From positions 1-64,000 of the forward strand of contig JAOUEV010000005.1 of assembly GCA_029858565.1 (NCBI GenBank): a stretch of DNA of 64,000 nucleotides. Direction: 5' to 3'. Shown piece by piece: positions 1-64,000 of this stretch. Position numbers and translations under genes: made by a program. The notes below the pieces were generated by a model. The model saw only the letters and a program-made list of their open reading frames with translations. It was not told where the DNA came from and made no database searches. This DNA comes from Nitrospirota bacterium. GTDB taxonomy: Bacteria > Nitrospirota > UBA9217. Every line of letters starts with the position of its first letter. Within the stretch, counting starts at the first letter, position 1.

Positions 1-258
1 CAAATCAGAACCATATTTGATCAAAGAGAACCGATCATAAGGCTGATGATTCTAGAAATTGGTTCAAACAGTCGTCGGATCAGATTGCTAAGTCCGACAG
101 GCTCCTAGGGCTTGATTTTGCGGCTAAAGCTTACCAGTACCGCATGACACTACCGGAGCGGTCAGCAGGTCTTAAACGAGCATCGGGTGCGATTTCCGGG
201 GATATGGAACGTAGCGGGCAGGAACAACTACGAAAAAGTACGACAATTCTACGACAGT
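1..258. other. Left edge, no supported gene
   Basis: I see no convincing gene here. One + strand frame is open from about 21 to a TAA at 288-290 and has an ATG at 144, which would give a 48-residue basic peptide overlapping the tRNA terminator. It has no ribosome binding site and no family I recognise. It may be the decayed tail of a gene cut by the window edge or chance. Confidence 0.3.
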
Positions 259-294
259 CAAAAGAAAAGGAGCTACGGCTTTTGCCGTAACTCC
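259..294 (-). terminator. Terminator after tRNA-Glu
   Basis: Inverted arms GGAGCTACGGC and GCCGTAACTCC with a TTTT loop (one G-U pair). Read on the - strand the hairpin is followed by TTTTCTTTT. It lies just beyond the 3' end of the tRNA-Glu gene and probably ends the tRNA-Lys/tRNA-Glu transcript. Confidence 0.75.
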
Positions 295-304
295 ATGATT
301 TGAT

Positions 305-382
305 TGGCGTCCCCAGAGGGATTCGAACCCTCGTTATCGCCGTGAAAGGGCGGTGTCCTGGGCCGGGCTAGACGATGGGGAC
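305..382 (-). tRNA. tRNA-Glu (anticodon TTC)
   Basis: On the - strand a full cloverleaf can be drawn. The acceptor arm begins GTCCCCA and closes on TGGGGAC. The anticodon loop reads CTTTCAC with anticodon TTC (codon GAA). The T-arm holds GGTTCGAATCC. The discriminator is G and CCA is encoded at 305-307. It probably shares a transcript with the tRNA-Lys gene about 100 bases upstream. Confidence 0.95.
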
Positions 383-383
383 G

Positions 384-478
384 TGGTATTTCGGATTGTA
401 GATTTCGGATCGCGGATTTGTTCTTATCAATTCCTGCATACAATCCGAATTCCGCAATCTGCAATCCGAAATTGTAAC
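384..478. repeat. Inverted CGGATT-type repeat between tRNAs
   Basis: The spacer between the two tRNA genes is a long imperfect palindrome. The left half repeats TTTCGGATTGTAGATTTCGGAT and the right half carries its complement (ATACAATCCGAATTCCGCAAT, CAATCCGAAATT). The same ATTCCGCATTCCGA style of unit recurs at 30108-30138 and weakly at 12369-12394, so this looks like one family of dispersed intergenic repeats. It has no coding content. Confidence 0.65.
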
Positions 479-554
479 TGGTGAGCCGGCTGGGATTCGA
501 ACCCAGGACACCCGCCTTAAAAGGGCGGTGCTCTACCAACTGAGCTACCGGCCC
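479..554 (-). tRNA. tRNA-Lys (anticodon TTT)
   Basis: On the - strand the gene starts GGGCCGGTAGCTCAG. Its anticodon stem-loop is CCGCC-CTTTTAA-GGCGG with anticodon TTT (codon AAA). The T-arm contains GGTTCGAATCC, the acceptor 3' side is CCGGCTC, the discriminator is A and CCA is encoded at 479-481. Length is 76 nt. Confidence 0.95.
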
Positions 555-688
555 GCTTCACCTCACTGCAAGACGGTAATACTAACAGAGAACCGGTTGC
601 CCGTCAATAGAAAATCCCCGAACTCCCTGCAAAAAACGAAAATTGCCGGTGTGCAGGCACCAGCAGCTGCTTCCGTCCTGCGCGGTAC

Positions 689-2041
<1,353 letters not shown>

Positions 2042-2087
2042 ATGTTCAATTACTTCCTGCCGCCCGGCGTCTATCGCCGGCCGGCAG

Positions 2088-3665
2088 TTATATCTTGACC
2101 TGTTTTACCGAAAGCACGTTGGGGAGCTTCCGGATCTTGTCCATCACCGGCGCCGGGACCGCGCTGTCTATGCTGACCACGGACATGGCCCGCCCGCCCT
2201 GGGACTCCCTGCCGAACTGCATCCGCGCGATATTGATGCCGTTTTCGCCCATGAGCATGCCGATGCCGCCGATCACTCCCGGTTTGTCGTTATTCATGAG
2301 CACGAGCATGTCGCCATCAGGCACCGTTTCCATGGGGAAATTGTCCACCTGGATGATGCGCGGCTCTTTTTTGCTGTTCAGCGTGCCTGCTGCAGCGGTA
2401 TCCTTCCCGCCAGCCTTGATCCGCAGCGTGACGAGGCTCGTATACTCCGTCGTGTCGCGGGACGTGGAAACCTTCACTTCGATGCCCCGGTCCTTGGCGA
2501 TGAGCGGAGCATTCACATAGTTGACGTTCTCCTGGATCACCGGCGTGAGCAGTCCCTTGAGCGCCGCCAGGGTGATCGGCTCCTGCTTGAGCCCCGCCAC
2601 CTCGCCGCTGTATTCCACCACGACCTGCGTCAGGCCGCCCTCGGCCAACTGGCCGAGGAAGAGCCCCATACGCTCCGCCAGATTGATGTACGGCGAGAGC
2701 GTCGGAAGCTGGTCCGCAGGCACCGATGGGACGTTCACGGCGTTCCGCACGGTACCGGCGATGAGATAGTCCACGATCTGCTCGGCCACGGCCGTAGCCA
2801 CGTTCTCCTGGGCTTCACGCGTGGATGCGCCGAGGTGCGGCGTGGCGATGAAGTTCTCCAGCGTCAGGAGCGGGTGGTTCTCCGGCGGCTCCTTCTCGAA
2901 CACATCGAATGCCGCGGCGGCCACCTTGCCGCTCTTCAGGGCCTCGAAGAGGTCGCCTTCGTTCACGATCCCGCCGCGGGCGCAATTGATGATGCGCACG
3001 TTGTTCTTCATCTTGGCGATCGTGTCCTTGTTGATAAGGTTCGCGGTCTCCTTGGTCTTGGGCGTGTGCAGGGTGATAAAATCCGCGCGCTTCCAGATCG
3101 TCTCAAGATCAGCCAGCTCGATGCCCAGGGATTTCGCCTTCTCAGCTGAAATAAAAGGATCGAACGCCAGGATCTTCATGCCCATGGCTGCACAGCGGTT
3201 CGCGACCACGCCGCCGATGGCGCCGAGTCCCACGATGCCCAGGGTCTTGTCATAGAGCTCCACGCCCTCGAACTTCTTTTTCTCCCACTTGCCCGCTTTG
3301 AGCGAGGAGTAGGCCTGCGGGATCATGCGCGCGCAGGCGAAGATCATGCCGATGGTATGTTCGGCCGTCGTGACCGTGTTGCCGCCCGGGGTGTTCATCA
3401 CCACCACGCCCTTTTTGGTCGCCGCGGGAATCTCCACATTGTCCAGGCCGCTGCCGGCCCGGCCGATGACCTTGAGCTTCGCTGCCTTCTCCAGGAGCGC
3501 GGCGGTCACTTTCGTTGCCGAACGGATGATCAGTGCGTCATACTCACCGATCATCTTCTCGATCTCTTCCGCGCTCGTTTTGCTCCGGAACTCGACCTCG
3601 AGTCCGGCCTTTTTCAATATCTCGACCCCGTTGGCCGAGAGGTTATCGCTGATCAGCACCTTCAT
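2088..3665 (-). CDS. serA: D-3-phosphoglycerate dehydrogenase
   Basis: First step of serine synthesis: 3-phosphoglycerate + NAD+ to 3-phosphohydroxypyruvate, in the cytosol. The 525-residue length is that of the long SerA class. It has an N-terminal substrate/NAD catalytic region with the Rossmann motif GLGAIGG near 147, catalytic Arg in CARGG near 230, Glu in the DVFEKEPP region and His in HLGAST near 279. An intervening ASB domain and a C-terminal ACT domain (about 450-525, MLVLMNNDKPGVIG) for serine feedback complete it. Start ATG has AAGGAG upstream. It lies directly downstream of the aminotransferase gene, with a dispersed repeat in between. Confidence 0.96.
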   Translation of the reverse strand: MKVLISDNLSANGVEILKKAGLEVEFRSKTSAEEIEKMIGEYDALIIRSATKVTAALLEKAAKLKVIGRAGSGLDNVEIPAATKKGVVVMNTPGGNTVTTAEHTIGMIFACARMIPQAYSSLKAGKWEKKKFEGVELYDKTLGIVGLGAIGGVVANRCAAMGMKILAFDPFISAEKAKSLGIELADLETIWKRADFITLHTPKTKETANLINKDTIAKMKNNVRIINCARGGIVNEGDLFEALKSGKVAAAAFDVFEKEPPENHPLLTLENFIATPHLGASTREAQENVATAVAEQIVDYLIAGTVRNAVNVPSVPADQLPTLSPYINLAERMGLFLGQLAEGGLTQVVVEYSGEVAGLKQEPITLAALKGLLTPVIQENVNYVNAPLIAKDRGIEVKVSTSRDTTEYTSLVTLRIKAGGKDTAAAGTLNSKKEPRIIQVDNFPMETVPDGDMLVLMNNDKPGVIGGIGMLMGENGINIARMQFGRESQGGRAMSVVSIDSAVPAPVMDKIRKLPNVLSVKQVKI

Positions 3666-3687
3666 AGTTTCTCCTTAAAGGATGAGC

Positions 3688-3777
3688 AACCACAGATGAA
3701 CACTGATGAGATCAACTGCTAGGCCAAAGAATCCTAAAGGATCGGATTCTCGCCGTCATCTGCGTTAATCTCTGGTT
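3688..3777. repeat. Inverted CCACAGATGAACACTGATG-type repeat
   Basis: The spacer between serA and the aminotransferase begins AACCACAGATGAACACTGATG and ends TCATCTGCGTTAATCTCTGGTT, its imperfect reverse complement. Each arm is built from short degenerate ACAGATG/ACTGATG units. A related element is at 20941-21030 (CCACGGATTTACACGGAT) and a decayed one at about 56405-56490. Confidence 0.7.
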
Positions 3778-3786
3778 AAAAATTTA

Positions 3787-4923
3787 TTATTTCATCAAGA
3801 TCTCTTGCGCTGCCGCCACACCCGTTCCGAGCTTCACCGGATGGCCCAGTCCCTTGAGAACCATCTCGATACCCGCGACCGCGATGATCACATCAAAGGT
3901 GTCCGCGTATCCCAGGTGCGCAATACGGAAGACCTTGCCCTTAAGCTTGTCCTGGCCGCCCGCGCCGGTGATGCCGTACTTGACCCGCAGGTCCTTGTAG
4001 ATGGCCTGGCCGTCCACGCCCGCAGGAGCCTCGATGGCCGTGAGCGCGTTGCTCGGATTCTCCTTCGGGAAGATCTTGAGGTCCAGGGCCTTGACCGCCG
4101 CGCGGGTCGCCCTCGCCAGCCGGTCGTGCCGTGCGAACACCTTGTCAAGCCCCTCGGCCTGGAGCATCTTGATGCACTCGTTCAGCCCAATGATGAGCGT
4201 CACCGCGGAAGTGAAGTTCGTCTGGTTCTTGGCCAGGTTCTCGCGCTCTTTCTTGAAGTTAAAGTAGAACTTGGGCATCTTGGAACTTTCGTTCATTTTC
4301 CAGGCTTTGTCCGAGACCGAAACAAATGCGAGCCCGGGCGGAAGCATGACACCCTTCTGGGAGCCGCCGATCATGATGTCGATGCCCCACTCGTCGGTCC
4401 GGATATCATGCGCCACCAGCGCGCTGATGGCATCGACAACGAAGAGCGCATCGGTCTTTTTGACCACTGCGGCGAGCGCCTTCACGTCATGATACACGCC
4501 CGTAGACGTCTCGTTGGCCTGGACGAACACAGCCTTGATCTTCGGGTTCTTCTTGAGCGCCGCCTCGACAGTTTCCGGCTTCACGGCGTAGCCCCACTCC
4601 ACGGAGATCTCCTCGACCTTGACGCCGTAGGCCTGGCAGATCTTGGTCCATCGCTCGCCGAACTTTCCGCCGTTCACAACGATCACTTCGTCGCCGGGAT
4701 TCAGGAAGTTATTGACGGCGCCCACCATGCCGCCCGTACCGGTGGAGCAAAGGATCAGCACGTCATTCTTGGTCTGGTAAAGCCATTGCAGCCCCTTCTT
4801 CGCCGCGTCGAGCACCGGAACGAAATCCGGCGCACGGTGATGGATGATCGGCATGGCCATGGCCAGAAGCGCCTCTGGCGGAACTGGCGTGGGACCGGGG
4901 GCCAAGAGATATTTTTTCTGCAT
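3787..4923 (-). CDS. Class V aminotransferase, serine/alanine-glyoxylate type
   Basis: PLP-dependent class V aminotransferase of 378 residues in the AGXT/serine-pyruvate aminotransferase group. The PLP-binding Lys is K190 in GGSQKG. Asp in the VVDAIS segment near 164 pairs with the cofactor pyridine nitrogen, and the glycine-rich CSTGTGGM near 59-66 binds phosphate. The N-terminal LLAPGPTPVPP motif is typical. A GGAGG site precedes the ATG. The gene directly precedes serA, so it probably supplies the transamination step of serine synthesis in place of SerC, or interconverts serine and glyoxylate/glycine. The substrate is inferred from context and is not fixed by the sequence. Confidence 0.88.
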   Translation of the reverse strand: MQKKYLLAPGPTPVPPEALLAMAMPIIHHRAPDFVPVLDAAKKGLQWLYQTKNDVLILCSTGTGGMVGAVNNFLNPGDEVIVVNGGKFGERWTKICQAYGVKVEEISVEWGYAVKPETVEAALKKNPKIKAVFVQANETSTGVYHDVKALAAVVKKTDALFVVDAISALVAHDIRTDEWGIDIMIGGSQKGVMLPPGLAFVSVSDKAWKMNESSKMPKFYFNFKKERENLAKNQTNFTSAVTLIIGLNECIKMLQAEGLDKVFARHDRLARATRAAVKALDLKIFPKENPSNALTAIEAPAGVDGQAIYKDLRVKYGITGAGGQDKLKGKVFRIAHLGYADTFDVIIAVAGIEMVLKGLGHPVKLGTGVAAAQEILMK

Positions 4924-5337
4924 GGAAGTATCCTCCAGTTTCTGGGAACGTGGTTAATTTGGTTTATGTGATTGAACCGTTACGGTTTTTTGACGAAGAA
5001 AGATTATAGTCCCGCGGGGGCGGGACCTATGCCCGGGGTCGGCATGTCGCTGGGATATGTGGGGTGCCGCAACTGCTGCATGGTGATAGGGCCTCTCCGC
5101 GTTCGTGCGTTTCTGCGCATAAAGCTCCGAACTGTACCATGGTAAAGCGAAAATTGTCAAGAAAATAATCATGTTCTCCCATGCCGATGCGGGGGGATAG
5201 CGATCCCGTCGTGGACTTCCGGACACCTGCTCGGCCGGTGCCCCGGTGGCAACTCTCCTTAACATGATGAAACTTGTATTGCAAGACAAGGTGCGTTAAG
5301 ATGCGGTCGTATAAGGTGATACTATAAGCACACGAGT
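4924..5337. other. Divergent intergenic region, aminotransferase and bla-like gene
   Basis: This 414-base stretch holds the divergent promoters. On the - strand it contains a TTGACA/TACAGT promoter (5131-5160) and about 200 bases of leader. The leader includes a GTCCCGC-CCCC-GCGGGAC hairpin near 5008-5025 followed by TATAATCTTTCTT, which could be an attenuator. I recognised no known riboswitch class. On the + strand I see no clear -35/-10 pair for the gene starting at 5338. Confidence 0.45.
5131..5160 (-). promoter_or_regulatory. Sigma70-type promoter for aminotransferase-serA-purA
   Basis: On the - strand TTGACA (5155-5160) is followed after 18 bases by TACAGT (5131-5136). The transcript would run into the aminotransferase gene at 4923 and probably on through serA and purA. 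Confidence 0.6.
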
Positions 5338-6366
5338 ATGGAAAGAAGACCCAAGAACATATCAATAAGTCGGTCGCTGATCATCATCCTGGTGACCTGC
5401 GCTTTTGCACTGGGCATATTCATCGGCAGAGGATCGTGGCTCTTCGGTACGGGGGAATCCCGCGTCGACGGTCCTTTTCAGTTCTCCTCTGAGGATTTCC
5501 GCTATATCCGCCAGTCCCTGCAGCAGGAGTCAACACCGGAGGGGAAGAAAAAACGGGAACTGAAGCCGTTCCGCTACAAGGTTAATGCGCTCATCGAGCA
5601 AAAAGTGGCAGAGGAGTCGGCCAGCTCGATCTCTGTATATTTTCGCGACCTGGACAACGGGAACCGCTTCGGTATCAGAGAGCAGGACCTGTTCTCTCCC
5701 GAGAACCAGCTTAAGCTGCCGTTGCTGATCGCCTATTTCAAGTGGGCCGAGGCAACTCCGCTGGTTCTCAGGAAGAAACTGACCTTCACGGCGCCGGAGC
5801 GGTCAAAATACCGGTTCCTGACCCCGCCGAGCACCATCCAGCAGGGCACCGCATACAGCGTGAACGACCTCCTCTTCAGGATGATCGCCTACGGGGACAA
5901 TGACGCCTATTCCCTGCTCGCTGCGAATCTCCCGCCAAAACGGCTCCAGACCATCAACAAGGACCTCTACGTCAATTACGACCCCTCCAAGAAGGAGGAT
6001 TTCCTCTCGCTCAGCTCCTACGCGTCATTCTTCCGGGTCCTGTTCAACGCGTCCTATCTTTCCGAGGAAATGTCGGAGAAGGCCCTTCGCTATCTAACCC
6101 GCTCATCGTTCAAGAAGGGAATGGCATCGGCCGTTCCTCCGGAGATCGAAGTGGCGAACAAGGCTGGCGAGCGGACCATCGGTAGCGCATCGGGACAGGA
6201 GATCATGCAGCTTCATGAGTTCGGCATCATCTATCACCCGCGCAGACCGTTCCTGCTCGGGATCACTGCGCGGGGAGCGGACTACGATCAGCTCGTAACG
6301 GTCATTCGCGATATTACACGCCTGATCTATGAGGAAGTGGAGACGCAAACGGGCGAGGAATTGTAG
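5338..6366 (+). CDS. Membrane-anchored class A beta-lactamase-fold protein, active-site Ser lost
   Basis: 342 residues with a short cytosolic tail, one membrane segment (about 14-30) and an exported domain of the class A beta-lactamase/serine hydrolase fold. The three family motifs can be located but are altered. The SxxK position in LFSPENQLKLPL reads N123-Q-L-K126, so Asn (codon AAC) replaces the nucleophile. The SDN loop reads G186-D-N in AYGDNDAYSLL. KTG is K275-A-G in NKAGE. Known relatives have Ser at the first motif, so this copy should not acylate beta-lactams. I infer a peptidoglycan-binding or regulatory pseudoenzyme. It is convergent with the DUF1573 gene. The ribosome binding site is weak. 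Confidence 0.75.
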   Translation: MERRPKNISISRSLIIILVTCAFALGIFIGRGSWLFGTGESRVDGPFQFSSEDFRYIRQSLQQESTPEGKKKRELKPFRYKVNALIEQKVAEESASSISVYFRDLDNGNRFGIREQDLFSPENQLKLPLLIAYFKWAEATPLVLRKKLTFTAPERSKYRFLTPPSTIQQGTAYSVNDLLFRMIAYGDNDAYSLLAANLPPKRLQTINKDLYVNYDPSKKEDFLSLSSYASFFRVLFNASYLSEEMSEKALRYLTRSSFKKGMASAVPPEIEVANKAGERTIGSASGQEIMQLHEFGIIYHPRRPFLLGITARGADYDQLVTVIRDITRLIYEEVETQTGEEL

Positions 6367-6416
6367 CGGGACCATTCACGTGCCGGACAGGTTATGCGCG
6401 TCGGAATCCCGCCGCT

Positions 6417-6797
6417 TTAGGGAGTGATACGGAGTGCTACTGAAAGCGATACGACCGGTGCCGTCGAATCATTGGAGTGAATGGCGACATGTTTGGTCAG
6501 ATTGCCGGAACGGCCGCTCGTATCCACGGTCACTTTTACCTGCGCTGTAGCACCCGGCGCAATCCGCTCGGAGCTGACCAGCCCCGCAGTGCACCCTCAG
6601 GAGGCGCTGACCTTCCGGATCACCAGCTCGCCGGTACCGTCGTTTCTGATCAGGAAGAGGTGCTCCAGCTTATCCCCGGCCTTTACCGCCCCAAAATCAT
6701 AGCGCACTTCCGGCACGTAGATACGCGGGCCGGACGGCGCTCCGGCCCAGAGTACGGCAGGAACCAATACCATCAAAAGCAATACCCATCGCCTCAT
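6417..6797 (-). CDS. DUF1573 protein, candidate selenoprotein with in-frame TGA (Sec67)
   Basis: ATG at 6797 has GGAGG nine bases upstream. The product starts with a signal peptide (about 1-21) and then the DUF1573 pattern YDFGAVKAGDKLEHLFLIRN. The first 66 codons end KVSAS, a TGA follows (6597-6599), and the same frame then continues GCTAGLVSSERIAPG for 59 more codons to TAA at 6417. The family consensus here is SCGCT, so TGA stands exactly at the first Cys. The post-TGA part keeps the PGxxxxVxVTxDTSGRxGNLxKxxxIxSND pattern. With a SECIS-like hairpin just after TGA, I read this as Sec67 in a 126-residue exported redox or metal-binding protein. A recent Cys-to-stop mutation is the alternative. 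Confidence 0.72.
6569..6586 (-). promoter_or_regulatory. Bacterial SECIS-like hairpin
   Basis: Reading the - strand from the base after TGA, bases 11-28 form a 7-bp stem CGGGGCU/AGCUCCG (one G-U pair) closed by the tetraloop GGUC. The loop starts 18 bases after the TGA with G-G. Bacterial SECIS elements are known to sit immediately downstream of UGA with a G-containing apical loop, and the E. coli fdhF element exposes a GGUC loop to SelB. The hairpin lies inside the coding region, as expected for bacteria. Confidence 0.65.
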
Positions 6798-6897
6798 AAA
6801 CAGCGGCCTCCGAAAGATATTTACCCCGTTCCGCTGCGTCCTGCAGGGGAAACGTCGGCGTTGCCGATCGAGAAGCACGGCGCGCTCCCGGCCTATA

Positions 6898-7602
6898 TCA
6901 GATGCCCATCTTCTTCTGTTCAATGACCCGGGCGAGCTCGTTGCGCAGGATAAGACCTTTTTCGATAAGAATGGCGGAGAGAGCTTCGATGACGATCCTT
7001 TGTGTCTTTACATCATTCCGGAGTTTTTCGAGGTCCTGCAGTTGCTGTGCCTGCTGCTGCTGCTGGTTCCATTCGGCCGTGGCAAAGTCGGGGATCTCGC
7101 GAACAAGCTCCATTTTACCCGAGGTCTTGGTGGTCTCGCGGAACGACGGCACGTCCTTGCGTGTCACCGGCTCGTTATCGTAATACTTCCTGATCGCGTC
7201 CTTGATCTCCGATGCCATGGAAAGGACCGGTTTGATGGTCATCCCGGTATTAAAGCGGATATTATCCATGGTGTCGATATCCATGGGATCGGACATGGCA
7301 AGCGTCAACGACTTCCCGTCCTTTTTCACCGGCATGACGCCGAATTTCTTGGCGATCTCCGGTTTAAGGAGATTGACCGTATCCGCGGGGATCTCCGGAT
7401 CGAAGAGGTTCACATAGGGGATATGCAGTTTCTCGGCGATGACCCGGGCGATATCCTCTTCCCGAGCGAACTCGAGCTCCACGATGATCGATCCCAGCTT
7501 GCCGCCCCAGTTCCGCTGATGGGAAAGCGCCGCCTCAAGCTGAAAATCGTCTATCAGGCCGGCTTCCTTCATCAGGTCGCCCAATTTTTTTCGTTCTGCC
7601 AT
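6898..7602 (-). CDS. Stand-alone MshEN (GspE/PilB N-terminal) domain protein
   Basis: 234 residues. Residues 5-150 match the N-terminal domain of type II secretion/type IV pilus assembly ATPases. The c-di-GMP-type MshEN signature is visible as KLGDLMKEAGLIDDFQLEAAL..Q followed by IVELEFAREEDIARVIAEKLHIPYVNL. No Walker A or ATPase domain follows. The C-terminal third is a Q/E-rich probable coiled coil (QQQQQAQQLQDLEKL) ending in a second amphipathic helix. MshEN domains are known to bind c-di-GMP in some ATPases, so this may be a diffusible c-di-GMP receptor or pilus adaptor. It may be cotranscribed with the DUF1573 gene, 100 bases downstream. Confidence 0.8.
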   Translation of the reverse strand: MAERKKLGDLMKEAGLIDDFQLEAALSHQRNWGGKLGSIIVELEFAREEDIARVIAEKLHIPYVNLFDPEIPADTVNLLKPEIAKKFGVMPVKKDGKSLTLAMSDPMDIDTMDNIRFNTGMTIKPVLSMASEIKDAIRKYYDNEPVTRKDVPSFRETTKTSGKMELVREIPDFATAEWNQQQQQAQQLQDLEKLRNDVKTQRIVIEALSAILIEKGLILRNELARVIEQKKMGI

Positions 7603-7711
7603 GGTTTCCCTTTTCCTCCAAGGCTGTTCCCGCCGCTCAACTTGCTGAATTATATGCTACAGAGTCTCCTGATGTCAAATATTTTCCGACAGTTGCAGCA
7701 CGTCTGGTTCC

Positions 7712-8497
7712 CTAGGGCATCGATCGTTCAGGCAGCGCCTGTACTGTCCTATTCCCCGCCAGGGCGAGATGGCGCCATGCTACATTTCCCAGGGATGCCA
7801 TGAGGCTTGCTTTGATCCCCGGATGCTCCCGCTCCCATATATCAAGTTGTTTCTTGATGGCCACCCGCTTCTGGTCAGGATCACCGCAGGAAGGACAGGC
7901 GCAACAGGTCACGGGAAATCCGGCGGCCGAGACAAAGGCGACAATGGTAGATTCAGGCACGTACATCAGCGGCCTGATCACGATATTCCGCCCGTCATCT
8001 GAACGCAGGAGCGGGGCCATGGCCTTGATCGTTCCGTTAAAGAGCTGGTTCAGCAGGAGGGTCTCGATGAAATCGTCACGGTGATGGCCAAGAGCTATTT
8101 TTGTGCATCCCAGCGACACGGCACGGGTATAGAGCACCCCCCGTCGAAGACGCGAGCAGAGAGCACAGGGTGTTTCTTCCGGGGTCAGCTTTTCAAGCAG
8201 CAGTTCGTGGATCGGCGCATGGACCTCTTGCCAGGAATAGCCATACTGTTTTGTGTACGCCTCGATAAGGCTGGTCTGGAACCCGGGAAAACCGGGATGG
8301 ACCGTAACGGCTACCAGGTCGAAGCGTATAGGCGCCCGCCGCCGGAGCAGCTCGAGAATATGCAGGAGCGTCCAGCTGTCCTTGCCCCCGGAGAGCGCGA
8401 CCAGGACCCGGTCTCCGTCCTCGATCATGCTGAAATCGCCGATGGCCTTGCCTGTGAGCGATCGCAGATGATGCTCCTGACGTTCAAGTTCCTTCAT
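7712..8497 (-). CDS. ttcA: TtcA-family tRNA 2-thiocytidine synthetase
   Basis: 261 residues of the PP-loop ATPase family that thiolates tRNA. The ATP pyrophosphatase loop is SGGKDS at 36-41. Cys111 and Cys114 of the CxxC motif (CALC), the GHHRDDFIETLLLN segment near 135-148 and a distal CCACPSC cluster near 200 provide Fe-S cluster ligands typical of TtcA/TtuA. TtcA makes s2C32 in tRNA with cysteine-derived sulfur. Some group members modify U54 instead, so the target base is less certain than the chemistry. Confidence 0.85.
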   Translation of the reverse strand: MKELERQEHHLRSLTGKAIGDFSMIEDGDRVLVALSGGKDSWTLLHILELLRRRAPIRFDLVAVTVHPGFPGFQTSLIEAYTKQYGYSWQEVHAPIHELLLEKLTPEETPCALCSRLRRGVLYTRAVSLGCTKIALGHHRDDFIETLLLNQLFNGTIKAMAPLLRSDDGRNIVIRPLMYVPESTIVAFVSAAGFPVTCCACPSCGDPDQKRVAIKKQLDIWEREHPGIKASLMASLGNVAWRHLALAGNRTVQALPERSMP

Positions 8498-8566
8498 AAA
8501 GCAATTTAAGTCGCGCCGCCGGCTGTTGTCAAGCCCCTATCAAGAAGATGGTCCCCCCCTGAACAG

Positions 8567-8596
8567 AAAAGCCTCCGGCTGATACCGGAGGCTTTT
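8567..8596. terminator. Intrinsic terminator, bidirectional
   Basis: AAAAGCCTCCGG-CTGATA-CCGGAGGCTTTT: a perfect 12-base inverted repeat with A/T tails on both sides. It sits after the end of the basic zinc protein gene on the - strand and upstream of ttcA's 3' neighbour, so it can end transcripts from either side. Confidence 0.85.
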
Positions 8597-8618
8597 AAAG
8601 AACACGCTTTTCCGTTGT

Positions 8619-8975
8619 TTACCGTCTTTTCTTCGCTGCTTTCCTGGCTGATTTTTTCTTTGCTGTTTTTTTAGCGGGCTTCTTCTTTGTTTTTTTCGCT
8701 GTTTTCTTTACAGCTTTTTTCGCAGCCTTTTTCTTTGCCGGTTTCTTCTTCGCTTTCTTTACGGACTTCTTCGCGGCCTTCTTCTTTACCGGTTTCTTTT
8801 TCGTCTTCGCCGCAGGCTTTTTGGCCGTTCCCGCGGGAGCAGCGGAAGCCCCCAGTTCAGCCGTTTCCACGCCGCAGCAGTAAATGGGCTCCTCGTACAC
8901 ATCACCCGTTCTGGTCACATCGATACGTCTTCCGCACACCTTGCACTCATACTGCACAATCCTCTCGGTATCCAT
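8619..8975 (-). CDS. Zinc-knuckle protein with histone H1-like Lys/Ala tail
   Basis: 118 residues from the ATG at 8975, chosen because AAGGAGG lies just upstream. The N-terminal 45 residues carry CxVCGRR...YCCG, a desulfoferrodoxin/rubredoxin-like zinc or iron knuckle. From about residue 60 to the end the protein is almost entirely KKP/AKK repeats, like histone H1-type bacterial DNA-compaction proteins. The likely role is a DNA- or RNA-binding nucleoid protein with a metal knuckle, inferred from composition. The low-complexity tail makes alignment beyond the knuckle unreliable. It has its own terminator downstream at 8567-8596. Confidence 0.7.
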   Translation of the reverse strand: MDTERIVQYECKVCGRRIDVTRTGDVYEEPIYCCGVETAELGASAAPAGTAKKPAAKTKKKPVKKKAAKKSVKKAKKKPAKKKAAKKAVKKTAKKTKKKPAKKTAKKKSARKAAKKRR

Positions 8976-9116
8976 CCCTGTCCTCCTTAAAAGGATTAAA
9001 CAGCTTGCCACGGCAACCTGTCCGCCTCCGGACCGCGGATCGGTCGCCGACCCATTTCACCGCTACTGTAGAATCAATTGGGAAGATTGTCAAGTGCTTT
9101 CCCGCAGACCGATGCT

Positions 9117-9308
9117 TCAGGACCAGATCCGGGGCTGCTTCTTAAGCGCCTGCACCTTGGCGTTTCGCCGCATATCGGCCTGCCGGAGCGTCCATATCTG
9201 TTCCATTCCCTCGATCGCCGAGGATAACGCCTCGTCGGTACGCTTCCCATCCCATTCTTTGCTTTCCGCAAGCCGGTACAGCTCCAGGATCACTTCATCG
9301 AGCGTCAT
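9117..9308 (-). CDS. Small conserved-looking hypothetical protein, 63 aa
   Basis: The ATG at 9308 has AAGGAG nine bases upstream, which favours it over the longer frame start at 9428. The product begins MTLDEVILELYRLAESK, is helical and soluble, with no Cys, and ends in a basic patch RRNAKVQALKKQ. I do not recognise the family. It lies between nrdJ's terminator and the zinc/basic protein gene, so it is probably transcribed from its own promoter. Confidence 0.6.
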   Translation of the reverse strand: MTLDEVILELYRLAESKEWDGKRTDEALSSAIEGMEQIWTLRQADMRRNAKVQALKKQPRIWS

Positions 9309-9362
9309 GCCGGACTCCTTTTGGCATCCCGGGGATATCGCCGGTGATCCCGGCGACGGACT

Positions 9363-9393
9363 AGAAAAAAAACCGGGAGCATAGGCTCCCGGT
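9363..9393 (-). terminator. Intrinsic terminator after nrdJ
   Basis: On the - strand AACCGGGAGC-CTAT-GCTCCCGGTT is followed by TTTTTT and CTAG. It lies about 95 bases past the nrdJ stop and just past a 14-codon open frame, so it ends the nrdJ transcript. Confidence 0.9.
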
Positions 9394-9402
9394 TCAGTAC
9401 GA

Positions 9403-9447
9403 TCATCCTTTGAGGAACAATCCTTCAAACATCCGGCTCGGCATCAT
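9403..9447 (-). CDS. Possible 14-aa peptide after nrdJ
   Basis: A TAAGGAGGAAGC ribosome binding site leads into ATG ATG CCG ... and a TGA at 9403-9405, encoding MMPSRMFEGLFLKG. It sits between the nrdJ stop and the terminator. The ribosome binding site is stronger than most in the window, which is the only real evidence. It could also be a relic of a lost downstream gene. Confidence 0.3.
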   Translation of the reverse strand: MMPSRMFEGLFLKG

Positions 9448-9487
9448 GCTTCCTCCTTACAGGACCTGCCGGTTCTCCGGTCCCGGA

Positions 9488-11851
9488 TCAGCCGCATTTC
9501 GAGAACCCGCAGCCGTGGCAGACCGCGCATCCCTCGCCGAACTGCAGGAGCCCCCCGCATTCCGGGCACTCCGGGCAGAGCCCGAGGTGGTTCTTGCCGT
9601 CAACCTTCTTGAGGCAATCGTTCGATCCATAGGTGACCGTGGGCTGTGCGGCAACAGCACCCGTTTCGGCCTGTTCCTTTTTCAGCCGCGGATGCCGGAC
9701 AGCCATGCCGTCCTTGGCATACCGCTCAAGCGCCCGCGCAATAGCATCGGGACAGGACAGGATGTTGCCGCCTTCACCCCAGGCCGGCGACGGGCAGCGG
9801 ATGCCCTTCACCTGCTTCACAATGGCATCCATGGCAACACCCGAGCGCAGGGCCAGGGACACCAGGCGGCTCACGGCCTCGGACTGGCTCGATGCGCAGC
9901 CACCGGACTTGCCCATGGTCGAGAACACCTCGCAGATGCCTTCCTCGTCCTCATTGATGGTGATATAGAGGTTGCCGCAGCCCGTGGGGATCTTCTGGGT
10001 TATGCCATGGGTCAGGAGCGGGCGGTTCCTGGGCTTTTTCTCCTCTGCCAGAAGCGGAGAAGCGGAGGCAACGGCCATCTGGGCGGCTTTGCGGGCCTTT
10101 TCCGTTGCGCCGGTGGACAGGACCTGCTCGTCCCGCGAGCCGTCACGATAGATGGTCACGCCCTTGCAGCCCAGATGATAGGCCAGAAGATAGGCCTTTT
10201 CCACGTCCTTGACCGTTGCCGCATGGGAGAAGTTGACGGTCTTGGACACGGCGTTGTCCGTATACTTCTGGAAAGCCGCCTGCATCCGGATATGCCACTC
10301 AGGGCTGATGTCGTGGGATGTCACATAGACCTGCTGCAGGTCCCCGGGCACCGACTCGATGCCCGTGCACCCGCCGTGCTCGGCGATCTGCTTCATCAGC
10401 TCATCGTTGAAGATGCCCCGTTCCTTGGCAGCTGCCTCGAACAGGGGGTTTGCCTCGATCAGTTCCGCGCCGTCCATGACCCTGCGGACGAACGAAAGGG
10501 CAAAGAGCGGCTCGATCCCGCTCGAGCAGCCGGCGATGATCGAAAGCGTTCCGGTCGGGGCGATGGTGGTCACGGTGGCGTTCCTGACGGGCTCCTGGCC
10601 CGGCCGGTCGTAGATGCTGCCCTTGAAGTTCGGGAACGGTCCGCGCTCCCGTGCAAGCTCGACGCTCTTCTTGCGGCCCTCGTCGGTGATGAACTTCATG
10701 ACCGATTCGCCCAGCTGTACGGCCTTGTCGGAATTGTAGGGCACGCCCATCATGAGCAGCATGTCGGCGAAACCCATGACCCCCAGGCCGATCTTCCGGT
10801 TCGCCCGGGTATTCTCGGCGATCTTCTCGATGGGATAGCGGTTCACATCGATCACGTTGTCCAGGAAATGGACCGCTTCGCGCACCGTGTGGCGGAGCTT
10901 GGTGTAATCCACGCCGCCGTCCTTCGCCACCATACGCGCCAGGTTGATGGACCCGAGGTTGCAGGACTCGTAGGGAAGCAGCGGCTGCTCGCCGCAGGGG
11001 TTCGTGGACTCGATCATGCCCACGTGGGGCGTGGGATTCTGCTGGTTGATGCGGTCGAGGAAGATGATGCCCGGATCGCCGTTCTTCCAGGCCATGTTCA
11101 CGATCGTGTCGAAGACATTCCGCGCCTTGAGCTTCTTGACCGCGGCCCGGGTCCGGGGAGAGAGCAGGTCGTACTCGCTGTCCTTTTCCACGGCCTTCAT
11201 GAAGGTGTCGGTAAGGGCAACGGAGATATTGAAGTTGTTCAGCCGGTCGTTCTGCTGCTTGCAGGTGATGAAGTCCAGGATATCCGGGTGGTCGATGGAA
11301 AGGATGCCCATGTTGGCGCCCCGCCGCGTGCCTCCCTGTTTCACCGTGTCCGTGGCCGCGTCAAAGACCGTCATGAAGGATATGGGGCCCGAAGAAATGC
11401 CCTTGGTGGTCTTGACCACATCGCTCTTCGGACGGAGACGGGAGAAGGAGAAGCCCGTGCCGCCGCCGGACTTGTGGATCAGGGCCGCGTTCTTCACGGA
11501 CTCGAAGATCTCTTCCATGGAGTCGCCCACGGGCAGAACGAAACAGGCCGAAAGCTGGCCCAGTTCCCGTCCCGCGTTCATGAGCGTCGGGCTGTTCGGC
11601 AGGAACTCGAGCGAGGTCATGAGGCGGTAGAACTCCTCGGCCGTCTTTTCGATCTCCGCCGGCTTTGCGCCGAAGGTTGCATCGCCGGCCGCAATGGTCT
11701 TGGCCACGCGCATGAACATATCCACGGCTGTCTCGGTGACGGTCCCGTCCTCATTGCGCTTTAAGTAACGCTTTTCGAGAACTTTGATGCTGTTCTCCGA
11801 AAGCTGAAGCCCGGAACCGGATGCCGTCACAGCGGAAGCCGCAGTTTTCAT
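9488..11851 (-). CDS. nrdJ: Class II (adenosylcobalamin-dependent) ribonucleotide reductase
   Basis: 787 residues from the ATG at 11851, chosen for its upstream GAGGAGG. It reduces ribonucleotides to deoxyribonucleotides using B12 and works with or without oxygen. The ten-stranded barrel motifs are present: an N-terminal reductase domain, SGGGTGFSFSRLRP, GTRRGANMG, NPCGEQPLLPYESCNLGS with the finger-loop Cys, and the APTGT-type loop. The C-terminal tail carries a CPECPECGG...CHGCGFSKC zinc/redox segment that reloads the active site. No R2 partner or activase is nearby, as expected. It is driven by a promoter with two NrdR-like boxes at 12119-12172 and is followed by an intrinsic terminator. 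Confidence 0.95.
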   Translation of the reverse strand: MKTAASAVTASGSGLQLSENSIKVLEKRYLKRNEDGTVTETAVDMFMRVAKTIAAGDATFGAKPAEIEKTAEEFYRLMTSLEFLPNSPTLMNAGRELGQLSACFVLPVGDSMEEIFESVKNAALIHKSGGGTGFSFSRLRPKSDVVKTTKGISSGPISFMTVFDAATDTVKQGGTRRGANMGILSIDHPDILDFITCKQQNDRLNNFNISVALTDTFMKAVEKDSEYDLLSPRTRAAVKKLKARNVFDTIVNMAWKNGDPGIIFLDRINQQNPTPHVGMIESTNPCGEQPLLPYESCNLGSINLARMVAKDGGVDYTKLRHTVREAVHFLDNVIDVNRYPIEKIAENTRANRKIGLGVMGFADMLLMMGVPYNSDKAVQLGESVMKFITDEGRKKSVELARERGPFPNFKGSIYDRPGQEPVRNATVTTIAPTGTLSIIAGCSSGIEPLFALSFVRRVMDGAELIEANPLFEAAAKERGIFNDELMKQIAEHGGCTGIESVPGDLQQVYVTSHDISPEWHIRMQAAFQKYTDNAVSKTVNFSHAATVKDVEKAYLLAYHLGCKGVTIYRDGSRDEQVLSTGATEKARKAAQMAVASASPLLAEEKKPRNRPLLTHGITQKIPTGCGNLYITINEDEEGICEVFSTMGKSGGCASSQSEAVSRLVSLALRSGVAMDAIVKQVKGIRCPSPAWGEGGNILSCPDAIARALERYAKDGMAVRHPRLKKEQAETGAVAAQPTVTYGSNDCLKKVDGKNHLGLCPECPECGGLLQFGEGCAVCHGCGFSKCG

Positions 11852-12114
11852 GGATGCTGTTCCTCCTCGGAATATGAGTATATGAATTTCGGAATTACCT
11901 TTGTAAGAAAGCGTATTAAAGACACAGAAAGCGACCAGAACGGTCGCTCCCCCCATTACATTACATCGGCACTATCGTTGATCTTCTTCGAGTTATGCTC
12001 ACGCAGGATTTCTTCGAGATGCGCACGTGGACCTCAACAGAAACGCTTTGTGTTTTGAAACTGCTCGAGGAACAGAAAAAGGGAACAGCTGAAGACTTCT
12101 TGATCAACAAACGT

Positions 12115-12300
12115 CCTGAGTATACATACAAGATATAGTATTGTCAAGCGAAAAGGTCACTAGTTCTTGTAAAACTCGACTGTGTGTGCAGCCTTGATTC
12201 CGGCGAATTGGCGTGGTTTTTTTGCGCCTGAAGCAGCCGAATGGGCATAAAAACAGGCTGGAATCATAACACGGTTTTATCGGACCGCTCCAGACAAGCA
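12115..12300. repeat. nrdJ promoter-region repeat, copy A
   Basis: Diverged direct copy of 15986-16172. Shared blocks include CTGAGTATACATACAAGATA through TTGTCAAGCGAAAA, then GGGCATAAA.ACAGG and TATCGGACCGCTCCAGACAA. The two copies lie in the same orientation and bracket the 12.4-15.8 kb accessory genes. Confidence 0.75.
12119..12172 (-). promoter_or_regulatory. nrdJ promoter with paired NrdR-like boxes
   Basis: On the - strand TTGACA (12142-12147), a 17-base spacer and TATACT (12119-12124). The spacer is itself box 1 (12126-12141, ATACAAGATATAGTAT on +), matching the acaCwAtATaTwGtgt NrdR consensus at all strongly conserved bases. A weaker box 2 is at 12157-12172 (TCACTAGTTCTTGTAA). The box starts are 31 bp apart, the spacing known for NrdR tetramer binding. 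Repression of nrdJ by NrdR-(d)ATP is inferred. Confidence 0.8.
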
Positions 12301-12400
12301 TTTTATGAGCGACGAGCGACCGGATACCCTAAAAATACCCTGCCCTCTCCCGACCTTCTTCCCCATCCTTAATTCCGCGATCCGAAATCCGCAATGACAT

Positions 12401-13090
12401 TCATCTTCCCCGCTCCCACACCACCGCATTGTCGTAATCGTGGAAGAGTTTTTCGCGTCTCCGGAATTCCGGCGAATGTACGCTCCTGCGCCCACTCGCC
12501 CGGCTGATACCCAGGGCCGCATGGAGCATCTCATGGTAAACCACGAAGGCCACGTAGTACCGCGGGACCGGCCGCCTGTCCAGCACCGGGTTGATCCTGA
12601 TCGTGTTCGACCGTTCGCTGTAGCTGCCGAGCGTCCTTTTCCGCACAGCACCGCGGGCGCTGCTCGTTCCCCAGGTGACCGCCGCGGTCACCGCGCCGCC
12701 GAAGTACCGGGCGTTTATTTCGTCGTACAGTTCCCGGAGATCATGAAATTTGCCCTGGGCCACCAGAAAAACTCTGTTCGGCCGTTTCTTCGCAAGTTCT
12801 TCCCGATGGTCGCGGATGAATTTCCGGAACCGGGGCATGGCTGCGCGCCTGCTCTTCAGAAACTCGACGATCTCGTCGAGCACCCCGCTGTCCACAACAA
12901 CAAACAGCCGGTGCAGGCGGACCAGGAGGATCCCGTCCCTGATCCTGGCAGACAACATGCTCGTCGAATTGCCGGTCAGAACGAGAGAAACGGGCCTGGC
13001 GAGGCGTTCTTCAAAAAACTGCCGGAGTGAGCTTTCGGAGTGTTCAAAGCGGAGGTTCAGGGGAAGATTCGTCGTGATGTCTTTGTTCAT
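12401..13090 (-). CDS. SprT-like zinc metalloprotease domain protein
   Basis: 229 residues. The zinc-peptidase motif HEMLH sits near residue 187 (VVYHEMLHAALG), with a further His about 18 residues on in SVHSPEFRRRE, the SprT/Spartan-like arrangement. The stretch LRELYDEINARYFGGAV just upstream is typical of SprT-like folds. SprT relatives act on DNA-protein crosslinks or unfolded proteins, and this one's substrate is unknown. It is the last gene of a short - strand accessory run (GIY-YIG, small ORF, unknown, SprT-like). The start ATG has only a weak ribosome binding site. Confidence 0.75.
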   Translation of the reverse strand: MNKDITTNLPLNLRFEHSESSLRQFFEERLARPVSLVLTGNSTSMLSARIRDGILLVRLHRLFVVVDSGVLDEIVEFLKSRRAAMPRFRKFIRDHREELAKKRPNRVFLVAQGKFHDLRELYDEINARYFGGAVTAAVTWGTSSARGAVRKRTLGSYSERSNTIRINPVLDRRPVPRYYVAFVVYHEMLHAALGISRASGRRSVHSPEFRRREKLFHDYDNAVVWERGR

Positions 13091-13166
13091 GCTCTATCTG
13101 TTATCAATTTGAACTGTTTTTAAATTCCTCGTTTGTCATTCCCGCGCAGGCGGGAATCTAGGGCAA

Positions 13167-13829
13167 TCAATCCGGCCATTCAGCCCCCGCTTTTTCAAAG
13201 TACTCATAATCAGGATACACTTTCGATCTCTTGCCGAAATATCTTGCTGTAGTAACTTTGCACTCAAATGAGTCTTCCAACTCATCAACATTCAGCGCCA
13301 ATTCCTCCGGATGCGGCAGCATGCCCTGCGTCAGCGCGAAGGTTTCGGAATTGTAAGTGTCTTTAAACCAGGGAGGCAGGTTCAGCATGGTCTCGGAAGA
13401 CGTCAAGAAATCTATATCAAAAAAGAACAAATCAATGAGGTCCTCGAAATCGATTTTCTCGACATAAAAAGGGCCAACCAGTGACATGTTTCGTTTATCC
13501 CGTTTGTCTATTGCATCGAGAACGCCGTCGTTGTGGACTTCCACGAAAAAACGAAGCACGTCGAACAACAGCAGGTAGTGATAATCGTTGAGATAATATA
13601 CTTCCGGACGGTCAAGGCATTTACGCAGGTTCTGCAGCGTGTCGAACGCTAATTTTGGAGGGAACGACTTGCCTGCATCCGGAAAGACCGCCGCGAAATC
13701 CTCCCGCGCCTCATCCGAATCAGGAGCAGCCGCCGGCAGCATGTCGGAAACAAAGTCGATCGTAAAGTCCAGACCGTCTCTGAGGATTGCCTGAAAAACC
13801 GCGTCGGGCGCCTTTGCAAATCTCAGCAC
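13167..13829 (-). CDS. Hypothetical acidic protein, 220 aa
   Basis: Begins at a GTG (13829) with AAGGGG upstream. The product is acidic and aromatic-rich (YYLNDYHYLLLFDVLRFF, EDLIDLFFFDIDFL), with no signal peptide, membrane segment or catalytic motif that I recognise, and only two Cys. The C-terminus is basic-acidic mixed (RYFGKRSKVYPDYEYFEKAG). I cannot name a family. It starts 44 bases after the small ORF at 13874-13975 and leads into the SprT-like gene, so the three may form an operon. Confidence 0.6.
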   Translation of the reverse strand: MLRFAKAPDAVFQAILRDGLDFTIDFVSDMLPAAAPDSDEAREDFAAVFPDAGKSFPPKLAFDTLQNLRKCLDRPEVYYLNDYHYLLLFDVLRFFVEVHNDGVLDAIDKRDKRNMSLVGPFYVEKIDFEDLIDLFFFDIDFLTSSETMLNLPPWFKDTYNSETFALTQGMLPHPEELALNVDELEDSFECKVTTARYFGKRSKVYPDYEYFEKAGAEWPD

Positions 13830-13873
13830 TGTTCACCCCTTATCAACTTGCATGGACAGGAGCACTTTGAAGG

Positions 13874-13975
13874 TCAGGAGGTTATCACCCTGGACTGGAA
13901 GGCTCCCGGCATACGGTCAATCTGGATTTCGAACTTACTTTCGTGATGTTTATGCTCATTTTTCTTTTCTTCCAT
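13874..13975 (-). CDS. 33-aa ORF resembling the start of a ubiquitin-like protein
   Basis: AGAGGAG lies eight bases before ATG (13975). The product is MEEKKNEHKHHESKFEIQID followed by RMPGAFQSRVITS. The charged, His-rich head followed by KFEIQIDR recalls the first beta strand of bacterial multiubiquitin-domain proteins, which normally continue with a bulky residue and V/T strand. Here the frame ends instead after 12 residues. It may be a truncated remnant of such a gene or a real small peptide. No E1, E2 or JAB-type gene is adjacent, so the resemblance is weak. Confidence 0.35.
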   Translation of the reverse strand: MEEKKNEHKHHESKFEIQIDRMPGAFQSRVITS

Positions 13976-14033
13976 TTTCTAACTCCTCTAATCGAAATAT
14001 TTATTTCGTGCTCGTTCTCGATCGCCCTACAGA

Positions 14034-14315
14034 TCATTTCCCTTGTTCGTTATATTTCGGCTTGGTTCGGGAAATGATAGCCTGTTCTTTTTTCTGCGCC
14101 TTATGGATAGATGCCATTTGTTCAATTTGAACTTTTGCACCTGGTATTTTACCTGCGTCCAGATGCTCCTGAATTCGCTCCTGCGCTCTTCCGCGCTTAG
14201 CGATGCCGACGTAGTTCGTCTTGCCCGCCTCCGTCTGGATCTTATAAACCACTGGTTTCCCCACTGGCAGTTTCGACGCCCCTGCACTATTGAAATTAAC
14301 AGTTTTTCGTGTCAT
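14034..14315 (-). CDS. GIY-YIG-like small protein
   Basis: 93 residues from ATG 14315, preceded by GAAGGAGG. The core PVVYKIQTEAGKTNYVGIAKR matches the paired GIY...YVG strands of GIY-YIG nucleases, followed by RAQERIQEHL and a C-terminal EQAIISRTKPKYNEQGK like the family's E...KPxxN motif. The catalytic Arg and Glu positions appear present, so a small DNA/RNA-nicking nuclease is possible. It sits directly downstream of the toxin-antitoxin pair and upstream of the unknown genes, in the accessory segment between the two nrdJ-promoter copies. Confidence 0.65.
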   Translation of the reverse strand: MTRKTVNFNSAGASKLPVGKPVVYKIQTEAGKTNYVGIAKRGRAQERIQEHLDAGKIPGAKVQIEQMASIHKAQKKEQAIISRTKPKYNEQGK

Positions 14316-14342
14316 TACGCGCCTCCTTCTCACTTGTTCTAT

Positions 14343-15428
14343 TCAGCGAACGAATATGTTGCTCACTTTACTGATCAGGTTTCGCAAATTGGTATAGGGA
14401 ATTAGTTCTTCATGCTGCAACCGCCCGACAACAATCGCGGGATGCACGCCGACTTGCTCTGAAAAAGCGAGCACGGCGCTACGAGAGAAGTAGGGGTTCG
14501 TACGCTTTGCAAAGTCCTTGAATAGAGCCGGTGAAATGAGAAGGTCTCGGGCTTTCTGATTCGTTCTTCGCTCGACCTCGCTATCCGGTTCGTTGATAAT
14601 GTCGCTGTCAAGATAGCCTTCCGCGCTTTTCGATCCTTCCATGACATGGACCAGTTCGTGCATGAGTGTGAACCAGAAATTATCGATCCTGTCCAAGCGC
14701 AGGGACAACGCTACGGCGGGAGCATTTGCATCCAGCCAGAACGCAGCACCATCCACGCGGGTATGCGGCAAATGCGGGATAAAAACAAGACGGACGCCAA
14801 GATCGCACAGTCTTTTCGGAACAGTTGCTGCCCTTCGTTCATCACGGGACATGCCGGGCATTTCATTGACAAAGTTCCTCAGCCCTTGCGGATCGAAGAC
14901 CCCGCATTGGAGTTTGCCGGCCTCTATCTCGGCTTTCCGCACCCAGGCGAGCAGCGAAGGAGTGTCGATGTTCCCGGCAACGGATTTCCGGAAGTTCGCG
15001 GCTATTTTCGGTTCATCATCAATAGTTGCTATTCCTAGAAATCCACAGACTTCGGCCTGCTGTTGCTCAAAGGACTTGTACGACCTGATCCATCGCCGCC
15101 TGATCAACTCTTTAACAGGCGCCTTGCCATATAACCGTGCCTTGAGTGTAACGGTTTCGGTTTTATCCCGCTTCTGATGAAGCAAGTCCAGTCTGTAAGC
15201 AGATTCCAGGTTCAACCAAAATTCGGGCGAAGTGCCGAGCGCCTGGGAGAACAAAACAGCGGTTTCCGGCGTGACTGCTTTCTTGCCGGTCACGATCTCG
15301 CTGATAGCCTGCAAGGGTCTCCCGATGATCTCTGCGAAATCCGCCTGGGTCCAGCCACGCGCGTCGAGTTCATCACGGAGGATTTCACCCGGCAGCACTG
15401 CTTTGTATGGTCTTTTGCTCGTTTCCAT
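14343..15428 (-). CDS. HigA-type antitoxin fused to ImmA/IrrE metalloprotease
   Basis: About 361 residues from the ATG at 15428, one base after the toxin stop; an upstream ATG at 15440 overlapping the toxin is possible. Residues 8-80 form the HigA/VapI helix-turn-helix (LPGEILRDELDARGWTQADFA...IVTGKKAVTPETAVLFSQALG). The C-terminal half is an ImmA/IrrE (COG2856) zinc protease with HELVH near residue 275 and a downstream Glu (EVERRTNQ). The HTH autorepresses the operon and neutralises the toxin. The protease part may sense or degrade. The gene pairs with the higB-like gene directly upstream and reads toward the GIY-YIG gene. Confidence 0.85.
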   Translation of the reverse strand: METSKRPYKAVLPGEILRDELDARGWTQADFAEIIGRPLQAISEIVTGKKAVTPETAVLFSQALGTSPEFWLNLESAYRLDLLHQKRDKTETVTLKARLYGKAPVKELIRRRWIRSYKSFEQQQAEVCGFLGIATIDDEPKIAANFRKSVAGNIDTPSLLAWVRKAEIEAGKLQCGVFDPQGLRNFVNEMPGMSRDERRAATVPKRLCDLGVRLVFIPHLPHTRVDGAAFWLDANAPAVALSLRLDRIDNFWFTLMHELVHVMEGSKSAEGYLDSDIINEPDSEVERRTNQKARDLLISPALFKDFAKRTNPYFSRSAVLAFSEQVGVHPAIVVGRLQHEELIPYTNLRNLISKVSNIFVR

Positions 15429-15429
15429 T

Positions 15430-15729
15430 CTAGTCACCATAGTGCCTATTGATCTCAATAATAACGACGATCTTTCCGTTCTTGTCCTTTTCAAAGGTAA
15501 GAATAAGTCGCCATGCCTTGTTCAGCCGGATCGAGTACCGGTTCCCCGGGCCTTTCAATTTCTCGAAATGCAGACTTTTGAGTGCTCGCAGGTCCCTTTC
15601 ATCGGCCGCCGCCTCGATTATTCGCACCCGCTTGACGAATGCCTCTGCAATACCTGGCGGGTACTGTACAAAATCAGTACCATGCTCGTACAACCTCGTG
15701 AGCCCTTTGTCGAGAAACCGATATCTCAA
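15430..15729 (-). CDS. HigB/RelE-family toxin
   Basis: 99 residues starting at a TTG (15729) with GGAG seven bases upstream. The RelE/HigB fold is seen in LRALKSLHFEKLKGPGNRYSIRLNKAWRLILTFEKDKNGKIVVIIEINRHYGD: the LEKLKG, RYSIRLNxxWRL and final EINRHY pattern are hallmarks of HigB mRNA interferases that cut ribosome-bound mRNA. It lies upstream of its antitoxin, the inverted order that is typical for higBA. Both are transcribed from a promoter overlapped by a palindromic operator at 15762-15776. Confidence 0.88.
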   Translation of the reverse strand: MRYRFLDKGLTRLYEHGTDFVQYPPGIAEAFVKRVRIIEAAADERDLRALKSLHFEKLKGPGNRYSIRLNKAWRLILTFEKDKNGKIVVIIEINRHYGD

Positions 15730-15743
15730 CGATCTTCTCCTAA

Positions 15744-15794
15744 ACTATATACCAGCACCTTTATATTGTCAATATAAATTCACCCATAGGGTGA
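15744..15794 (-). promoter_or_regulatory. higBA promoter with two palindromic operators
   Basis: On the - strand TTGACA (15767-15772), 17 bases, TATAGT (15744-15749). The -35 hexamer is the heart of a palindrome TATATTGTCAATATA (15762-15776). A second palindrome TCACCC-ATA-GGGTGA lies just upstream at 15780-15794. This is the arrangement expected for HigA autorepression, which is inferred. Confidence 0.75.
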
Positions 15795-15884
15795 TATCAA
15801 TAAAACAAGATCATTGCCTTTTCATGACCCGCACCTTTCGAACTTTTGGGGTCTTACGTAGCCTTCTTATGCTTAAACGCAAAA

Positions 15885-15913
15885 GAGCGACCCTAATACG
15901 CCCCGGTCGCTCT
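15885..15913 (-). terminator. Hairpin/terminator downstream of second nrd-type promoter
   Basis: AGAGCGACC ... GGTCGCTCT with an 11-base loop. On the - strand it is followed by TTTTGCGTTT. It lies about 75-100 bases after the -10 of promoter copy B, so a transcript from there could be a short RNA. Its stem shares AGCGACC/GGTCGCT with the hairpin in the nrdJ leader (11930-11948). Confidence 0.6.
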
Positions 15914-15985
15914 CTTCGCCTCATAGTGGCCGCTTTTTGAAATATTAAAAGATCGTTGGCTTTGAAGCTTCTTCACGCGACGGGC

Positions 15986-16172
15986 TGAGTATACATACAA
16001 GATATAGTGTTGTCAAGCGAAAACATCACTATATTTTGTATAAAAAACAAAGACTATTAAAGTTACTAATGCACTTATTTGACGCTAATTTTTTTATCTC
16101 GGTACGCCGCCAGGGGCATAAAGACAGGGCACTTATAGAACACGATTCTATCGGACCGCTCCAGACAATGGT
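15986..16172. repeat. nrdJ promoter-region repeat, copy B
   Basis: Direct copy of 12115-12300 with the same order of conserved blocks. The box 2 half-site is better conserved here than in copy A. No nrd gene follows it. The 15730-16241 interval otherwise holds only the higBA promoter, the hairpin at 15885-15913 and this repeat. Confidence 0.75.
15988..16041 (-). promoter_or_regulatory. Second promoter with paired NrdR-like boxes
   Basis: On the - strand TTGACA (16011-16016), 17 bases, TATACT (15988-15993). Box 1 ATACAAGATATAGTGT is at 15995-16010. Box 2 TCACTATATTTTGTAT is at 16026-16041. Starts are 31 bp apart, as in copy A. Both boxes fit the NrdR consensus better than those of nrdJ itself. 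It fires toward the terminator hairpin at 15885-15913 and then higBA. Confidence 0.7.
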
Positions 16173-16205
16173 TTCGTGAATGTGGGGAAAATTGGAGAGT
16201 AAATA

Positions 16206-16230
16206 CTCCGGGGGTCGTTCGCCCCCGGAG
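16206..16230 (-). terminator. Hairpin after hemerythrin gene
   Basis: CTCCGGGGG-TCGTTCG-CCCCCGGAG, a perfect 9-bp stem 12 bases past the hemerythrin stop. The T-rich tail on the - strand is weak (TATTTACTC), so termination is probable but not certain. Confidence 0.6.
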
Positions 16231-16241
16231 GGTGGGGTCGA

Positions 16242-16646
16242 TTACATTTTCCGCTTCAGGAACAGTCCGAGAGCCTTGTCGGAATACTTGATATGGTTCT
16301 TGAGCCAGTCCACCAGGAGCTGGTTCGCCTCCTCGATCAGTTCGGCATTGGCGCCGCGGGCCATGAATTTCTCCTTCAGGCGTCCAAAGGTCTTCACGAA
16401 CAGGTCGTGCTGGGCCAGGTGCTGCACCTTGTTGGTGTACCCGTACTTGACCATGTACTTTTCCTCGTTGCCGAAGTGAAAGACCACATATTCGGTCAGG
16501 AAATTTATGACCTTATCCACCTCTGCGTGCGCCTTTCCCTGCTTCCACGCTTCGAGGAGGCTGTCGATCCTCTTGAAAAGTTCCTTGTGCTGATCATCGA
16601 TCTCGTTCACTTCTGTTCCCAGGTCGGGGGTCCACTGGACTGACAT
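16242..16646 (-). CDS. Bacteriohemerythrin
   Basis: 134-residue four-helix protein with a di-iron oxygen-binding site. Ligand motifs are in order: DDQHKELFKRID near 17-28, the H-x3-E segment VVFHFGNEEKYM near 54-65, HLAQHDLF near 76-83 and HIKYSDKAL near 116-124. The N-terminal VQWTPDLGTEVNEID is the usual hemerythrin lead-in. It probably binds O2 for storage, sensing or delivery in a microaerobic or anaerobic cell. A single-gene unit with its own promoter at 16706-16734 and a terminal hairpin. Confidence 0.93.
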   Translation of the reverse strand: MSVQWTPDLGTEVNEIDDQHKELFKRIDSLLEAWKQGKAHAEVDKVINFLTEYVVFHFGNEEKYMVKYGYTNKVQHLAQHDLFVKTFGRLKEKFMARGANAELIEEANQLLVDWLKNHIKYSDKALGLFLKRKM

Positions 16647-16705
16647 GATCGTATTTCTCCTTTCCTGCCGGGCCTGCCTGCGGACACGGCGACGTCATGC
16701 CAGCT

Positions 16706-16734
16706 ATTATACCAGAGAACGGGTGTTTTGTGAA
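16706..16734 (-). promoter_or_regulatory. Hemerythrin promoter
   Basis: On the - strand TTCACA (16729-16734), 17-base spacer, perfect TATAAT (16706-16711), about 60 bases before the hemerythrin ATG. Confidence 0.65.
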
Positions 16735-16860
16735 TAATAAGGGAGGATTATAGTCGCAAATATCCCCTGCCGGGAAAGGTCTGTCACGAAATCCGCTGCG
16801 GCCGAAAACACCTTGACATGAGCAGGATCCTCCGATGGAAGCGTGGAAAAAAGAGCACGA

Positions 16861-17379
16861 TCAGGAGTGGAATTCCGTTGACTCGATGACGCCGGTGAGC
16901 GCGGACCAGACGAGACCCGCGAGTTGAATGGCCGCGGGAAGGGAGAGCGCCAGGAGAATGTACAGGAGATAGCGTTTCCGCGGAGGCACGACACTAGCCA
17001 GGGCTTGGAGTGGTTTTTTCAGCACAAAACCATTGAGCACGGCGGCGAAAGGCAGATAGATCACCAGGGTTGTCAAGAAATTCGTCTGCGTCACCGCGAA
17101 AACGAGCACAAAAAGAAAAAATTCGCTCGCTGTCAGGAATACCATGCATTTCCATGGCGTCCTTTGTGCGCCACCAACGCGGCAGGATAGCTGTGATTTG
17201 AGCAGCAGCGTAATGCCCAGGCTGAGAAGGAACATGAACCCGAGAAGGACGGCGGTCACGAAGCAGCCGACCTGCACGGCAAAAGCGTTCAGGGGCAGGG
17301 ACAGGACAAGAAGGCTCGCGGCGGCAGCAGGAGCGACGAGATGATCTGCGTCCGTATCGATTGTTACGAGGTCAGCCAT
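16861..17379 (-). CDS. Integral membrane protein, about five segments
   Basis: 172 residues, ATG with GGGAGG upstream. Hydrophobic stretches lie at about 16-35, 38-60, 82-98, 100-117 and 134-160, separated by short basic loops (KSQLSCRVGGAQR, PPRKR). The layout resembles YIP1-type or DUF-type membrane proteins, but I see no diagnostic motif and make no functional call. It has no obvious operon partner: hemerythrin lies downstream behind its own promoter and a universal stress gene lies upstream. Confidence 0.6.
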   Translation of the reverse strand: MADLVTIDTDADHLVAPAAAASLLVLSLPLNAFAVQVGCFVTAVLLGFMFLLSLGITLLLKSQLSCRVGGAQRTPWKCMVFLTASEFFLFVLVFAVTQTNFLTTLVIYLPFAAVLNGFVLKKPLQALASVVPPRKRYLLYILLALSLPAAIQLAGLVWSALTGVIESTEFHS

Positions 17380-17566
17380 AACATCCTCCCGGTGATCAGG
17401 ATGCAGGAACAGTCCACGGCGGATCGATATTCTGATGGCATGTTAAGGAAATCCGGAAATGCTGTCAAACCGAGAATAGAACTAGCGAGAACATAAAGCT
17501 GGAGATTGAGCAAGGGTTTGACACCTTACCTCTTACCCCTTGCCCCTGACGGTCACCGGTCGTCAA

Positions 17567-18043
17567 TCACTCCACCACCCAGACAGCACAGTTCTTGGCC
17601 TCCCGGATCAGCCGGCTCGACGTGCTGCCGAACAGGAACTCCTCGGCCTTGGACTTGTGATGCCTCCCCACGACGACCGTGCAGCACGACAGGTCGCACC
17701 GCGTGTCGAGGATCGCCTCGGAAAAGGACTTCTCCTCGCCCACGCAGGAGCGAATGCGTACCTTGTCCGGCGGGAACCCGGACTGAACCATGACCTGGCG
17801 GTAGTTCTCGAGCATTTTGTTCGCCCCGGCCATCTTCTCCTTTGTCCATGCTATCTGCTCCTCCTCGGAATCAAAGAAGTCCTCCTCCGGCTCGGGGATG
17901 ATCGACAGCAGCGTTACCGCGAATCCGGGGAATCCTCCGACTATGTCCGCGACATACATCACTGCCCGCTTTGAACTTTCCGACTCATCGACCGCGATCA
18001 GAAAATGCTTGTCTTTCGGCTGGTTGCTGTTCTTCGTTTCCAT
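17567..18043 (-). CDS. Universal stress protein family
   Basis: 158 residues from ATG 18043 (AAAGGAG upstream; the longer frame from 18070 lacks one). The UspA fold is seen: HFLIAVDESESSKRAVMYVADIVGG at the start, TVVVGRHHKSKAEEFLFGSTSSRLIREAKNCAVWVVE at the end. The G-x2-G-x9-G(S/T) ATP-binding motif is partly kept as GRHH...FGSTSS, so nucleotide binding is possible. An acidic insert (EPEEDFFDSEEEQ) follows the first strand. Role in stress survival is inferred from the family. Confidence 0.88.
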   Translation of the reverse strand: METKNSNQPKDKHFLIAVDESESSKRAVMYVADIVGGFPGFAVTLLSIIPEPEEDFFDSEEEQIAWTKEKMAGANKMLENYRQVMVQSGFPPDKVRIRSCVGEEKSFSEAILDTRCDLSCCTVVVGRHHKSKAEEFLFGSTSSRLIREAKNCAVWVVE

Positions 18044-18120
18044 CGTTCGCTCCTTTAATTGCTTCTGCATTTCCTTCTCGCTTTACACCTTACCCCTTAC
18101 TACTTACGACTGCCTTGAAG

Positions 18121-19092
18121 TTACCGTCGTTCGAATTCCTCCCTCGCTTCGCCCAGGTCCTCAAGCAGCTCCAGGGTGGTCTCGTAATAGACCTGCGCTC
18201 CTGCGGAGAAATGCATCAGGATCCGGTTCAATCGCGCAGGGATGTAGGGATAGATTTTCCGGAGGTTCGCCACGCGGTTGTGGAACACGATGTTGACATC
18301 ATCCGACGTGAGCAACTCCAGCTTCGCCGGGTCCGTTGCCAGCAAACGCTGCGTGGTCACGTCGCCTCTGCCGGCAAGGAACACCAGAATGTTGCCCAGG
18401 CCGAAGAGATCATAGGCAAAGCGGCTTTCCCCATGGCGGTAATTGAAGTCATAGTCGATCCACCGGTATCGTCCTGTTGACGCGTCCTTGATCAGATGGT
18501 CCCTGCGGATATCGCCATGCTTTTCCCCGCTGTCGTGAAGGAACCGGATCGCCTCCACAATGCCCAGATACTCGTCGAGCACGATGGGGAAATGGTCGAA
18601 GAAATAATCCTCATGTCCGTTCCCGAGCCCGATCGTGTTCTGGGAAAGCGTCCTTCCCTGAATATAATCCAGGATGCGCAAAGGATTTCCCGTTGAATCA
18701 GCGACCGTGATGCCCTGCATGAACTCGCCCCGCCCCTTCACCAGCTCCAGGATGCGGGCCTCCTTCTGCGGACTCCTGACGCATTCGAACACCAGGCTGC
18801 CGATCCTGGCGTTGAACCGTTCCCTGAAGACCCATTTCAGGATCTTCACCTCTCCGGTCAGCAGATTGATGGCCCGCTTGACCCAGAACTTGGGCTCATC
18901 CTCGATCCCGAACCTGCCTTCGCGCTCGTTGTTCCTGACAAAGTACGGGACATCGCCCAGCACGACCACGTCATCGTAGTCCACGCGAAAGAAATCCGCG
19001 GTGTCCTTGATCCGCACCTTCTTCGGCACCCGGTCCTTCGGCATCCACTTCCGGATCATGGACAGCAGTTCTTTTTCCCCGTATTCGGCCAT
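18121..19092 (-). CDS. Protein kinase-like fold, degenerate catalytic loop
   Basis: 323 residues from ATG 19092 (AGGGGTG just upstream; a GTG at 19101 overlaps that site). The C-lobe looks kinase-like: a catalytic-loop equivalent EKHGDIRRDHLIKD and then RYRWIDYDFNY in place of DFG. The usual Asn after HGD/HRD is His and DFG reads DYD. The N-terminal part holds FWVKRAINLLTGEVKILKWVF with a candidate ATP Lys. It may be a small-molecule or LPS-type kinase, or a pseudokinase. It has no membrane segment. The gene stands alone between the Usp gene and the divergent scpA unit. Confidence 0.6.
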   Translation of the reverse strand: MAEYGEKELLSMIRKWMPKDRVPKKVRIKDTADFFRVDYDDVVVLGDVPYFVRNNEREGRFGIEDEPKFWVKRAINLLTGEVKILKWVFRERFNARIGSLVFECVRSPQKEARILELVKGRGEFMQGITVADSTGNPLRILDYIQGRTLSQNTIGLGNGHEDYFFDHFPIVLDEYLGIVEAIRFLHDSGEKHGDIRRDHLIKDASTGRYRWIDYDFNYRHGESRFAYDLFGLGNILVFLAGRGDVTTQRLLATDPAKLELLTSDDVNIVFHNRVANLRKIYPYIPARLNRILMHFSAGAQVYYETTLELLEDLGEAREEFERR

Positions 19093-19327
19093 GAAAGACA
19101 CCCCTGCACCTCAGATTCAATTATATCCTAACCCGAAACCGCGCGTGGCCGTCAGACGCGATGCTGCCGACCAGCAGTTGTCTTTTTTAATGCGGAATTC
19201 CGCGCTCCCCATTCGGTATTTACTCGGTTTTTCCTTGACTTTTCCCGTCGATAACGCTAAGTTCTGATAGTCGTCACCTCCGAAGTTCAGGGGCCCGCTC
19301 GGGCCGGGAAAAGGGGCTCACGGATCC

Positions 19328-20080
19328 ATGTCGTACCACGTCAAACTCGAGATATTCGAAGGTCCCATGGACCTTCTCCTCCACCTCATCAAGAAGCACG
19401 AACTGGACATCTACGACATCCCCATAGCCCCCATCACCCAGCAGTACCTCGAATACATCCAGCTCATGCAAAGCCTGGACATGGAGATCGCCGGCGAGTT
19501 CCTGGTGATGGCTTCCACGCTCACGCATATCAAGTCCAAGATGCTCCTTCCGCCCACGGACACCCCGGACGCCGACGAGGAGGGAGTGGACCCGCGGGCG
19601 GAGCTCATCCGCAGGCTGCTGGAATACAAGCGGTTCAAGGACGCGGCCGCCTCGCTGGAACAGCGCGAGGACGCCTGGTCCCAGGTCTACACCCGCGAGT
19701 CCGAGATCACGCCCGAGCTTCCGGCCGAGGATCAGCCGCTGCTGTTCGACTTCCATCTCTTCGATCTCCTGGCCGCGCTCAGGGACGTGATGAACCGCGT
19801 TCCCGACTCAGGCCTCGAGATCACCGCCGAATCCGTTTCCATCACGGAAAAGATCGCCCATATCCTGTCGCGGCTCGAGAGCGTGGACAGCATGCTCTTT
19901 GCCGATCTCTTTGAAAAGGACACGACGAAAGCCCACGTGATCGCCACCTTCATGGCGCTCCTGGAGCTGATGAAGAACCGCGTTGTCAAGGCCGTCCAGG
20001 TCGAGCAGTTCGGCGCGATCCGGCTCATGAAGTCCGTGAACGAACAGCCGTCGACCATGAACCTCTACGAGGGGATGTAG
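19328..20080 (+). CDS. scpA: Segregation and condensation protein A
   Basis: 250-residue kleisin subunit that bridges SMC heads in the bacterial condensin. The N-terminal signature is intact: LEIFEGPMDLLLHLIKKHELDIYDIPIAPITQQYLEYI, then GEFLVMASTLTHIKSKMLLP. The C-terminal winged-helix region (LFADLFEKDTTKAHVIATFMALLELMKNRVV) contacts SMC. It heads a + strand operon scpA, HEAT-repeat gene, scpB, MinD-like ATPase and J/HTH gene, with overlaps or tiny gaps. No smc gene is in the window. Confidence 0.95.
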   Translation: MSYHVKLEIFEGPMDLLLHLIKKHELDIYDIPIAPITQQYLEYIQLMQSLDMEIAGEFLVMASTLTHIKSKMLLPPTDTPDADEEGVDPRAELIRRLLEYKRFKDAAASLEQREDAWSQVYTRESEITPELPAEDQPLLFDFHLFDLLAALRDVMNRVPDSGLEITAESVSITEKIAHILSRLESVDSMLFADLFEKDTTKAHVIATFMALLELMKNRVVKAVQVEQFGAIRLMKSVNEQPSTMNLYEGM

Positions 20081-20081
20081 C

Positions 20082-20921
20082 ATGGATATCCGTCCGCTGG
20101 CCTTTGACAAGAAGTTCTCGGACATCGAAAAGGCGGTCTACGCCGATCGCACCCTCATCGGCGGCCTGGTGGACCTCCTGGCGGAACGGAACAACGATGT
20201 GCGCACCGGGGTCCTGAACATCCTGTCCCGCGTTGGCTTTGACTATCCCCAGGACACGCGGCCCTACCTGAACGCGCTGATAGCGCTCATGGACGATGCG
20301 GATGCCTTTGTGAAGATCGACGCTGCGAACGCCGTCGCGAACCTTGCCTACCGGTACGAGGACGAGTCCAGCAGGGCCATGCCCTCGCTCCGGAAGCTCC
20401 TGGACCACCCGCAAAGCCTGGTGCGGCAGGAAGCGGCCTATGCCCTGGGAAATATCGGCTTCTCCCATGTGCATCTCGTGAAGGACCTGGTCCCGCGGCT
20501 TATCTCCATGCTCGAGAGCGGGGACGACGATGAACGGGAGGCGGCATCGCATGCGTTGGGCAAGATCGGCATCATCGAACCCCAGCTCATCCGGGGGATC
20601 CTGCCCAAGCTCATCGACGTGCTCCAGTACTCAAAGGAAGCGACCTGCGGCGGCGTGCTCTTTGCCCTGGGGGCCATCGGCCTGCACTATCCGAAGGAAG
20701 TAGCGGACCTGGTGCCCCGGCTGATCCAGTACCTGGACAGCGGCCACCCCAACGCGGTGAAAAACGCCATTGCAGCCCTCGGGAACATCGGCAGCTCGAA
20801 CCGCGAACTGGTCGCGGACGCACTCCCCTTGATCCGGAAGCATCTGGAGAGTTCGGACCTGGACGTGAAGATGAACGCCAAGGTGGCCCTGGGACGGCTC
20901 GGCGATCCGGCGGGGATGTAA
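20082..20921 (+). CDS. HEAT-repeat protein between scpA and scpB
   Basis: 279 residues starting one base after the scpA stop. It is built of about seven HEAT/armadillo-type helical repeats of roughly 35-39 residues, each with a pattern like LVxLLxxxxxDVRxxAxxALGxIG, e.g. RQEAAYALGNIGF, REAASHALGKIGI, KNAIAALGNIGS and KMNAKVALGRLGD. It has no catalytic motif. HEAT subunits (HAWKs) are known partners of eukaryotic condensin kleisins, so a HEAT protein wedged between ScpA and ScpB is suggestive. Any condensin role is inference from position only. Confidence 0.8.
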   Translation: MDIRPLAFDKKFSDIEKAVYADRTLIGGLVDLLAERNNDVRTGVLNILSRVGFDYPQDTRPYLNALIALMDDADAFVKIDAANAVANLAYRYEDESSRAMPSLRKLLDHPQSLVRQEAAYALGNIGFSHVHLVKDLVPRLISMLESGDDDEREAASHALGKIGIIEPQLIRGILPKLIDVLQYSKEATCGGVLFALGAIGLHYPKEVADLVPRLIQYLDSGHPNAVKNAIAALGNIGSSNRELVADALPLIRKHLESSDLDVKMNAKVALGRLGDPAGM

Positions 20922-20940
20922 CAGTAAAGAACTTTTTTTG

Positions 20941-21030
20941 CCACGGATTTACACGGATACACACGGATGGCAAGATCATAGCTTCCAGGCCTGACTCGTT
21001 TTATCCGTGTCCATCTGTGTCCATCCGTGG
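20941..21030. repeat. Inverted CCACGGATTTACACGGAT-type repeat
   Basis: Arms CCACGGATTTACACGGATAC and TCCGTGTCCATCTGTGTCCA plus TCCGTGG, imperfect complements around a 35-base unrelated centre. It lies between the HEAT-repeat gene and scpB without breaking the operon. Related to 3688-3777 in design. Confidence 0.75.
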
Positions 21031-21062
21031 TTAATATATTTTCTTTATCGAGGTAGGAAAAT

Positions 21063-21746
21063 TTGGACGATACGCAATTGAAATCTGCCCTGGAGGCGCT
21101 CCTGCTCATCAGTGGCACACCGTTGACCGTTGATCGCTTCAAGGGGATCTTCGAGGAATCGACAAAGGAACAGATCGAGGAGCAGCTCCAGGCGCTCAAA
21201 TCAGAGTATGAGGCGCGGAACGCTGGTATCATGCTGGCTGAAGTGGCCAATGGATGGCAGCTGGCCACCTGCGCCGAGCAGGCACCCTGGATCAGGAAGT
21301 TCCGGACCGTCAAGGTGAGCACGCGGCTGTCCCGTCCCGCTCTCGAGACCCTGGCCATCATCGCCTATAAACAGCCCATCACGCGGCCGGAGATCGAGGG
21401 AGTCCGCGGAGTGAACATCGGCGGAATCGTGCGCAACCTGATGGAGCGCCGCCTCGTGAAGATCGTCGGCAAGAAGGACGTTCCGGGCAAACCGATGCTC
21501 TACGGCACCACCGCCGAGTTCCTGCAGTATTTCGGCCTAAAGGACCTTTCGTCCCTGCCCACGCTGAAGGAATTCCAGGAGCTGGACGCGGGCGAGGACG
21601 CCATGATCGCTGAACAGACCGGCGCGGAGACCGCGGAGGAAGAAGCCTCTGCGGAAGGATTGCCGTCGCCGGACGATACCGAGGCCGCTGACAGGCAGGA
21701 AGAATCGGCGGATGCGGTCGCATCGGAGGCACCACACCAGGGATGA
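21063..21746 (+). CDS. scpB: Segregation and condensation protein B
   Basis: 227 residues starting at TTG 21063 with GAGGTAGG upstream. It has two winged-helix domains: LKSALEALLLISGTPLTVDRFKGIF at the start, then LSRPALETLAIIAYKQPITRPEIEGVRGVN and VGKKDVPGKPMLYGTTAEFLQYFGL, all ScpB signatures. The last 55 residues are an acidic E/A-rich tail not needed for the fold. ScpB dimers stabilise the ScpA-SMC condensin. Its stop overlaps the next gene's ATG (ATGA). Confidence 0.95.
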   Translation: MDDTQLKSALEALLLISGTPLTVDRFKGIFEESTKEQIEEQLQALKSEYEARNAGIMLAEVANGWQLATCAEQAPWIRKFRTVKVSTRLSRPALETLAIIAYKQPITRPEIEGVRGVNIGGIVRNLMERRLVKIVGKKDVPGKPMLYGTTAEFLQYFGLKDLSSLPTLKEFQELDAGEDAMIAEQTGAETAEEEASAEGLPSPDDTEAADRQEESADAVASEAPHQG

Positions 21747-22687
21747 TCGAGCTTCAGGACGCGCTCCGGAAGAAGGAGATCTGGGCCATCGGCGGCGGCA
21801 AGGGCGGGATCGGCAAGAGCCTGATCACCGGCAATATCGGGATCACCCTGGCCCGGCTCAAGAAGAAAGTGCTGCTCGTTGACGCGGACCTGGGCGGAGC
21901 CAATCTCCACACCACGCTCGGGATCGGCGTGCCGGAAATGACGCTCTCCGATTTCCTGAACCGCCGCGTCGAGAACATCAACGATGTCATCATCAAGACC
22001 GTCATCCCCAATCTCTCCCTCATCAGCGGCGCCCAGGACTTCCTGGATGCCGCAAATCCAAATTTCGCACAGAAGACCCGGCTGCTCCGTCATCTCGAGA
22101 CCCTGGACGCGGACTACATCCTCCTCGATCTCGGCGCGGGAACCTCCTATAATATCCTCGATTTCTTCCTTTTCTCGGATCACGGCATCCTCGTGGTCCT
22201 GCCCGAGCCAACAGCCATCGAGAACGCCTACCGGTTCATCAAGAGCGCCTTCTACCGCCGGTTCAAGAAGGTCGTCGCGGACCAGCAGATCAAGGACCTC
22301 ATTGACGCGGCCATGGACCAGAAGAATACCATGGGCATCCGCACGCCCTTCGACCTGATCGAACGGATCAAGGGCATGGATCGGGAGGTGGGCGATATCC
22401 TGGAGCTCGAGGTGAACAAGTTCCGGCCCAAGCTGGTGGTGAACCAGGTCCGCACCAAGAACGACGTCCAGATCGGCTTTTCCATGAAAAGCGCCTGCCA
22501 GAAGTATTTCGGCATCAACCTGGAATACCTGGGGTACGTGGAGTATGACGACTGCGTGTGGCAGTCCATCCGCAGCAAACGCCCCCTTGTGGTAGAATAT
22601 CCCTATTCACGGCCGGCAAGGTGCATCGAGCGTATCGTCCACAACCTGCTGCGCAAGGAGCAGATGACGCTCAGCATGCTGTACTGA
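21743..22687 (+). CDS. MinD/ParA-type P-loop ATPase
   Basis: 314 residues. A deviant Walker A motif GGGKGGIGKS at 18-27 holds the signature Lys. VLLVDADLGGANLHTTLG is Walker A-prime, and YILLDLGAGTSYNILDFF carries Walker B. It resembles the FlhG/MinD-like ATPases of delta-type bacteria (ExxxK-type HEAT operons) rather than true MinD: no C-terminal amphipathic membrane helix is evident. It overlaps scpB and is followed after six bases by the J/HTH gene, so a role in chromosome or cell-pole organisation is plausible but inferred. Confidence 0.85.
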   Translation: MIELQDALRKKEIWAIGGGKGGIGKSLITGNIGITLARLKKKVLLVDADLGGANLHTTLGIGVPEMTLSDFLNRRVENINDVIIKTVIPNLSLISGAQDFLDAANPNFAQKTRLLRHLETLDADYILLDLGAGTSYNILDFFLFSDHGILVVLPEPTAIENAYRFIKSAFYRRFKKVVADQQIKDLIDAAMDQKNTMGIRTPFDLIERIKGMDREVGDILELEVNKFRPKLVVNQVRTKNDVQIGFSMKSACQKYFGINLEYLGYVEYDDCVWQSIRSKRPLVVEYPYSRPARCIERIVHNLLRKEQMTLSMLY

Positions 22688-22693
22688 AAAATT

Positions 22694-23377
22694 ATGCTCA
22701 AAAAAATCGAGGACATGAACCACTATGAGCTCCTGGAAGTGAGCCCCCGGGCCACGGCGCAGGAGATCCATAAGGCTTATGAACGTATCCGCAAGATCTA
22801 CGATCCAAACTCCATTGCCCTGTACTCGCTTTTCTCTCCCGAAGAGACCGAGATCATCCGCCAGCGCATCGAGGATGCCTACCGCACCCTGATCTATGAC
22901 GAGAACCGGAGGGCATACGACCTTTCGCTTCGCTCCCTGCCGGATGCGCTGCCGCCCGACCATCCCCGTCAGCGCACCTTTGCAACGCCTCTGCCGCCAT
23001 CCCCGCGGACCGAACCGGTCCGGACGCCGGAGCCCCATCACCAGGACCCCCGTCCGGTCCCCCACGCGCCTGAGACCGCTGCCGCACAGGAACCTCTCCG
23101 GTCCGCGCCGGCGGACATCACCGAGTTCACAGGCCCGATGCTCAAGATGCTGCGCGAACAGCGTGGCCTGAGCGTCCAGAACATCGCGGACATCACCAAG
23201 ATGAGCACCCGGTACATCGAATCCATCGAGAGCGAGAACTACCAGAAACTCCCTGCACGGCCCTATCTTCGCGGGTTCCTGGTGATCTACACCAAGGCAG
23301 TGGGATATGAACCGGACCGGATCGTAACCGATTATATGCGGCGATTCGACGCGGCCAGGAATCCGGCGAAGAAATGA
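22694..23377 (+). CDS. J-domain-like protein (no HPD) fused to RodZ-type HTH
   Basis: 227 residues in two parts. Residues 7-75 follow the J-domain helix pattern (NHYELLEVSPRATAQEIHKAYERIRK...IEDAYRTLIYDENRRAYDLSL). At the HPD position the sequence reads DPN (KIYDPNSIA), so Hsp70 stimulation is unlikely. A Pro-rich linker (about 78-145) follows. Residues 150-222 are a HTH_25/RodZ-type DNA-binding-like domain (MLREQRGLSVQNIADITKMSTRYIESIESENYQKLPARPYLRGFL). No membrane segment follows the HTH, unlike RodZ. It ends the scp operon, followed by a strong terminator. Confidence 0.82.
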   Translation: MLKKIEDMNHYELLEVSPRATAQEIHKAYERIRKIYDPNSIALYSLFSPEETEIIRQRIEDAYRTLIYDENRRAYDLSLRSLPDALPPDHPRQRTFATPLPPSPRTEPVRTPEPHHQDPRPVPHAPETAAAQEPLRSAPADITEFTGPMLKMLREQRGLSVQNIADITKMSTRYIESIESENYQKLPARPYLRGFLVIYTKAVGYEPDRIVTDYMRRFDAARNPAKK

Positions 23378-23447
23378 AGCAACAGTGATACAGCGGCAAG
23401 CCGTAAGGAGTAAGCGGTCGAAACATCAACAACCAAGGGAAAAAAGG

Positions 23448-23476
23448 AAAAGGCAGCCGAATCAGCTGCCTTTTTT
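23448..23476. terminator. Terminator after scp operon, bidirectional
   Basis: AAAAGGCAGC-CGAATCA-GCTGCCTTTTTT. It serves the + strand scp operon and, read the other way, the convergent zinc-ribbon gene. Confidence 0.9.
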
Positions 23477-23496
23477 GCATCTCCTCTTCGGCCCGG

Positions 23497-23796
23497 TCAT
23501 TTTCCCGGAAAGGGCCGGAACAATCCCGTGGTATCCCACTCCGATACTTTAACAACATCCTGCTGACGAAACCAGAACCGTGCGCAGGCCGTGCATCGTT
23601 CCATCTTAACAGGCCCGGGGACCGACTCGATCAACCCAAGGCCGCACCGGGGACAGCGCATCCAAAATCGTTCTGCCTCTCCCGGGTCTATCTCGTTGCG
23701 ATCACGCCTTCGTTCCCTGACGGTGGAACCGGAACGCCGCCGCGTTTTGTTCGGCTGAGGCCTGGTATTCTTTTTCACTTCCTGCGATCTCACCAT
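23497..23796 (-). CDS. Small zinc-ribbon protein
   Basis: 99 residues. A basic N-terminus (NKTRRRSGSTVRERRRDR) leads to two CxxC pairs, MRCPRCGLGLIE and ERCTACARFWF, the TFIIB/zf-ribbon spacing. It probably binds one zinc and perhaps nucleic acid through the Arg-rich tail. I cannot assign a partner. It converges on the scp operon terminator. Confidence 0.7.
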   Translation of the reverse strand: MVRSQEVKKNTRPQPNKTRRRSGSTVRERRRDRNEIDPGEAERFWMRCPRCGLGLIESVPGPVKMERCTACARFWFRQQDVVKVSEWDTTGLFRPFPGK

Positions 23797-23839
23797 CGCG
23801 CTGCTCCTTCTCGGGGACGGATCACCGACCTTCCGGAAT

Positions 23840-24301
23840 TTAATATTTTACCGTTATGCCAGCAAGCTCTTCCCTCGTCAATTCAGAAAATCGTTTAAGC
23901 GTCCACACGCCGACCCAGGCCTTGAACAGGCCAAGGTTTCGCTGCCGTTCCTCTTCATTGGCGCCAAGGTATTCGTACATATTGCCCGCCTTGCCATCTT
24001 TCGTGTTCTTCCCGTCGTCAAGCCGACGCATGATCGCTCCACTGTCAGGCCAGCCTGCATAGCTTGCAAGGTGGGCATAGCTGTCCATCTTCGGGCCGAG
24101 CCCTTTTTTCTTGAATCCCTCCCTGTCCTTCTTGAAATCATCATGCTCCGGCGCGTCCTTACCATGACAGGATACGCATCGATCGTCAAAGAGCTTCTTT
24201 ATGTGCGTCGAATACCGGATATCCTCTCCGCCTGCACGTGCAGCTGTGAACAGCAGTATCCCCGCGCAAACCAGCGCCATTCCCGCATCTTTATTCTGCA
24301 T
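23840..24301 (-). CDS. Exported c-type cytochrome, CxxCH
   Basis: 153 residues with a signal peptide (about 8-24, VCAGILLFTAARAG). One haem-binding CVSCHGK near 42 is followed by the sequence KMDSYAHLASYAGWPDSGAIMRRLDDGKN, with a possible distal Met ligand. The pattern is that of small periplasmic class I-like cytochromes seen near efflux or respiratory genes. It is the gene after cusA on the - strand, separated by 70 bases, so it could be cotranscribed with the efflux operon. Its electron partner is unknown. Confidence 0.85.
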   Translation of the reverse strand: MQNKDAGMALVCAGILLFTAARAGGEDIRYSTHIKKLFDDRCVSCHGKDAPEHDDFKKDREGFKKKGLGPKMDSYAHLASYAGWPDSGAIMRRLDDGKNTKDGKAGNMYEYLGANEEERQRNLGLFKAWVGVWTLKRFSELTREELAGITVKY

Positions 24302-24371
24302 AGTCTTTACGCGTTCCTTTCAAGTATAGAATCAATCTAGCCGTCCTTATGCCTGCTTGACGCTCGCCCCG

Positions 24372-27300
24372 TTACCCTTTTTCGGCGCCCGGCAATTCTC
24401 TCCTCTTCCACAAAAGATAGATCGCCGGGTAGACCGTGAGCTCCAGGATCTCCGAGGTGATGACCCCGCCGACCATGGGCGCGGCAATGCGTTTCATCAC
24501 GTCGGCGCCTGCTCCGTGGCTGAACATGATCGGCACCAGCCCGGCCAGGATCACGCCCACGGTCATGAGCTTCGGCCGGACCCGCTTGACCGCACCTTCC
24601 ATGATCGAGTCCTTCAGATCCTGGAGGGTGTTCATCCTGCCTTCTTTTTTCCATTTATCGTGAGCAATATCGAGATAGAGCAGCATCACCACGCCGGTCT
24701 CGGCATCAAGCCCTGCCAGCGCGATCAATCCCACCCATACCGCGATGCTCATATTGTATCCCAGGTACCAGAGGAACCAGAAGGAGCCCACGAGCGAGAA
24801 CGGCACCGCAAGCAGCACGATCATGGTCTTGACCCAGGACTTGGTGTTCAGGTAGAGCAGTACGAAAATGATCCCGAGCGTGAGCGGAATCACGACCTTC
24901 AAGCGCTCATGGGTCTTGACCAGGTACTCGTATTCCCCGCTCCATTGGAGCCGGTAGCCTGCCGGCAGCTTCACCGTCTGGCTGACCTTTTTCTGAAGCT
25001 CTTCCACATACCCGCCGACATCGCGGCCGCTGAAATCGATATACACATAGTTCGCGAGCAGGCCTTCCTCGCTCTTGATCTGCGTCGGACCCTGCACGAT
25101 CGCAACGTCGGCGAGCGATCCAAGTGGTACGTAGGACACGCTTCCCGATGGTGATGCGCCCATACCGCTTGCCGCGGCCTGCCGCTCGACCGGCACCAGG
25201 ATGCGGCGGATCAGATCGATGTCGCTGCGCATTTCCCGGGGATACCGAACGTTCACGGAGTAACGCTCCCGTCCTTCAACCGTGGTGGTAAGCGTCATGC
25301 CGCCCAGAGCGCCGGCGACCACGGACTGGACGTCATCCATGGAGAGGCCGTAACGGGCGATCTCCTCGCGCTTTGGCCGGATGTCGAGAAAGTACCCGGT
25401 CATCAGGCGCTCGGCATAGGCGCTGCGCGTGCCCCGCACGTTCTTTACCGCCGCTTCCACGTCGCGCGATACCGTATCGAGCACATCAAGTTTCGGCCCC
25501 AGCACCTTGACTCCCACGGGGGTGCGGATGCCCGTGGCAAGCATATCCTGCCGGGCCTTGATCGGCATGGTGAATGAGTTCGCGACCCCGGGGATCTGGA
25601 CCGCGTCATTCAGCTCGTTCTTGATCTTCTCAATGTCCATCCCCTTACGCCACTGGCTCTCGGGTTTCAGGTTCACCACGGTCTCGAACATCTCCACGGG
25701 AGCTGGATCGGTCGCGGTCTCCGCTCTGCCCGCTTTGCCGAACACCTGGGATACCTCGGGAACGGTCATGAGCATCTTGTCCTGTATCTGAAGCAGCCGC
25801 GAAGCCTCGGAGATCGAGAGCGCCGGAACGGTCACCGGCATGTAGAACAGCGTGCCTTCGTCCAGCGGCGGCATGAACTCCGTGCCGAGCTTTATGCCGG
25901 GTATGACGGTCACACCGAACATGGGCGGCACAAAGATAAGGATCGTGACGATCACGAGCGCCATGGCTGCCAGGATGACCGGCTTGCTGTACCGGAGCGA
26001 GAACGCCACGCGCGGCCGGTAGACCTTGTTGACGGCGCGGACAATGGGATTTTCATCCTCGGGTTTCACCTTCCCGCGCAGGAACAGGGTCATCAAGACC
26101 GGCGTGAGCGTGATGGCCAGGAAGGACGCAAAAAGCATCGCAAATGTCTTGGTAAAGGCCAGGGGTTTGAACAGCCTGCCTGCCTGCGCCTGGAGCGTGA
26201 AGACCGGCAGGAAGCCCACGGTGATCACGAGCAGGGAGAAGAAGAGCGACGGCCCCACCTCCTGCGCCGCCTCGATGATCACCTCGGTCCGCGACCCGGG
26301 CCTGCCCGCGTGCTCCCACTCCTCGAGCTTCTTGTGCGCATTCTCGACCATGATGATCGAAGCGTCCACCATGGCGCCGATGGCGATAGCGATGCCGCCG
26401 AGGCTCATGATGTTCGAGGTCACGCCGAGGTAGTACATGCAGATGAAGGAGATGATGATCGCGATGGGAAGCGTCAGGATGACGACCAGCGCGCTCGGCA
26501 GATGGAACAGGAACACGATACAGACCACGCTCACCGCAATAGCAAGCTTCACGATCTCCTCGGTCAGCGTGTGTATGGATCTCCGTATGAGGTCGCTCCG
26601 GTCGTAGGTGGTAACGATCTTGACGCCTTCGGGCAGCGACGGCTGAACATCCTTCGCGATCTTCTCCTTTACCCGGTCGATCACGTCCAGCACATTCTCG
26701 CCAAAGCGGACCACCACGATGCCGGCTGCCACTTCACCCTTTCCATCGAGGTCGGCGAGCCCCCGCCGGATCTCCGGGCCGACGGACACCTCCGCCACGT
26801 CGCGAAGGTAGATCGGCGTGCCGCCGGGGCCGGAGCCAACGGATATTTCCTGCAGGTCCTTGACGCTCGTTACGTATCCCCTGCCGCGCACCATGTATTC
26901 GGTGCCGGCCAGTTCCAGGACGCGGCCCTCCACATCGATATTGCTCTTCCGCACTGCTTCCATGACCTTCATGAGAGAGATGCCGTAGGACGCCAGGCTG
27001 TTCGGATTCACCGTGACCTGGTACTGCCGCACATACCCGCCGACGCTCGCGACCTGCGAAACGCCGGGCACGCTCTCGAGCGCGAGCTTGATGTTCCAGT
27101 CCTGGAGCGAACGGAGACGGGAAATATCCTGACCGCCGGTCTCATCCACCAGGGCGTAGGAGAAGCCCCAGCCCAGGCTCGTGGCATCGGGGCCGAGCAC
27201 CGGGCTCACGTCAACCGGGAGCTTGCCGCGCACCGACTGCAGGTATTCGAGAACGCGGCTCCGGGCCCAGTAGATGTCCGTGCCTTCCTCGAAGATCACA

Positions 27301-27581
27301 TAGATGAAGGAGCTGCCGAGGAACGAGAAGCCGCGCACTGCCTGCACTTTGGGCGCTGCCAGCAGGGTGGAGGTGATGGGATAGGTCACCTGGTCCTCGA
27401 CCAGGTTCGGGCTCCTGCCCACCCAGTCGGTATAGATGATCACCTGCGTGTCCGAAAGGTCCGGCAGCGCGTCCAGCGGCAGATGCTGGATCGTCCAGAG
27501 CCCCCAGAGAAGCAGGAAGCCCGTCACAAGGAAAACAAAGAACTTGTTCCGGCCGCTGTATGCAATGATCTTGGAAATCAT
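24372..27581 (-). CDS. Heavy-metal RND efflux pump, CusA/CzcA family
   Basis: 1069-residue inner-membrane proton antiporter. It follows the HME-RND layout: first TM (about 14-32), a large periplasmic loop, TM2-6 in the middle with the GAMVDASIIMVENAHKKLEEWE helix, a second periplasmic loop and the last six TM segments. The DALPDLSDTQVIIYTDWVGRSP stretch is the CusA/CzcA hallmark. It exports monovalent (Cu/Ag) or divalent (Zn/Co/Cd) ions; which one is not resolvable by eye. Overlaps cusB-like by four bases (ATGA). With the adaptor and TolC-like genes upstream it makes a tripartite pump. Confidence 0.93.
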   Translation of the reverse strand: MISKIIAYSGRNKFFVFLVTGFLLLWGLWTIQHLPLDALPDLSDTQVIIYTDWVGRSPNLVEDQVTYPITSTLLAAPKVQAVRGFSFLGSSFIYVIFEEGTDIYWARSRVLEYLQSVRGKLPVDVSPVLGPDATSLGWGFSYALVDETGGQDISRLRSLQDWNIKLALESVPGVSQVASVGGYVRQYQVTVNPNSLASYGISLMKVMEAVRKSNIDVEGRVLELAGTEYMVRGRGYVTSVKDLQEISVGSGPGGTPIYLRDVAEVSVGPEIRRGLADLDGKGEVAAGIVVVRFGENVLDVIDRVKEKIAKDVQPSLPEGVKIVTTYDRSDLIRRSIHTLTEEIVKLAIAVSVVCIVFLFHLPSALVVILTLPIAIIISFICMYYLGVTSNIMSLGGIAIAIGAMVDASIIMVENAHKKLEEWEHAGRPGSRTEVIIEAAQEVGPSLFFSLLVITVGFLPVFTLQAQAGRLFKPLAFTKTFAMLFASFLAITLTPVLMTLFLRGKVKPEDENPIVRAVNKVYRPRVAFSLRYSKPVILAAMALVIVTILIFVPPMFGVTVIPGIKLGTEFMPPLDEGTLFYMPVTVPALSISEASRLLQIQDKMLMTVPEVSQVFGKAGRAETATDPAPVEMFETVVNLKPESQWRKGMDIEKIKNELNDAVQIPGVANSFTMPIKARQDMLATGIRTPVGVKVLGPKLDVLDTVSRDVEAAVKNVRGTRSAYAERLMTGYFLDIRPKREEIARYGLSMDDVQSVVAGALGGMTLTTTVEGRERYSVNVRYPREMRSDIDLIRRILVPVERQAAASGMGASPSGSVSYVPLGSLADVAIVQGPTQIKSEEGLLANYVYIDFSGRDVGGYVEELQKKVSQTVKLPAGYRLQWSGEYEYLVKTHERLKVVIPLTLGIIFVLLYLNTKSWVKTMIVLLAVPFSLVGSFWFLWYLGYNMSIAVWVGLIALAGLDAETGVVMLLYLDIAHDKWKKEGRMNTLQDLKDSIMEGAVKRVRPKLMTVGVILAGLVPIMFSHGAGADVMKRIAAPMVGGVITSEILELTVYPAIYLLWKRRELPGAEKG

Positions 27582-28828
27582 CTCACACCTTTCAATTGCG
27601 CTTCCGAGTCGATCAGGAACGTGGCGGAACGCGCCACCTTCTCGCCTTTTTTCACGCCCGACAGGACCTCGCGGTAGCCTTCCGCCCGGACCCCGAGCTT
27701 CACTTCACGGGGTTCGAACATGCCTTCCCCTTTGTCCACATACACGATCTGCCGCGTTCCCGTGTCCAGGACCGCGTCGTCAGGGACCGCCAGTCGTGTG
27801 CCCATGCCGGCCTTGATCTCCACATTCGTGAACATCTGCGGCTTCAGCCTGCCGCCGGGATTCGGCACCGTGAGCCTCACTTTCACCGTGCGCGTATCTC
27901 CGGTTAGCGTGGGATTGACGAACTCCACGGGAGCGGAGAATTCCCTGCCCGGAAGCGAGCTCAGGGAGATCCGCGCGGTCTCGCCCGGGTTGATCAGGGG
28001 AAGCTCGTTCTCGTAGATGTCCGACGTGATCCAGACCGTGGAAAGGTCGGCGATATCAAATAGTTTTTCGCCCGGCATGACCCGCATGCCCTGGATCGCC
28101 ATCTTCTGGGTCACGGTTCCGTTCGACGGGCTCAGGATCGTTACCGTGCGTATGGTCTTGCCGGTCTCCTCGATCGTTTTGATCTGCTCGTCCGAAATAT
28201 CCCAAAGCCGCAGCCGCTGGCGCGCGGCGTCAATGATCGATCCGGCGTCCTGCGAGAGCATCTTGCCCACAGACCCGTCCTTGATCTCGCCTGCGTCCTT
28301 ACTCCATTTAAGGGTGTTCAGGAACTCCTGCTGCGTTGCCAGAAGCTCGGGACTGTAGATCTCCGCAAGGGGCTCCCCCTTCTTCACCTCTTTGCCCGTG
28401 TAATCGGCATAGAGCTTTTCGATCCAGCCCTCGAACTTGACGTTCACCGTGGCGAGCTTCCGTTCGTCATACTCCACACGGCCGACGGTCCTGATCGTCT
28501 TCCCGATCTTGCGGAAGGCGACGGCCTCGGTCCTGACGCCGATGAGCTGCTGTTTGTCGAGCGGGATCTCTACCGTGGGAGCCTCGGCAGGGGCTTCAGC
28601 CTCCTGCTTTACCTGGCTGGAAGCCTTGTCCACAACAGGAGCAACGTGTCCCTCATGCTGGGCATGGGCCACGGATATCTGCAGTACAAAAAGCGACAAT
28701 CCAAGAAACAACGCGGATTTTACCGCAGAGGTCGCAGAGGAGTTCTTCGAGACGTATCCGTGGTATTCCTCTGCGTCCTCTGCGGTAATAATCATTTTCC
28801 CGGCAGATGGCAAATTCTTACTGTTCAT
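27578..28828 (-). CDS. Efflux RND periplasmic adaptor, CusB family
   Basis: 416 residues. After an unusual head (see below) comes a signal segment SALFLGLSLFVLQISVAHA, a His-rich QHEGHVAP metal site, then the membrane-fusion core IGKTIRTVGRVEYDERKLATVNVKFEGWIEKL...ERRK..., a beta-barrel region and a membrane-proximal domain typical of CusB/CzcB. The start ATG (28828) overlaps the TolC-like stop by 11 bases. Residues about 11-36 are encoded by a palindromic repeat (28720-28788) inserted between the start and the signal peptide. That repeat kept the frame open. The unmodified relatives should start with the signal peptide directly. Confidence 0.88.
   Translation of the reverse strand: MNSKNLPSAGKMIITAEDAEEYHGYVSKNSSATSAVKSALFLGLSLFVLQISVAHAQHEGHVAPVVDKASSQVKQEAEAPAEAPTVEIPLDKQQLIGVRTEAVAFRKIGKTIRTVGRVEYDERKLATVNVKFEGWIEKLYADYTGKEVKKGEPLAEIYSPELLATQQEFLNTLKWSKDAGEIKDGSVGKMLSQDAGSIIDAARQRLRLWDISDEQIKTIEETGKTIRTVTILSPSNGTVTQKMAIQGMRVMPGEKLFDIADLSTVWITSDIYENELPLINPGETARISLSSLPGREFSAPVEFVNPTLTGDTRTVKVRLTVPNPGGRLKPQMFTNVEIKAGMGTRLAVPDDAVLDTGTRQIVYVDKGEGMFEPREVKLGVRAEGYREVLSGVKKGEKVARSATFLIDSEAQLKGVR
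28720..28788. repeat. Inverted CCGCAGAGG repeat inside CusB-like gene
   Basis: Arms TTACCGCAGAGGTCGCAGAG and CTCTGCGTCCTCTGCGGTAA, a nearly perfect inverted pair 69 bases long overall, lie wholly inside the 5' coding end of the CusB-like gene. In translation it gives MIITAEDAEEYHGYVSKNSS and a few more residues. Its low-complexity unit design is that of the other intergenic elements in this window. Confidence 0.8.
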
Positions 28829-30116
28829 TTGTCTTCCCCATCGCTTCCTCGCCGCCGGTCAAAGCCTCGATCCGGGCGATCGCCTTCTCTCGCTCAATGA
28901 ACTGGGTCCAGTACGAGGTCTCGTAATCCAGAAGCGCCTTCAACCGGCTGACCACGGTAATGCCCTCGACCCTCCCGGTCCGGTAACCGGACAGGGACAG
29001 GTCGAAATCCTGTTTCGTCTTCGGGATCAGTCCCTGGCGGTACAGCTCCATCAGCTGCTCCGACGACCGTATCATGGCGGCGTTGTCCCGGATGTTCGAT
29101 GCAAGCATGGACTTGATGCCGGCCAGATCATGGATCGCCGCGGATGACATGGCGTGGGCCTCGGCCAATGCCTGGCTCTGACGGGATTTGTAGTACAGCG
29201 GGATATTGAATGTCGCGGTAAGGCTCCACATATCCTCATATTCCCCGCTTCGCTTGGCAACCGTGCCGGTCAGGGTCACGTCAGGATAGAACTCCTTTTC
29301 CGCCATATGGACCCCTGCCTGGGACGCTTTGAACATCTTTTCCCGTGACTGCACCTCGGGCGAATTGGCGAGCGCCAGCTGGACCAGGTCATCGTCGGAG
29401 AATGAGAACACCGTGGATGCGGGCTCAACGGGCCTCCCGAGCTTTCTGTGCTCATCGCTGCCCACGACCGAGATCAGCATCGCTTCCAGGGACCGGCGCT
29501 TCTGGTTCAGCATCGCCTCCCGCTCGACCAGCATGTACTTTTCCGTCTGGGCCATCAGCACTTCCTGCTGCTGCCCCATGCCCGTTGCGTATCGCGCCAG
29601 CGCGGCCTCTTCGATCCTTGCGAACAAAGCGGTGCGTTCATGGATCAGGTCGAGGTCCTTATACACAAGGAACAGGTCATAGTACAGTTCCTTCACCCGT
29701 GCCGTGGTTCCGAGCTTCGCGGCACGTGACATGGCGCCTGCCGTGTCGGCATCCCGGGACGCCATTTCCTCCTTGAGCGAGCGCTTCCCGGGGAACGGGA
29801 ACATCTGCGATACTCCATACATCCACTGGGCGCCGGGCATCTTGCCGAAGGTGTAATTGCTCCAGCCCTCGTTCTGATACCCGATCATGACCATGGGGTC
29901 CGGCAGGCTTCCCGCCTGTTTTACCCTGGCAGAGGAAGCTTTCCATTTCGCATCGGTCACATACACGTCGTGGTTGTTCTTGAGAGCCTCGTCGATCAGC
30001 GGCCGCAGCTCCAGCGGCAGCTCCCCTTCGGTTGCCGCGGCCATTCCCCGCGCCGCGCCAAGAAGTGCGATCAAGATCAGGAAGAACAACAACGTTGTCA
30101 GTATGCTATTCCGCAT
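28818..30116 (-). CDS. TolC-family outer-membrane efflux protein (CusC-like)
   Basis: 432 residues with a signal segment (about 5-27, TLLFFLILIALLGAARGMA) and the OEP repeat fold: two homologous halves of coiled-coil helices (ALKNNHDVYVTDAKWKASSARVKQAGSLPDP and the second VQLALANSPEVQSREKMFKASQAGVHMAEKEFYPDVTL). It forms the trimeric exit duct for the RND pump. The start ATG lies inside the CGGAATGCGGAAT repeat at 30108-30138 and has no ribosome binding site, so the start is uncertain by a few residues. First of three genes with the adaptor and pump. Confidence 0.88.
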   Translation of the reverse strand: MRNSILTTLLFFLILIALLGAARGMAAATEGELPLELRPLIDEALKNNHDVYVTDAKWKASSARVKQAGSLPDPMVMIGYQNEGWSNYTFGKMPGAQWMYGVSQMFPFPGKRSLKEEMASRDADTAGAMSRAAKLGTTARVKELYYDLFLVYKDLDLIHERTALFARIEEAALARYATGMGQQQEVLMAQTEKYMLVEREAMLNQKRRSLEAMLISVVGSDEHRKLGRPVEPASTVFSFSDDDLVQLALANSPEVQSREKMFKASQAGVHMAEKEFYPDVTLTGTVAKRSGEYEDMWSLTATFNIPLYYKSRQSQALAEAHAMSSAAIHDLAGIKSMLASNIRDNAAMIRSSEQLMELYRQGLIPKTKQDFDLSLSGYRTGRVEGITVVSRLKALLDYETSYWTQFIEREKAIARIEALTGGEEAMGKTNEQ

Positions 30117-30138
30117 TCCGAATTCCGCATTCCGAATT
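30108..30138. repeat. CGGAATGCGGAATT unit supplying TolC-like start codon
   Basis: Two tandem copies of the 14-base unit (ATTCCGCATTCCGA on +) directly cover the start codon of the TolC-like gene. Same family as the tRNA-spacer repeat at 384-478. Confidence 0.7.
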
Positions 30139-30142
30139 TGAA

Positions 30143-30532
30143 CTATTTCGCGTCAACCGTGAACTTCAGGCTTCCGCTCTTCCCGCCTGCGCTGATCTTT
30201 ACCGCGATGTTCCAGGGACCTGCCATGGACAGGTTCATCGTTGCCTTGTACACATCGCCCTTTTCCACGGCTTCGGCCTTGTAGTTCATCGGCGGCATTC
30301 CGGGCATCGCGGGCATGGAGTAGTCAACGATCACCTTTGCACCGGCTACCGCCTTGCCGCTTGCGTCCTTCACTGAAACGGTCACGCCGTTGTCCCCGGT
30401 CACCGGCGGATTCTTGTCGATCGTCACGACAACATTGAACTCTCCAGCCTTCTTGGAAACCTCATAATCCTTTGCAATCGCAACACCGGCGCTCAACAGT
30501 ACTACCAGTCCTATCATCAATAGCTTTTTCAT
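30143..30532 (-). CDS. Exported FixH/YtkA-like protein
   Basis: 129 residues from ATG 30532 (AGGAGG upstream; the frame from 30577 lacks one). A signal peptide (1-20, MKKLLMIGLVVLLSAGVAIA) is followed by one beta-sandwich domain with KAGEFNVVVTIDKNPPVTGDNGVTVSVKDASGKAVAGAKVIVDY, then MPAMPGMPPMNYKAEAVEKGDVYKATMNLSMAGPWNIAVKI. The Met-rich PAMPGMPPM loop could bind Cu+, fitting the pump operon. FixH/YtkA domains are known near copper and cytochrome genes. Metal handling here is inferred. Confidence 0.8.
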   Translation of the reverse strand: MKKLLMIGLVVLLSAGVAIAKDYEVSKKAGEFNVVVTIDKNPPVTGDNGVTVSVKDASGKAVAGAKVIVDYSMPAMPGMPPMNYKAEAVEKGDVYKATMNLSMAGPWNIAVKISAGGKSGSLKFTVDAK

Positions 30533-30753
30533 CTTCGTACTCCTCCTGAAATACAATATTGATATTTTACTCCGCAACGTATTCTTCTAGTATATAGCAA
30601 GAGCTCCGCCAAAAAGAACATCTGACACAAATAACGTCTTTTCAACAAGTTACAGCTGTGCTCTCGGATTATTTGCAGCACGATTGAAGGGCATGATGAA
30701 TGAAGTGTAGGATATGCTACAAGGTGACCCATGGCGGATAACCTGTTGTTACG

Positions 30754-30786
30754 AAAAAAAAGCGGGACAGATTTCTCTGTCCCGCT
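30754..30786 (-). terminator. Intrinsic terminator
   Basis: On the - strand AGCGGGACAGA-GAAA-TCTGTCCCGCT is followed by TTTTTTT. It lies beyond the 30814-31179 gene and ends its transcript upstream of the efflux operon. Confidence 0.9.
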
Positions 30787-30813
30787 CCTGCCTAATTCGA
30801 GATTATTGCCAGA

Positions 30814-31179
30814 TCAGCTTTTCGCACCCTTGCCGGTCTTCCTTGCCCGTACGGCCTTATTTCTCTTCTTTCCTGCAAGGTAAGCCTCAACAGGACGCCA
30901 CCCGAAGGACATGCTACCCGCAGCCGCGTTCGCGAGTCCTTCAACGAGTTTCTTGCCTGCCATGTTCAGTGCCATCGCGATTCCTATGAAGGGCAGGAAA
31001 ACCGCGAAGATCAGACCAAGGACCGGTCCTGCCGCGAGTACCGCGATTCCGGACGCCTTGATATACCTGGTCTGCCCGTTTCCCGGAAGCACGCCTTCCT
31101 GATCCATATTCACCCGCTCGCCGTTCTCAAGATTCCAGTAGGTCCCTGCCGCCGCTGTATGTCCGCCTTTGCTCAACAT
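30814..31179 (-). CDS. Small membrane protein with basic tail
   Basis: 121 residues from ATG 31179 (AAGGAGGG upstream). An N-terminal soluble part (HTAAAGTYWNLENGERVNMDQEG) precedes two hydrophobic stretches (about 44-60 and 62-75, ASGIAVLAAGPVLGLIFAVFLPFIGIAMAL). The C-terminus is rich in Lys/Arg. It may be a small inner-membrane protein. No family is recognised. Confidence 0.6.
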   Translation of the reverse strand: MLSKGGHTAAAGTYWNLENGERVNMDQEGVLPGNGQTRYIKASGIAVLAAGPVLGLIFAVFLPFIGIAMALNMAGKKLVEGLANAAAGSMSFGWRPVEAYLAGKKRNKAVRARKTGKGAKS

Positions 31180-31354
31180 GATCGATCCCTCCTTGTGGGC
31201 TGGTCTGTTCTTTCTTTCTGGCTTAACCATACCGCGGTACAGGGAAAAAGGAAATCAGCATTCATTCCTAGGCGCGCAGGTATATGTTCCTAGGAAGATG
31301 TTCGTAGAGAGAAGACCGGGATAAAGTATCAGGGGACGGGGAACCGCAGGATCA

Positions 31355-31654
31355 TCACTGCAGATGAGTACCGCACTTTTTACAGCGGCGGCGATAGATA
31401 TCGCTGGACAGGAACGCCGCGCATGACGGACACCGCCAGTTCCAGTTGGTGAAACCGAGAAATACCGCGATGGTAATGGCCTGGGCCGCGAACAGCGATG
31501 ATCGGGAGTAGGTGCCGAAGAGGTCGGGACGCTTGTGGATCACCGCTGCCAGCAATACCAGGAAGATCGCCGCGGTTATGGCGAGGATCTGGCGGGTCTG
31601 GCGCACCCGGTATTGGTTCATGATGCGTTCTTTTTCACTGTTCCGGTCGTTCAT
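31355..31654 (-). CDS. Membrane protein with C-terminal zinc ribbon
   Basis: 99 residues from ATG 31654 (AGAGGTGG upstream; an in-frame ATG at 31723 is an alternative start). Two hydrophobic segments (about 22-40 and 53-70) lead to a CPSC...CKKC zinc ribbon in the last 30 residues, WNWRCPSCAAFLSSDIYRRRCKKCG. It overlaps the 3' end of the broken SDR gene by 20 bases, so it is probably translated by coupling from it. Function unknown. Confidence 0.6.
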   Translation of the reverse strand: MNDRNSEKERIMNQYRVRQTRQILAITAAIFLVLLAAVIHKRPDLFGTYSRSSLFAAQAITIAVFLGFTNWNWRCPSCAAFLSSDIYRRRCKKCGTHLQ

Positions 31655-31928
31655 TGCCTGCCACCTCTCCGGCGACAATATACCGTCCTGGAAAAGACTT
31701 TTCAAGAGCGATGCGTTCCACATCGTCCACCACGCTCTGCAACTGGCTGCTGTCGCTCAGGTCCGCGACCAGCACGCGATGGCCGTCCCCAAGTTCCCGC
31801 ACCAGGGCTTCCAGCCGGTCACGAGACCGTGCTGTGCAGGTTACTTTGTATCCTTCCCGCGCAAGCTCACGGGCAAAGACCCTTCCGATGCCGCTGCTCG
31901 CGCCGGTTACCAATGCGGTTCCGGCCAT
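31635..31928 (-). pseudogene. Truncated short-chain dehydrogenase
   Basis: 97 residues that begin as a clean SDR: TALVTGASSGIGRVFARELAREGYKVTCTARSRDRLEALVRELG with the NAD(P)-binding GxxxGxG, then VLVADLSDSSQLQSVVDDVE. The frame then turns into unrelated sequence (SFPGRYIVAGEVAGNERPEQ) and stops. The NNAG motif, the YxxxK active site and the other 150 or so residues of the fold are missing. The 3' part shares DNA with the downstream zinc-ribbon membrane gene, as if that gene's arrival or a deletion cut the SDR. Confidence 0.75.
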
Positions 31929-31953
31929 GCAAATCTCCCTGTCCGCTTCCCTG

Positions 31954-32718
31954 TTACGCCATGCCGGGCGCCAGCCCGTGGGTCACCTCGGTATGAATAA
32001 AGGCCCGGATGATCTCACGGCCCCTCGGCGAAATCGAAGTGAACTGCAAACCCATTCCTGAAAGGCCGGAATTTCCAGCTCCCGCCGGACTAAGGTAGAC
32101 CACCCTCGCTTCAGCGGTTATCGTCTCGCCATGGAGGGTCAGATCGATACGGACCAGCGTCTGCACGGTAAAGGTCGTCCGGCTGCGAAGATACACGCCA
32201 TTGACCGACAGGTTCGTCACGGCCTCGCCCGCGCCGGCATCAAGCGCTCGGCCGTTCAGCATTGCGGGAAGACTGGTCGGAATGCGAAAGTCGGCGCGGC
32301 GTGAACGGGGGTTTATGATACGGTTGATCGCCTGGTACAGATCATTCGCCTGAACAGGGATCGGAAGCGCCCCGGCTGCGCCAGCATCGCCGCATCGTTT
32401 GCTGAAATCCCGGTCGTGTTCCCGGGTCATGATGAGAACCGGGACTGCAGCGGTCCGGACTTCGTCCCGCAGGCGGTGCATCAGAGCGAGACCGGTCATC
32501 CCCCTGAGGTCCATGGCGGCGATGACGAGGGACGGCGGAGAATAATGCGCCATTTCAAGGGCCTTATCCGCCGCGTTCGCCGTGCACACGAGATACCCGA
32601 GCCGCTGGAGGATCATGGCCATGATGACCAGGCTCTGAGCATCGCTGTCCACGACAAGCACAAAGCCGCTGCCGCGCCCCTCTGCTGGCGGTTTGTTCTT
32701 CCCTCCGGGTTCACCCAT
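31954..32718 (-). CDS. Response-regulator receiver domain plus PilZ
   Basis: 254 residues. Residues 18-135 form a receiver: FVLVVDSDAQS supplies the acidic pocket, MDLRGMTG holds the phosphoacceptor Asp, VLIMTRE the switch Thr. The conserved Lys of the KP motif is replaced (ALPIPVQ), so phospho-signalling may be altered. Residues 145-250 form a PilZ c-di-GMP-binding domain with RRADFRIP (RxxxR) and NLSVNGVYL (D/NxSxxG). The protein probably links a phosphorylation-like input to c-di-GMP. Its cognate kinase is not in the window. It starts the run leading to the SDR fragment. Confidence 0.88.
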   Translation of the reverse strand: MGEPGGKNKPPAEGRGSGFVLVVDSDAQSLVIMAMILQRLGYLVCTANAADKALEMAHYSPPSLVIAAMDLRGMTGLALMHRLRDEVRTAAVPVLIMTREHDRDFSKRCGDAGAAGALPIPVQANDLYQAINRIINPRSRRADFRIPTSLPAMLNGRALDAGAGEAVTNLSVNGVYLRSRTTFTVQTLVRIDLTLHGETITAEARVVYLSPAGAGNSGLSGMGLQFTSISPRGREIIRAFIHTEVTHGLAPGMA

Positions 32719-32841
32719 GATATATTCCTCCTGCTGATGAGGAAAGTACTCTACCTGAGGAAAAAGGGCAAGCGAAAAGAGTGGAGAAGGAGGGGAGAAT
32801 GGATCAACAGGCTGGATACGTGCGGACCTTCGCGGCCGCGG

Positions 32842-33663
32842 TCATTTACCGATCTTCTTGAGCCGTTCCTTTGCTTTCTCGGCCTCAGGCGTCCCGGGAT
32901 AGTCCTTCACCACCCGGTGCAGGTGCTCCCTGGCCTTGGCATTGTGCTTTTCGTTCAGGTAAGAATAGCCGATCTTGAGCCTGGCTCCCGGAGCTTTTTC
33001 GCTCTTGGGGTATGCCTTCAGGACCTTGGTGAACTCGGTGATCGCCTTGTCGTATTCCTTCTTGCTGTAGAAACACTCTCCGATCCAGTACTGCGCGCTG
33101 TCAGCCTGGCTGGTATCGGGAAATTGCTTCAGATAGTTCTCGAATCCGGCGATGGCAAGATCGTAGTTCCCTTTGTCGTAATCGGACTTGGCCTGCTGAT
33201 AGGCTTCGGTCGGTGTCGGCTGTTTGGCCTCGGGCTTCTTCTCGCCCTCGGCAGCATCCGCGGTCCCGGTGGGCAGGGACTTTGTCCTGTTCTCGAGCTG
33301 CTCGACCCGGGCTGCCAATTCGGCAAGCCTGAACTTGTTGTCATCGAGCTTCTGGGCGAGCTCCTTGATGCGGAAATTGTTCTCTTCGAGCCGCCCCTGA
33401 AGGATCTGAAGATCGGTCACAAGCTGGTCGTGACGCGTGCCCTGGTCAGCCATTTTCTGCTGGATGTCCAGCGTGCCCTTGATGTTCTCCTCGAGCAGAT
33501 CCTGGCGCTTCTGGATGCCCGACAGGTCCGGCACCTGCGACCGGACCACCTTCATCTCGGCGCGAAGGTCGCCCATCTCACCCCGCAGTTTGACCAGTTC
33601 AGCCTGGGGAGCGCAGCCCGTTGTGAGAAGCAGTATGCCAAGAACGTACGTTCGCGCGGACAT
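32842..33663 (-). CDS. cpoB: Tol-Pal system coordinator CpoB/YbgF
   Basis: 273 residues. It starts with a lipoprotein-like signal and a lipobox Cys (LLLTTGCAP), then a long coiled coil (about 20-110, LRGEMGDLRAEMKVV ... LDDNKFRLAELAARVEQLENR), a linker, and five TPR-type repeats to the end (AYQQAKSDYDKGNYDLAIAGFENYLKQFP...). This is CpoB, which couples peptidoglycan synthesis to Tol-Pal constriction. It follows pal on the - strand with a hairpin between them. Confidence 0.92.
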   Translation of the reverse strand: MSARTYVLGILLLTTGCAPQAELVKLRGEMGDLRAEMKVVRSQVPDLSGIQKRQDLLEENIKGTLDIQQKMADQGTRHDQLVTDLQILQGRLEENNFRIKELAQKLDDNKFRLAELAARVEQLENRTKSLPTGTADAAEGEKKPEAKQPTPTEAYQQAKSDYDKGNYDLAIAGFENYLKQFPDTSQADSAQYWIGECFYSKKEYDKAITEFTKVLKAYPKSEKAPGARLKIGYSYLNEKHNAKAREHLHRVVKDYPGTPEAEKAKERLKKIGK

Positions 33664-33679
33664 GGGGACCTCTTCAGGG

Positions 33680-33717
33680 AAAAAGCAGGCGGGGACGGAT
33701 TGATTCCCGTCCCCGCC
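33680..33717 (-). terminator. Hairpin/terminator between pal and cpoB
   Basis: On the - strand GGCGGGGACGG ... CCGTCCCCGCC with an 8-base loop, followed by TGCTTTTT. It may cut cpoB expression relative to pal. Confidence 0.65.
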
Positions 33718-33724
33718 GCAGGGA

Positions 33725-34333
33725 TCACTCGTTTACGACAAAATCATCGCGCCGATTCTTCTGCCAGCACTCTTCGGTGGCATCGGTGCAGGTCGGCTTT
33801 TCCTTGCCATAGCTGATCAACGATATCCGCTTCGACGAGATGCCGAGGTCGGTGAGATATTTCTTCGCAGCAGCGGCCCGGCGCTGTCCGAGCGCCTGGT
33901 TGTATTCAATGGTGCCGCGCTCATCGCAATTGCCCTCGATACGGATCTTGGCCTTGGGATTCGCCTTCATCCACTGGGCGTTCGCCTTCATTGCCTCCTT
34001 GGCGTCGGAGCGCACAAAGGACTTGTCGAAGTCAAAGTAAATGGGCTGCATGCTGTTTGCTTCCTTGGCTGCCCGCTCCTTTGCCGCTTCTTCCTCGGCG
34101 CGCTTCGCCGCTTCAGCAGCCTCGGCTGCTTTCCGCTCCTCTTCCGCCCTGCGGGACTCCTCGGCAAGCCGCTCTTCCTCTGCCTTGCGCTTCTCATACT
34201 CCGACTGGACCGGCTCGGCCTGCTTCTGCTCTTCCGGCGCAGAGCTCACTTCCGCCTTCTTGGGACAACCCCACAATGTGGTCAGGCTCAACAACAGGAT
34301 GGCTGACAACATCAAAGCACTGGTTCTTCTCAT
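33725..34333 (-). CDS. pal: Peptidoglycan-associated lipoprotein Pal
   Basis: 202 residues with a lipobox (LLSLTTLWGC at 23). An Ala/Glu-rich helix follows (about 40-85), then the OmpA C-terminal fold: MQPIYFDFDKSFVRSDAKEAMKANAQWMKANPKAKIRIEGNCDERGTIEYN with the conserved peptidoglycan-binding Asp-Arg (NCDERGT), and GQRRAAAAKKYLTDLGISSKRISLISYGKEKP. It anchors the outer membrane to peptidoglycan and works with Tol. Its promoter is at 34435-34463. It is transcribed apart from tolQRAB, which lie 3 kb upstream. Confidence 0.95.
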   Translation of the reverse strand: MRRTSALMLSAILLLSLTTLWGCPKKAEVSSAPEEQKQAEPVQSEYEKRKAEEERLAEESRRAEEERKAAEAAEAAKRAEEEAAKERAAKEANSMQPIYFDFDKSFVRSDAKEAMKANAQWMKANPKAKIRIEGNCDERGTIEYNQALGQRRAAAAKKYLTDLGISSKRISLISYGKEKPTCTDATEECWQKNRRDDFVVNE

Positions 34334-34434
34334 ATCGTCCTCCTCGTAGTTTTTTATCTTGCTGGTAAAGCCCTGCGAATCCGGAAAAGATGTGGAAAGA
34401 AACGCGATAACGATCGCATCGCGCTATGAACTAT

Positions 34435-34463
34435 ACAATAGCACAGAGCGAAGATGAAGTCAA
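34435..34463 (-). promoter_or_regulatory. pal promoter
   Basis: On the - strand TTGACT (34458-34463), 17 bases, TATTGT (34435-34440), in the tail of the DUF255 gene's downstream gap. It likely drives pal and cpoB. Confidence 0.65.
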
Positions 34464-34476
34464 TTCATTGCTCGCA

Positions 34477-36453
34477 TTACCTGCTCCGGCCCAGCTGTTT
34501 CATGACGCTGCTGCCATGGATAGAACGCGGCAACTCCGCCTCGGTAATGACCGGAGCAAGGCAGGTATCACCGATGCACGGTATGACCCTGCCATTGTCC
34601 TCGCCATAGATGATCACGGTCGCCGGTCCACACACCCGTAGCGCAGCCCTGGCGAGGTCGCTCTCGGGAGCCGCCTCGACCGTGAACTTCACCATGCTGA
34701 ACCAGGCTTCAAGACCTGCATAGTATGTTCCACCGTGCACGCCAAGTTCAGTTGCCGATGGCGCGAATATCCGGAGCGACGATTCGGCGGCACTTAGATA
34801 TTCCTTGCGGTCCGTAAGATGATAGAGCTTAAGCAGCACCGGGATCGCGGTCCCGTTCGCCGAGGGATGAGGAATATCCTCGATCCGCATCAGACGGGTT
34901 CCGAGCACACCACCGTCGGTATCGTTGAATCCGCCTGCCTGATCGCCGAACCGCCGGATACACCGGTCCATGAGTTCCCGGGCCAGCTCAAGGCAGCGGA
35001 CATCGGCCGTTGCCTCATAGGCAGAGACCAGCGCATCAATAAGATGGATGTAGTCATCCAGCAGTCCCGCAACGCCCTCAACATGAAGCACGCTGCTGTC
35101 AATGACCCGTTCACGCAGGATTCGTTCAAGGCTGAGCAGCGCGAAATCCCTGAGGTCAGCGCGCCCCAGCACGCGGTAGGCTTTCAGGAACGAGCTAATG
35201 AACATGCTGTTGAGCGACGTATAAAGGGTCCGGTCAACAAATGGCGCCTTTCGCTCCTTCCGCGCAGCAAGCAGCTTTCTCGTTCCCTGTTCGAGGAGCT
35301 CATGAACCCGGGCCGGCTGCATCCTGAGCTCAGACGCCACGGCTGACTCGGTCAGCGCCTCGCGCAGCACCCGTTTGTCCGGATCGTGGTGCAGGGTCCC
35401 CCGTTCATGGAGGAAGCGCAGGGTCAGGACCTGGTACTCATCGATCGTCAGCAGCCCTTTGAACTCCTCATCGGTCCAGGTGAAGTACCCCCCTTCATCA
35501 TCAGGCGTCACATCAGCGTCCTGGCTGGCAAAGAACCCGCCGTCGGGATCGGACAGCTCCTCGCGGACGAACCGGATGATGTCCTCCGCCACCTCGCGGT
35601 AGCGCTCGTCGCCGAACAGTCCGTAGGCATCGAGATAGTTCCGCAGGAGCCAGGCGTTGTCATCGGCCATCTTCTCGAAATGCGGGACATGCCATCCCTC
35701 ATCCACCGAATAGCGGTGGAACCCGCCGGCAAGCTGATCATGAAAACCGCCGGCAGCCATGGCATCGAGCGTGGACCTGACCGCTTCCGCGGCCTGTACG
35801 CTGCCCGAGGCCGCACGGCGGATAAGGAACTCCAGCACCCCGGGCAGGGGGAACTTCGGCGCTTTCCCGAATCCGCCGTTCACCGGGTCGAAGTGTTCCA
35901 GCATGGCTTTTTCAGCACGGTCGAGCGCGCCGCGTTCCAGGTCGCCCGGCGTGAGCTGTTCCGGCGCAAGCGCCTCCATGACTCGGATGCCGTATGCTGC
36001 AGCTTCCAGCGATCGGGAGCCATAGAAATCCCGCACAGATGCGAGCACTTTTCTGAATCCCGGCCTCCCGAAACGGTCTTCCGGAGGAAAGTAGGTGCCG
36101 CCGAAAAAAGGCGTGCGGTCCGGGGTAAGGAAGACCGAGAGCGGCCATCCGCCTGCGCTCCCCATGAGCGCGATGGCTTGCTGGTACCTGCGGTCGATGT
36201 CCGGCCGCTCATCGCGGTCGAGCTTGATGCTGATGAACTGTTCGTTCAGGACCCTTGCTACCTCGCCGTCGGAGAAGGTCTCCTGCGCCATCACATGACA
36301 CCAGTGACACCACACGCCGCCTGATGACAGGAACACCGGTTTGTTCTCGGCGCGGGCCCGCTCGAATGCTTCGTCGCACCAGGGATACCAATCAATGGGC
36401 TGGTCAGCCGCATGTTTGAGGTACGGTGATCGTTCGTTGGCAAGTCTGTTCAT
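34477..36453 (-). CDS. DUF255/YyaL-type thioredoxin and epimerase-like protein
   Basis: 658 residues. The N-terminal thioredoxin-like domain (1-170) carries NPVFLSSGGVWCHWCHVMA, where WCHWCH is the family's Cys pair, then QETFSDGEVARVLNEQFISIKLDRDERPDID. The rest is an (alpha/alpha)6-type catalytic-looking barrel with HFEKMADDNAWLLRNYLDAYG near 240 and a C-terminal region rich in helices, related to N-acylglucosamine 2-epimerase-like folds (SSP411/spermatogenesis-associated 20 family). The biochemical role is unknown. It lies among the tol genes but a repeat-rich spacer separates it from tolB. Confidence 0.85.
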   Translation of the reverse strand: MNRLANERSPYLKHAADQPIDWYPWCDEAFERARAENKPVFLSSGGVWCHWCHVMAQETFSDGEVARVLNEQFISIKLDRDERPDIDRRYQQAIALMGSAGGWPLSVFLTPDRTPFFGGTYFPPEDRFGRPGFRKVLASVRDFYGSRSLEAAAYGIRVMEALAPEQLTPGDLERGALDRAEKAMLEHFDPVNGGFGKAPKFPLPGVLEFLIRRAASGSVQAAEAVRSTLDAMAAGGFHDQLAGGFHRYSVDEGWHVPHFEKMADDNAWLLRNYLDAYGLFGDERYREVAEDIIRFVREELSDPDGGFFASQDADVTPDDEGGYFTWTDEEFKGLLTIDEYQVLTLRFLHERGTLHHDPDKRVLREALTESAVASELRMQPARVHELLEQGTRKLLAARKERKAPFVDRTLYTSLNSMFISSFLKAYRVLGRADLRDFALLSLERILRERVIDSSVLHVEGVAGLLDDYIHLIDALVSAYEATADVRCLELARELMDRCIRRFGDQAGGFNDTDGGVLGTRLMRIEDIPHPSANGTAIPVLLKLYHLTDRKEYLSAAESSLRIFAPSATELGVHGGTYYAGLEAWFSMVKFTVEAAPESDLARAALRVCGPATVIIYGEDNGRVIPCIGDTCLAPVITEAELPRSIHGSSVMKQLGRSR

Positions 36454-36610
36454 AAGAAATCCCGATTAAGGATTAATACGCCAAACAGGGATTACAGGAT
36501 CAGAGGATTATGAGAATACTTGTTCTGCCATATCCCCAGATCTTTTACCCCGCTAGTCCTTCCTTAGCGCCTTGATCCTTCCCTCCTCACAGTCCTTGCT
36601 CCTTCCCCAG

Positions 36611-37081
36611 TCAGAACGTCCCGGGGTCTTCCTTCGGCAATGTTTCCTCATCGAACGGGAGGACGCCCAGCTCGGTCATCAACTTCTCGAAATCCGACAT
36701 CAGCGACCGGTGGTCGATGTCGGAAAGATCATCGCTGAAGCTCCGCACGGTGAGACGGTCGAACAGGTCGTAATCGAAAATACCGGAGATCGCTTTGGTT
36801 CGGACCAGGGCCTGGTACACCATCCGATCGTCCTGCGCATCACGAGCGGAACGGAGGCCGATCTGCACGCGCCGCTCAGGCGATGCTGCGTACCACTCAA
36901 GCGCCGCACTCAGCGCGTCGGCAATTGCCGCGACGCCCGCGGCGATCTTTCCCTGGCGAAGCCGCCGGCGTCCGCCGCGGATATGGAGCCGGGCCCGAAG
37001 CAATGGCCCTTCCTCCGGCCCCATGGACCGCTCATGCATCAAACCTGCGTGGGGCATGGTCACCACCTCTTCTCTTGTCAA
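36611..37081 (-). CDS. Hypothetical soluble protein, 156 aa
   Basis: Soluble, mixed helical, no Cys, with a basic segment RLHIRGGRRRLRQGKIAAGVAAI then acidic C-terminus (FDEETLPKEDPGTF). I do not recognise the family. It sits between tolB and the DUF255 gene on the same strand. Confidence 0.55.
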   Translation of the reverse strand: MTREEVVTMPHAGLMHERSMGPEEGPLLRARLHIRGGRRRLRQGKIAAGVAAIADALSAALEWYAASPERRVQIGLRSARDAQDDRMVYQALVRTKAISGIFDYDLFDRLTVRSFSDDLSDIDHRSLMSDFEKLMTELGVLPFDEETLPKEDPGTF

Positions 37082-37164
37082 TTGCGGATAAGGTTTCCCT
37101 GATTTAGATTATAGCACCGGGGAACGGGAGAATGGGCGAGTAACAGGCGCGTTCTGGGGATGGT

Positions 37165-38445
37165 TCAGGGCGACCAGGCCGGCGAGGTATAGTTGGCGTC
37201 GTTCGGCGTCAAGCGTTCGATGTCCGTGCCGTCGGCGTTCATGATATAAATGCCGTACTTCCCGGACCGGTTGGAACTGAAGAGGATCTGCCTGCCTGAA
37301 GGGGACCACATGGGATTCTCGTCGCTGCCCGGACCGTCGGTGATGATGCGCATGTCCATGCCGTCGGGAGCGATCGTGGCGATCTTGAACTGCCCGCGCA
37401 CCTGCGATGCGAACACGATGCGGTCGCCGCGGGGCGACCAGTGGGGAGACGCGTTGTAGTTCCCGTCGAAGGTGATGCGGCGCACGTCGGAGCCATCCAC
37501 GCTCATGATATACAGCTGGGGCGTACCGCCCCTGCCCGAGGTGAACACGATCTCCCGTCCGTTGGGCGACCAGGCAGGCGAGACATTGTCCGCGATGCCG
37601 TAGGTGAGCCGCTCCAGATCGTTGCCGTCCCTGTTCAGGGTGTAGATCTCCGCTCCGCCGTCGCGGGACAGGGCGATGGCAAGCCGTTTGCCGTTCGGCG
37701 ACCAGGCAGGCGAGATGTTCAGCCCCTCGTGGCCCGAGATCTTCCAGCGCCGACCCGTCTCCATGTCCAGGCCGTACAGGTCCGGGTTCTTTTCCTTGTA
37801 GGAAACATAGGCCAGGATCTTGCCGTCGGGGCTCCATGCCGGGGACATGCAGATCGACCGGTCGGCGGTCAGCCGCTTGGGATTCAAGCCGTCGTAGTCC
37901 ATCACATAAAGTTCTTTGCGGCCGGTCTTGTCGGAAACAAAGGCGATGCGGGTCTTTGCGATCCCCCGTTCGCCGGTATATTGGGAAACGATCTCGTCTG
38001 CAAAGGTATGGGCCATGCGCCTGAGCAGTTCCCCGTTGCCGATGTACTCCCGGCTGGCCATGCGAAGGCCGGTTGCAGCGTCATAGAGCCTGCCGGTCAG
38101 CACAATATCTCCGCCCCGCCGCGACAGGCTTGCCCATGCCACACCCGACAGGCCAAAGGTCCCTCCGCGCTTGATCACCTCGGCAGGAGGCTCCTCCGCG
38201 GCGCTGTAGCGCAGGTCCAGCTTCTTCGGGTCCATGACATCGAAGATCTGGGAGCGCCTGAGGTCCGCCTGAAGCACATCACGTGCGAGCTTGCGCAGAT
38301 CCGGTGCCGAGAGGTCATCGAATACATCGAGCACCACGATGGGGATCTTCTTTGCCTCGCCCTTGATCACGCCAAGATAGAACTGGGCGGCTGCGGGAGC
38401 GGCAATGAGCAGAGACAGCAGTATGATTGAGAAAATGCGTTTCAT
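37165..38445 (-). CDS. tolB: Tol-Pal system beta-propeller TolB
   Basis: 426 residues with a signal peptide (1-20). Residues 25-160 form the TolB_N domain (FYLGVIKGEAKKIPIVVLDVFDD...). Residues 190-425 form a six-bladed propeller with repeats of SPAWSPDGK, SPAWSPNGKR, SPHWSPRGDR, NPMWSPSGRQ. Periplasmic TolB binds Pal and releases it during envelope constriction. It is the last gene of tolQ-tolR-tolA-tolB. Confidence 0.95.
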   Translation of the reverse strand: MKRIFSIILLSLLIAAPAAAQFYLGVIKGEAKKIPIVVLDVFDDLSAPDLRKLARDVLQADLRRSQIFDVMDPKKLDLRYSAAEEPPAEVIKRGGTFGLSGVAWASLSRRGGDIVLTGRLYDAATGLRMASREYIGNGELLRRMAHTFADEIVSQYTGERGIAKTRIAFVSDKTGRKELYVMDYDGLNPKRLTADRSICMSPAWSPDGKILAYVSYKEKNPDLYGLDMETGRRWKISGHEGLNISPAWSPNGKRLAIALSRDGGAEIYTLNRDGNDLERLTYGIADNVSPAWSPNGREIVFTSGRGGTPQLYIMSVDGSDVRRITFDGNYNASPHWSPRGDRIVFASQVRGQFKIATIAPDGMDMRIITDGPGSDENPMWSPSGRQILFSSNRSGKYGIYIMNADGTDIERLTPNDANYTSPAWSP

Positions 38446-38471
38446 GGAATCGTTCTTTTATGACGTCGTAA

Positions 38472-38574
38472 TGCAGTCATAGGGCAGTCGTACTGCGGTC
38501 ATGATGCAGTCATAAAGCCGCCAGACTGCTTCTCGACCGCCTTTCGACTGCTCTTAGCGACTGCCTCATGACTG
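38472..38574. repeat. Inverted GCAGTCAT repeat between tolB and tolA
   Basis: Tandem degenerate GCAGTCAT/GCAGTCGT units on the left and GACTGC/CGACTGCCTC units on the right form an imperfect palindrome filling the 137-base tolB-tolA spacer. No coding content. Confidence 0.65.
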
Positions 38575-38582
38575 TTTCTCGC

Positions 38583-39317
38583 CTATTCCTGTTCCATCAG
38601 ATCCACGCTGAAGGTCTCCTGCTCCTTGAAGAATCCCTCGGGCAGCGGGGGAAATGGGCTGGACGAGAGAATGGCGCGCATGGCAGCCTGGTCGAAGTAG
38701 AAGTTGCCGCTCGACGTCATCAGCTTCGCGTCGCCCACCCGTCCCGAGCGCAGGACCGAGAACAGGACCGTAACCTTAGCGCCCTTGACCCCGGGAGGCG
38801 GTGTCCAGTTCCGCTCCACCTTGTCCCGCAGGATCGCTACATAGGGCGGGAACGGGAACGCCTGCCCGCCGCTTGCCACAGCCACGGATACCGCTTCCTG
38901 GCGCTTGCCTGTTCCTTCGGGAGCGGCTGCAGGCTTGTCATCGGCGGCCTCTTTTCGTTTTCCCGTTTCAAGGTCCGGCATGGCGCTCTTTGGCGCGGGA
39001 GCAGCCTTGGCAGGGCCTGTTTTGGCTTTCGAAGCACCCGGCTTTGTCCGGGAAACGCGGGGAGCCGGCTTCTTCGGCGCGGCAGCCGGCTCAACCGGTG
39101 CGGTCTGCGGTTGTGCCGACGGCGGCAGCGACGTGTCAGCGGGAAGGTCCACCAGGTTCACCCGGTAAAAAGGCGGAACAACGACCCGCTGCCTGATCTG
39201 CTGGGTAAGGAAGAAGGCTCCGAAAAAAAAGATGATATGGATGAAAAAAGAAAAGAAGACAGCCGCCGTGAGTTCGCTTCCGGACTGGCCGATCCTCTTG
39301 CCGGTGAGCAGCCTCAT
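38583..39317 (-). CDS. tolA: TolA/TonB-like energy transducer
   Basis: 244 residues. One N-terminal membrane segment (about 18-39, AVFFSFFIHIIFFFGAFFL) with the SH-like proton-channel contact HI, a Pro/Ala/Lys-rich spacer, then a TonB-C domain (about 150-244, FPPYVAILRDKVERNWTPP...VLFSVLRSGRVGDAKLMTSSGNFYFDQAAMRAI). TolA links TolQR to the outer-membrane partners. Its ATG overlaps the tolR stop. Confidence 0.88.
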   Translation of the reverse strand: MRLLTGKRIGQSGSELTAAVFFSFFIHIIFFFGAFFLTQQIRQRVVVPPFYRVNLVDLPADTSLPPSAQPQTAPVEPAAAPKKPAPRVSRTKPGASKAKTGPAKAAPAPKSAMPDLETGKRKEAADDKPAAAPEGTGKRQEAVSVAVASGGQAFPFPPYVAILRDKVERNWTPPPGVKGAKVTVLFSVLRSGRVGDAKLMTSSGNFYFDQAAMRAILSSSPFPPLPEGFFKEQETFSVDLMEQE

Positions 39318-39739
39318 TTGCCGCTGTCGCCTCCCGGCGGCACGGCCTCGGTGACCATCCCCAGCTTGTCGATCCCCGCGCGCTTCACCAGGTCCATGAC
39401 CTGCACGACGGCCCCGTAGGGAGCGTCCCTGTCCGCGCGGAGGTAGACATTCACCTGGGGTTTGCTCTTCCGGATCGCCCCCAGCACGCCGCCGAGCTGC
39501 TCGATGTCGACGCGCTCCTTCTCCACGAAGACCTCCCGGCCCTTGGTCACCGTGATCACGACGCGGTCCTCGGACTTGATCGTGTTCGCGCCCGACCGGG
39601 GCAGGTTCACGTCCAGCCCTCTGCTCATCATGGGCGAAATGATCATGTAGAAGAAGAGCACGACAAGCAGCACGTCGATGAGCGGCACCAGGTTCAGTTC
39701 GCGCATCACGTGGCTTTGCCGGCGCTGCGGTTTTCTCAT
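39314..39739 (-). CDS. tolR: TolR/ExbD biopolymer transport protein
   Basis: 141 residues. One membrane helix (about 16-36) with the proton-active Asp in LVPLIDVLLVVLFFYM (Asp22), then a periplasmic domain. Translationally coupled to tolQ and tolA by short overlaps. Confidence 0.93.
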   Translation of the reverse strand: MRKPQRRQSHVMRELNLVPLIDVLLVVLFFYMIISPMMSRGLDVNLPRSGANTIKSEDRVVITVTKGREVFVEKERVDIEQLGGVLGAIRKSKPQVNVYLRADRDAPYGAVVQVMDLVKRAGIDKLGMVTEAVPPGGDSGK

Positions 39740-40458
39740 GACCGCTTCCTCAGATGGGTCCTGTTGATGAAGCTCAGAAGCTCGATGGAGAACGAATCCA
39801 TCCGCGTGCCGATATCGCGGATCTTCTCGGCAAAGAAATTATAGGCGATCACCGCCGGAATGGCCACGAACAGGCCGCCCGACGTGTTGATCAGCGCTTC
39901 GGCCAGGCCCGGCGCCAGCGCGCCAATGTCCCCGGAGCCCTTCAGCCCGATGCCGTAGAAAGCGTCCATGATGCCCCAGACCGTTCCGAAGAGGCCGAGG
40001 AGCGGTCCGACCGTGCCGGTCGTTCCGAGAAAGGCGAGGTAGCGTTCCATGTACATGACCTCGTCCTGCGTGGTCATATGCAGAGCCCGCTCGATCTCCT
40101 CGCTGATGCCCGGGATATCGCCCTCCGCCACCTTGCCGGCAGGAAGGGTCCGCACGATCGCCTCGGTCTCCCGGTAGCCTTCAAGGAACAGCGTCGCAAG
40201 AGGGCTGTATTTCATCACCTCGGCGCGCTTCAGCAGTTCCTGCACGTCCTTGGTCCTCCGGAACTCGACGAGAAAGGCCTTGGATTCCCGTTCCGCGCGC
40301 CGCAGATACTGGTACTTGAGCAGGATCATGGCCCAGGACACGATGGAGAAGCAGAGCAGGATGCCCATGATGACCTTGCCCATCCACCCCGCTTCCCAGA
40401 ACAGGCCGACGATCCCGGGCGCCATGCCGGGGGAAGCTGCTACCGCGAGTGCGAACAT
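39736..40458 (-). CDS. tolQ: TolQ/ExbB/MotA family proton-channel protein
   Basis: 240 residues with GGAGG before the ATG. Three membrane segments (about 15-45, 135-160, 175-200); the TolQ/ExbB motif is present in TTGTVGPLLGLFGTVWGIMDAFYGIG and GGLFVAIPAVIAYNFF. It forms the proton-driven stator with TolR and powers TolA. First gene of the tolQRAB operon; the repeat at 40480-40592 lies between it and the MoeA gene. Confidence 0.95.
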   Translation of the reverse strand: MFALAVAASPGMAPGIVGLFWEAGWMGKVIMGILLCFSIVSWAMILLKYQYLRRAERESKAFLVEFRRTKDVQELLKRAEVMKYSPLATLFLEGYRETEAIVRTLPAGKVAEGDIPGISEEIERALHMTTQDEVMYMERYLAFLGTTGTVGPLLGLFGTVWGIMDAFYGIGLKGSGDIGALAPGLAEALINTSGGLFVAIPAVIAYNFFAEKIRDIGTRMDSFSIELLSFINRTHLRKRS

Positions 40459-40479
40459 GTGATACCTCCAAAGGATTCA

Positions 40480-40592
40480 GTGACAAGTGAGAGGAGACCG
40501 AGGAATCAGCGACAAGTGACGAGGGACAAGCGACAAGAAAAAGCGATCGCCTCTCCCTTGCTCGTCTCTGGTCACTCGTCGCTCGTCACGAG
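40480..40592. repeat. Inverted GTGACAAGTGACGAG repeat
   Basis: Left arm units GTGACAAGTGAGAGG, GCGACAAGTGACGAGGGACA, right arm units CTCGTCTCTGGTCACTCGTC, GCTCGTCAC. An imperfect palindrome about 112 bases long. Its right edge overlaps the last two codons and stop of the MoeA-PBP gene (TCG TGA in the TCTCGTGA unit). Confidence 0.7.
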
Positions 40593-42517
40593 ATTATTCC
40601 CAAGACCTTCCCCATCTCGCCCACATCATACCCGCCCATTTCCACGAGCTGGGCCCGGAACTCGCTGCTTTCACGGATGATCGCCAGCAGCGCCTGGAGC
40701 ATCGGCGTCTCATAGTATTCTTCGAGAATAGCGAGATCGTACCGTTCCTGCGCGACCGGGATGAAATCAAGCTCCAGCGCCTTGGCCGCGGACAGCACCG
40801 CGAGCCCGGTATCAGCGGCGCCGGACGATACCGCGGCAGCGACCGCCATATGGGTGAACTCTTCGTGATCATACCCTTTTACGTTCTTCGGGTCAATCCC
40901 TGATCGTTTGAGATAGAGGTCCGTCAGGAGCCGTGTGCCTGCCCCGGCCTGACGGTTCACGAACATCACGTCCTGACGAGCGAGATCTCCGAATCCGAGG
41001 ATGTTCTTCGGGTTCCCGGGCCGCACAATGAATCCCTGGGTACGGTGAACCAGGTTCACCAGCACGACCTTTTTGCCTGCAAGATGCTTACGGATATAGC
41101 TGACATTGTATTCACCGGTTTCCTCGTCCAGAAGGTGCGTGCCCGCCAGGTGCGCTTCCCCGCGCTTGAGCGCCAGCAGCCCGCCCAGGCTGCCGACATG
41201 CGCCGAGGAGAGCGACAGCCCGGGGTGGGTTTTCTTGAGGTGGTTCGCCAGCACATCCAGCGCGTTGTCATGGGACCCGATGCATACAATGGTGTTCGCG
41301 ATCTGATATTTCCTCCGCAGGAGCTCGACGACCACTTCGCTTCCTGCGGCAAGACCCTCGCTGTCAGCGGGAATGCGCACGACCCCATCGGCACGCACGA
41401 GCGACATGAGCGCTCCCGCGCCCCGGGTGACCGGCGTCGCTACGAGATTGCCCGACACGCTGCCGAGCTTCACCCGCAGGAACTCCTCGCTCCCGAGCGA
41501 TGACGCGACCTGCCGGGAAAGCCTGGCGACCAGCGTTTCCACCGGCGGAGTTGGACGACCCTGGAGTGAATACAATAGCGGCCGGACAAATAGATTGAAC
41601 GTAAGCGCGGCGGAAACCGGGTAGCCGGGGATGCCGATCACCGGTTTGCTCCCGACAACAGCGAGGATCACCGGCTTGCCCGGCTTGATGCCCACGCCGT
41701 GAACATGGACCGTGCCAAGCTCGGCAAGGATCGAAGCGGTGAAATCCTCCCTGCCTGCCGAGGAACCGGCATTGATCACCACTGCGTCGCACTCTTCGAG
41801 AGCATCGAGGATCGCCTGCCTAAGGAGCGCGGCGTCATCTTTCACGATCCTCTTCCTGACGCCCTCGCATCCGTTCTCCGAAACCATGGCAGCGAGCATG
41901 ATGGAGTTGAAGTCGATGATGTCCCCCCGCCTGAGCTCTTTGCCCGGCTCCACCAGTTCAGTGCCCGTGGGAATGACCGCGATCCTGGGCCGCTTCCTTA
42001 CCAGGACCATGGTATGGCCGCTTGCGATCATCGCAGCCATGTCCATGGGACGGACAACATGGTTCTCCGGAATGATCAACTCGGTCGCGACGATATCCTC
42101 GCCCACGAGCCGCACATGCTGCCAGGGAGTGGCCGCTGTCAGGATCTCGATGCCCCCGGGGACCTGTTCAACGTCCTCGATCATGATCACCCCGTCGAAT
42201 CCCTCGGGCATGGGATCGCCGGTGTCGACTGCCGCGGCCTGGTCCGGCACCTTCAACCGCTTGGGCCGTGTCTCGGTTGCTCCGAAGGTGTCGGGAAACT
42301 TGACGGCATAGCCGTCCATGGCAGCCGAGTGATAGAACGGCGACGACAGCTTCGCGATAACGGCTTCCGCGGTCACCCGCCCGAGCGCGTCCGCAACAGC
42401 GATCCGCTCTCCGGAAAGCGGCTTGCGCAACCCGGCAGCGTCCAGGGCGGCATCGTATCTGCTGATCGCTTCTTCTAGGGGCGTATTGGAGAGGAATTTT
42501 TTTTGTTTGAAGGACAT
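40586..42517 (-). CDS. MoeA-like molybdopterin enzyme fused to periplasmic-binding-like domain
   Basis: 643 residues. Residues about 15-400 are MoeA: FYHSAAMDGYAVKF with the substrate loop, IPTGTELVEPGKEL, GSSAGREDFT and IPGYPVSAALTF. The C-terminal 230 residues are a substrate-binding (PBP/LysR-sensor type) domain, GSHDNALDVLANHLKK ... QAGAGTRLLTDLYLKRSGI. Known MoeA-PBP fusions are thought to sense molybdate or a cofactor intermediate. MoeA inserts Mo into adenylated molybdopterin. It ends in a stop within the 40480-40592 repeat and overlaps the upstream methyltransferase region closely. Confidence 0.9.
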   Translation of the reverse strand: MSFKQKKFLSNTPLEEAISRYDAALDAAGLRKPLSGERIAVADALGRVTAEAVIAKLSSPFYHSAAMDGYAVKFPDTFGATETRPKRLKVPDQAAAVDTGDPMPEGFDGVIMIEDVEQVPGGIEILTAATPWQHVRLVGEDIVATELIIPENHVVRPMDMAAMIASGHTMVLVRKRPRIAVIPTGTELVEPGKELRRGDIIDFNSIMLAAMVSENGCEGVRKRIVKDDAALLRQAILDALEECDAVVINAGSSAGREDFTASILAELGTVHVHGVGIKPGKPVILAVVGSKPVIGIPGYPVSAALTFNLFVRPLLYSLQGRPTPPVETLVARLSRQVASSLGSEEFLRVKLGSVSGNLVATPVTRGAGALMSLVRADGVVRIPADSEGLAAGSEVVVELLRRKYQIANTIVCIGSHDNALDVLANHLKKTHPGLSLSSAHVGSLGGLLALKRGEAHLAGTHLLDEETGEYNVSYIRKHLAGKKVVLVNLVHRTQGFIVRPGNPKNILGFGDLARQDVMFVNRQAGAGTRLLTDLYLKRSGIDPKNVKGYDHEEFTHMAVAAAVSSGAADTGLAVLSAAKALELDFIPVAQERYDLAILEEYYETPMLQALLAIIRESSEFRAQLVEMGGYDVGEMGKVLGIIS

Positions 42518-42521
42518 AGCG

Positions 42522-43100
42522 TCATCCTTTGACGAGTATCTTCGCTCTGCTCATCCCCACCTTCGGCCCCCCGGCAACAGTGAAGCCGGCGCTCCGCGCG
42601 TGCCCGAGGATCTCCTCGAACCGATTTCGTGTCACATGCATCCGCGGTTCTGCATACAGCATCTTCCCGCCCGTTTTGAGAACTGATGCGACCTGACCGA
42701 AGAACCGGGGAATATCCTTCACCTCGTGCACCATCCAGAAAGCCAGGATAAAATCCACCGGCTGCGATAATGCAATATCATCGGCAGCACACAAAACCGT
42801 CTCGATTTGGCGGGATACTCCCGCACGGTAAGCACGTTTGCGGCAAAGGTCCAGCATCATCTGCTGCAGGTCGACCGCAAGGACTTTTCCGGCCGGCCCG
42901 ACCATCTTCGCCATGGCCACGGAGAAATACCCCATTCCGCAGCCGATGTCCGCCACGGTCATGCCTTCGCGAACATGCGCGCCGAGGATCTGCCGTGGGT
43001 CGTGAAGCCATTTCCTGAGCGGATTGTCGAAGGTCCAGGCCAGCCACCAGGGGCAGACATGCTCGTCGCGGGAAAGGAGTTTATCCGATATTCGTGACAT
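42522..43100 (-). CDS. SAM-dependent methyltransferase
   Basis: 192 residues. The class I methyltransferase glycine-rich motif VADIGCGMGYFSVAMA at about 47-62, then KVLAVDLQQMMLDLC and the acidic loop VDFILAFWMVHEV near 115, with a Leu/Lys C-terminus. Substrate unknown. It lies between the two moeA-type genes and starts 22 bases downstream of the second moeA. Confidence 0.85.
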   Translation of the reverse strand: MSRISDKLLSRDEHVCPWWLAWTFDNPLRKWLHDPRQILGAHVREGMTVADIGCGMGYFSVAMAKMVGPAGKVLAVDLQQMMLDLCRKRAYRAGVSRQIETVLCAADDIALSQPVDFILAFWMVHEVKDIPRFFGQVASVLKTGGKMLYAEPRMHVTRNRFEEILGHARSAGFTVAGGPKVGMSRAKILVKG

Positions 43101-43131
43101 TTTTCTCGATCTTCCATTTCGAATTCCCCAT

Positions 43132-44418
43132 TCAGAAAAGTCTCACTTCCACTTCCTCGCCCGTTTCGATCCCGATGGCGTTCTTCGGGATGACGACCGT
43201 GCCGACAGCCTTGACCAGCGTACTGATCAGCCCGGAAGCGCCGAACACGGGCTTTGCCCAGAGCCCGTCGTCGCGCCGTTCGAGCATCACGCGCACATGG
43301 TCCTCGCGTCCCGGTGCGGACGGGACACTGCGGGAAAGCTTCGCTTTCACGACCTGGCCCAGATAGATGCCCGTGAGCGCGGGGTGCATCACTGCGCCGG
43401 TGAAGAGGGCGAGCACGGGCTTTACGAACAGTTCAAAACAGATTGCAACGGCAGCAGGATGGCCGGGCAGGCCGAATACGGGGATATGCTCGCCGCTGGT
43501 CCTGCGCTTTACGATGCCGACGATCAGCGGCTTGCCCGGCTTGATCGAGATGCCGTGCACCAGCACGCCGGGAGATCCGATGTCATTGATCACCTTTGCG
43601 GTGAAGTCCGCAGTGCCGACCGAGCTCCCTCCGGAAAAAAGAACGATGTGGCAGTCCGTCATAGCCGCGAGGAGCGTCGTCCTCAGACGATCCTCGTTGT
43701 CCGGGATAATGCCCATTCTCCGGGTCGTTCCGCCGGCAAGGGTGATGAGGCCCTCCAGATTGTAGGAATTGCTGTCCCTGATCTGTCCCGGTCCGGGAAG
43801 GGAGTCCGCGGAAACTATCTCATTTCCCGTGGAGATAATGGCGACGCGGGGCTTCTCGAACACCGGCACGGTCGCCACGCCGATGCTGGCCAAGATGCTC
43901 ATGTCCTGCGGCCGGAGCACCTGGCCCTTCGGGAGCACCCGTTCGCCCTTCTTCAGATCGTCTCCCGCCGAGATAACATGGTCCCGGGGACCCACTGGTT
44001 TGACGACCTCGATGGTCGCGGCGTCAACAGCCTGGACATGTTCGAACATCACAACCGCGTCCGCGGCCTGGGGCAGGGCTCCGCCGGTAGCGATCTTCAT
44101 GCACTCGCCTTTTCCGATCGTGCGGTCGGGCATCGTCCCCATAGGGATGTCGCCGATGACCGTCAGCAGCGCGGGGTGCGATTCGGCGGCGCCAAAGGTG
44201 TCGGCCGACCTGACGGCGTAGCCATCCATGGTGGATCTATCGAATTCGGGGTGATCGGAAGGAGAAAGGATATCGCGGGCAAGGACGCGGCCGAGGGTCT
44301 CGCGGAGCGGGATGTCCTCCGGGCGCAGGTCTGGAATGGCGAGATGCTCATCCAGCGCCTTGAGCGCTTCCTCGCGGGATACGACCCCGCTTCGGCCGAG
44401 CATGTCCTTGATGGTCAT
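43132..44418 (-). CDS. moeA: Molybdopterin molybdenumtransferase MoeA
   Basis: 428 residues with the full MoeA set: DRSTMDGYAVRSADT (substrate and Mg site) near 63-78, ATGGALPQAADAVVM, IISTGNEIVSAD, LFSGGSSVGTADF and GLPGHPAAVAICFELFV. It inserts molybdate into MPT-AMP to make active molybdenum (or tungsten) cofactor. It is a second MoeA-type protein besides the fusion at 40586-42517, a common pairing where Mo and W enzymes coexist. Close to trxB-like, with six bases between the stops/starts. Confidence 0.95.
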   Translation of the reverse strand: MTIKDMLGRSGVVSREEALKALDEHLAIPDLRPEDIPLRETLGRVLARDILSPSDHPEFDRSTMDGYAVRSADTFGAAESHPALLTVIGDIPMGTMPDRTIGKGECMKIATGGALPQAADAVVMFEHVQAVDAATIEVVKPVGPRDHVISAGDDLKKGERVLPKGQVLRPQDMSILASIGVATVPVFEKPRVAIISTGNEIVSADSLPGPGQIRDSNSYNLEGLITLAGGTTRRMGIIPDNEDRLRTTLLAAMTDCHIVLFSGGSSVGTADFTAKVINDIGSPGVLVHGISIKPGKPLIVGIVKRRTSGEHIPVFGLPGHPAAVAICFELFVKPVLALFTGAVMHPALTGIYLGQVVKAKLSRSVPSAPGREDHVRVMLERRDDGLWAKPVFGASGLISTLVKAVGTVVIPKNAIGIETGEEVEVRLF

Positions 44419-44424
44419 AAAAAC

Positions 44425-45357
44425 TTACTTCCCCGCCGCCTTGGTCTTGATCCTGCGGATCACCGCGGCCGAGCGCATGCCGGCGACGGCGCCTTCGCCC
44501 GCCGCGGTCACTATCTGCATGCCGCCGCAGGTGCAGTCGCCTGCGGCGAACACTCCTTCGATGTTCATCTTCTGGTTGCGGTCCGTGAGCAGGCATCCGC
44601 GGTCGTCCGCCTGACCTCCGGAATTGACGATGAGGTCGTTGATCGGCGTTGAACCAAGTGCGATGAACACGCCTTCGAGCGCCACGACGCGCTCCGCGCC
44701 GTCCGTGGCTATCTTCAGACCGGTGACCAACTCGTCGCCCACGACCTGCTTGACCTCGGAGACCGGAAGGATCTCGATGTTCGCCTTTGCCGTGAGACGG
44801 GCCAGCGCGGAATCGACGATCTCCGGCTTCTTGTGGGGGATCAGCGTCACTTTGGACGCCAGTTCGGCGAGATGCAGCGCCTCATCGGCAGCCTCATTGT
44901 CCGCGCCGACCACGGCGACCTGCCGGCCGCGGAAAAAATTGCCGTCGCAGGTGGCGCAGTAGGATACGCCCTTTCCCAGGAACTCGCGGGCGCCGGGAAC
45001 CTTCAGTTTCTTGCGCGCCACGCCCACGGCAATGATCACCACATGGCCCTCATATACCTCGTCGCGGGTCTTCACCCGCTTGACCTCGCCCTTCAGCTCC
45101 ATCTCCACCACCTCGACCGGGAAAACGAGCTCGGCGCCGAACTTCTCCGCCTGTTTCTGCATGATCGCGGTGAGGTCGAAACCGCTGATCGCCTCGTAGC
45201 CGGGATAGTTCTCGATATCGGCGATCTTGGCGGTGTAGCCGCCGGGGAACTCCTTCTCGAGAATGACACATTTCTGACCCGCCCTTCCAAGATAGAGCGC
45301 GGCGGTGAGGCCCGCGGGACCGGAGCCGATAATGATTGCGTCATAGGACTTCGCCAT
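44425..45357 (-). CDS. trxB: Thioredoxin-reductase-like flavoprotein
   Basis: 310 residues. FAD-binding GSGPAGLTAALYLGRAG at 12-28, the NAD(P)-binding GADNEAADEALHLAEL near 160-175, and the redox motif CATC in GKGVSYCATCDGNFF near 133-138, followed by FAD-contact GVFAAGDCTCGGMQIVTAAGEGAVAG. The pair is the usual CxxC of TrxB. The GADNEAADE site lacks the classical GGGxxA of NADPH types, so the pyridine-nucleotide preference (or ferredoxin dependence) is unclear. AGGAGGG precedes the start. Confidence 0.88.
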   Translation of the reverse strand: MAKSYDAIIIGSGPAGLTAALYLGRAGQKCVILEKEFPGGYTAKIADIENYPGYEAISGFDLTAIMQKQAEKFGAELVFPVEVVEMELKGEVKRVKTRDEVYEGHVVIIAVGVARKKLKVPGAREFLGKGVSYCATCDGNFFRGRQVAVVGADNEAADEALHLAELASKVTLIPHKKPEIVDSALARLTAKANIEILPVSEVKQVVGDELVTGLKIATDGAERVVALEGVFIALGSTPINDLIVNSGGQADDRGCLLTDRNQKMNIEGVFAAGDCTCGGMQIVTAAGEGAVAGMRSAAVIRRIKTKAAGK

Positions 45358-45441
45358 GAATGAACCCTCCTGTTCGTTGATCAGTTTTCATTGTATCCAA
45401 GCGCCCCGGGCAAGTCAACAACGGCCCGGTGGTGAAACAAC

Positions 45442-45471
45442 AAAGGCATGTCCCCTGGAGAACATGCCTTT
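45442..45471 (-). terminator. Intrinsic terminator
   Basis: AAAGGCATGT-CCCCTGGAGA-ACATGCCTTT, 10-bp stem. On the - strand it ends with TTTGTTGTTTC. It terminates the OB-fold gene just upstream of trxB's promoter region. Confidence 0.8.
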
Positions 45472-45500
45472 GCACGATCCGAACGACCGCCAGAGGACGC

Positions 45501-46295
45501 CTACTTCGAAACTTTCGCGTCCTCGACAATGACCTTGTAGAGATAGCCGGCGCCGAAATCCCGGTCCTTGGACATCGTCCCGGTGACCGTGACAACATCA
45601 TTGACCGCGGCCATGTCCTGCATCGTCACCACAAGATTATGGGTGCCCTTCTGCTGGTCACCGGTGCCGTCCTGGATATGGATCCAGTTCCTGCCCATGA
45701 TCCCCTCGGAGACCTTGACCACCTTGCCCTTGACCTTGACCGTCTTCTTGTTCAATTCGATGCGTTTGGCGTAGATGTCGGCGACCGTGTAGGCGTTCGC
45801 GCCCGCGGCCTTCTCGACCTTCACATTCGCGTCCTTCGGTGCGGTCTGCGATTTGCTGCCCGCTGCGCTCGCGGCCCCGGAATTGACGGGCGGATGTCCC
45901 GACGGCATGGACGGGCTTGCTGCCGCGGGCTCGGCGGCAATGGGTCCTGCCGAGAATATGATCTCGTCAAAAGTGCGGTTCAAGGTCTTGCTCTTGAAAT
46001 TAGCCATGGTCTGGCCTGGCTGGAAGGACATCTCCTTGCCCACCGTCACCTTGGACTCGGGAATGGCGATCCAGGTCTTTTTGCCGGCCTTTTCAAGACA
46101 CACATAGGTATACCCGCCGGCGTTCATGGATTCAACCACCTTGCCGGAAAGCCCGGACGGGGCGATCGACACCTTTTCGGTCTTTACCGACGGGGTCTTG
46201 GCAGCAGGCGCGGCTGTCTGCTTTTCCGGTGCTGCGCCGGCGCTGTGCGCACCCGTCACGATCATAATGCAGAACAGAACAAGGAACCTTTTCAT
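45501..46295 (-). CDS. Exported protein with two OB-fold/DNA-binding-like domains
   Basis: 264 residues with a signal peptide (1-20). Residues about 45-125 (SGLSGKVVESMNAGGYTYVCLEKAGKKTWIAIPESKVTVGKEMSF) form one small OB-type domain; 170-262 (YTVADIYAKRIELNKKTVKVKGKVVKVSEGIMGRNWIHIQDGTG) form a second. The second matches the exported OB-fold proteins annotated as nucleic-acid-binding or NrfJ-like in cytochrome gene clusters. No catalytic motif. Function unknown; likely periplasmic. Confidence 0.78.
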   Translation of the reverse strand: MKRFLVLFCIMIVTGAHSAGAAPEKQTAAPAAKTPSVKTEKVSIAPSGLSGKVVESMNAGGYTYVCLEKAGKKTWIAIPESKVTVGKEMSFQPGQTMANFKSKTLNRTFDEIIFSAGPIAAEPAAASPSMPSGHPPVNSGAASAAGSKSQTAPKDANVKVEKAAGANAYTVADIYAKRIELNKKTVKVKGKVVKVSEGIMGRNWIHIQDGTGDQQKGTHNLVVTMQDMAAVNDVVTVTGTMSKDRDFGAGYLYKVIVEDAKVSK

Positions 46296-46339
46296 CAGAA
46301 CACTTCCTCCTGGAATGTAGGGGTGGTTGACGTTGGATA

Positions 46340-46822
46340 TTACAGCTTATACCCGATCTTCCGCAAGAATTCTTTTCGTTCACCCCGGTCCGCGTCTGTC
46401 TCCACGCCTTTTGGCGGGAATCCGTCCACCACGCCGAGGACCCCCCTGCCCTGTCCGGTACTTGCAACGATCACCTCGAGCGGATTTGCCGTTGCGCAGA
46501 AGATCCTGCAGACCTCGGGGCAAGCCTTGATCTGGTTCAGGACGTTCACGGGAAAAGCGTTCCGCAGATAAACGCAGAACACATGGCCCGCGCCGATCGC
46601 CTCGAGCGCGCTGGCCGCAGCCGTCCGCAGTTCACCGTCATTTCCCTCGACGCGGACCAGACAGGGGCCCGACGCTTCGGTGAACGCGACGCCGAACTTA
46701 GCACCCGGGACCGCACCGGCAATGACCTCATAGAGGTCCTCGACGGTCTTGATGAAATGGGTCTGGCCGAGAATGATGTTGCTGCCTTCGGGGACCGGCA
46801 CGGGGATCACGGCGATATCCAT
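46340..46822 (-). CDS. Adenosine-specific kinase family (COG1839)
   Basis: 160 residues from ATG 46822 (AGGAGGCGCC upstream; the ATG at 46843 lacks a ribosome site). [34 protein letters not shown] and [17 protein letters not shown] ... [27 protein letters not shown] match the archaeal/bacterial adenosine-specific kinase family. It may bind adenosine or AMP; the reaction in bacteria is not well established. A short single-domain protein. Confidence 0.8.
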
Positions 46823-46909
46823 GGCGCCTCCTGAACTGATCACGGATGGTGACGCATCAAGTATACCACGATTGGTGAGCGCGAAGGAGGCTGGGGAAGA
46901 TGCTGCGGA

Positions 46910-47596
46910 TTACAGGGGGCTTCGCTGGAGTACCGAGGCTTCGATGCCGTTCTCGAACAGATCAAGGGTCCTGGCTATGGACTCGAAGTGAAGCTTGTTG
47001 AGATGGTCACGGTCCATGGCGCGTTTCCGCTTCTTGTTCAGGAACGACAGGAATACCACGCTCTTGTAAATGCGTTTGTTCGTCTTGAACGAGAACAGGT
47101 ACCGATCGAGGGCGCTTTCCATGAACAGGTCGTTTCGCCGCTGGACCGCCTTGCTGAAAGTGACGGACTGGACCCAGTAGGTCTTCTTGATCATGCTGTC
47201 AGCCTTCAGTTCGGCCCAGGTGTGCTCCATGTTCTGCATGTCCTCGGTCAGGATCTCATGCGCGACCGTGTCCGCGGCAAGGTGGCTCAGATAACCGTAG
47301 GCAAAGGCCTTTTCCGCGTCGGTCTCCGCCTGACTCAACAATCGGAGCGCCACTTCCCAGCTGTGAGAGCTCTTGTCCTCGGGCAGGTACTTCTTCCCGA
47401 TGATACTGTCCGCCATGAGGTTCCCGTAGAGGAAGTCCTGTCGGTACTTCTTGATCAGCGCGTAGATACCGGCAGGAATGAGCGGGCCGTAGGAGAACAG
47501 CTCGTTCCCCAGATACATATGGGTCAGGGGACCCCAGGCAAAGGAAAGTGAAGGGACCAGCAGGAGACCAAGGATGTATAGGAGAATGAATGTCAT
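46910..47596 (-). CDS. Zinc-dependent phospholipase C domain protein
   Basis: 228 residues. A signal or anchor segment (1-18) then the Zn_dep_PLPC pattern: FAWGPLTHMYLGNELF, YGNLMADSIIGKKYL, FAYGYLSHLAADTVAHEILTED, with several His/Asp ligands. The C-terminal half is helical. Members are found in many anaerobes near membrane genes. The actual substrate is not known. It is alone between the adenosine-kinase-like gene and the CDF transporter. Confidence 0.8.
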   Translation of the reverse strand: MTFILLYILGLLLVPSLSFAWGPLTHMYLGNELFSYGPLIPAGIYALIKKYRQDFLYGNLMADSIIGKKYLPEDKSSHSWEVALRLLSQAETDAEKAFAYGYLSHLAADTVAHEILTEDMQNMEHTWAELKADSMIKKTYWVQSVTFSKAVQRRNDLFMESALDRYLFSFKTNKRIYKSVVFLSFLNKKRKRAMDRDHLNKLHFESIARTLDLFENGIEASVLQRSPL

Positions 47597-47731
47597 GAGT
47601 GTATTGCCGTGAGCCGGGATAACCTATGATGAATGCGTGAGAACTTGCTCGGGCCTCTATCGACCAGACAATTCATGTTACATCTCTGCTGCGCCCCGGT
47701 CAAGAAAAAATGGCCTGTCTGCGGGTAAAAC

Positions 47732-48631
47732 TCACAGCCGGATCAGGTCTTCGTGCTCCTCTTCATGGGGATTAATATGGATCATGATGTCACCCACGTT
47801 GTTGAACCTCTCAAAGATAAGCTTCTTCACCTCTGTGGCGATGGCATGGGACCGCCGCACGGTCATTTGCGGGTCCATGTCGAGTTTCAGGTCCACGATC
47901 AGATACTGACCGGACCGCCTGCAGCGGAGTTCGTGGACCTGCTCGACGCCCTCCACGCCTTCGGCCAGCTTGATCATATCGTCAACACAGATATCCTGAG
48001 GCCGTCCGTCCATCAGTTCATGGGCCGCGGTCATAAAGGTCTCATAGCCGATGTGGAAGATAAAGAACGAGGTGAGTCCCGCGGCGATCGGGTCCAGGAT
48101 GACGAGACCGAAGAATGCGCCGGTCACGCCCACAAGCGTACTGACCGACGTGATTGCATCCTTGCGATGGTCCTTGGCCGCCGCGAGGATGGCGGGGCTG
48201 CCGAGATGCTTTCCGACACCGATGGAATACCGGTAGAGGGCTTCCTTGATGATGATAGTGAGGAATGCGGCCGCGACCGCGACCGCTCCCGGCACCTCGT
48301 AGGTCCGGTCGATGATCGTGTGCGCCGAGCGGTACAGTATCCAGCCGCCGGTGGAGAAAATGACCAGCGATACGATGATGGCCGCGATACTCTCGGCCCT
48401 GCCGTGGCCGTAAGGGTGCTGATCGTCGTAAGGCTGCCTGCCGATATGCAGGGCGACCATGCTGGAAAAGATGGCGATGAAATCCGCCGCACTCTCCATG
48501 CCGTCGGCAAATACGGCCTCGGACCTGCCGAAATGGCCTGCAAGCAGCTTCATGGTCATGAGCGCCCCGTTCGCCCAGAACCCCGTCTGGATAACGCGGT
48601 TTGCGCTCCCGAACCGTTCGTGTCGTTCCAC
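47732..48631 (-). CDS. Cation diffusion facilitator (CDF) efflux protein
   Basis: 299 residues starting at GTG 48631 with GGGAGGG upstream. Six membrane segments in the first 210 residues, with the CDF metal site FADGMESAADF in TM2 (about 40-50) and KDHRKDAITSVSTLVG in TM5. The C-terminal cytosolic domain (about 215-299) has VEQVHELRCRRSGQYLIVDLKLDMDPQMTVRRSHAIATEV and ends with a histidine-containing tail (MIHINPHEEEHEDL). It exports divalent cations such as Zn, Fe or Mn; which is not clear. Nine bases downstream of the release-factor-like gene. Confidence 0.9.
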   Translation of the reverse strand: MERHERFGSANRVIQTGFWANGALMTMKLLAGHFGRSEAVFADGMESAADFIAIFSSMVALHIGRQPYDDQHPYGHGRAESIAAIIVSLVIFSTGGWILYRSAHTIIDRTYEVPGAVAVAAAFLTIIIKEALYRYSIGVGKHLGSPAILAAAKDHRKDAITSVSTLVGVTGAFFGLVILDPIAAGLTSFFIFHIGYETFMTAAHELMDGRPQDICVDDMIKLAEGVEGVEQVHELRCRRSGQYLIVDLKLDMDPQMTVRRSHAIATEVKKLIFERFNNVGDIMIHINPHEEEHEDLIRL

Positions 48632-48640
48632 AGGCCCTCC

Positions 48641-49054
48641 CTACTCCTCGATTCCCTTCGCGCGCAGGCGCTTTTTCGACGCCGTCTTTTTCTTGCTCTC
48701 CAGGATCCGTTCCTTGAGCGCGGCAGGCCGGGGCCGTTTTCTGCGCCGTTCCTTTTCCGCAGCCTGGACCGCTTCCTTCCGCGTCCGCTCCAGAACCGCC
48801 TCGATCTTTTCCGCAAGCTGGCGGTAGGCGATTTGGCGATTCCGGGCCTGCGAACGTTCAGTACTGCACTTCACCTCGATGCCTGTGGGAAGGTGCTTGA
48901 GGTACACGCAGGTCGAGGTCTTGTTCACATTCTGTCCGCCTTTTCCCCCGGAGCGGACGAACTTTTCCACAACATCCCCCGGCTGAAAGCGCGCTTTGCC
49001 CGAAAGCGCTGGCCGTCGCGTGGTTTGCCCTTTTACCTGCCCGGTAACTGCCAT
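48641..49054 (-). CDS. Release-factor-like GGQ protein (ArfB/PrfH type)
   Basis: 137 residues. GGQ motif is at 39-41 in FVRSGGKGGQNVNKTSTCVYLKHLPTGIEVKC, then the RF-1 domain continues ERSQARNRQIAYRQLAEKIE. The C-terminus is Lys/Arg-rich (KKKTASKKRLRAKGIEE), as in ArfB, and binds stalled ribosomes. It hydrolyses peptidyl-tRNA to rescue ribosomes that lack a stop codon in the A site. Members without a codon-recognition domain are stop-independent; the function here is inferred from the family. Confidence 0.9.
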   Translation of the reverse strand: MAVTGQVKGQTTRRPALSGKARFQPGDVVEKFVRSGGKGGQNVNKTSTCVYLKHLPTGIEVKCSTERSQARNRQIAYRQLAEKIEAVLERTRKEAVQAAEKERRRKRPRPAALKERILESKKKTASKKRLRAKGIEE

Positions 49055-49116
49055 GACCTGATTCTACTCGATGAAGAATGTCTTTACAAGGTGCTAGTAT
49101 GTGGCGTTACAGATTG

Positions 49117-49130
49117 ATGTAAAATTACAT
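49117..49130. promoter_or_regulatory. Palindromic operator candidate
   Basis: ATGTAA-AA-TTACAT, a perfect palindrome in the AT-rich gap between the release-factor-like gene and the DsrE-like gene, near a TATAAT-like block (49149-49154). It may be a regulator site for the + strand unit. Confidence 0.4.
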
Positions 49131-49223
49131 ATTTACATTGCGGAAAGACTATAATTTATGTTATATGTGAAATTAACAAAATATATTGTCAGTTGTACCG
49201 TCATTTTTCGGGAGGGCGTATTC

Positions 49224-49844
49224 ATGAGTACCGGACCGGATATTGCAATGGACCAAAAACTGCAGGCCTATATCAACCAGCAGGTCGACCGGAGGGTCAT
49301 CAGCGCATCCAAGCAAATCTTCGACGCCTTGACCAAAAAGATCAATGCCGTCGAGAGCAAAGTGCAGCAGGTTGAGGCAAAGGCGGTCAAAAACCGCGTT
49401 GCCGTCGTCGCCTCCAAGGGAACCCTGGACATGGCCTACCCGCCCCTCCTGCTCGCGACCACTGCGCGCAGCATGGGAATCGAAGCATCGATCTTCTTCA
49501 CGCTCTACGGAATGAGTATCCTGAAAAAAAACGCCCGGCTCAAGGTCGCGCCCCTGGCCAACCCGGCCATGCCCATGCCGGTGCCGAACATCATCGGCGC
49601 GCTCCCCGGGATGACCGCCGTGGCATCGATGATGATGAGCGGGATGTTCAAGAAACAGCAGGTCCCGCCCATCAAGGAGCTCCTGACCATGGCACGGGAA
49701 ACGGGCGTCAAGCTCGTAGCATGCCAGATGACAATGGACGTCCTGGGCATCAAACAGGAGGACCTCGTCGAAGGCATCGAATTCGGCGGCCTCGCGACGT
49801 TCATCGAGTACGGCATGGAATCGACCATCACCCTTTTTGTGTGA
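49224..49844 (+). CDS. DsrE/F/H-like sulfur-relay family protein
   Basis: 206 residues from ATG 49224 (GGGAGGG upstream; the longer frame from 49158 has none). N-terminal helix with coiled-coil character (MDQKLQAYINQQVDRRVISASKQIFDALTKKINAVESKVQQVE), then the DsrE domain: VAVVASKGTLDMAYPPLLLATTARSMGIEASIFFTLYGMSILKK, with a cysteine in the C-terminal VACQMTMDVLG typical of DsrE-type persulfide or thiosulfonate transfer. No other dsr gene is near. The Cys could carry sulfur to a partner; this is inference. Confidence 0.8.
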   Translation: MSTGPDIAMDQKLQAYINQQVDRRVISASKQIFDALTKKINAVESKVQQVEAKAVKNRVAVVASKGTLDMAYPPLLLATTARSMGIEASIFFTLYGMSILKKNARLKVAPLANPAMPMPVPNIIGALPGMTAVASMMMSGMFKKQQVPPIKELLTMARETGVKLVACQMTMDVLGIKQEDLVEGIEFGGLATFIEYGMESTITLFV

Positions 49845-49892
49845 GCAGAGAACTGCTCGCAGAATCTTTGAACAGAAAGGCGGGACCACACC

Positions 49893-50321
49893 ATGTCATC
49901 AGGCATCCCGGTTTTGACGCAAAAAGGCAAAGAGGCAGTCAAAAACCTCCAGATCAATCTCACCGCGCGCTGCAGAAACATTCTGGTCCAGGTGGACGGC
50001 AAACGTTCGCTTGACGACATCCGCGTTCTCTTCCGGGGGCTCGACGGCCTGGAGGACGGGATCCAGCGGCTCGTGAGCGAAGGATTCATCGACATCGGCA
50101 AGGCATGCACCGATATCGTGAAGGAACTGGTGAACAATCAGCTCGGAACGAAAAGCGCAACGCTCCTTCGCAAGATCGACGAAATGCATGGAAAATACGG
50201 AGATACCTGCTGGGAACATCTGGACGAACTGAACAAGGCCGCGCGCCTGTTCTACGGTGAAATCGTCGCGCAGAACCTTACTTCCGAAATCACGAAAATC
50301 CTGAAGGACGCGAAGCGATAG
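49893..50321 (+). CDS. Hypothetical protein in PilT-linked cluster
   Basis: 142 residues, soluble, mostly helical. Begins MSSGIPVLTQKGKEAVKNLQINLTARCRNILVQVDGKRSLDDIRVLFRGLDGLEDGIQRLVSEGFI, resembling the small domains found in PilZ-like or pilus regulator proteins, then VKELVNNQLGTKSATLLRKIDEMHGKYGDTCWEHLDELNKAAR. I cannot name the family. It lies between DsrE-like and the PilT gene and may be cotranscribed. Confidence 0.6.
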   Translation: MSSGIPVLTQKGKEAVKNLQINLTARCRNILVQVDGKRSLDDIRVLFRGLDGLEDGIQRLVSEGFIDIGKACTDIVKELVNNQLGTKSATLLRKIDEMHGKYGDTCWEHLDELNKAARLFYGEIVAQNLTSEITKILKDAKR

Positions 50322-50433
50322 CGTTGTTGCCGGGCCCCTCCCTCCCTCTTCCCGCTGGAAAAAGCCTTTCAACTGTGCTAGAGTAATAGCCATTGGTTCC
50401 CCATTTTTCGCGTCTCTTTTTAGGAAAGGTGCC

Positions 50434-51921
50434 ATGGCCCAACTCGACAAGCTCATCGACAAACTCCAAGACGATCAGGAGATCATCATGGAATCGGGCA
50501 AGACGCCGATGCTCAAATCCGACGCCGGCATGAAACCGATGATCAACCAGCAGCTTTCAGCGCAGCAGCTCATCGCGCTGCTCCAGGAGATCGCGCCGCT
50601 CTCGAACCGGGCGACGCTCGCCCAGCGGAAGCCGGCGAAATTCGATTACACCGTTGGCAGCAAGACCGTCACCGTGAATTACGCGCCCCAGGGCGACCGG
50701 ATCACGGCGACCATCGCGGTTCCGGGCGATGAGGTGCTCGAGGATGTGGCGGCCAAAGCGGCAGCAGCAGCGCCCGCCGCCGCCACTGCCATGGATGCGC
50801 TCATCAAGGCAAAGCAAGCAGGCGGGGAACCGGAGATCAACCTGCTGCTCCGCCGCATGTTCAAGATGAACTGTTCGGACCTCCATCTTACGTCGAATCA
50901 CAAGCCCATGGTCCGGCTGCACGGTGAAATGCAGGAGTTCGAGGACCTCCCCCCCACGACCCCGGAGCGGATGAACAGCATGCTTCGGGAGATCATGCCG
51001 CCGCACAATGTGGTCCAGTACGATGAGGTGCACGACGCGGACTTTGCCCATGAGATCCAGGGACTGGCACGCTTCCGGGTGAACGTGTTCATGGACCGTT
51101 TCGGCATGGGCGCCGTCTTCCGCCAGATCCCCATGGAGATCGTGACCGCGGAAAAGCTCGGGCTCTCCAAGGAGGTCCTGGACCTGTGCTACCTGTCCAA
51201 GGGGCTCGTTCTCGTGACCGGGCCGACGGGGTCGGGCAAATCGACCACCCTGTGCGCGCTGGTAGACTTCATCAATCGCAACAGAAAGGACCATATCATC
51301 ACGATCGAAGACCCGATCGAGTTCGTACATCCCAAGAAGAACTGCCTGATCAACCAGCGCGAGGTGCATGTCCACACCAAGTCGTTCTCCAACGCCCTGC
51401 GCGCCGCCCTGCGCGAAGACCCGGACATCGTGCTCGTCGGCGAAATGCGTGACCTCGAGACCATCGCCATCGCGATCGAGACCGCGGAGACGGGCCACCT
51501 CGTCTTCGGCACGCTGCACACGACAACGGCGGCGTCCACTGTCGACCGCATCATCGACCAGTTCCCCGCCGACCGGCAGGCACAGATCCGGGCCATGCTC
51601 GCCAATTCCCTCAAGGGCGTGATTTCCCAGACCCTGTGCAAAAAGCTCCAGGGAGGACGGACCGCCGCGCTTGAGATCCTGTTCATCAACAGCGCGGTCT
51701 CGAACCTCATCCGGGAAGGCAAGATCTACCAGATCCCATCGATCATGCAGACCGCCAAGAGCCAGGGCATGGTCCTTCTGAACGAGGCGCTCTTCAAGCT
51801 GGTTGTCGACAAGACCGTAGCGCCCGAAGAGGCATACATCAAGGCCATTGACAAGCAGGGGTTCGTCACCATGCTCAAATCAAAAGGCATCACCGTGAAC
51901 ATGCAGGGATTGGGCGAGTAA
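50434..51921 (+). CDS. PilT-family twitching ATPase
   Basis: 495 residues, longer than the usual 350-370 because of a 130-residue N-terminal extension. The ATPase core has the N-terminal FRVN-type sub-domain (DFAHEIQGLARFRVNVFMDRFG), Walker A GPTGSGKST near 264, ASP box ITIEDPIEFVHPKK, Walker B DIVLVGEMRDLET near 331, and the His box TGHLVFGTLHTTTAASTVDRIIDQFP. PilT retracts type IV pili. The extension may be a regulatory domain. It sits between two unknown genes and upstream of GAF-GGDEF, suggesting pilus or motility signalling. Confidence 0.9.
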   Translation: MAQLDKLIDKLQDDQEIIMESGKTPMLKSDAGMKPMINQQLSAQQLIALLQEIAPLSNRATLAQRKPAKFDYTVGSKTVTVNYAPQGDRITATIAVPGDEVLEDVAAKAAAAAPAAATAMDALIKAKQAGGEPEINLLLRRMFKMNCSDLHLTSNHKPMVRLHGEMQEFEDLPPTTPERMNSMLREIMPPHNVVQYDEVHDADFAHEIQGLARFRVNVFMDRFGMGAVFRQIPMEIVTAEKLGLSKEVLDLCYLSKGLVLVTGPTGSGKSTTLCALVDFINRNRKDHIITIEDPIEFVHPKKNCLINQREVHVHTKSFSNALRAALREDPDIVLVGEMRDLETIAIAIETAETGHLVFGTLHTTTAASTVDRIIDQFPADRQAQIRAMLANSLKGVISQTLCKKLQGGRTAALEILFINSAVSNLIREGKIYQIPSIMQTAKSQGMVLLNEALFKLVVDKTVAPEEAYIKAIDKQGFVTMLKSKGITVNMQGLGE

Positions 51922-51936
51922 GAGGAGGCGCATGTC

Positions 51937-52401
51937 ATGAACGGTCATCGAGAATTTGCGGTTCCCAAGGAAAAACAGCTTGTCACGGTCCACCTCCTCG
52001 GCGGGGAAATCGGAGAAGGCAACATCTTCCTGGAGTTTTACCCCGATGCCAGAACGCTCCATCAGAAGATCGTCGCTTTTCTCGAGGACAAGAACGAGTT
52101 TTTCCCCCTCTCCAGCGGAGGTGCGCCGGAGTTCGTAAGGAAAAGGTCCATCCGCATGGTCGAGGTCCACTATCCCGAGGACGAAGACCAGTTCAACATC
52201 ATGCACGTCGAGCTTGTCACGGTCGTGTTCCGCGACGGTTCGCAGGTGAGCGGTGACCTGCTGGCCGATGTTCCCGAGGAGAAGAAACGTCTCTCCGACT
52301 GCCTCAATCTCCCCTTGAACTTCCTCTGCACGCGCACCTACGGGAAGGTGAGCTACATCAACAAGGATTCCATCCTGAAGGTCACGACCGCGGGGAAGTA
52401 G
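51937..52401 (+). CDS. Hypothetical protein downstream of PilT
   Basis: 154 residues with a GAGGAGG site ten bases before the ATG. Beta-rich, soluble, mixed: FAVPKEKQLVTVHLLGGEIGEGNIFLEFYPDARTLHQKIVAFLEDKN, then RKRSIRMVEVHYPEDEDQFNIMHVELVTVVFRDGSQVSGDLLADVPEE. The segment resembles the beta-barrel cores found downstream of PilT in some delta-type bacteria. No family is recognised with confidence. Confidence 0.6.
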   Translation: MNGHREFAVPKEKQLVTVHLLGGEIGEGNIFLEFYPDARTLHQKIVAFLEDKNEFFPLSSGGAPEFVRKRSIRMVEVHYPEDEDQFNIMHVELVTVVFRDGSQVSGDLLADVPEEKKRLSDCLNLPLNFLCTRTYGKVSYINKDSILKVTTAGK

Positions 52402-52529
52402 CAGGACCAGGTTCAAGGTATTACCTCATCGCAGCACCCGGGAGCCGGGCAGAATCCTGCCTGATTCAGAATCGGATATTCGTCCGCCCGCGGGCACAGG
52501 CGAGCGCTGACAACAAGAACGTTACCGTC

Positions 52530-53618
52530 ATGACCGCTCTGCGCGACTACAAACCTCTCTTCTACAGCAAGCTCACGGAAACCCATCTGTTCAGCGAGGT
52601 TGGCCGGATCATCGCGTCCGAGCTGGAATCCCGGGACCTGATCCGCAAGATCATCGCCGCTATCGGGAAGTCCATCCAGTTCGAGGAGGCATCGGTCTAC
52701 GTGGTCAAGAAGGACCTTACGGGCCTCATCCCGATGTTCTTGAGCAATCCCGCGCCCGGCCGTGAACCATTCCAGACCATCTACTTCGACAATGGCGCTC
52801 CAGGCGAGATCGCGGCGAGCGGCGAACCTCTCATTCTTACCGACTGTTCCGCGTGGGAAACCTTTCTCCATTTCCCCGGCGAACAGCGCAGGTCCGGCAG
52901 TTATGTGGGCATTCCCCTCAAGAACGATATCCGCATTGTTGGCGTAATGGGGTTCAGCCACAGCAGACCGTCAGCATTCACCGTCGACGACTTCGACCTT
53001 TTACGCACACTGTCCCATACGATCTCGGCAGGCATTGAGAAGGCTGACCTCTTCATGAAGGCAATGGAGATCGCGAGGTCCGACGAGCTGACCGGCCTGT
53101 TCAATTACCGGGTGCTCCTGGAGAAGCTCGCTGAGGAGATCGGCAGGCAGGCGAGAACCGGCAGGGACCTTTCCTTTATCATGATCGACATCGACAACTT
53201 CAAACGCGTCAATGACCGCTATGGCCACCTCGAAGGGAGCCGGGTCCTGGCGCAGCTGGGCGCGCTTCTGCGGGATACATTCCGGACGGGAAGCACGGAC
53301 AGCTGCTACCGCTACGGCGGAGAGGAATTCTCGATCCTCCTGGCCGAAACGGATATCGGCAAGGCTTTGGAGGTTGCCGAGCGGTTGAGAAGTGCGATCG
53401 AGCAATACCCCTTCACGCTGAAATCGGCTCATTCCGACGAGGTCCTGACGGTGAGCCTCGGCGTTTCCTCCCGCCGGAAAGGCGACAGCAAGGGGGCCAT
53501 GGAGCTGATCCGGGAGGCCGATGTAGCTCTCTATCGGTCCAAATCCCTGGGTAAGAACAGGGTCACCGGCTACAGCGCTGACCTGACCATGCCGGACCGG
53601 ACCCAGAATATCCCGTGA
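52530..53618 (+). CDS. GAF-GGDEF diguanylate cyclase
   Basis: 362 residues. A GAF sensor domain (about 15-180, with SVYVVKKDLTG and IVGVMGFSHSRPSAFTVDDFDLLRTLSHTISAGIE) is followed by a GGDEF domain (about 190-350) with DELTGLFNYRVLLEKL, SFIMIDIDNFKRVNDRYGHLEGSRVL and the active-site loop YRYGGEEFSIL near 259-270. The A-site is intact, so it should make c-di-GMP from two GTP. The I-site RxxD before the loop is missing (it reads GSTD), suggesting no product inhibition at that site. The weak ribosome site makes the start slightly uncertain. Confidence 0.92.
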   Translation: MTALRDYKPLFYSKLTETHLFSEVGRIIASELESRDLIRKIIAAIGKSIQFEEASVYVVKKDLTGLIPMFLSNPAPGREPFQTIYFDNGAPGEIAASGEPLILTDCSAWETFLHFPGEQRRSGSYVGIPLKNDIRIVGVMGFSHSRPSAFTVDDFDLLRTLSHTISAGIEKADLFMKAMEIARSDELTGLFNYRVLLEKLAEEIGRQARTGRDLSFIMIDIDNFKRVNDRYGHLEGSRVLAQLGALLRDTFRTGSTDSCYRYGGEEFSILLAETDIGKALEVAERLRSAIEQYPFTLKSAHSDEVLTVSLGVSSRRKGDSKGAMELIREADVALYRSKSLGKNRVTGYSADLTMPDRTQNIP

Positions 53619-53708
53619 TGCCTGCCCGAGCTGCAATACATTCCGGTAGTCTGTCGCCACAGGGAATTGACGTCGGCCAACAGGTAATGGCCGTGCCGGG
53701 CGCACAAC

Positions 53709-53738
53709 AAAAAACGGCCTGTCTTCGAAGACAGGCCG
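53709..53738. terminator. Terminator after ychF
   Basis: CGGCCTGTC-TTCG-AAGACAGGCCG-type hairpin (53715-53738 core). On the - strand it ends with TTTTTT at 53709-53714. It ends the - strand ychF transcript and lies past the + strand GGDEF gene, so it may serve both. Confidence 0.85.
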
Positions 53739-53769
53739 CTCGTTATTACTTGCTCCACTTTTCTCCCGG

Positions 53770-54864
53770 CTACACATTGAACCGGAAGTTCATGATATCC
53801 CCGTCTTTGACCACGTACTCCTTGCCTTCGGAGCGGAGCATTCCCGCAGCCTTGACCGCCTGCTCGTTCTTATACTTCATCAGGTCGTCAAAGTGGAAGA
53901 CCTCCGCGCGGATGAATCCCTTTTCAAAATCCGAATGGATCTTTCCCGCTGCCTGCGGCGCCTTGGTGCCCTTGACAATGGTCCAGGCCCGCACTTCCTT
54001 CTCGCCCGCGGTCAGATAGGTGATAAGCCCTAAAAGTTCGTAGCCTGCGCGGATCATCCGGTCGAGGCCTGATTCCTTGAGCCCCATGCCGGCGAGGTAC
54101 TCTTTCCGCTCGTCGGGCGGCAGCTGGGCGATCTCGCCCTCCACCTGGCCGGAGATCACAACAACCCGGGCGCCCTCCGCTTCAGCGATCTTCTTCACGG
54201 CATCCACATGGGGATTCGGCTTGTCCACCATGTCCTCGGCGACATTCGCCACGTACAGGACAGGCTTCGCCGATAACAAGGCATAGCTCTTGAGCCACAG
54301 GAACTCTTCATCGGAATGGCTGGCTCTGCGGATGGGTTCGCCCTTTGCGAGCATATCCTTGAGCCGCCGCATGAACTCCACTTCCTCCAGGGCCTTTTTA
54401 TCGCCGGTCTTGGTCATCTTCTCCGCCTTGTACAACCGCTTCTCGACGGCATCCAGATCGGCAAGCATAAGCTCCGCTTCGATCACTTCGATGTCCTCTT
54501 TGGGATCCACCTTGTTCGCGACATGAATGACGTTGGGGTCCTCGAAGCAACGGACCACATGCGCGATCGCATCCACCTCGCGGATATTGGCCAGGAACTT
54601 GTTGCCCAGCCCCTCTCCCTTGGAAGCGCCCTTCACCAGTCCGGCGATATCCACGAACTCCATGGTCGTGGGTACGATCTTTTGCGAATGGTAGATCTCG
54701 GCGAGTTTCCCCAGCCGCTCATCAGGCATGTCCACCACGCCTACGTTCGGATCAATGGTGGTAAAAGGATAATTCGATGCCTGTGCTCCGGCCGATGTGA
54801 GCGCGTTGAATATAGTGGACTTGCCCACGTTGGGAAGCCCTACGATGCCGCAATTGAAACCCAT
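53770..54864 (-). CDS. ychF: Redox/ribosome-associated GTPase/ATPase YchF
   Basis: 364 residues of the OBG/YchF family. G1 [36 protein letters not shown] at 8-43, G3 [31 protein letters not shown]4-equivalent NKVDPKED, and a C-terminal TGS domain with [46 protein letters not shown]. It hydrolyses ATP (and GTP) and binds ribosomes. Directly followed downstream by pth, the usual order in these bacteria. Confidence 0.95.
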
Positions 54865-54884
54865 GCTGAACTCCTTTGTAATGA

Positions 54885-55448
54885 TTACTTCTGATTGACC
54901 GCATTCATCGCCTTGGTCAGGCCGTCGGCAATGATCATCCTGACGGCTTCCGCGGCCCGGTCGATTGCTTCGGCTGCTGCTGCACGTTCCTCTGCGCCAA
55001 AGGGGCTCAGAACATAATCAGCAGACTCCATTCCTGTGGGCGGCCGACCGATCCCCACCCGGACCCGGATGAAATCAGCGGAGCCGAGGCTGTCGATCAG
55101 GGAGCGCAGTCCATTATGACCGCCATGGCCGCCTCCGGTCTTGATGCGGACCGTCCCCAGCGGAAGGTCCAGCTCGTCATGGACAACGATAATGTCCCCC
55201 ACCGCGGCATAGGCATCGCGCATGACAGCAGCGACAGACCTGCCGCTGTCGTTCATAAATGTCTGTGGTTTGGCTACGAGAACGTTCTCGGCACCCAGAC
55301 GAAGCTTTCCCATGAGCGCGTGATGCTTTTCCTGCGCAAGCGGGGCGGCCGCCTGCCGCGCTAGCTCGTCGGCTGCCATGAACCCCGCGTTATGGCGGGT
55401 ACGTTCGTACTTCCTGCCCGGATTGCCGAGCCCGATAACGATCCTCAT
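54885..55448 (-). CDS. pth: Peptidyl-tRNA hydrolase
   Basis: 187 residues, the family length. GLGNPGRKYERTRHNAGFMAADELA at 6-30 with the catalytic His, KPQTFMNDSGRSV, DELDLPLGTVRIKTGGGHGGHNGLRSLIDSLGS and RVGIGRP are all Pth signatures. It recycles tRNA from drop-off peptidyl-tRNAs. Stop 20 bases before ychF's ribosome site. Confidence 0.96.
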   Translation of the reverse strand: MRIVIGLGNPGRKYERTRHNAGFMAADELARQAAAPLAQEKHHALMGKLRLGAENVLVAKPQTFMNDSGRSVAAVMRDAYAAVGDIIVVHDELDLPLGTVRIKTGGGHGGHNGLRSLIDSLGSADFIRVRVGIGRPPTGMESADYVLSPFGAEERAAAAEAIDRAAEAVRMIIADGLTKAMNAVNQK

Positions 55449-55582
55449 CGTTCTTGACCGGTCCGTCCCCCGCGGGGAGGAAATAGGCTGGGGTGCGTAT
55501 TGTCAGCATTCAAGGGAAAACCCATCTTCACGCGACCGCTCTTCAGGGGAGAAGAGAGCGTTCTGAACAGCCCCCAAAATAT

Positions 55583-55616
55583 CGGAACCCGAAACAGACT
55601 CCTGTTTCGGGTTCCG
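55583..55616 (-). terminator. Terminator/attenuator between rplY and pth
   Basis: On the - strand CGGAACCCGAAACAG-GAGT-CTGTTTCGGGTTCCG, a perfect 15-bp stem, followed by ATATTTTGGGGG. Probably ends or attenuates the rplY transcript before pth. Confidence 0.8.
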
Positions 55617-55643
55617 GAGCGTACATGACAGTTGCAGCTAAGG

Positions 55644-56384
55644 CTACTTCTTGGGAGCGGCTTCCTTGCCCTTGGCGCCGGCCGCGGGAGCAGCTTCCTT
55701 GCCCTTGGCGCCGGCCGGTGCAGCAGCCGCTTCGCCTTCTTCCTTCTTCTTGCCCACAACCTCGGGCTCGCCGGTTTCAGCGGTAGGCGCGGCCGACAGC
55801 ATGGCCTCAAGCTTCTCTGCCGAGATCGGCGGCTGAATGGTCGCGACCGTGGCGTCTCCGTCGGTCAGGATGCGGACGCCCTCAGGGGCCTTGATGTCCC
55901 GCACGTGCAGCGACTCGTTCACCTTGAGGTTGGTGATATCAACATTGATGGAGTCCGGGATATTGGTCGGAAGGCACTCCACCTCGAGCTGGCGCTGACC
56001 GTACTGGAAGATGCCGCCTTCCTTCACGCCGATGGAATTGCCCGTGATATGCACAGCCACCTGGATCTTCACCTTTTCGTTCATGGCGACTTCCATGAGG
56101 TCAAGATGCATCAGCGCTCCGGAGAGCGGATCGAGCTGGTAGTCCTTGATCAGCGCCAGGCGCTCGCCTGCGCCGGCACCGCCCTCCAGTTTCAGGTTGA
56201 TCAGCGCATGTTCGCCGCCCTCCCTGTTCAACACCTTCGTCACGTCCTTGTTGACCATCGAGATGGGCAGGGACTTGCCGTGGCTGTAGAGGACCGCCGG
56301 GATCATCTTGTTCCTGCGCAAACCCCGGGCAACCCCTTTGCCCGCATTCTCTCTCACTTGTGCCGTCATAGCTACGCGTTCCAT
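55644..56384 (-). CDS. rplY: 50S ribosomal protein L25, Ctc form
   Basis: 246 residues from ATG 56384, preceded by GGAGG. (An ATG at 56396 lies inside that site.) The 5S-binding N-terminal domain (MTAQVRENAGKGVARGLRRNKMIPAVLYSHGKSLPISMVNKDVTKVL...) is followed by the C-terminal Ctc beta domain. The end is an unusually Ala/Lys/Gly-rich tail AAAAPAGAKGKEAAPAAGAKGKEAAPKK. It lies upstream of pth and 126 bases downstream of prs, in the standard prs-rplY-pth-ychF order. Confidence 0.95.
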   Translation of the reverse strand: MERVAMTAQVRENAGKGVARGLRRNKMIPAVLYSHGKSLPISMVNKDVTKVLNREGGEHALINLKLEGGAGAGERLALIKDYQLDPLSGALMHLDLMEVAMNEKVKIQVAVHITGNSIGVKEGGIFQYGQRQLEVECLPTNIPDSINVDITNLKVNESLHVRDIKAPEGVRILTDGDATVATIQPPISAEKLEAMLSAAPTAETGEPEVVGKKKEEGEAAAAPAGAKGKEAAPAAGAKGKEAAPKK

Positions 56385-56509
56385 TGCTTCCTCCATATAC
56401 CGTGGTAATTACCCTAAAATGACCACTGATCAAGACAAATGAACACAGTTAAGATCAAACTGCCTTTATCTCTTCTTATCCGTGGTTGATGCTCTGTTTT
56501 ATATCATCT

Positions 56510-57460
56510 TCATACGAACAGCGAACTGAGCGACGATTCGTCATGAATGCGGTTCATCGCTTCGGCAAGAAGCGGCGCCACGGACAGGACCGTGAGCTTT
56601 TTGCATTCCTTCTGTTTGCTGTCGAGGGAGATCGTGTTCGTCACGATCAGCTCGTCGAGCGCGGAATCGTTGATCCGCTGGATCGCCGGTCCGGAAAGCA
56701 CCGCATGGGTACAAGCCGCCATGATCGCTCCGGCGCCCGCCTTCTTCAGAGCGCCCACGCCCTCGGTCATGGTACCCGCGGTATCCACCATGTCGTCAAG
56801 CAGCAGACAGTCGCGCCCATTCACGTCCCCGATGATATGCATGACCTGGGCCACATTGGCCTTTTCCCGGCGCTTGTCGATGATCGCCAGGGAAGCGTCC
56901 AGCCGTTTGGCAAAGGCCCGTGTGCGTTCCACGCCGCCCGCATCGGGTGATACCAGCGTAAGGTTCTTCAGGTTCTTCGACCGGATGTAGTCCAGCAGCA
57001 CCGGAGCGGCGAACAGGTTGTCCACCGGGATATTGAAGAATCCCTGGATCTGCCCTGCGTGCAGGTCGATGGTCAGCACCCGGTTCGCGCCGGCGGAGGT
57101 GATCAAATCGGCAACGAGTTTGGCCGTGATCGGCACGCGGGGCTGCGCTTTCCGGTCCTGCCTGCTGTACCCGTAATAGGGAAGCACCGCGGTGATGCGG
57201 GCTGCCGAAGCGCGCTTGAGCGCGTCGATCATGATCAGCAGTTCCATGAGATGCCGGTTCACCGGATTCGAGGTCGGCTGCACCACGAAGACCTCGGAAC
57301 CCCGGACATTATCAACGATCTGGACATTGATCTCCCCGTCGCTGAAACGGGTGACAACGGCGTTCCCCAGCGGAAGGTTCATCCGCTCACAGATCTCTTT
57401 CGCTAGAGCGGGATTGGCGTTCCCGGAAAAAACCTTGATGCCGTGCTTGGCTCTGACCAT
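56510..57460 (-). CDS. prs: Ribose-phosphate pyrophosphokinase
   Basis: 316 residues from ATG 57460 (AGAGGGAACG upstream). HGIKVFSGNANPALAKEI at the start, the flexible FVVQPTSNPVNRHLMELLIMIDALKRASAARITAVLPYYGYSRQDRKAQPRVPITAKL catalytic stretch, and the PRPP signature DCLLLDDMVDTAGTMTEGV near 217-235. It makes PRPP for purines, pyrimidines, His and Trp. The tRNA-Gln gene lies upstream, before spoVG. Confidence 0.96.
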   Translation of the reverse strand: MVRAKHGIKVFSGNANPALAKEICERMNLPLGNAVVTRFSDGEINVQIVDNVRGSEVFVVQPTSNPVNRHLMELLIMIDALKRASAARITAVLPYYGYSRQDRKAQPRVPITAKLVADLITSAGANRVLTIDLHAGQIQGFFNIPVDNLFAAPVLLDYIRSKNLKNLTLVSPDAGGVERTRAFAKRLDASLAIIDKRREKANVAQVMHIIGDVNGRDCLLLDDMVDTAGTMTEGVGALKKAGAGAIMAACTHAVLSGPAIQRINDSALDELIVTNTISLDSKQKECKKLTVLSVAPLLAEAMNRIHDESSLSSLFV

Positions 57461-57496
57461 CGTTCCCTCTTGGCGCTGCCGCGTCATGCCGGTTCT

Positions 57497-57571
57497 GTGG
57501 TTCGGGGACAGGGAGTCGAACCCCGATTCAAGGCTTCAAAGGCCTCTGTCCTACCATTAGACGATCCCCGA
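57497..57571 (-). tRNA. tRNA-Gln (anticodon TTG)
   Basis: On the - strand the cloverleaf begins TCGGGGATCGTC, anticodon stem-loop GAGGC-CTTTGAA-GCCTT (anticodon TTG, codon CAA), T-arm with GGTTCGACTCC, discriminator A and encoded CCA at 57497-57499. Length 75. It sits between spoVG and prs, as in related genomes. Confidence 0.95.
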
Positions 57572-57587
57572 GCATGGGGTGAAACAG

Positions 57588-57614
57588 GAAAAGGATAGGC
57601 GCTGCGCCTATCCT
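57588..57614 (-). terminator. Terminator after spoVG
   Basis: On the - strand AGGATAGGCGC-A-GCGCCTATCCTTTT. It lies between spoVG's stop and the tRNA-Gln gene. Confidence 0.8.
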
Positions 57615-57647
57615 CTCTGGATTGATACCGAATCGGCTGCGTACTGC

Positions 57648-57953
57648 TTATGGTGCGTCCGGAGGGATTTCCGTCTTCTCCGGCCGCTTGGTGGGATTGG
57701 CAAGCTCCCGCTCATATTCCGCCAGCACCCTGGTCTCGATCATCTGGCGGGTTTCGCTATTCAGCGGATGGGCAATGTCCTTGAAGGTCCCATCCTTCAT
57801 TTTTCTGCTGGGCATTGCCACGAACAGGCCCGTGTTCCCATGGATGACCCGGAGGTCCCTGATAAGAAAAACAGTATCCAGGGTGATGGTGGCATAGGCC
57901 TTTAATCGCTCTTCGTTGACGACAGGAAACACCCGGACTTCCGTGATCTCCAT
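57648..57953 (-). CDS. spoVG: Septation regulator SpoVG
   Basis: 101 residues. MEITEVRVFPVVNEERLKAYATITLDTVFLIRDLRVIHGNTGLFVAMPSRKMKDGTFKDIAHPLNSETRQMIE is the full SpoVG core, a small nucleic-acid-binding regulator (cell division, capsule and virulence genes in Firmicutes and others). A GGGGGG stretch precedes the ATG. Standard position upstream of tRNA-Gln/prs and downstream of ispE. Confidence 0.95.
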   Translation of the reverse strand: MEITEVRVFPVVNEERLKAYATITLDTVFLIRDLRVIHGNTGLFVAMPSRKMKDGTFKDIAHPLNSETRQMIETRVLAEYERELANPTKRPEKTEIPPDAP

Positions 57954-58013
57954 ACGCGCCCCCCTACCGTATGAACACCCAGTTCCTGTTGCTGGACAAC
58001 GCTGCGTTCCCCG

Positions 58014-58889
58014 TTACGGCGTGGACCGGAGATATTCCCCATACAGAGGCTCGGTCACGACCGGCGCCGGGAAGACCTTCCATCCCCGGGACCCGATCCG
58101 TTCCGCGGCCGTTCTGCATGCTGCCTCAGTTTCAAAGATCCCGAATACCGTCGGTCCGCTGCCGCTCATCCGCGCTCCAAGCGCTCCGGCATCCCGGAGT
58201 GCCTGTTCCATCTCTCCGATGACCGGATGGGCCGGCGCCGTGACCGTTTCCAGGTCATTGTGAAGCGACTGGGCCAGCTGACCGACTTTGAGCCTTGCAA
58301 TTTTATTACAGTCGACCTTCTTTGTCAACCGTAAATTTAGGTTCTTATAGACCCAGGCGGTCGAGGTCTCGAACCCCGGGTTCACCAGAAGTACCCAGAA
58401 CAGGGGAGGCGGCGGCAGGGTTTCCAGCACCTCTCCCCGTCCCCGGGCAATCGCCGTCGGGCCATGGAGAAAGAAGGGCACGTCCATGCCCAGGCCTGTG
58501 CCGATCTCCGCCAGCTGCGCCCGGGACAGGAGCCCTCCTGTCAAGACATTGCATGCCACGAGCACAGCTGCGGCATCACTGCTGCCGCCCCCCAGTCCCG
58601 CGGCAACGGGAATATTCTTGTTGATCGTGATGGAGAGCCCCATCCCGGGACGGGACCGGTCCAGCACTGCCCGGGCCGCGCGGTACGCGATGTTCCCCTC
58701 GCCGACCGGAACACCTGCGGCATCGCAGGTAACACTGATGCCGCCCTGTGCTTCCCGGACCGAAACACGGTCGTACAGGCCCACGGCCTGCATCAGCATT
58801 TCCACATCATGATAGCCGTCAGACCGCTTACCAAGGACAGAGAGGCAGAGATTGACCTTCGCCGGAGCGAACAACACCAGTTCCTTCAC
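58014..58889 (-). CDS. ispE: 4-diphosphocytidyl-2-C-methylerythritol kinase
   Basis: 291 residues, GHMP kinase of the MEP isoprenoid pathway. N-terminal FAPAKVNLCLSVLGKRSDGYHDVEMLMQ holds the substrate loop. The ATP loop is IPVAAGLGGGSSDAAAVL near 92-109. The end has ARMSGSGPTVFGIFETEAAC. It phosphorylates CDP-ME with ATP. Its ATG overlaps the stop of the LolB-like lipoprotein gene, so the three genes TPR, lipoprotein and ispE are translationally coupled. Confidence 0.95.
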   Translation of the reverse strand: MKELVLFAPAKVNLCLSVLGKRSDGYHDVEMLMQAVGLYDRVSVREAQGGISVTCDAAGVPVGEGNIAYRAARAVLDRSRPGMGLSITINKNIPVAAGLGGGSSDAAAVLVACNVLTGGLLSRAQLAEIGTGLGMDVPFFLHGPTAIARGRGEVLETLPPPPLFWVLLVNPGFETSTAWVYKNLNLRLTKKVDCNKIARLKVGQLAQSLHNDLETVTAPAHPVIGEMEQALRDAGALGARMSGSGPTVFGIFETEAACRTAAERIGSRGWKVFPAPVVTEPLYGEYLRSTP

Positions 58890-59644
58890 TGCATATCCCC
58901 CTGAAAGATCGTCTCCTCCACCGGGCCATTGATCTCTACTTCCTCGTAAAGGACCGTAAGCCGCAGCGCCCGGTCGGGATTCTCGAGCACCACTGTCATC
59001 GGAAAGGAGTATCCCGAAATGGAGCGTCGCCCCTCGAACCGCCCCCGATAGACCAGCCTGTCCCCGTCGTACCGTTCCTCGCTGTCGGCAAGGCCCCTGT
59101 CCGCCGGTTCTCCGGACGGCCGGAACACATGAACCCTCCGAACGGCCCCGCCTTCGGAGAACTGGACCATGCAGCGGCCTGCTGTTTCACAGGCTGCCCT
59201 GACCGGGACCTCGGTCTGCGGAGCGATCACGTTCCCGCCAAGAGCGGCGCAGAGCTCTCCGGGAGACAGCGACACTCCCAGCGCGCGCTCCAGCCCGGCC
59301 TGACCCACGGAAATGAACTCCTCTTCGCCCGGCGGCCGGAGCAGTACCGTTCTCCCGTCCGAGAGCAGCGCGAACAGGGATTCTCCAAGAGGGCCGAACC
59401 CGTCGACCCGGAGCTTTCCGCTGCTGTTCATCACGATGGCAACGCTCTCATAGGACCGGCGCCTGCCCTTGCGTTCGGTCTCGACCCGCGCGACCGCTTT
59501 CACGGTCACGAGCTTATGCCGCTGCGCGTCCAGCGCCTGCACCAGCGGGCCGGGAGACACCTCCTGCCCGGGAAGGTCCGGCAATCGGTGGTGGCATGCG
59601 GCAGGCAGGGTAAGGAGCAGGAGGGCGAGAAAGCGGATCTTCAC
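58886..59644 (-). CDS. Outer-membrane lipoprotein, LolB/DUF4292-like
   Basis: 252 residues with a lipobox (LLTLPAACHH, Cys17). The following domain has VTVKAVARVETERKGRRRSYESVAIVMNSSGKLRVDGFGPLGESLFALLSDGRTVLLRPPGEEEFI, matching the LolB-like beta fold that holds lipid in its cavity. Often found next to ispE and a TPR gene. It probably inserts or chaperones lipoproteins, inferred from the family. Overlaps both neighbours by 4 bases. Confidence 0.82.
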   Translation of the reverse strand: MKIRFLALLLLTLPAACHHRLPDLPGQEVSPGPLVQALDAQRHKLVTVKAVARVETERKGRRRSYESVAIVMNSSGKLRVDGFGPLGESLFALLSDGRTVLLRPPGEEEFISVGQAGLERALGVSLSPGELCAALGGNVIAPQTEVPVRAACETAGRCMVQFSEGGAVRRVHVFRPSGEPADRGLADSEERYDGDRLVYRGRFEGRRSISGYSFPMTVVLENPDRALRLTVLYEEVEINGPVEETIFQGDMQ

Positions 59645-61413
59645 GGTTTGGCTTTCTGAGGGTTCTTTTTTGGCTTCTTCGCCGGCTGGTCAGGGCTGAC
59701 GATCTTATCGGGATCGCCGAAGCCCGCTGCGCGGAACTTGTCGCGGAGCTTGGGATTCCTGGGCTCGGTCTCGAGCGACCGGATCCATTGCTTCTGCGCC
59801 TGGGTCTTTTTTCCGCGCTTCAGCAGTATATCGCCGTAATGCTCCAGCATCACCGGGTCTTCAGCCTTGGACTTTTCCATTGCCCTGGTCATGACCTCAA
59901 GGGCCTCGGCATACATGCCCTTCTGGTAATAGACCCAGGCGAGACTGTCCAGTATATAGCCGCTATCCTGCTTGATCAGCAGCGCACGCTTGATCAGCGA
60001 CAAGGCCTCATCAAGGTTCTCGCCAGCCTCTGCGTAGGTATACCCCAGATAGTTCAGAGCGTCGGCATGGTCCGGCTTTATCTCCAGTGTCTTGCGGAGC
60101 GCGGCCCGCATATCGTCTTTCTTTCCCTGCTTTTCATAGGTGATGGCCAGGGAGAAGTACAGGTCATCGCGGTCCGGGGCCATGGTGATCCCCCTGAGCA
60201 GGACCGCGGACGCTTCGGCGTATTGTTCAAGGTCCATATAGGCATCGGCAAGGTAAAGATAGAGCTCCGGCTTGCCGGGCTGTTCCTTCACCGCTTTGTC
60301 GAGGAGCGGAATAGCGTCCTGGACACGGTTCTGGCGGGCCAGGATGTATGCCGTCTGCAGGATCGCATCGGTGTCTCCTGCGTCAAGTTTGAGGATGTCG
60401 CTGTAAACGGCCCGCGCTTCGTCATAGCGGTCCTGGGCAATGAGGACCGACCCCAGATAGTGGCGGACCTTGATGTTGTCCGGGAGAGCATCGACCGCAA
60501 CCTGGAAGGCGGCCGCGGCCTCGGCATAGCGTTTTTTCTCGACGTAGATGAGACCCATCTTCACATAGGCGTCATAGTTCTTGTCGTCATCCGTCACGAT
60601 CCGCCGGAACTGGTCAAGCGCCTGGTCAAGCTCGTTCTCCTGGATCAGAAGCTGCGCCATGCGCTGCCGCAGTTCGGTATTGTGCGGATTCAGGGTCAAC
60701 GCTTTCCGGTAGGACGCAATGGCATCGGCGGTACGGCCGGTCATTTCATAGACAATGCCCATGCCCGTGTGCGCCGGTTCGAACTCATCACGTATGGATA
60801 TGGCGCGCTTGAACTCGGCAAGCGCCTCGGGAAACATCTTCCGCTCGGTGTAGATCCTGCCGATGTAGTACGGGGACATCAAAGAGGCCGGGGTCTTCTT
60901 TTCCAGGGACCGGAACGTCTCGATAGCGTCATCATATCGTTTCAGGCTCGCCAAAAGGGACCCCAGGTACAGAGCTCCCTCCTCATTGCCCGGATCGATG
61001 GCCAGGACGCGGCGATAGAGCTCCACCGCTTCGTCATACTGCCGTTTCCCCGAGCTGATGCCGGCGAGCATCAGCAGCGTCTCGGTCCGGTCCGGCGACA
61101 GTTCGATCGCCTTGCGCGCGTACCGGGCCGCGTCGTCCGTCCTTCCCCTGCGAAGCGACAGCGCGGCGAGCGAATGGGCGATATCAGCGGACCGGGGATC
61201 GAGCTGCGACGCCTTTGCATATTCGGCCATGGCATCGTCGAGCTCGCCCTGCTCCTCGAGCAAGGTTCCGTTCATGAAGTGCAGATAAGCGTCGGACTGG
61301 CGTGTTTCGGACTCATCCAGGCGGCCCTGCAGCACCTCGGGAACACGGGGAGCGGTCGCGCCGCAGGACGCAGCAAGTAGCGCGACCAGGCATATGATAG
61401 GAAATGCTTTCAT
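59641..61413 (-). CDS. TPR-repeat lipoprotein, 590 aa
   Basis: A lipobox-like start (MKAFPIICLVALLAASCG, Cys17) then about 14 tetratricopeptide repeats of 34 residues, e.g. AYLHFMNGTLLEEQGELDDAMAEYAKASQLDPRSADIAHSLAALSLR ... and AEALEVMTRAMEKSKAEDPVMLEHYGDILLKRGKKTQAQKQWIRSL. The basic C-terminus ends KKPKKNPQKAKP. It probably scaffolds protein complexes at the outer membrane or periplasm. First gene of the TPR-LolB-ispE run. Confidence 0.88.
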   Translation of the reverse strand: MKAFPIICLVALLAASCGATAPRVPEVLQGRLDESETRQSDAYLHFMNGTLLEEQGELDDAMAEYAKASQLDPRSADIAHSLAALSLRRGRTDDAARYARKAIELSPDRTETLLMLAGISSGKRQYDEAVELYRRVLAIDPGNEEGALYLGSLLASLKRYDDAIETFRSLEKKTPASLMSPYYIGRIYTERKMFPEALAEFKRAISIRDEFEPAHTGMGIVYEMTGRTADAIASYRKALTLNPHNTELRQRMAQLLIQENELDQALDQFRRIVTDDDKNYDAYVKMGLIYVEKKRYAEAAAAFQVAVDALPDNIKVRHYLGSVLIAQDRYDEARAVYSDILKLDAGDTDAILQTAYILARQNRVQDAIPLLDKAVKEQPGKPELYLYLADAYMDLEQYAEASAVLLRGITMAPDRDDLYFSLAITYEKQGKKDDMRAALRKTLEIKPDHADALNYLGYTYAEAGENLDEALSLIKRALLIKQDSGYILDSLAWVYYQKGMYAEALEVMTRAMEKSKAEDPVMLEHYGDILLKRGKKTQAQKQWIRSLETEPRNPKLRDKFRAAGFGDPDKIVSPDQPAKKPKKNPQKAKP

Positions 61414-61500
61414 GGTATCAGTCTAAGTGACGGTATGTCCCCTGTCAAGACAAAGAGATGATGATCTTGCGGCGGCCTGGCAGTTCGGGCGTGAAGCGGA

Positions 61501-62271
61501 TCACCGGGACCGCAGGAGTTCCCGCAGCCGTCCGAGACCCGGCTCGATATCCTCGGCATCGTGGGCTTCCAGCGTGTACACCGGACGCAGGGCATGCTCC
61601 CGCAGCAGCCCGAAGAACTTGGCGAAATCCACCGTGCCGGTCCCCGGGACCAGGTGGGAGTCGGCTGACCCGGCATTGTCGTGCAGGTGGGTCTCGATGA
61701 TATGTTTTCCCAGGCGCTGGAACCACTGCTCCATGGGTACGGATGAGAAAATGTTGAAATGGCCGGTGTCAAAACAGAACCCGAAATCGCGGTGCCCGAT
61801 CTTCTCGATCAGGAGCGCCAGCGCCTCGGGGTCCTCGTCGAACACGTTCTCCACGGCCAGACGCGTCCCGGCCTTCACCGCCGCTTCGACCACCCGCGGC
61901 CAGACCTCCATGCTGTTCTCGAGCCAGATGTCTGTCCGGCCCGCATAGCGCCACCGGTCATAGGCCGCGTGAAATACGATAACGCGCGGCCGCAGGACCG
62001 ACGCCACGCCCAGGACCTGCTTGAACCGCATCTGGGTCGCCGAGCGCACCATGCGGTCCACGGCCCCGGGATTCAGGTCCATGAAGGGAGCATGGATCGT
62101 GATCGACGGTCCCCAATCCAGGGCGTCGGCGATCAAGGCCAGGTCCCCGTGCTCCAGCTGGTCGAGCACCGACGAGGGAAAGTAGATCTCAAGATCGTAC
62201 TTCCGCTTCCGGAGCAGTTCCCGGTAGTCCTTCAGCTTGGGAAAAGGGATATGGACGTGGATGGGGTCCAT
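61501..62271 (-). CDS. Sugar-phosphate isomerase/epimerase-like TIM barrel
   Basis: 256 residues of the xylose isomerase-like fold (AP endonuclease 2 family). Metal-site residues: HAPFMDLNPGA near 75, IVFHAAYDRW, ENVFDEDPEAL (Glu), GFCFDTGHFNIFSS (Asp-His) near 160-175, IETHLHDNAGSADSHLVPGTG and YTLEAHDAEDI. It is not a full-length isomerase family that I can name; substrate unknown. Downstream of the FmdB gene by six bases. Confidence 0.82.
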   Translation of the reverse strand: MDPIHVHIPFPKLKDYRELLRKRKYDLEIYFPSSVLDQLEHGDLALIADALDWGPSITIHAPFMDLNPGAVDRMVRSATQMRFKQVLGVASVLRPRVIVFHAAYDRWRYAGRTDIWLENSMEVWPRVVEAAVKAGTRLAVENVFDEDPEALALLIEKIGHRDFGFCFDTGHFNIFSSVPMEQWFQRLGKHIIETHLHDNAGSADSHLVPGTGTVDFAKFFGLLREHALRPVYTLEAHDAEDIEPGLGRLRELLRSR

Positions 62272-62277
62272 GAGACC

Positions 62278-62562
62278 TCAGCTCTTGGATGGACAGGACC
62301 CGCCTGCGCAGCCCCCGCATGCCGCGGGTTTTGCCTCCGCTGCCGGCGCGGGAGCGGTCTCGGAGGACTTTTTCTTGTCCGCAGAAGCGTAGTCAGTTGC
62401 ATACCATCCGCTTCCCTTCAGAACAAAGGACGTGGGAGAAAGCACCTTGCGGACCGCTGAAGCATGACAGATCTGGCAGACAGTCGCCAGAGGATCGCTG
62501 AACTTCTGCATGACCTCGAACCTGCCTTTACAGGAGTCGCATTCGTATTCGTAAACCGGCAT
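62278..62562 (-). CDS. FmdB-family zinc-ribbon protein
   Basis: 94 residues from ATG 62562 (GGAAGG upstream). MPVYEYECDSCKGRFEVMQKFSDPLATVCQICHASAVRKVLSPTSFVLKGSGWYATDY is the FmdB regulatory domain: two CxxC pairs binding one zinc. The C-terminal part is a low-complexity tail ending in ACGGCAGGSCPSKS with five extra Cys residues that could bind further metal. Known FmdB proteins are small regulators of amide-use operons in some bacteria; role here unknown. Confidence 0.85.
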   Translation of the reverse strand: MPVYEYECDSCKGRFEVMQKFSDPLATVCQICHASAVRKVLSPTSFVLKGSGWYATDYASADKKKSSETAPAPAAEAKPAACGGCAGGSCPSKS

Positions 62563-62571
62563 ACCATTCAC

Positions 62572-63047
62572 CTTCCTTCAAAACGATTGTTGCAGGGAAG
62601 GTTAATTATAAACAATGCATTGGTTAAAGACAACATTTTTTCAGTCGCTTTTATTGATGAACAGGGCTCTTCCTAGCGATGAACCCAGGCTTGGCCGCTC
62701 TTTGTCCCAACATATTAACGCATAATTTGTGTTTACCAAGACTAATTTGCTGTTTTCTCAGGGTATTTTTCGGGTATTTTTAAAAAAAGGGGAATAGTCA
62801 CTTGACAACCTGGGATTTATTGCTACAATTGACGCTGTCACGGGAAAAACCGCTGATTTGCTGCGTTCGATCGAGCTCTTTCAGTGGACGTTGATGATTT
62901 CCCTTCGCTCTTACTGTTACCTGAAAATTCACTCTATTGCAAGGAAAGGAGGGGCAGCTTCATTTCTGATTCTTTAGTTGTATCGGCATAAACAGGTTAC
63001 TATCGCATCAATTCATGGCGTTACTATTTCAACAAGGAGGAAAGACG
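62572..63047. other. Divergent gap with leader of the right-edge lipoprotein
   Basis: This 476-base AT-rich interval holds the fmdB promoter on the - strand and a + strand TTGACA (62802-62807), 16 bases, TACAAT (62824-62829) promoter. The latter gives a leader of about 210 bases before ATG 63048. I looked for a GEMM-type c-di-GMP riboswitch and did not see its core. No other gene is visible. Confidence 0.5.
62605..62633 (-). promoter_or_regulatory. fmdB promoter
   Basis: On the - strand TTGTCT (62628-62633), 17 bases, TATAAT (62605-62610), 43 bases before the fmdB-like ATG. It would also read into the isomerase gene. Confidence 0.6.
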
Positions 63048-64000
63048 ATGAAAAAGTTTTTGTATGTTACACTGGTTTTGTCTTTGATGACGTTCGGGCT
63101 CTTCGGCTGTTCTAATATGCCGACCAATTTTGCGGTAATTGAAGGAAAAGCAGCCAACCCGGGCGTGCTCTACGGCAAGGTGGTCGACTACTCGACCCGC
63201 GCCGGAGTTGCGAATGCCACGGTGTACCTGAAAGTTTCCGGCGAGTGGCGCCAGGTGAACACCAAGACGGCCACGACAACGGGCGCTGAAAATGTCGCCG
63301 GCGATTTCACCATCAACAATCTTCCGCTTGCGTCCTGCATGCAGATGGTCATCAAGACCCCCCAGGGCGCTTCCTATGTGACGTACAAGGACGACTGCGT
63401 CTGGATCGACCAGCAGGGCAACTACGAAAACCAGTCGAACTGGGAAGTGGCCTATGATTACGGCAATGTCGAAATGGTGACCGGCGTGAACTTCAGCGTT
63501 TATGTCGTCAACACTGACACGGGCAACTACGTGACCAAGTCCGACGGCAGCGCGCTCGCGATCTACAACGGCTGGTGGACCGATACCCTGGCCGACGAAA
63601 TGGCAACCCGGGACACCACTGACACGAACAAGTACACGATAATCGTTCCTCAGACGTTTGCCAACTTCCAACTTTGCACACCCGCGGTTGACACTACCGG
63701 TGATGGGATATTTGATGTGACCAGCGGCTGCGCTTTGGTTGCGAATTATAACTCATCAATGCTCACCAATGAAGGAACGCTGAACACGAACATCCTCGTA
63801 TCGAACATCAACACGTACACAGCGGTTGCCAAGGTTGCCGACAACATGGCGCCGAAGGGCGCAAATGCCGGCGGAACCACTCTTGATGTGCTCGCCAAGA
63901 CCGACAACATGAAGATCTTCTTCAACCAGCCTGTTGAGATCGCCTCGGGCGGCAACAGCCTGCGGCTGAACTACACAGACAACCTGAAGACCCTGACCGC
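63048..64000 (+). CDS. Lipoprotein with carboxypeptidase-regulatory-like domain, partial
   Basis: Open from ATG 63048 (AAGGAGGAAAGACG before it) to the window end, so the C-terminus is missing. The first 22 residues are a lipoprotein signal with lipobox LFGC (Cys21). A CarboxypepD_reg-like beta domain follows (LYGKVVDYSTRAGVANATVYLKVSG), then Asn/Thr-rich beta sequence with DTTGDGIFDVTSGC and IANTYTAVAKVADNMAPKGAN type segments, as in surface-exposed repeat proteins. It is not listed with a stop inside the window. Function unknown; likely outer-surface protein. Confidence 0.7.
   Translation, partial: MKKFLYVTLVLSLMTFGLFGCSNMPTNFAVIEGKAANPGVLYGKVVDYSTRAGVANATVYLKVSGEWRQVNTKTATTTGAENVAGDFTINNLPLASCMQMVIKTPQGASYVTYKDDCVWIDQQGNYENQSNWEVAYDYGNVEMVTGVNFSVYVVNTDTGNYVTKSDGSALAIYNGWWTDTLADEMATRDTTDTNKYTIIVPQTFANFQLCTPAVDTTGDGIFDVTSGCALVANYNSSMLTNEGTLNTNILVSNINTYTAVAKVADNMAPKGANAGGTTLDVLAKTDNMKIFFNQPVEIASGGNSLRLNYTDNLKTLT

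Follow-up and report, generated by a model that had tools for sequence, protein, structure and literature searches.

A predicted selenoprotein of the DUF1573 family in a Nitrospirota bacterium and its TGA-bearing relatives across the phylum

A gene in a stretch of 64,000 nucleotides from a Nitrospirota bacterium (contig JAOUEV010000005.1; this whole stretch is hereafter called the window) very probably encodes a selenoprotein of the DUF1573 family, with selenocysteine (Sec) predicted at codon 67, an in-frame TGA. We base this reading on the position of the TGA, its conservation, a covarying hairpin in the relatives, the presence of Sec genes in the same genome and the link between TGA-bearing forms and selB.

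The DUF1573 gene and its surroundings

The coding frame, which runs from 6797 to 6420 on the minus strand, specifies 126 residues when the TGA is counted as one of them (Table 1). The initial annotation had described a frame of 126 codons interrupted once by TGA at codon 67, giving no strand; the frame is as described and belongs to the minus strand, a plus-strand reading of 6417-6797 making no sense. With the TGA read as Cys, the protein is matched by PF07610 (DUF1573) over residues 30-115 at 81.7 bits, against a gathering cut-off of 26.1, so that one DUF1573 domain spans the TGA, as had been proposed; PF22544 of Pfam also matches, at 61 bits. The DUF1573 family has an S-C-G-C-T motif, whose first Cys position is occupied by the TGA in the window gene, the peptide around it being S-A-S-U-G-C-T. 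A gene finder that treats TGA as a stop would cut the product off after residue 66. The probable signal peptide makes it likely that the protein is exported and acts outside the cytoplasm.

Gene order is kept in the taxonomic family of the window genome: MshEN, PP-loop/TtcA-like, the DUF1573 gene, then two genes that we take from their sequences to be an aminotransferase and SerA. Twelve of the 13 family loci have the MshEN gene upstream in the same orientation, in 8 cases at about 100 nt or less from the DUF1573 gene, and the thirteenth (L081) starts too near a contig end; the presumed aminotransferase gene is found downstream in all 13. This order does not suggest a redox role or a function for the DUF1573 gene. 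A convergent plus-strand gene of the Beta-lactamase2 family (5338-6366; PF13354, 98 bits) has relatives in 5 of the 13 family loci. Scanned against Rfam at gathering thresholds, the window gave only three tRNAs.

Table 1. Features of the DUF1573 locus in the window
Feature	Position	Strand	Details	Basis
DUF1573 selenoprotein gene (predicted)	6417..6797	minus	ATG at 6797, TAA at 6417-6419	sequence and domain match
TGA codon 67, predicted Sec codon	6597..6599	minus	column of the first Cys of the DUF1573 CGC motif	
U67-G68-C69 motif, predicted redox or metal-binding site	6591..6599	minus		sequence and loop position in the model
Apical hairpin, predicted SECIS	6569..6586	minus	7-bp stem, loop GGUC at 6576-6579	fold and published model
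Whole extended hairpin	6556..6595	minus	minimum free energy fold (-22.2 kcal/mol)	48-nt fold
Probable signal peptide	6741..6797	minus	about 19 residues	judged by eye
GGAGG, Shine-Dalgarno-like	6807..6811	minus	9 nt before the ATG	sequence
MshEN-domain gene	6898..7602	minus	directly upstream	present in 12 of 13 family loci

Conservation of the TGA codon

A DUF1573 gene with TGA was found in 13 of the 14 genomes of the same taxonomic family, the window's own included, at 14 loci in all, and the 13 loci besides that of the window are 39-55% identical to the window gene. The sole family genome lacking such a gene (G008) is 74% complete. Four weaker matches of the family search (E 3e-7 to 4e-4) are all without the stop, and the taxonomic order consists of the same 14 genomes and no others. 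The homologues do not end ahead of this point, an outcome that the initial annotation had counted against itself: the in-frame TGA recurs in 12 of the 13 other family genomes.

When 13 family genes were aligned by codon, leaving out the second copy that one genome (G012) has, every one of them had TGA in the column. The mean pairwise amino-acid identity is 0.515 over the 36 codons before the TGA, 0.723 over the 12 codons after it and 0.537 over the next 40. Nucleotide differences are commonest at third codon positions in each stretch, before and after the TGA, and the window gene differs from the gene of the same genus, after the TGA, by 19, 5 and 31 nucleotides at the three codon positions. 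The invariant column, together with the third-position differences downstream, implies that the part after the TGA is translated. A lone base error at 6597-6599 is unlikely, since the TGA is common to many separate assemblies.

Across the phylum, 110 of 395 genomes gave a DUF1573 match at E 1e-10 or better. We fetched 120 regions, mainly the best part of a longer match list, which together cover 107 of the 110 matching genomes. Among the 126 DUF1573 domains of these regions and the window, the motif column is TGA in 101 and Cys in 25 (21 TGC and 4 TGT codons), which supplies the count that the initial annotation had proposed but is no census, the search profile having been built from TGA-bearing genes with Cys placed at the TGA column. 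The exact U-G-C motif is present in 81 of the 126 domains, from 75 genomes. A protein-database search gave 4 matches, all with Cys at the TGA position; a scan of genome contigs, made with a Cys-written peptide pattern that is blind to TGA, gave 7 homologues under the titles Bacteroidetes/Sporocytophaga/Microscillaceae, Lentisphaeria or Phycisphaer-. Three loci (L160, L177 and L188) keep the TGA and have lost the following Cys (U-G-A, U-G-G, U-G-S), and would thus have a predicted Sec without a partner Cys.

It is exceedingly improbable that the TGA is a true stop, the downstream part being a relic (a pseudogene) or the result of a sequencing error. A simple mutation would leave just such a single stop, but it would have to be reconciled with a column shared by all 13 aligned family genes, with the 81 exact UGC domains, with the coding constraint downstream and with the link of TGA forms to selB described below.

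A hairpin downstream of the TGA

Folding reproduces the hairpin that had been described from the letters of the window, a 7-bp stem (CGGGGCU/AGCUCCG, with one G-U pair) starting at nt 11 after the TGA and closed by a GGUC loop at nt 18-21. The bacterial SECIS model, as given in the legend to Fig. 2 of PMC13188914, has a loop of 3-9 nt with a G in its first two positions, an upper stem of 4-16 bp, 16-37 nt between UGA and loop, and a free energy at or below -7.5 kcal/mol. The window hairpin fits this published model on all constraints: its loop is 4 nt long and reads GGUC, its stem has 7 bp, 17 nt separate TGA and loop, and its energy is -9.5 kcal/mol for the hairpin alone (-22.2 for the whole fold). 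When the 60 nt after the TGA were shuffled synonymously, 24 of 1000 shuffles passed the model and 5 of 1000 reached the same hairpin energy; the synonymous z-score of the stretch is -3.33. Of the 79 TGA ends of window open frames of at least 150 codons, 4 likewise pass the model. Taken alone, the window hairpin is suggestive; with the comparison across genomes, its prediction as a SECIS element becomes firm.

In the strict form of the SECIS test, 52 of the 81 UGC genes pass (29 fail), against 2.4 expected from synonymous shuffling, as do 18 of the 20 other TGA domains (1.2 expected) and none of the 25 Cys genes (0.4 expected). A looser search finds a hairpin in 70 of the 81 UGC genes and in 7 of the 25 Cys genes. 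The mean synonymous z-score is -1.06 in the UGC group and +0.23 in the Cys group, with -0.15 and -0.07 in two control stretches of the UGC genes. These figures bear on the reading in which the hairpin is a by-product of coding bias and no SECIS at all. That reading can draw on the 23 TGA-interrupted window frames that have a loose SECIS form, the DUF1573 gene and 22 others, and on dinucleotide shuffles of the 48-nt fold, which gave z = -1.36, with 20 of 200 equally stable. Synonymous shuffles, however, keep the protein and lose the hairpin, both in the window gene and in the UGC group, the Cys genes of the family do not pass, and compensatory changes are present, which makes coding bias a very improbable source of the hairpin.

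Given the 81 UGC genes aligned without gaps, and with no further guidance, RNAalifold returned a 7-bp helix around an AGUUC-type loop. Paired cells amount to 86.8% of this family helix (72.1% in shuffles), doubly changed cells to 106 (40.9 in shuffles), and the covariation score to 0.505 (0.255 in shuffles), with 0 of 500 shuffles as high in each case, counts that are not probabilities, the sequences being related; slid versions of the helix are at most 51.3% paired. The pairs changed on both sides and the further pair types do not exceed the shuffles (123 and 394 of 500 as high, respectively).

The GGUC hairpin of the initial annotation is real for the window gene, but it is not the form used by most relatives, whose AGUUC-type loop is displaced by about 4 nt in the 3' direction. 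A G opposite a G at columns 22/33 disrupts the family helix in the window gene, and the window gene folds to -22.2 kcal/mol in its own register versus -13.1 kcal/mol in that of the family; the 12 other family genes fold better in the family register than in that of the window gene, constrained folds of this kind being approximate, with a non-canonical closing pair forced in some relatives. Across the set, the window-type helix is 55.7% paired, versus 54.8% in shuffles. We infer that the window lineage may have re-registered its SECIS by 4 nt. The second copy in G012 (L092/L036) is a divergent TGA copy whose loop GGTCCG, at nt 22-27 after the TGA, amounts to GGUC in the family register.

Selenocysteine machinery and the link to selB

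The window genome (3.9 Mb in 144 contigs, listed as 100% complete) contains all four of the genes, selA, selB, selC and selD, that the initial annotation had proposed to look for. selA (604 bits) and selB (389 bits) adjoin on one contig (C101), both above cut-off, and tRNA-Sec is found on another (C73; 64 bits, anticodon UCA according to ARAGORN). Two selD genes, both above cut-off, lie on contigs C3 and C14 (L010 and L011), each with one in-frame TGA; the selenophosphate synthetase of this genome may thus itself be made as two selenoproteins.

Of the 395 phylum genomes, 177 have selB (E 1e-60). Among the 107 genomes whose domains were read, it is found in 80 of the 86 with a TGA domain versus 4 of the 21 with Cys only (Fisher p 2e-11, with no phylogenetic correction). 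Six TGA genomes lack selB at this threshold. One of them (G308) has an intact selA and a selB split in two, and another (G244) has fragments of both genes; neither selA nor selB was found in G001, G002, G141 and G242, which are 96%, 74%, 99% and 92% complete. These six exceptions count against the Sec reading; a low completeness could account for the absence in G002, but hardly for that in G001, G141 and G242.

Without Sec-tRNA, translation stops at a SECIS-controlled UGA, and the codon might accordingly serve mainly as a selenium-dependent switch, giving a short product without selenium and a long one with it, rather than for the chemistry of Sec. We consider this highly unlikely: all 25 domains that lack TGA in the column have Cys there, and they come mostly from genomes lacking selB (17 of 21), a pattern suggesting that the residue matters for its chemistry. 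These natural Cys counterparts also make the role of the residue testable by comparison.

Structure and possible function

The structure model of the window protein (mean pLDDT 87.5) is a seven-stranded sandwich, an Ig/ASH-type domain, in which residues 67-69 lie in a loop between strands 58-65 and 70-74. Its best PDB match is 2qsv of P. gingivalis (E 1.8e-8, TMq 0.72), a protein of unknown function that is also the one solved structure with a sequence match below E 0.001, followed by the PapD-like domains of HYDIN and the ciliary central pair, a likeness of fold. The identity of all these to the window protein is at most 21%, and we found no link between them and Sec.

Thioredoxin-like genes stand beside several groups of relatives. 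In family f8, a Cys form without selB that comprises the best-scoring Cys homologues, a DsbA-like CPHC gene is directly upstream in 6 of 6 fetched loci, and its end overlaps the ATG of the DUF1573 gene in three of them; in family f2, likewise Cys and without selB, a related CSHC gene is directly upstream in 3 of 4 fetched loci (among these DsbA-like neighbours, Pfam was run only on that of L097, one of the six f8 loci). A second TGA subfamily, with the motif U-[RK]-x-C-T at 13 loci, is followed in 12 by an AhpC/TSA-type C-x-Y-C thioredoxin (Pfam on L191). The neighbours in other families (UvrA, ApbE, UbiA, PCMT and DksA, with one representative each) have no clear theme.

The loci of this second, U-x-x-C subfamily (e.g. 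L179, L182, L191, L195 and L197) include neighbour clusters of NosD (12), ABC-2 permease (13), transglutaminase (13), C-x-Y-C thioredoxin (12), bd-oxidase-like (7) and NosL (5) genes, all named by Pfam on one representative per cluster. One of its proteins (L187) starts with a SCO1/SenC domain, fused to a TGA-bearing DUF1573 (U-[RK]-A-C-T), and two more (L185 and L193) are alike by eye. Tandem DUF1573 domains, with one TGA each, are found at four loci (L182, L186, L190 and L192, in genomes G372, G348, G394 and G155); the motif is U-R-x-C-T in the first domain and U-K-[RK]-A-T in the second, and by eye each TGA is followed by what looks like a strong hairpin whose loop contains AGTTC. These tandem proteins are predicted to contain two Sec.

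Such neighbours and fusions of the relatives, the DsbA-like thioredoxin and SCO1, suggest thiol/selenol or copper chemistry outside the cytoplasm. Redox chemistry of the thiol/selenol kind is the likeliest role of DUF1573, ahead of metal handling, and we put it forward tentatively. In the mechanism that we envisage, Sec would be inserted at UGA codon 67 by SelA, SelB, SelD and tRNA-Sec of the same genome, SelB acting through the hairpin whose GGUC loop comes 17 nt downstream of the UGA; the exported protein would then form a selenenylsulfide between Sec67 and Cys69 and trade electrons with a DsbA- or TlpA-like thioredoxin. Insertion, export and redox partner alike are inferred.

Sec67 and Cys69, for which the initial annotation had suggested a selenenylsulfide or a metal site, may form either. 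If they held copper or mercury without redox cycling, DUF1573 would be a domain for metal-site assembly or a metal carrier, a reading that is possible if somewhat doubtful. The second Sec-DUF1573 subfamily of the phylum lends itself to it, through the SCO1/SenC fusion and the NosD-, NosL-, ABC-transporter- and cytochrome-bd-like genes in its loci, but this subfamily is U-x-x-C and not U-G-C, none of its gene clusters is found around the window gene, and the three paralogues noted above keep U without the Cys. SCO proteins have also been linked to thiol redox, and the fusion does not separate a redox role from a metal role. The Cys form beside a DsbA-like gene, taken with the SCO1 fusion, provides a testable idea of DUF1573 function. 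It is tempting to go further and to regard DUF1573 as a widespread exported selenol module of the phylum, acting with DsbA/TlpA-type thioredoxins, whose SCO1-fused and two-Sec tandem forms would help to build copper sites, and whose SECIS in the window gene would have been re-registered by 4 nt, the ancestral stem having given up part of its 5' arm to the GGUC loop while Sec was kept. It is rather unlikely that this scenario holds in all its parts.

Comparison with known selenoproteins

In E. coli fdhF, the SECIS likewise has GGUC as its apical loop, about as far from the UGA as in the window gene; most relatives of the window gene differ from it, their loops being of the AGUUC type and about 4 nt further 3'.

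The initial annotation did not know DUF1573 as an established selenoprotein family, and in this it has to be corrected, the family having been published as a predicted one under the name OS_HP2 and being also modelled in NCBIfam (NF041425). It is listed with a UGC motif in a table of PMC9312934, and a table of PMC13188914 has DUF1573 (OS_HP2; pfam07610; UGC), credited to Zhang and Gladyshev 2007, with the Olavius algarvensis symbiont as its source. A table row in PMC2398784 reads OS_HP2, pfam07610, UxC, 2, 2, 354, in which we take 2 to be the number of Sec sequences and 354 that of Cys sequences. Besides these three papers, the literature search for the family returned PMC10434189. The family of these table entries shares with the window protein PF07610 and U at the first Cys of the conserved CGC motif, where the window protein has U-G-C. 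Set against the same entries, the present data differ by the exact U-G-C across 75 genomes of one phylum and by the shifted hairpin of the window gene. To NF041425 (OS_HP2 family (seleno)protein), the window protein aligns over model positions 1-94 of 98 (E 7e-23), and its 80.8 bits are below the curated cut-off of 100 bits, so that it is no named member of NF041425; the tandem protein of L186 passes, with 141 bits. In the literature searched, which covered few subscription papers, we found no report of a SCO1 fusion or of a two-Sec tandem DUF1573.

The window gene thus adds a member to a selenoprotein family that is already known. What is added here is the spread of DUF1573 with a predicted Sec in the phylum, the 4-nt shift of the window hairpin, and the redox and copper neighbours and fusions of the relatives. 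So far a table entry among predicted selenoproteins, DUF1573 gains broad support within one phylum as a selenoprotein family.
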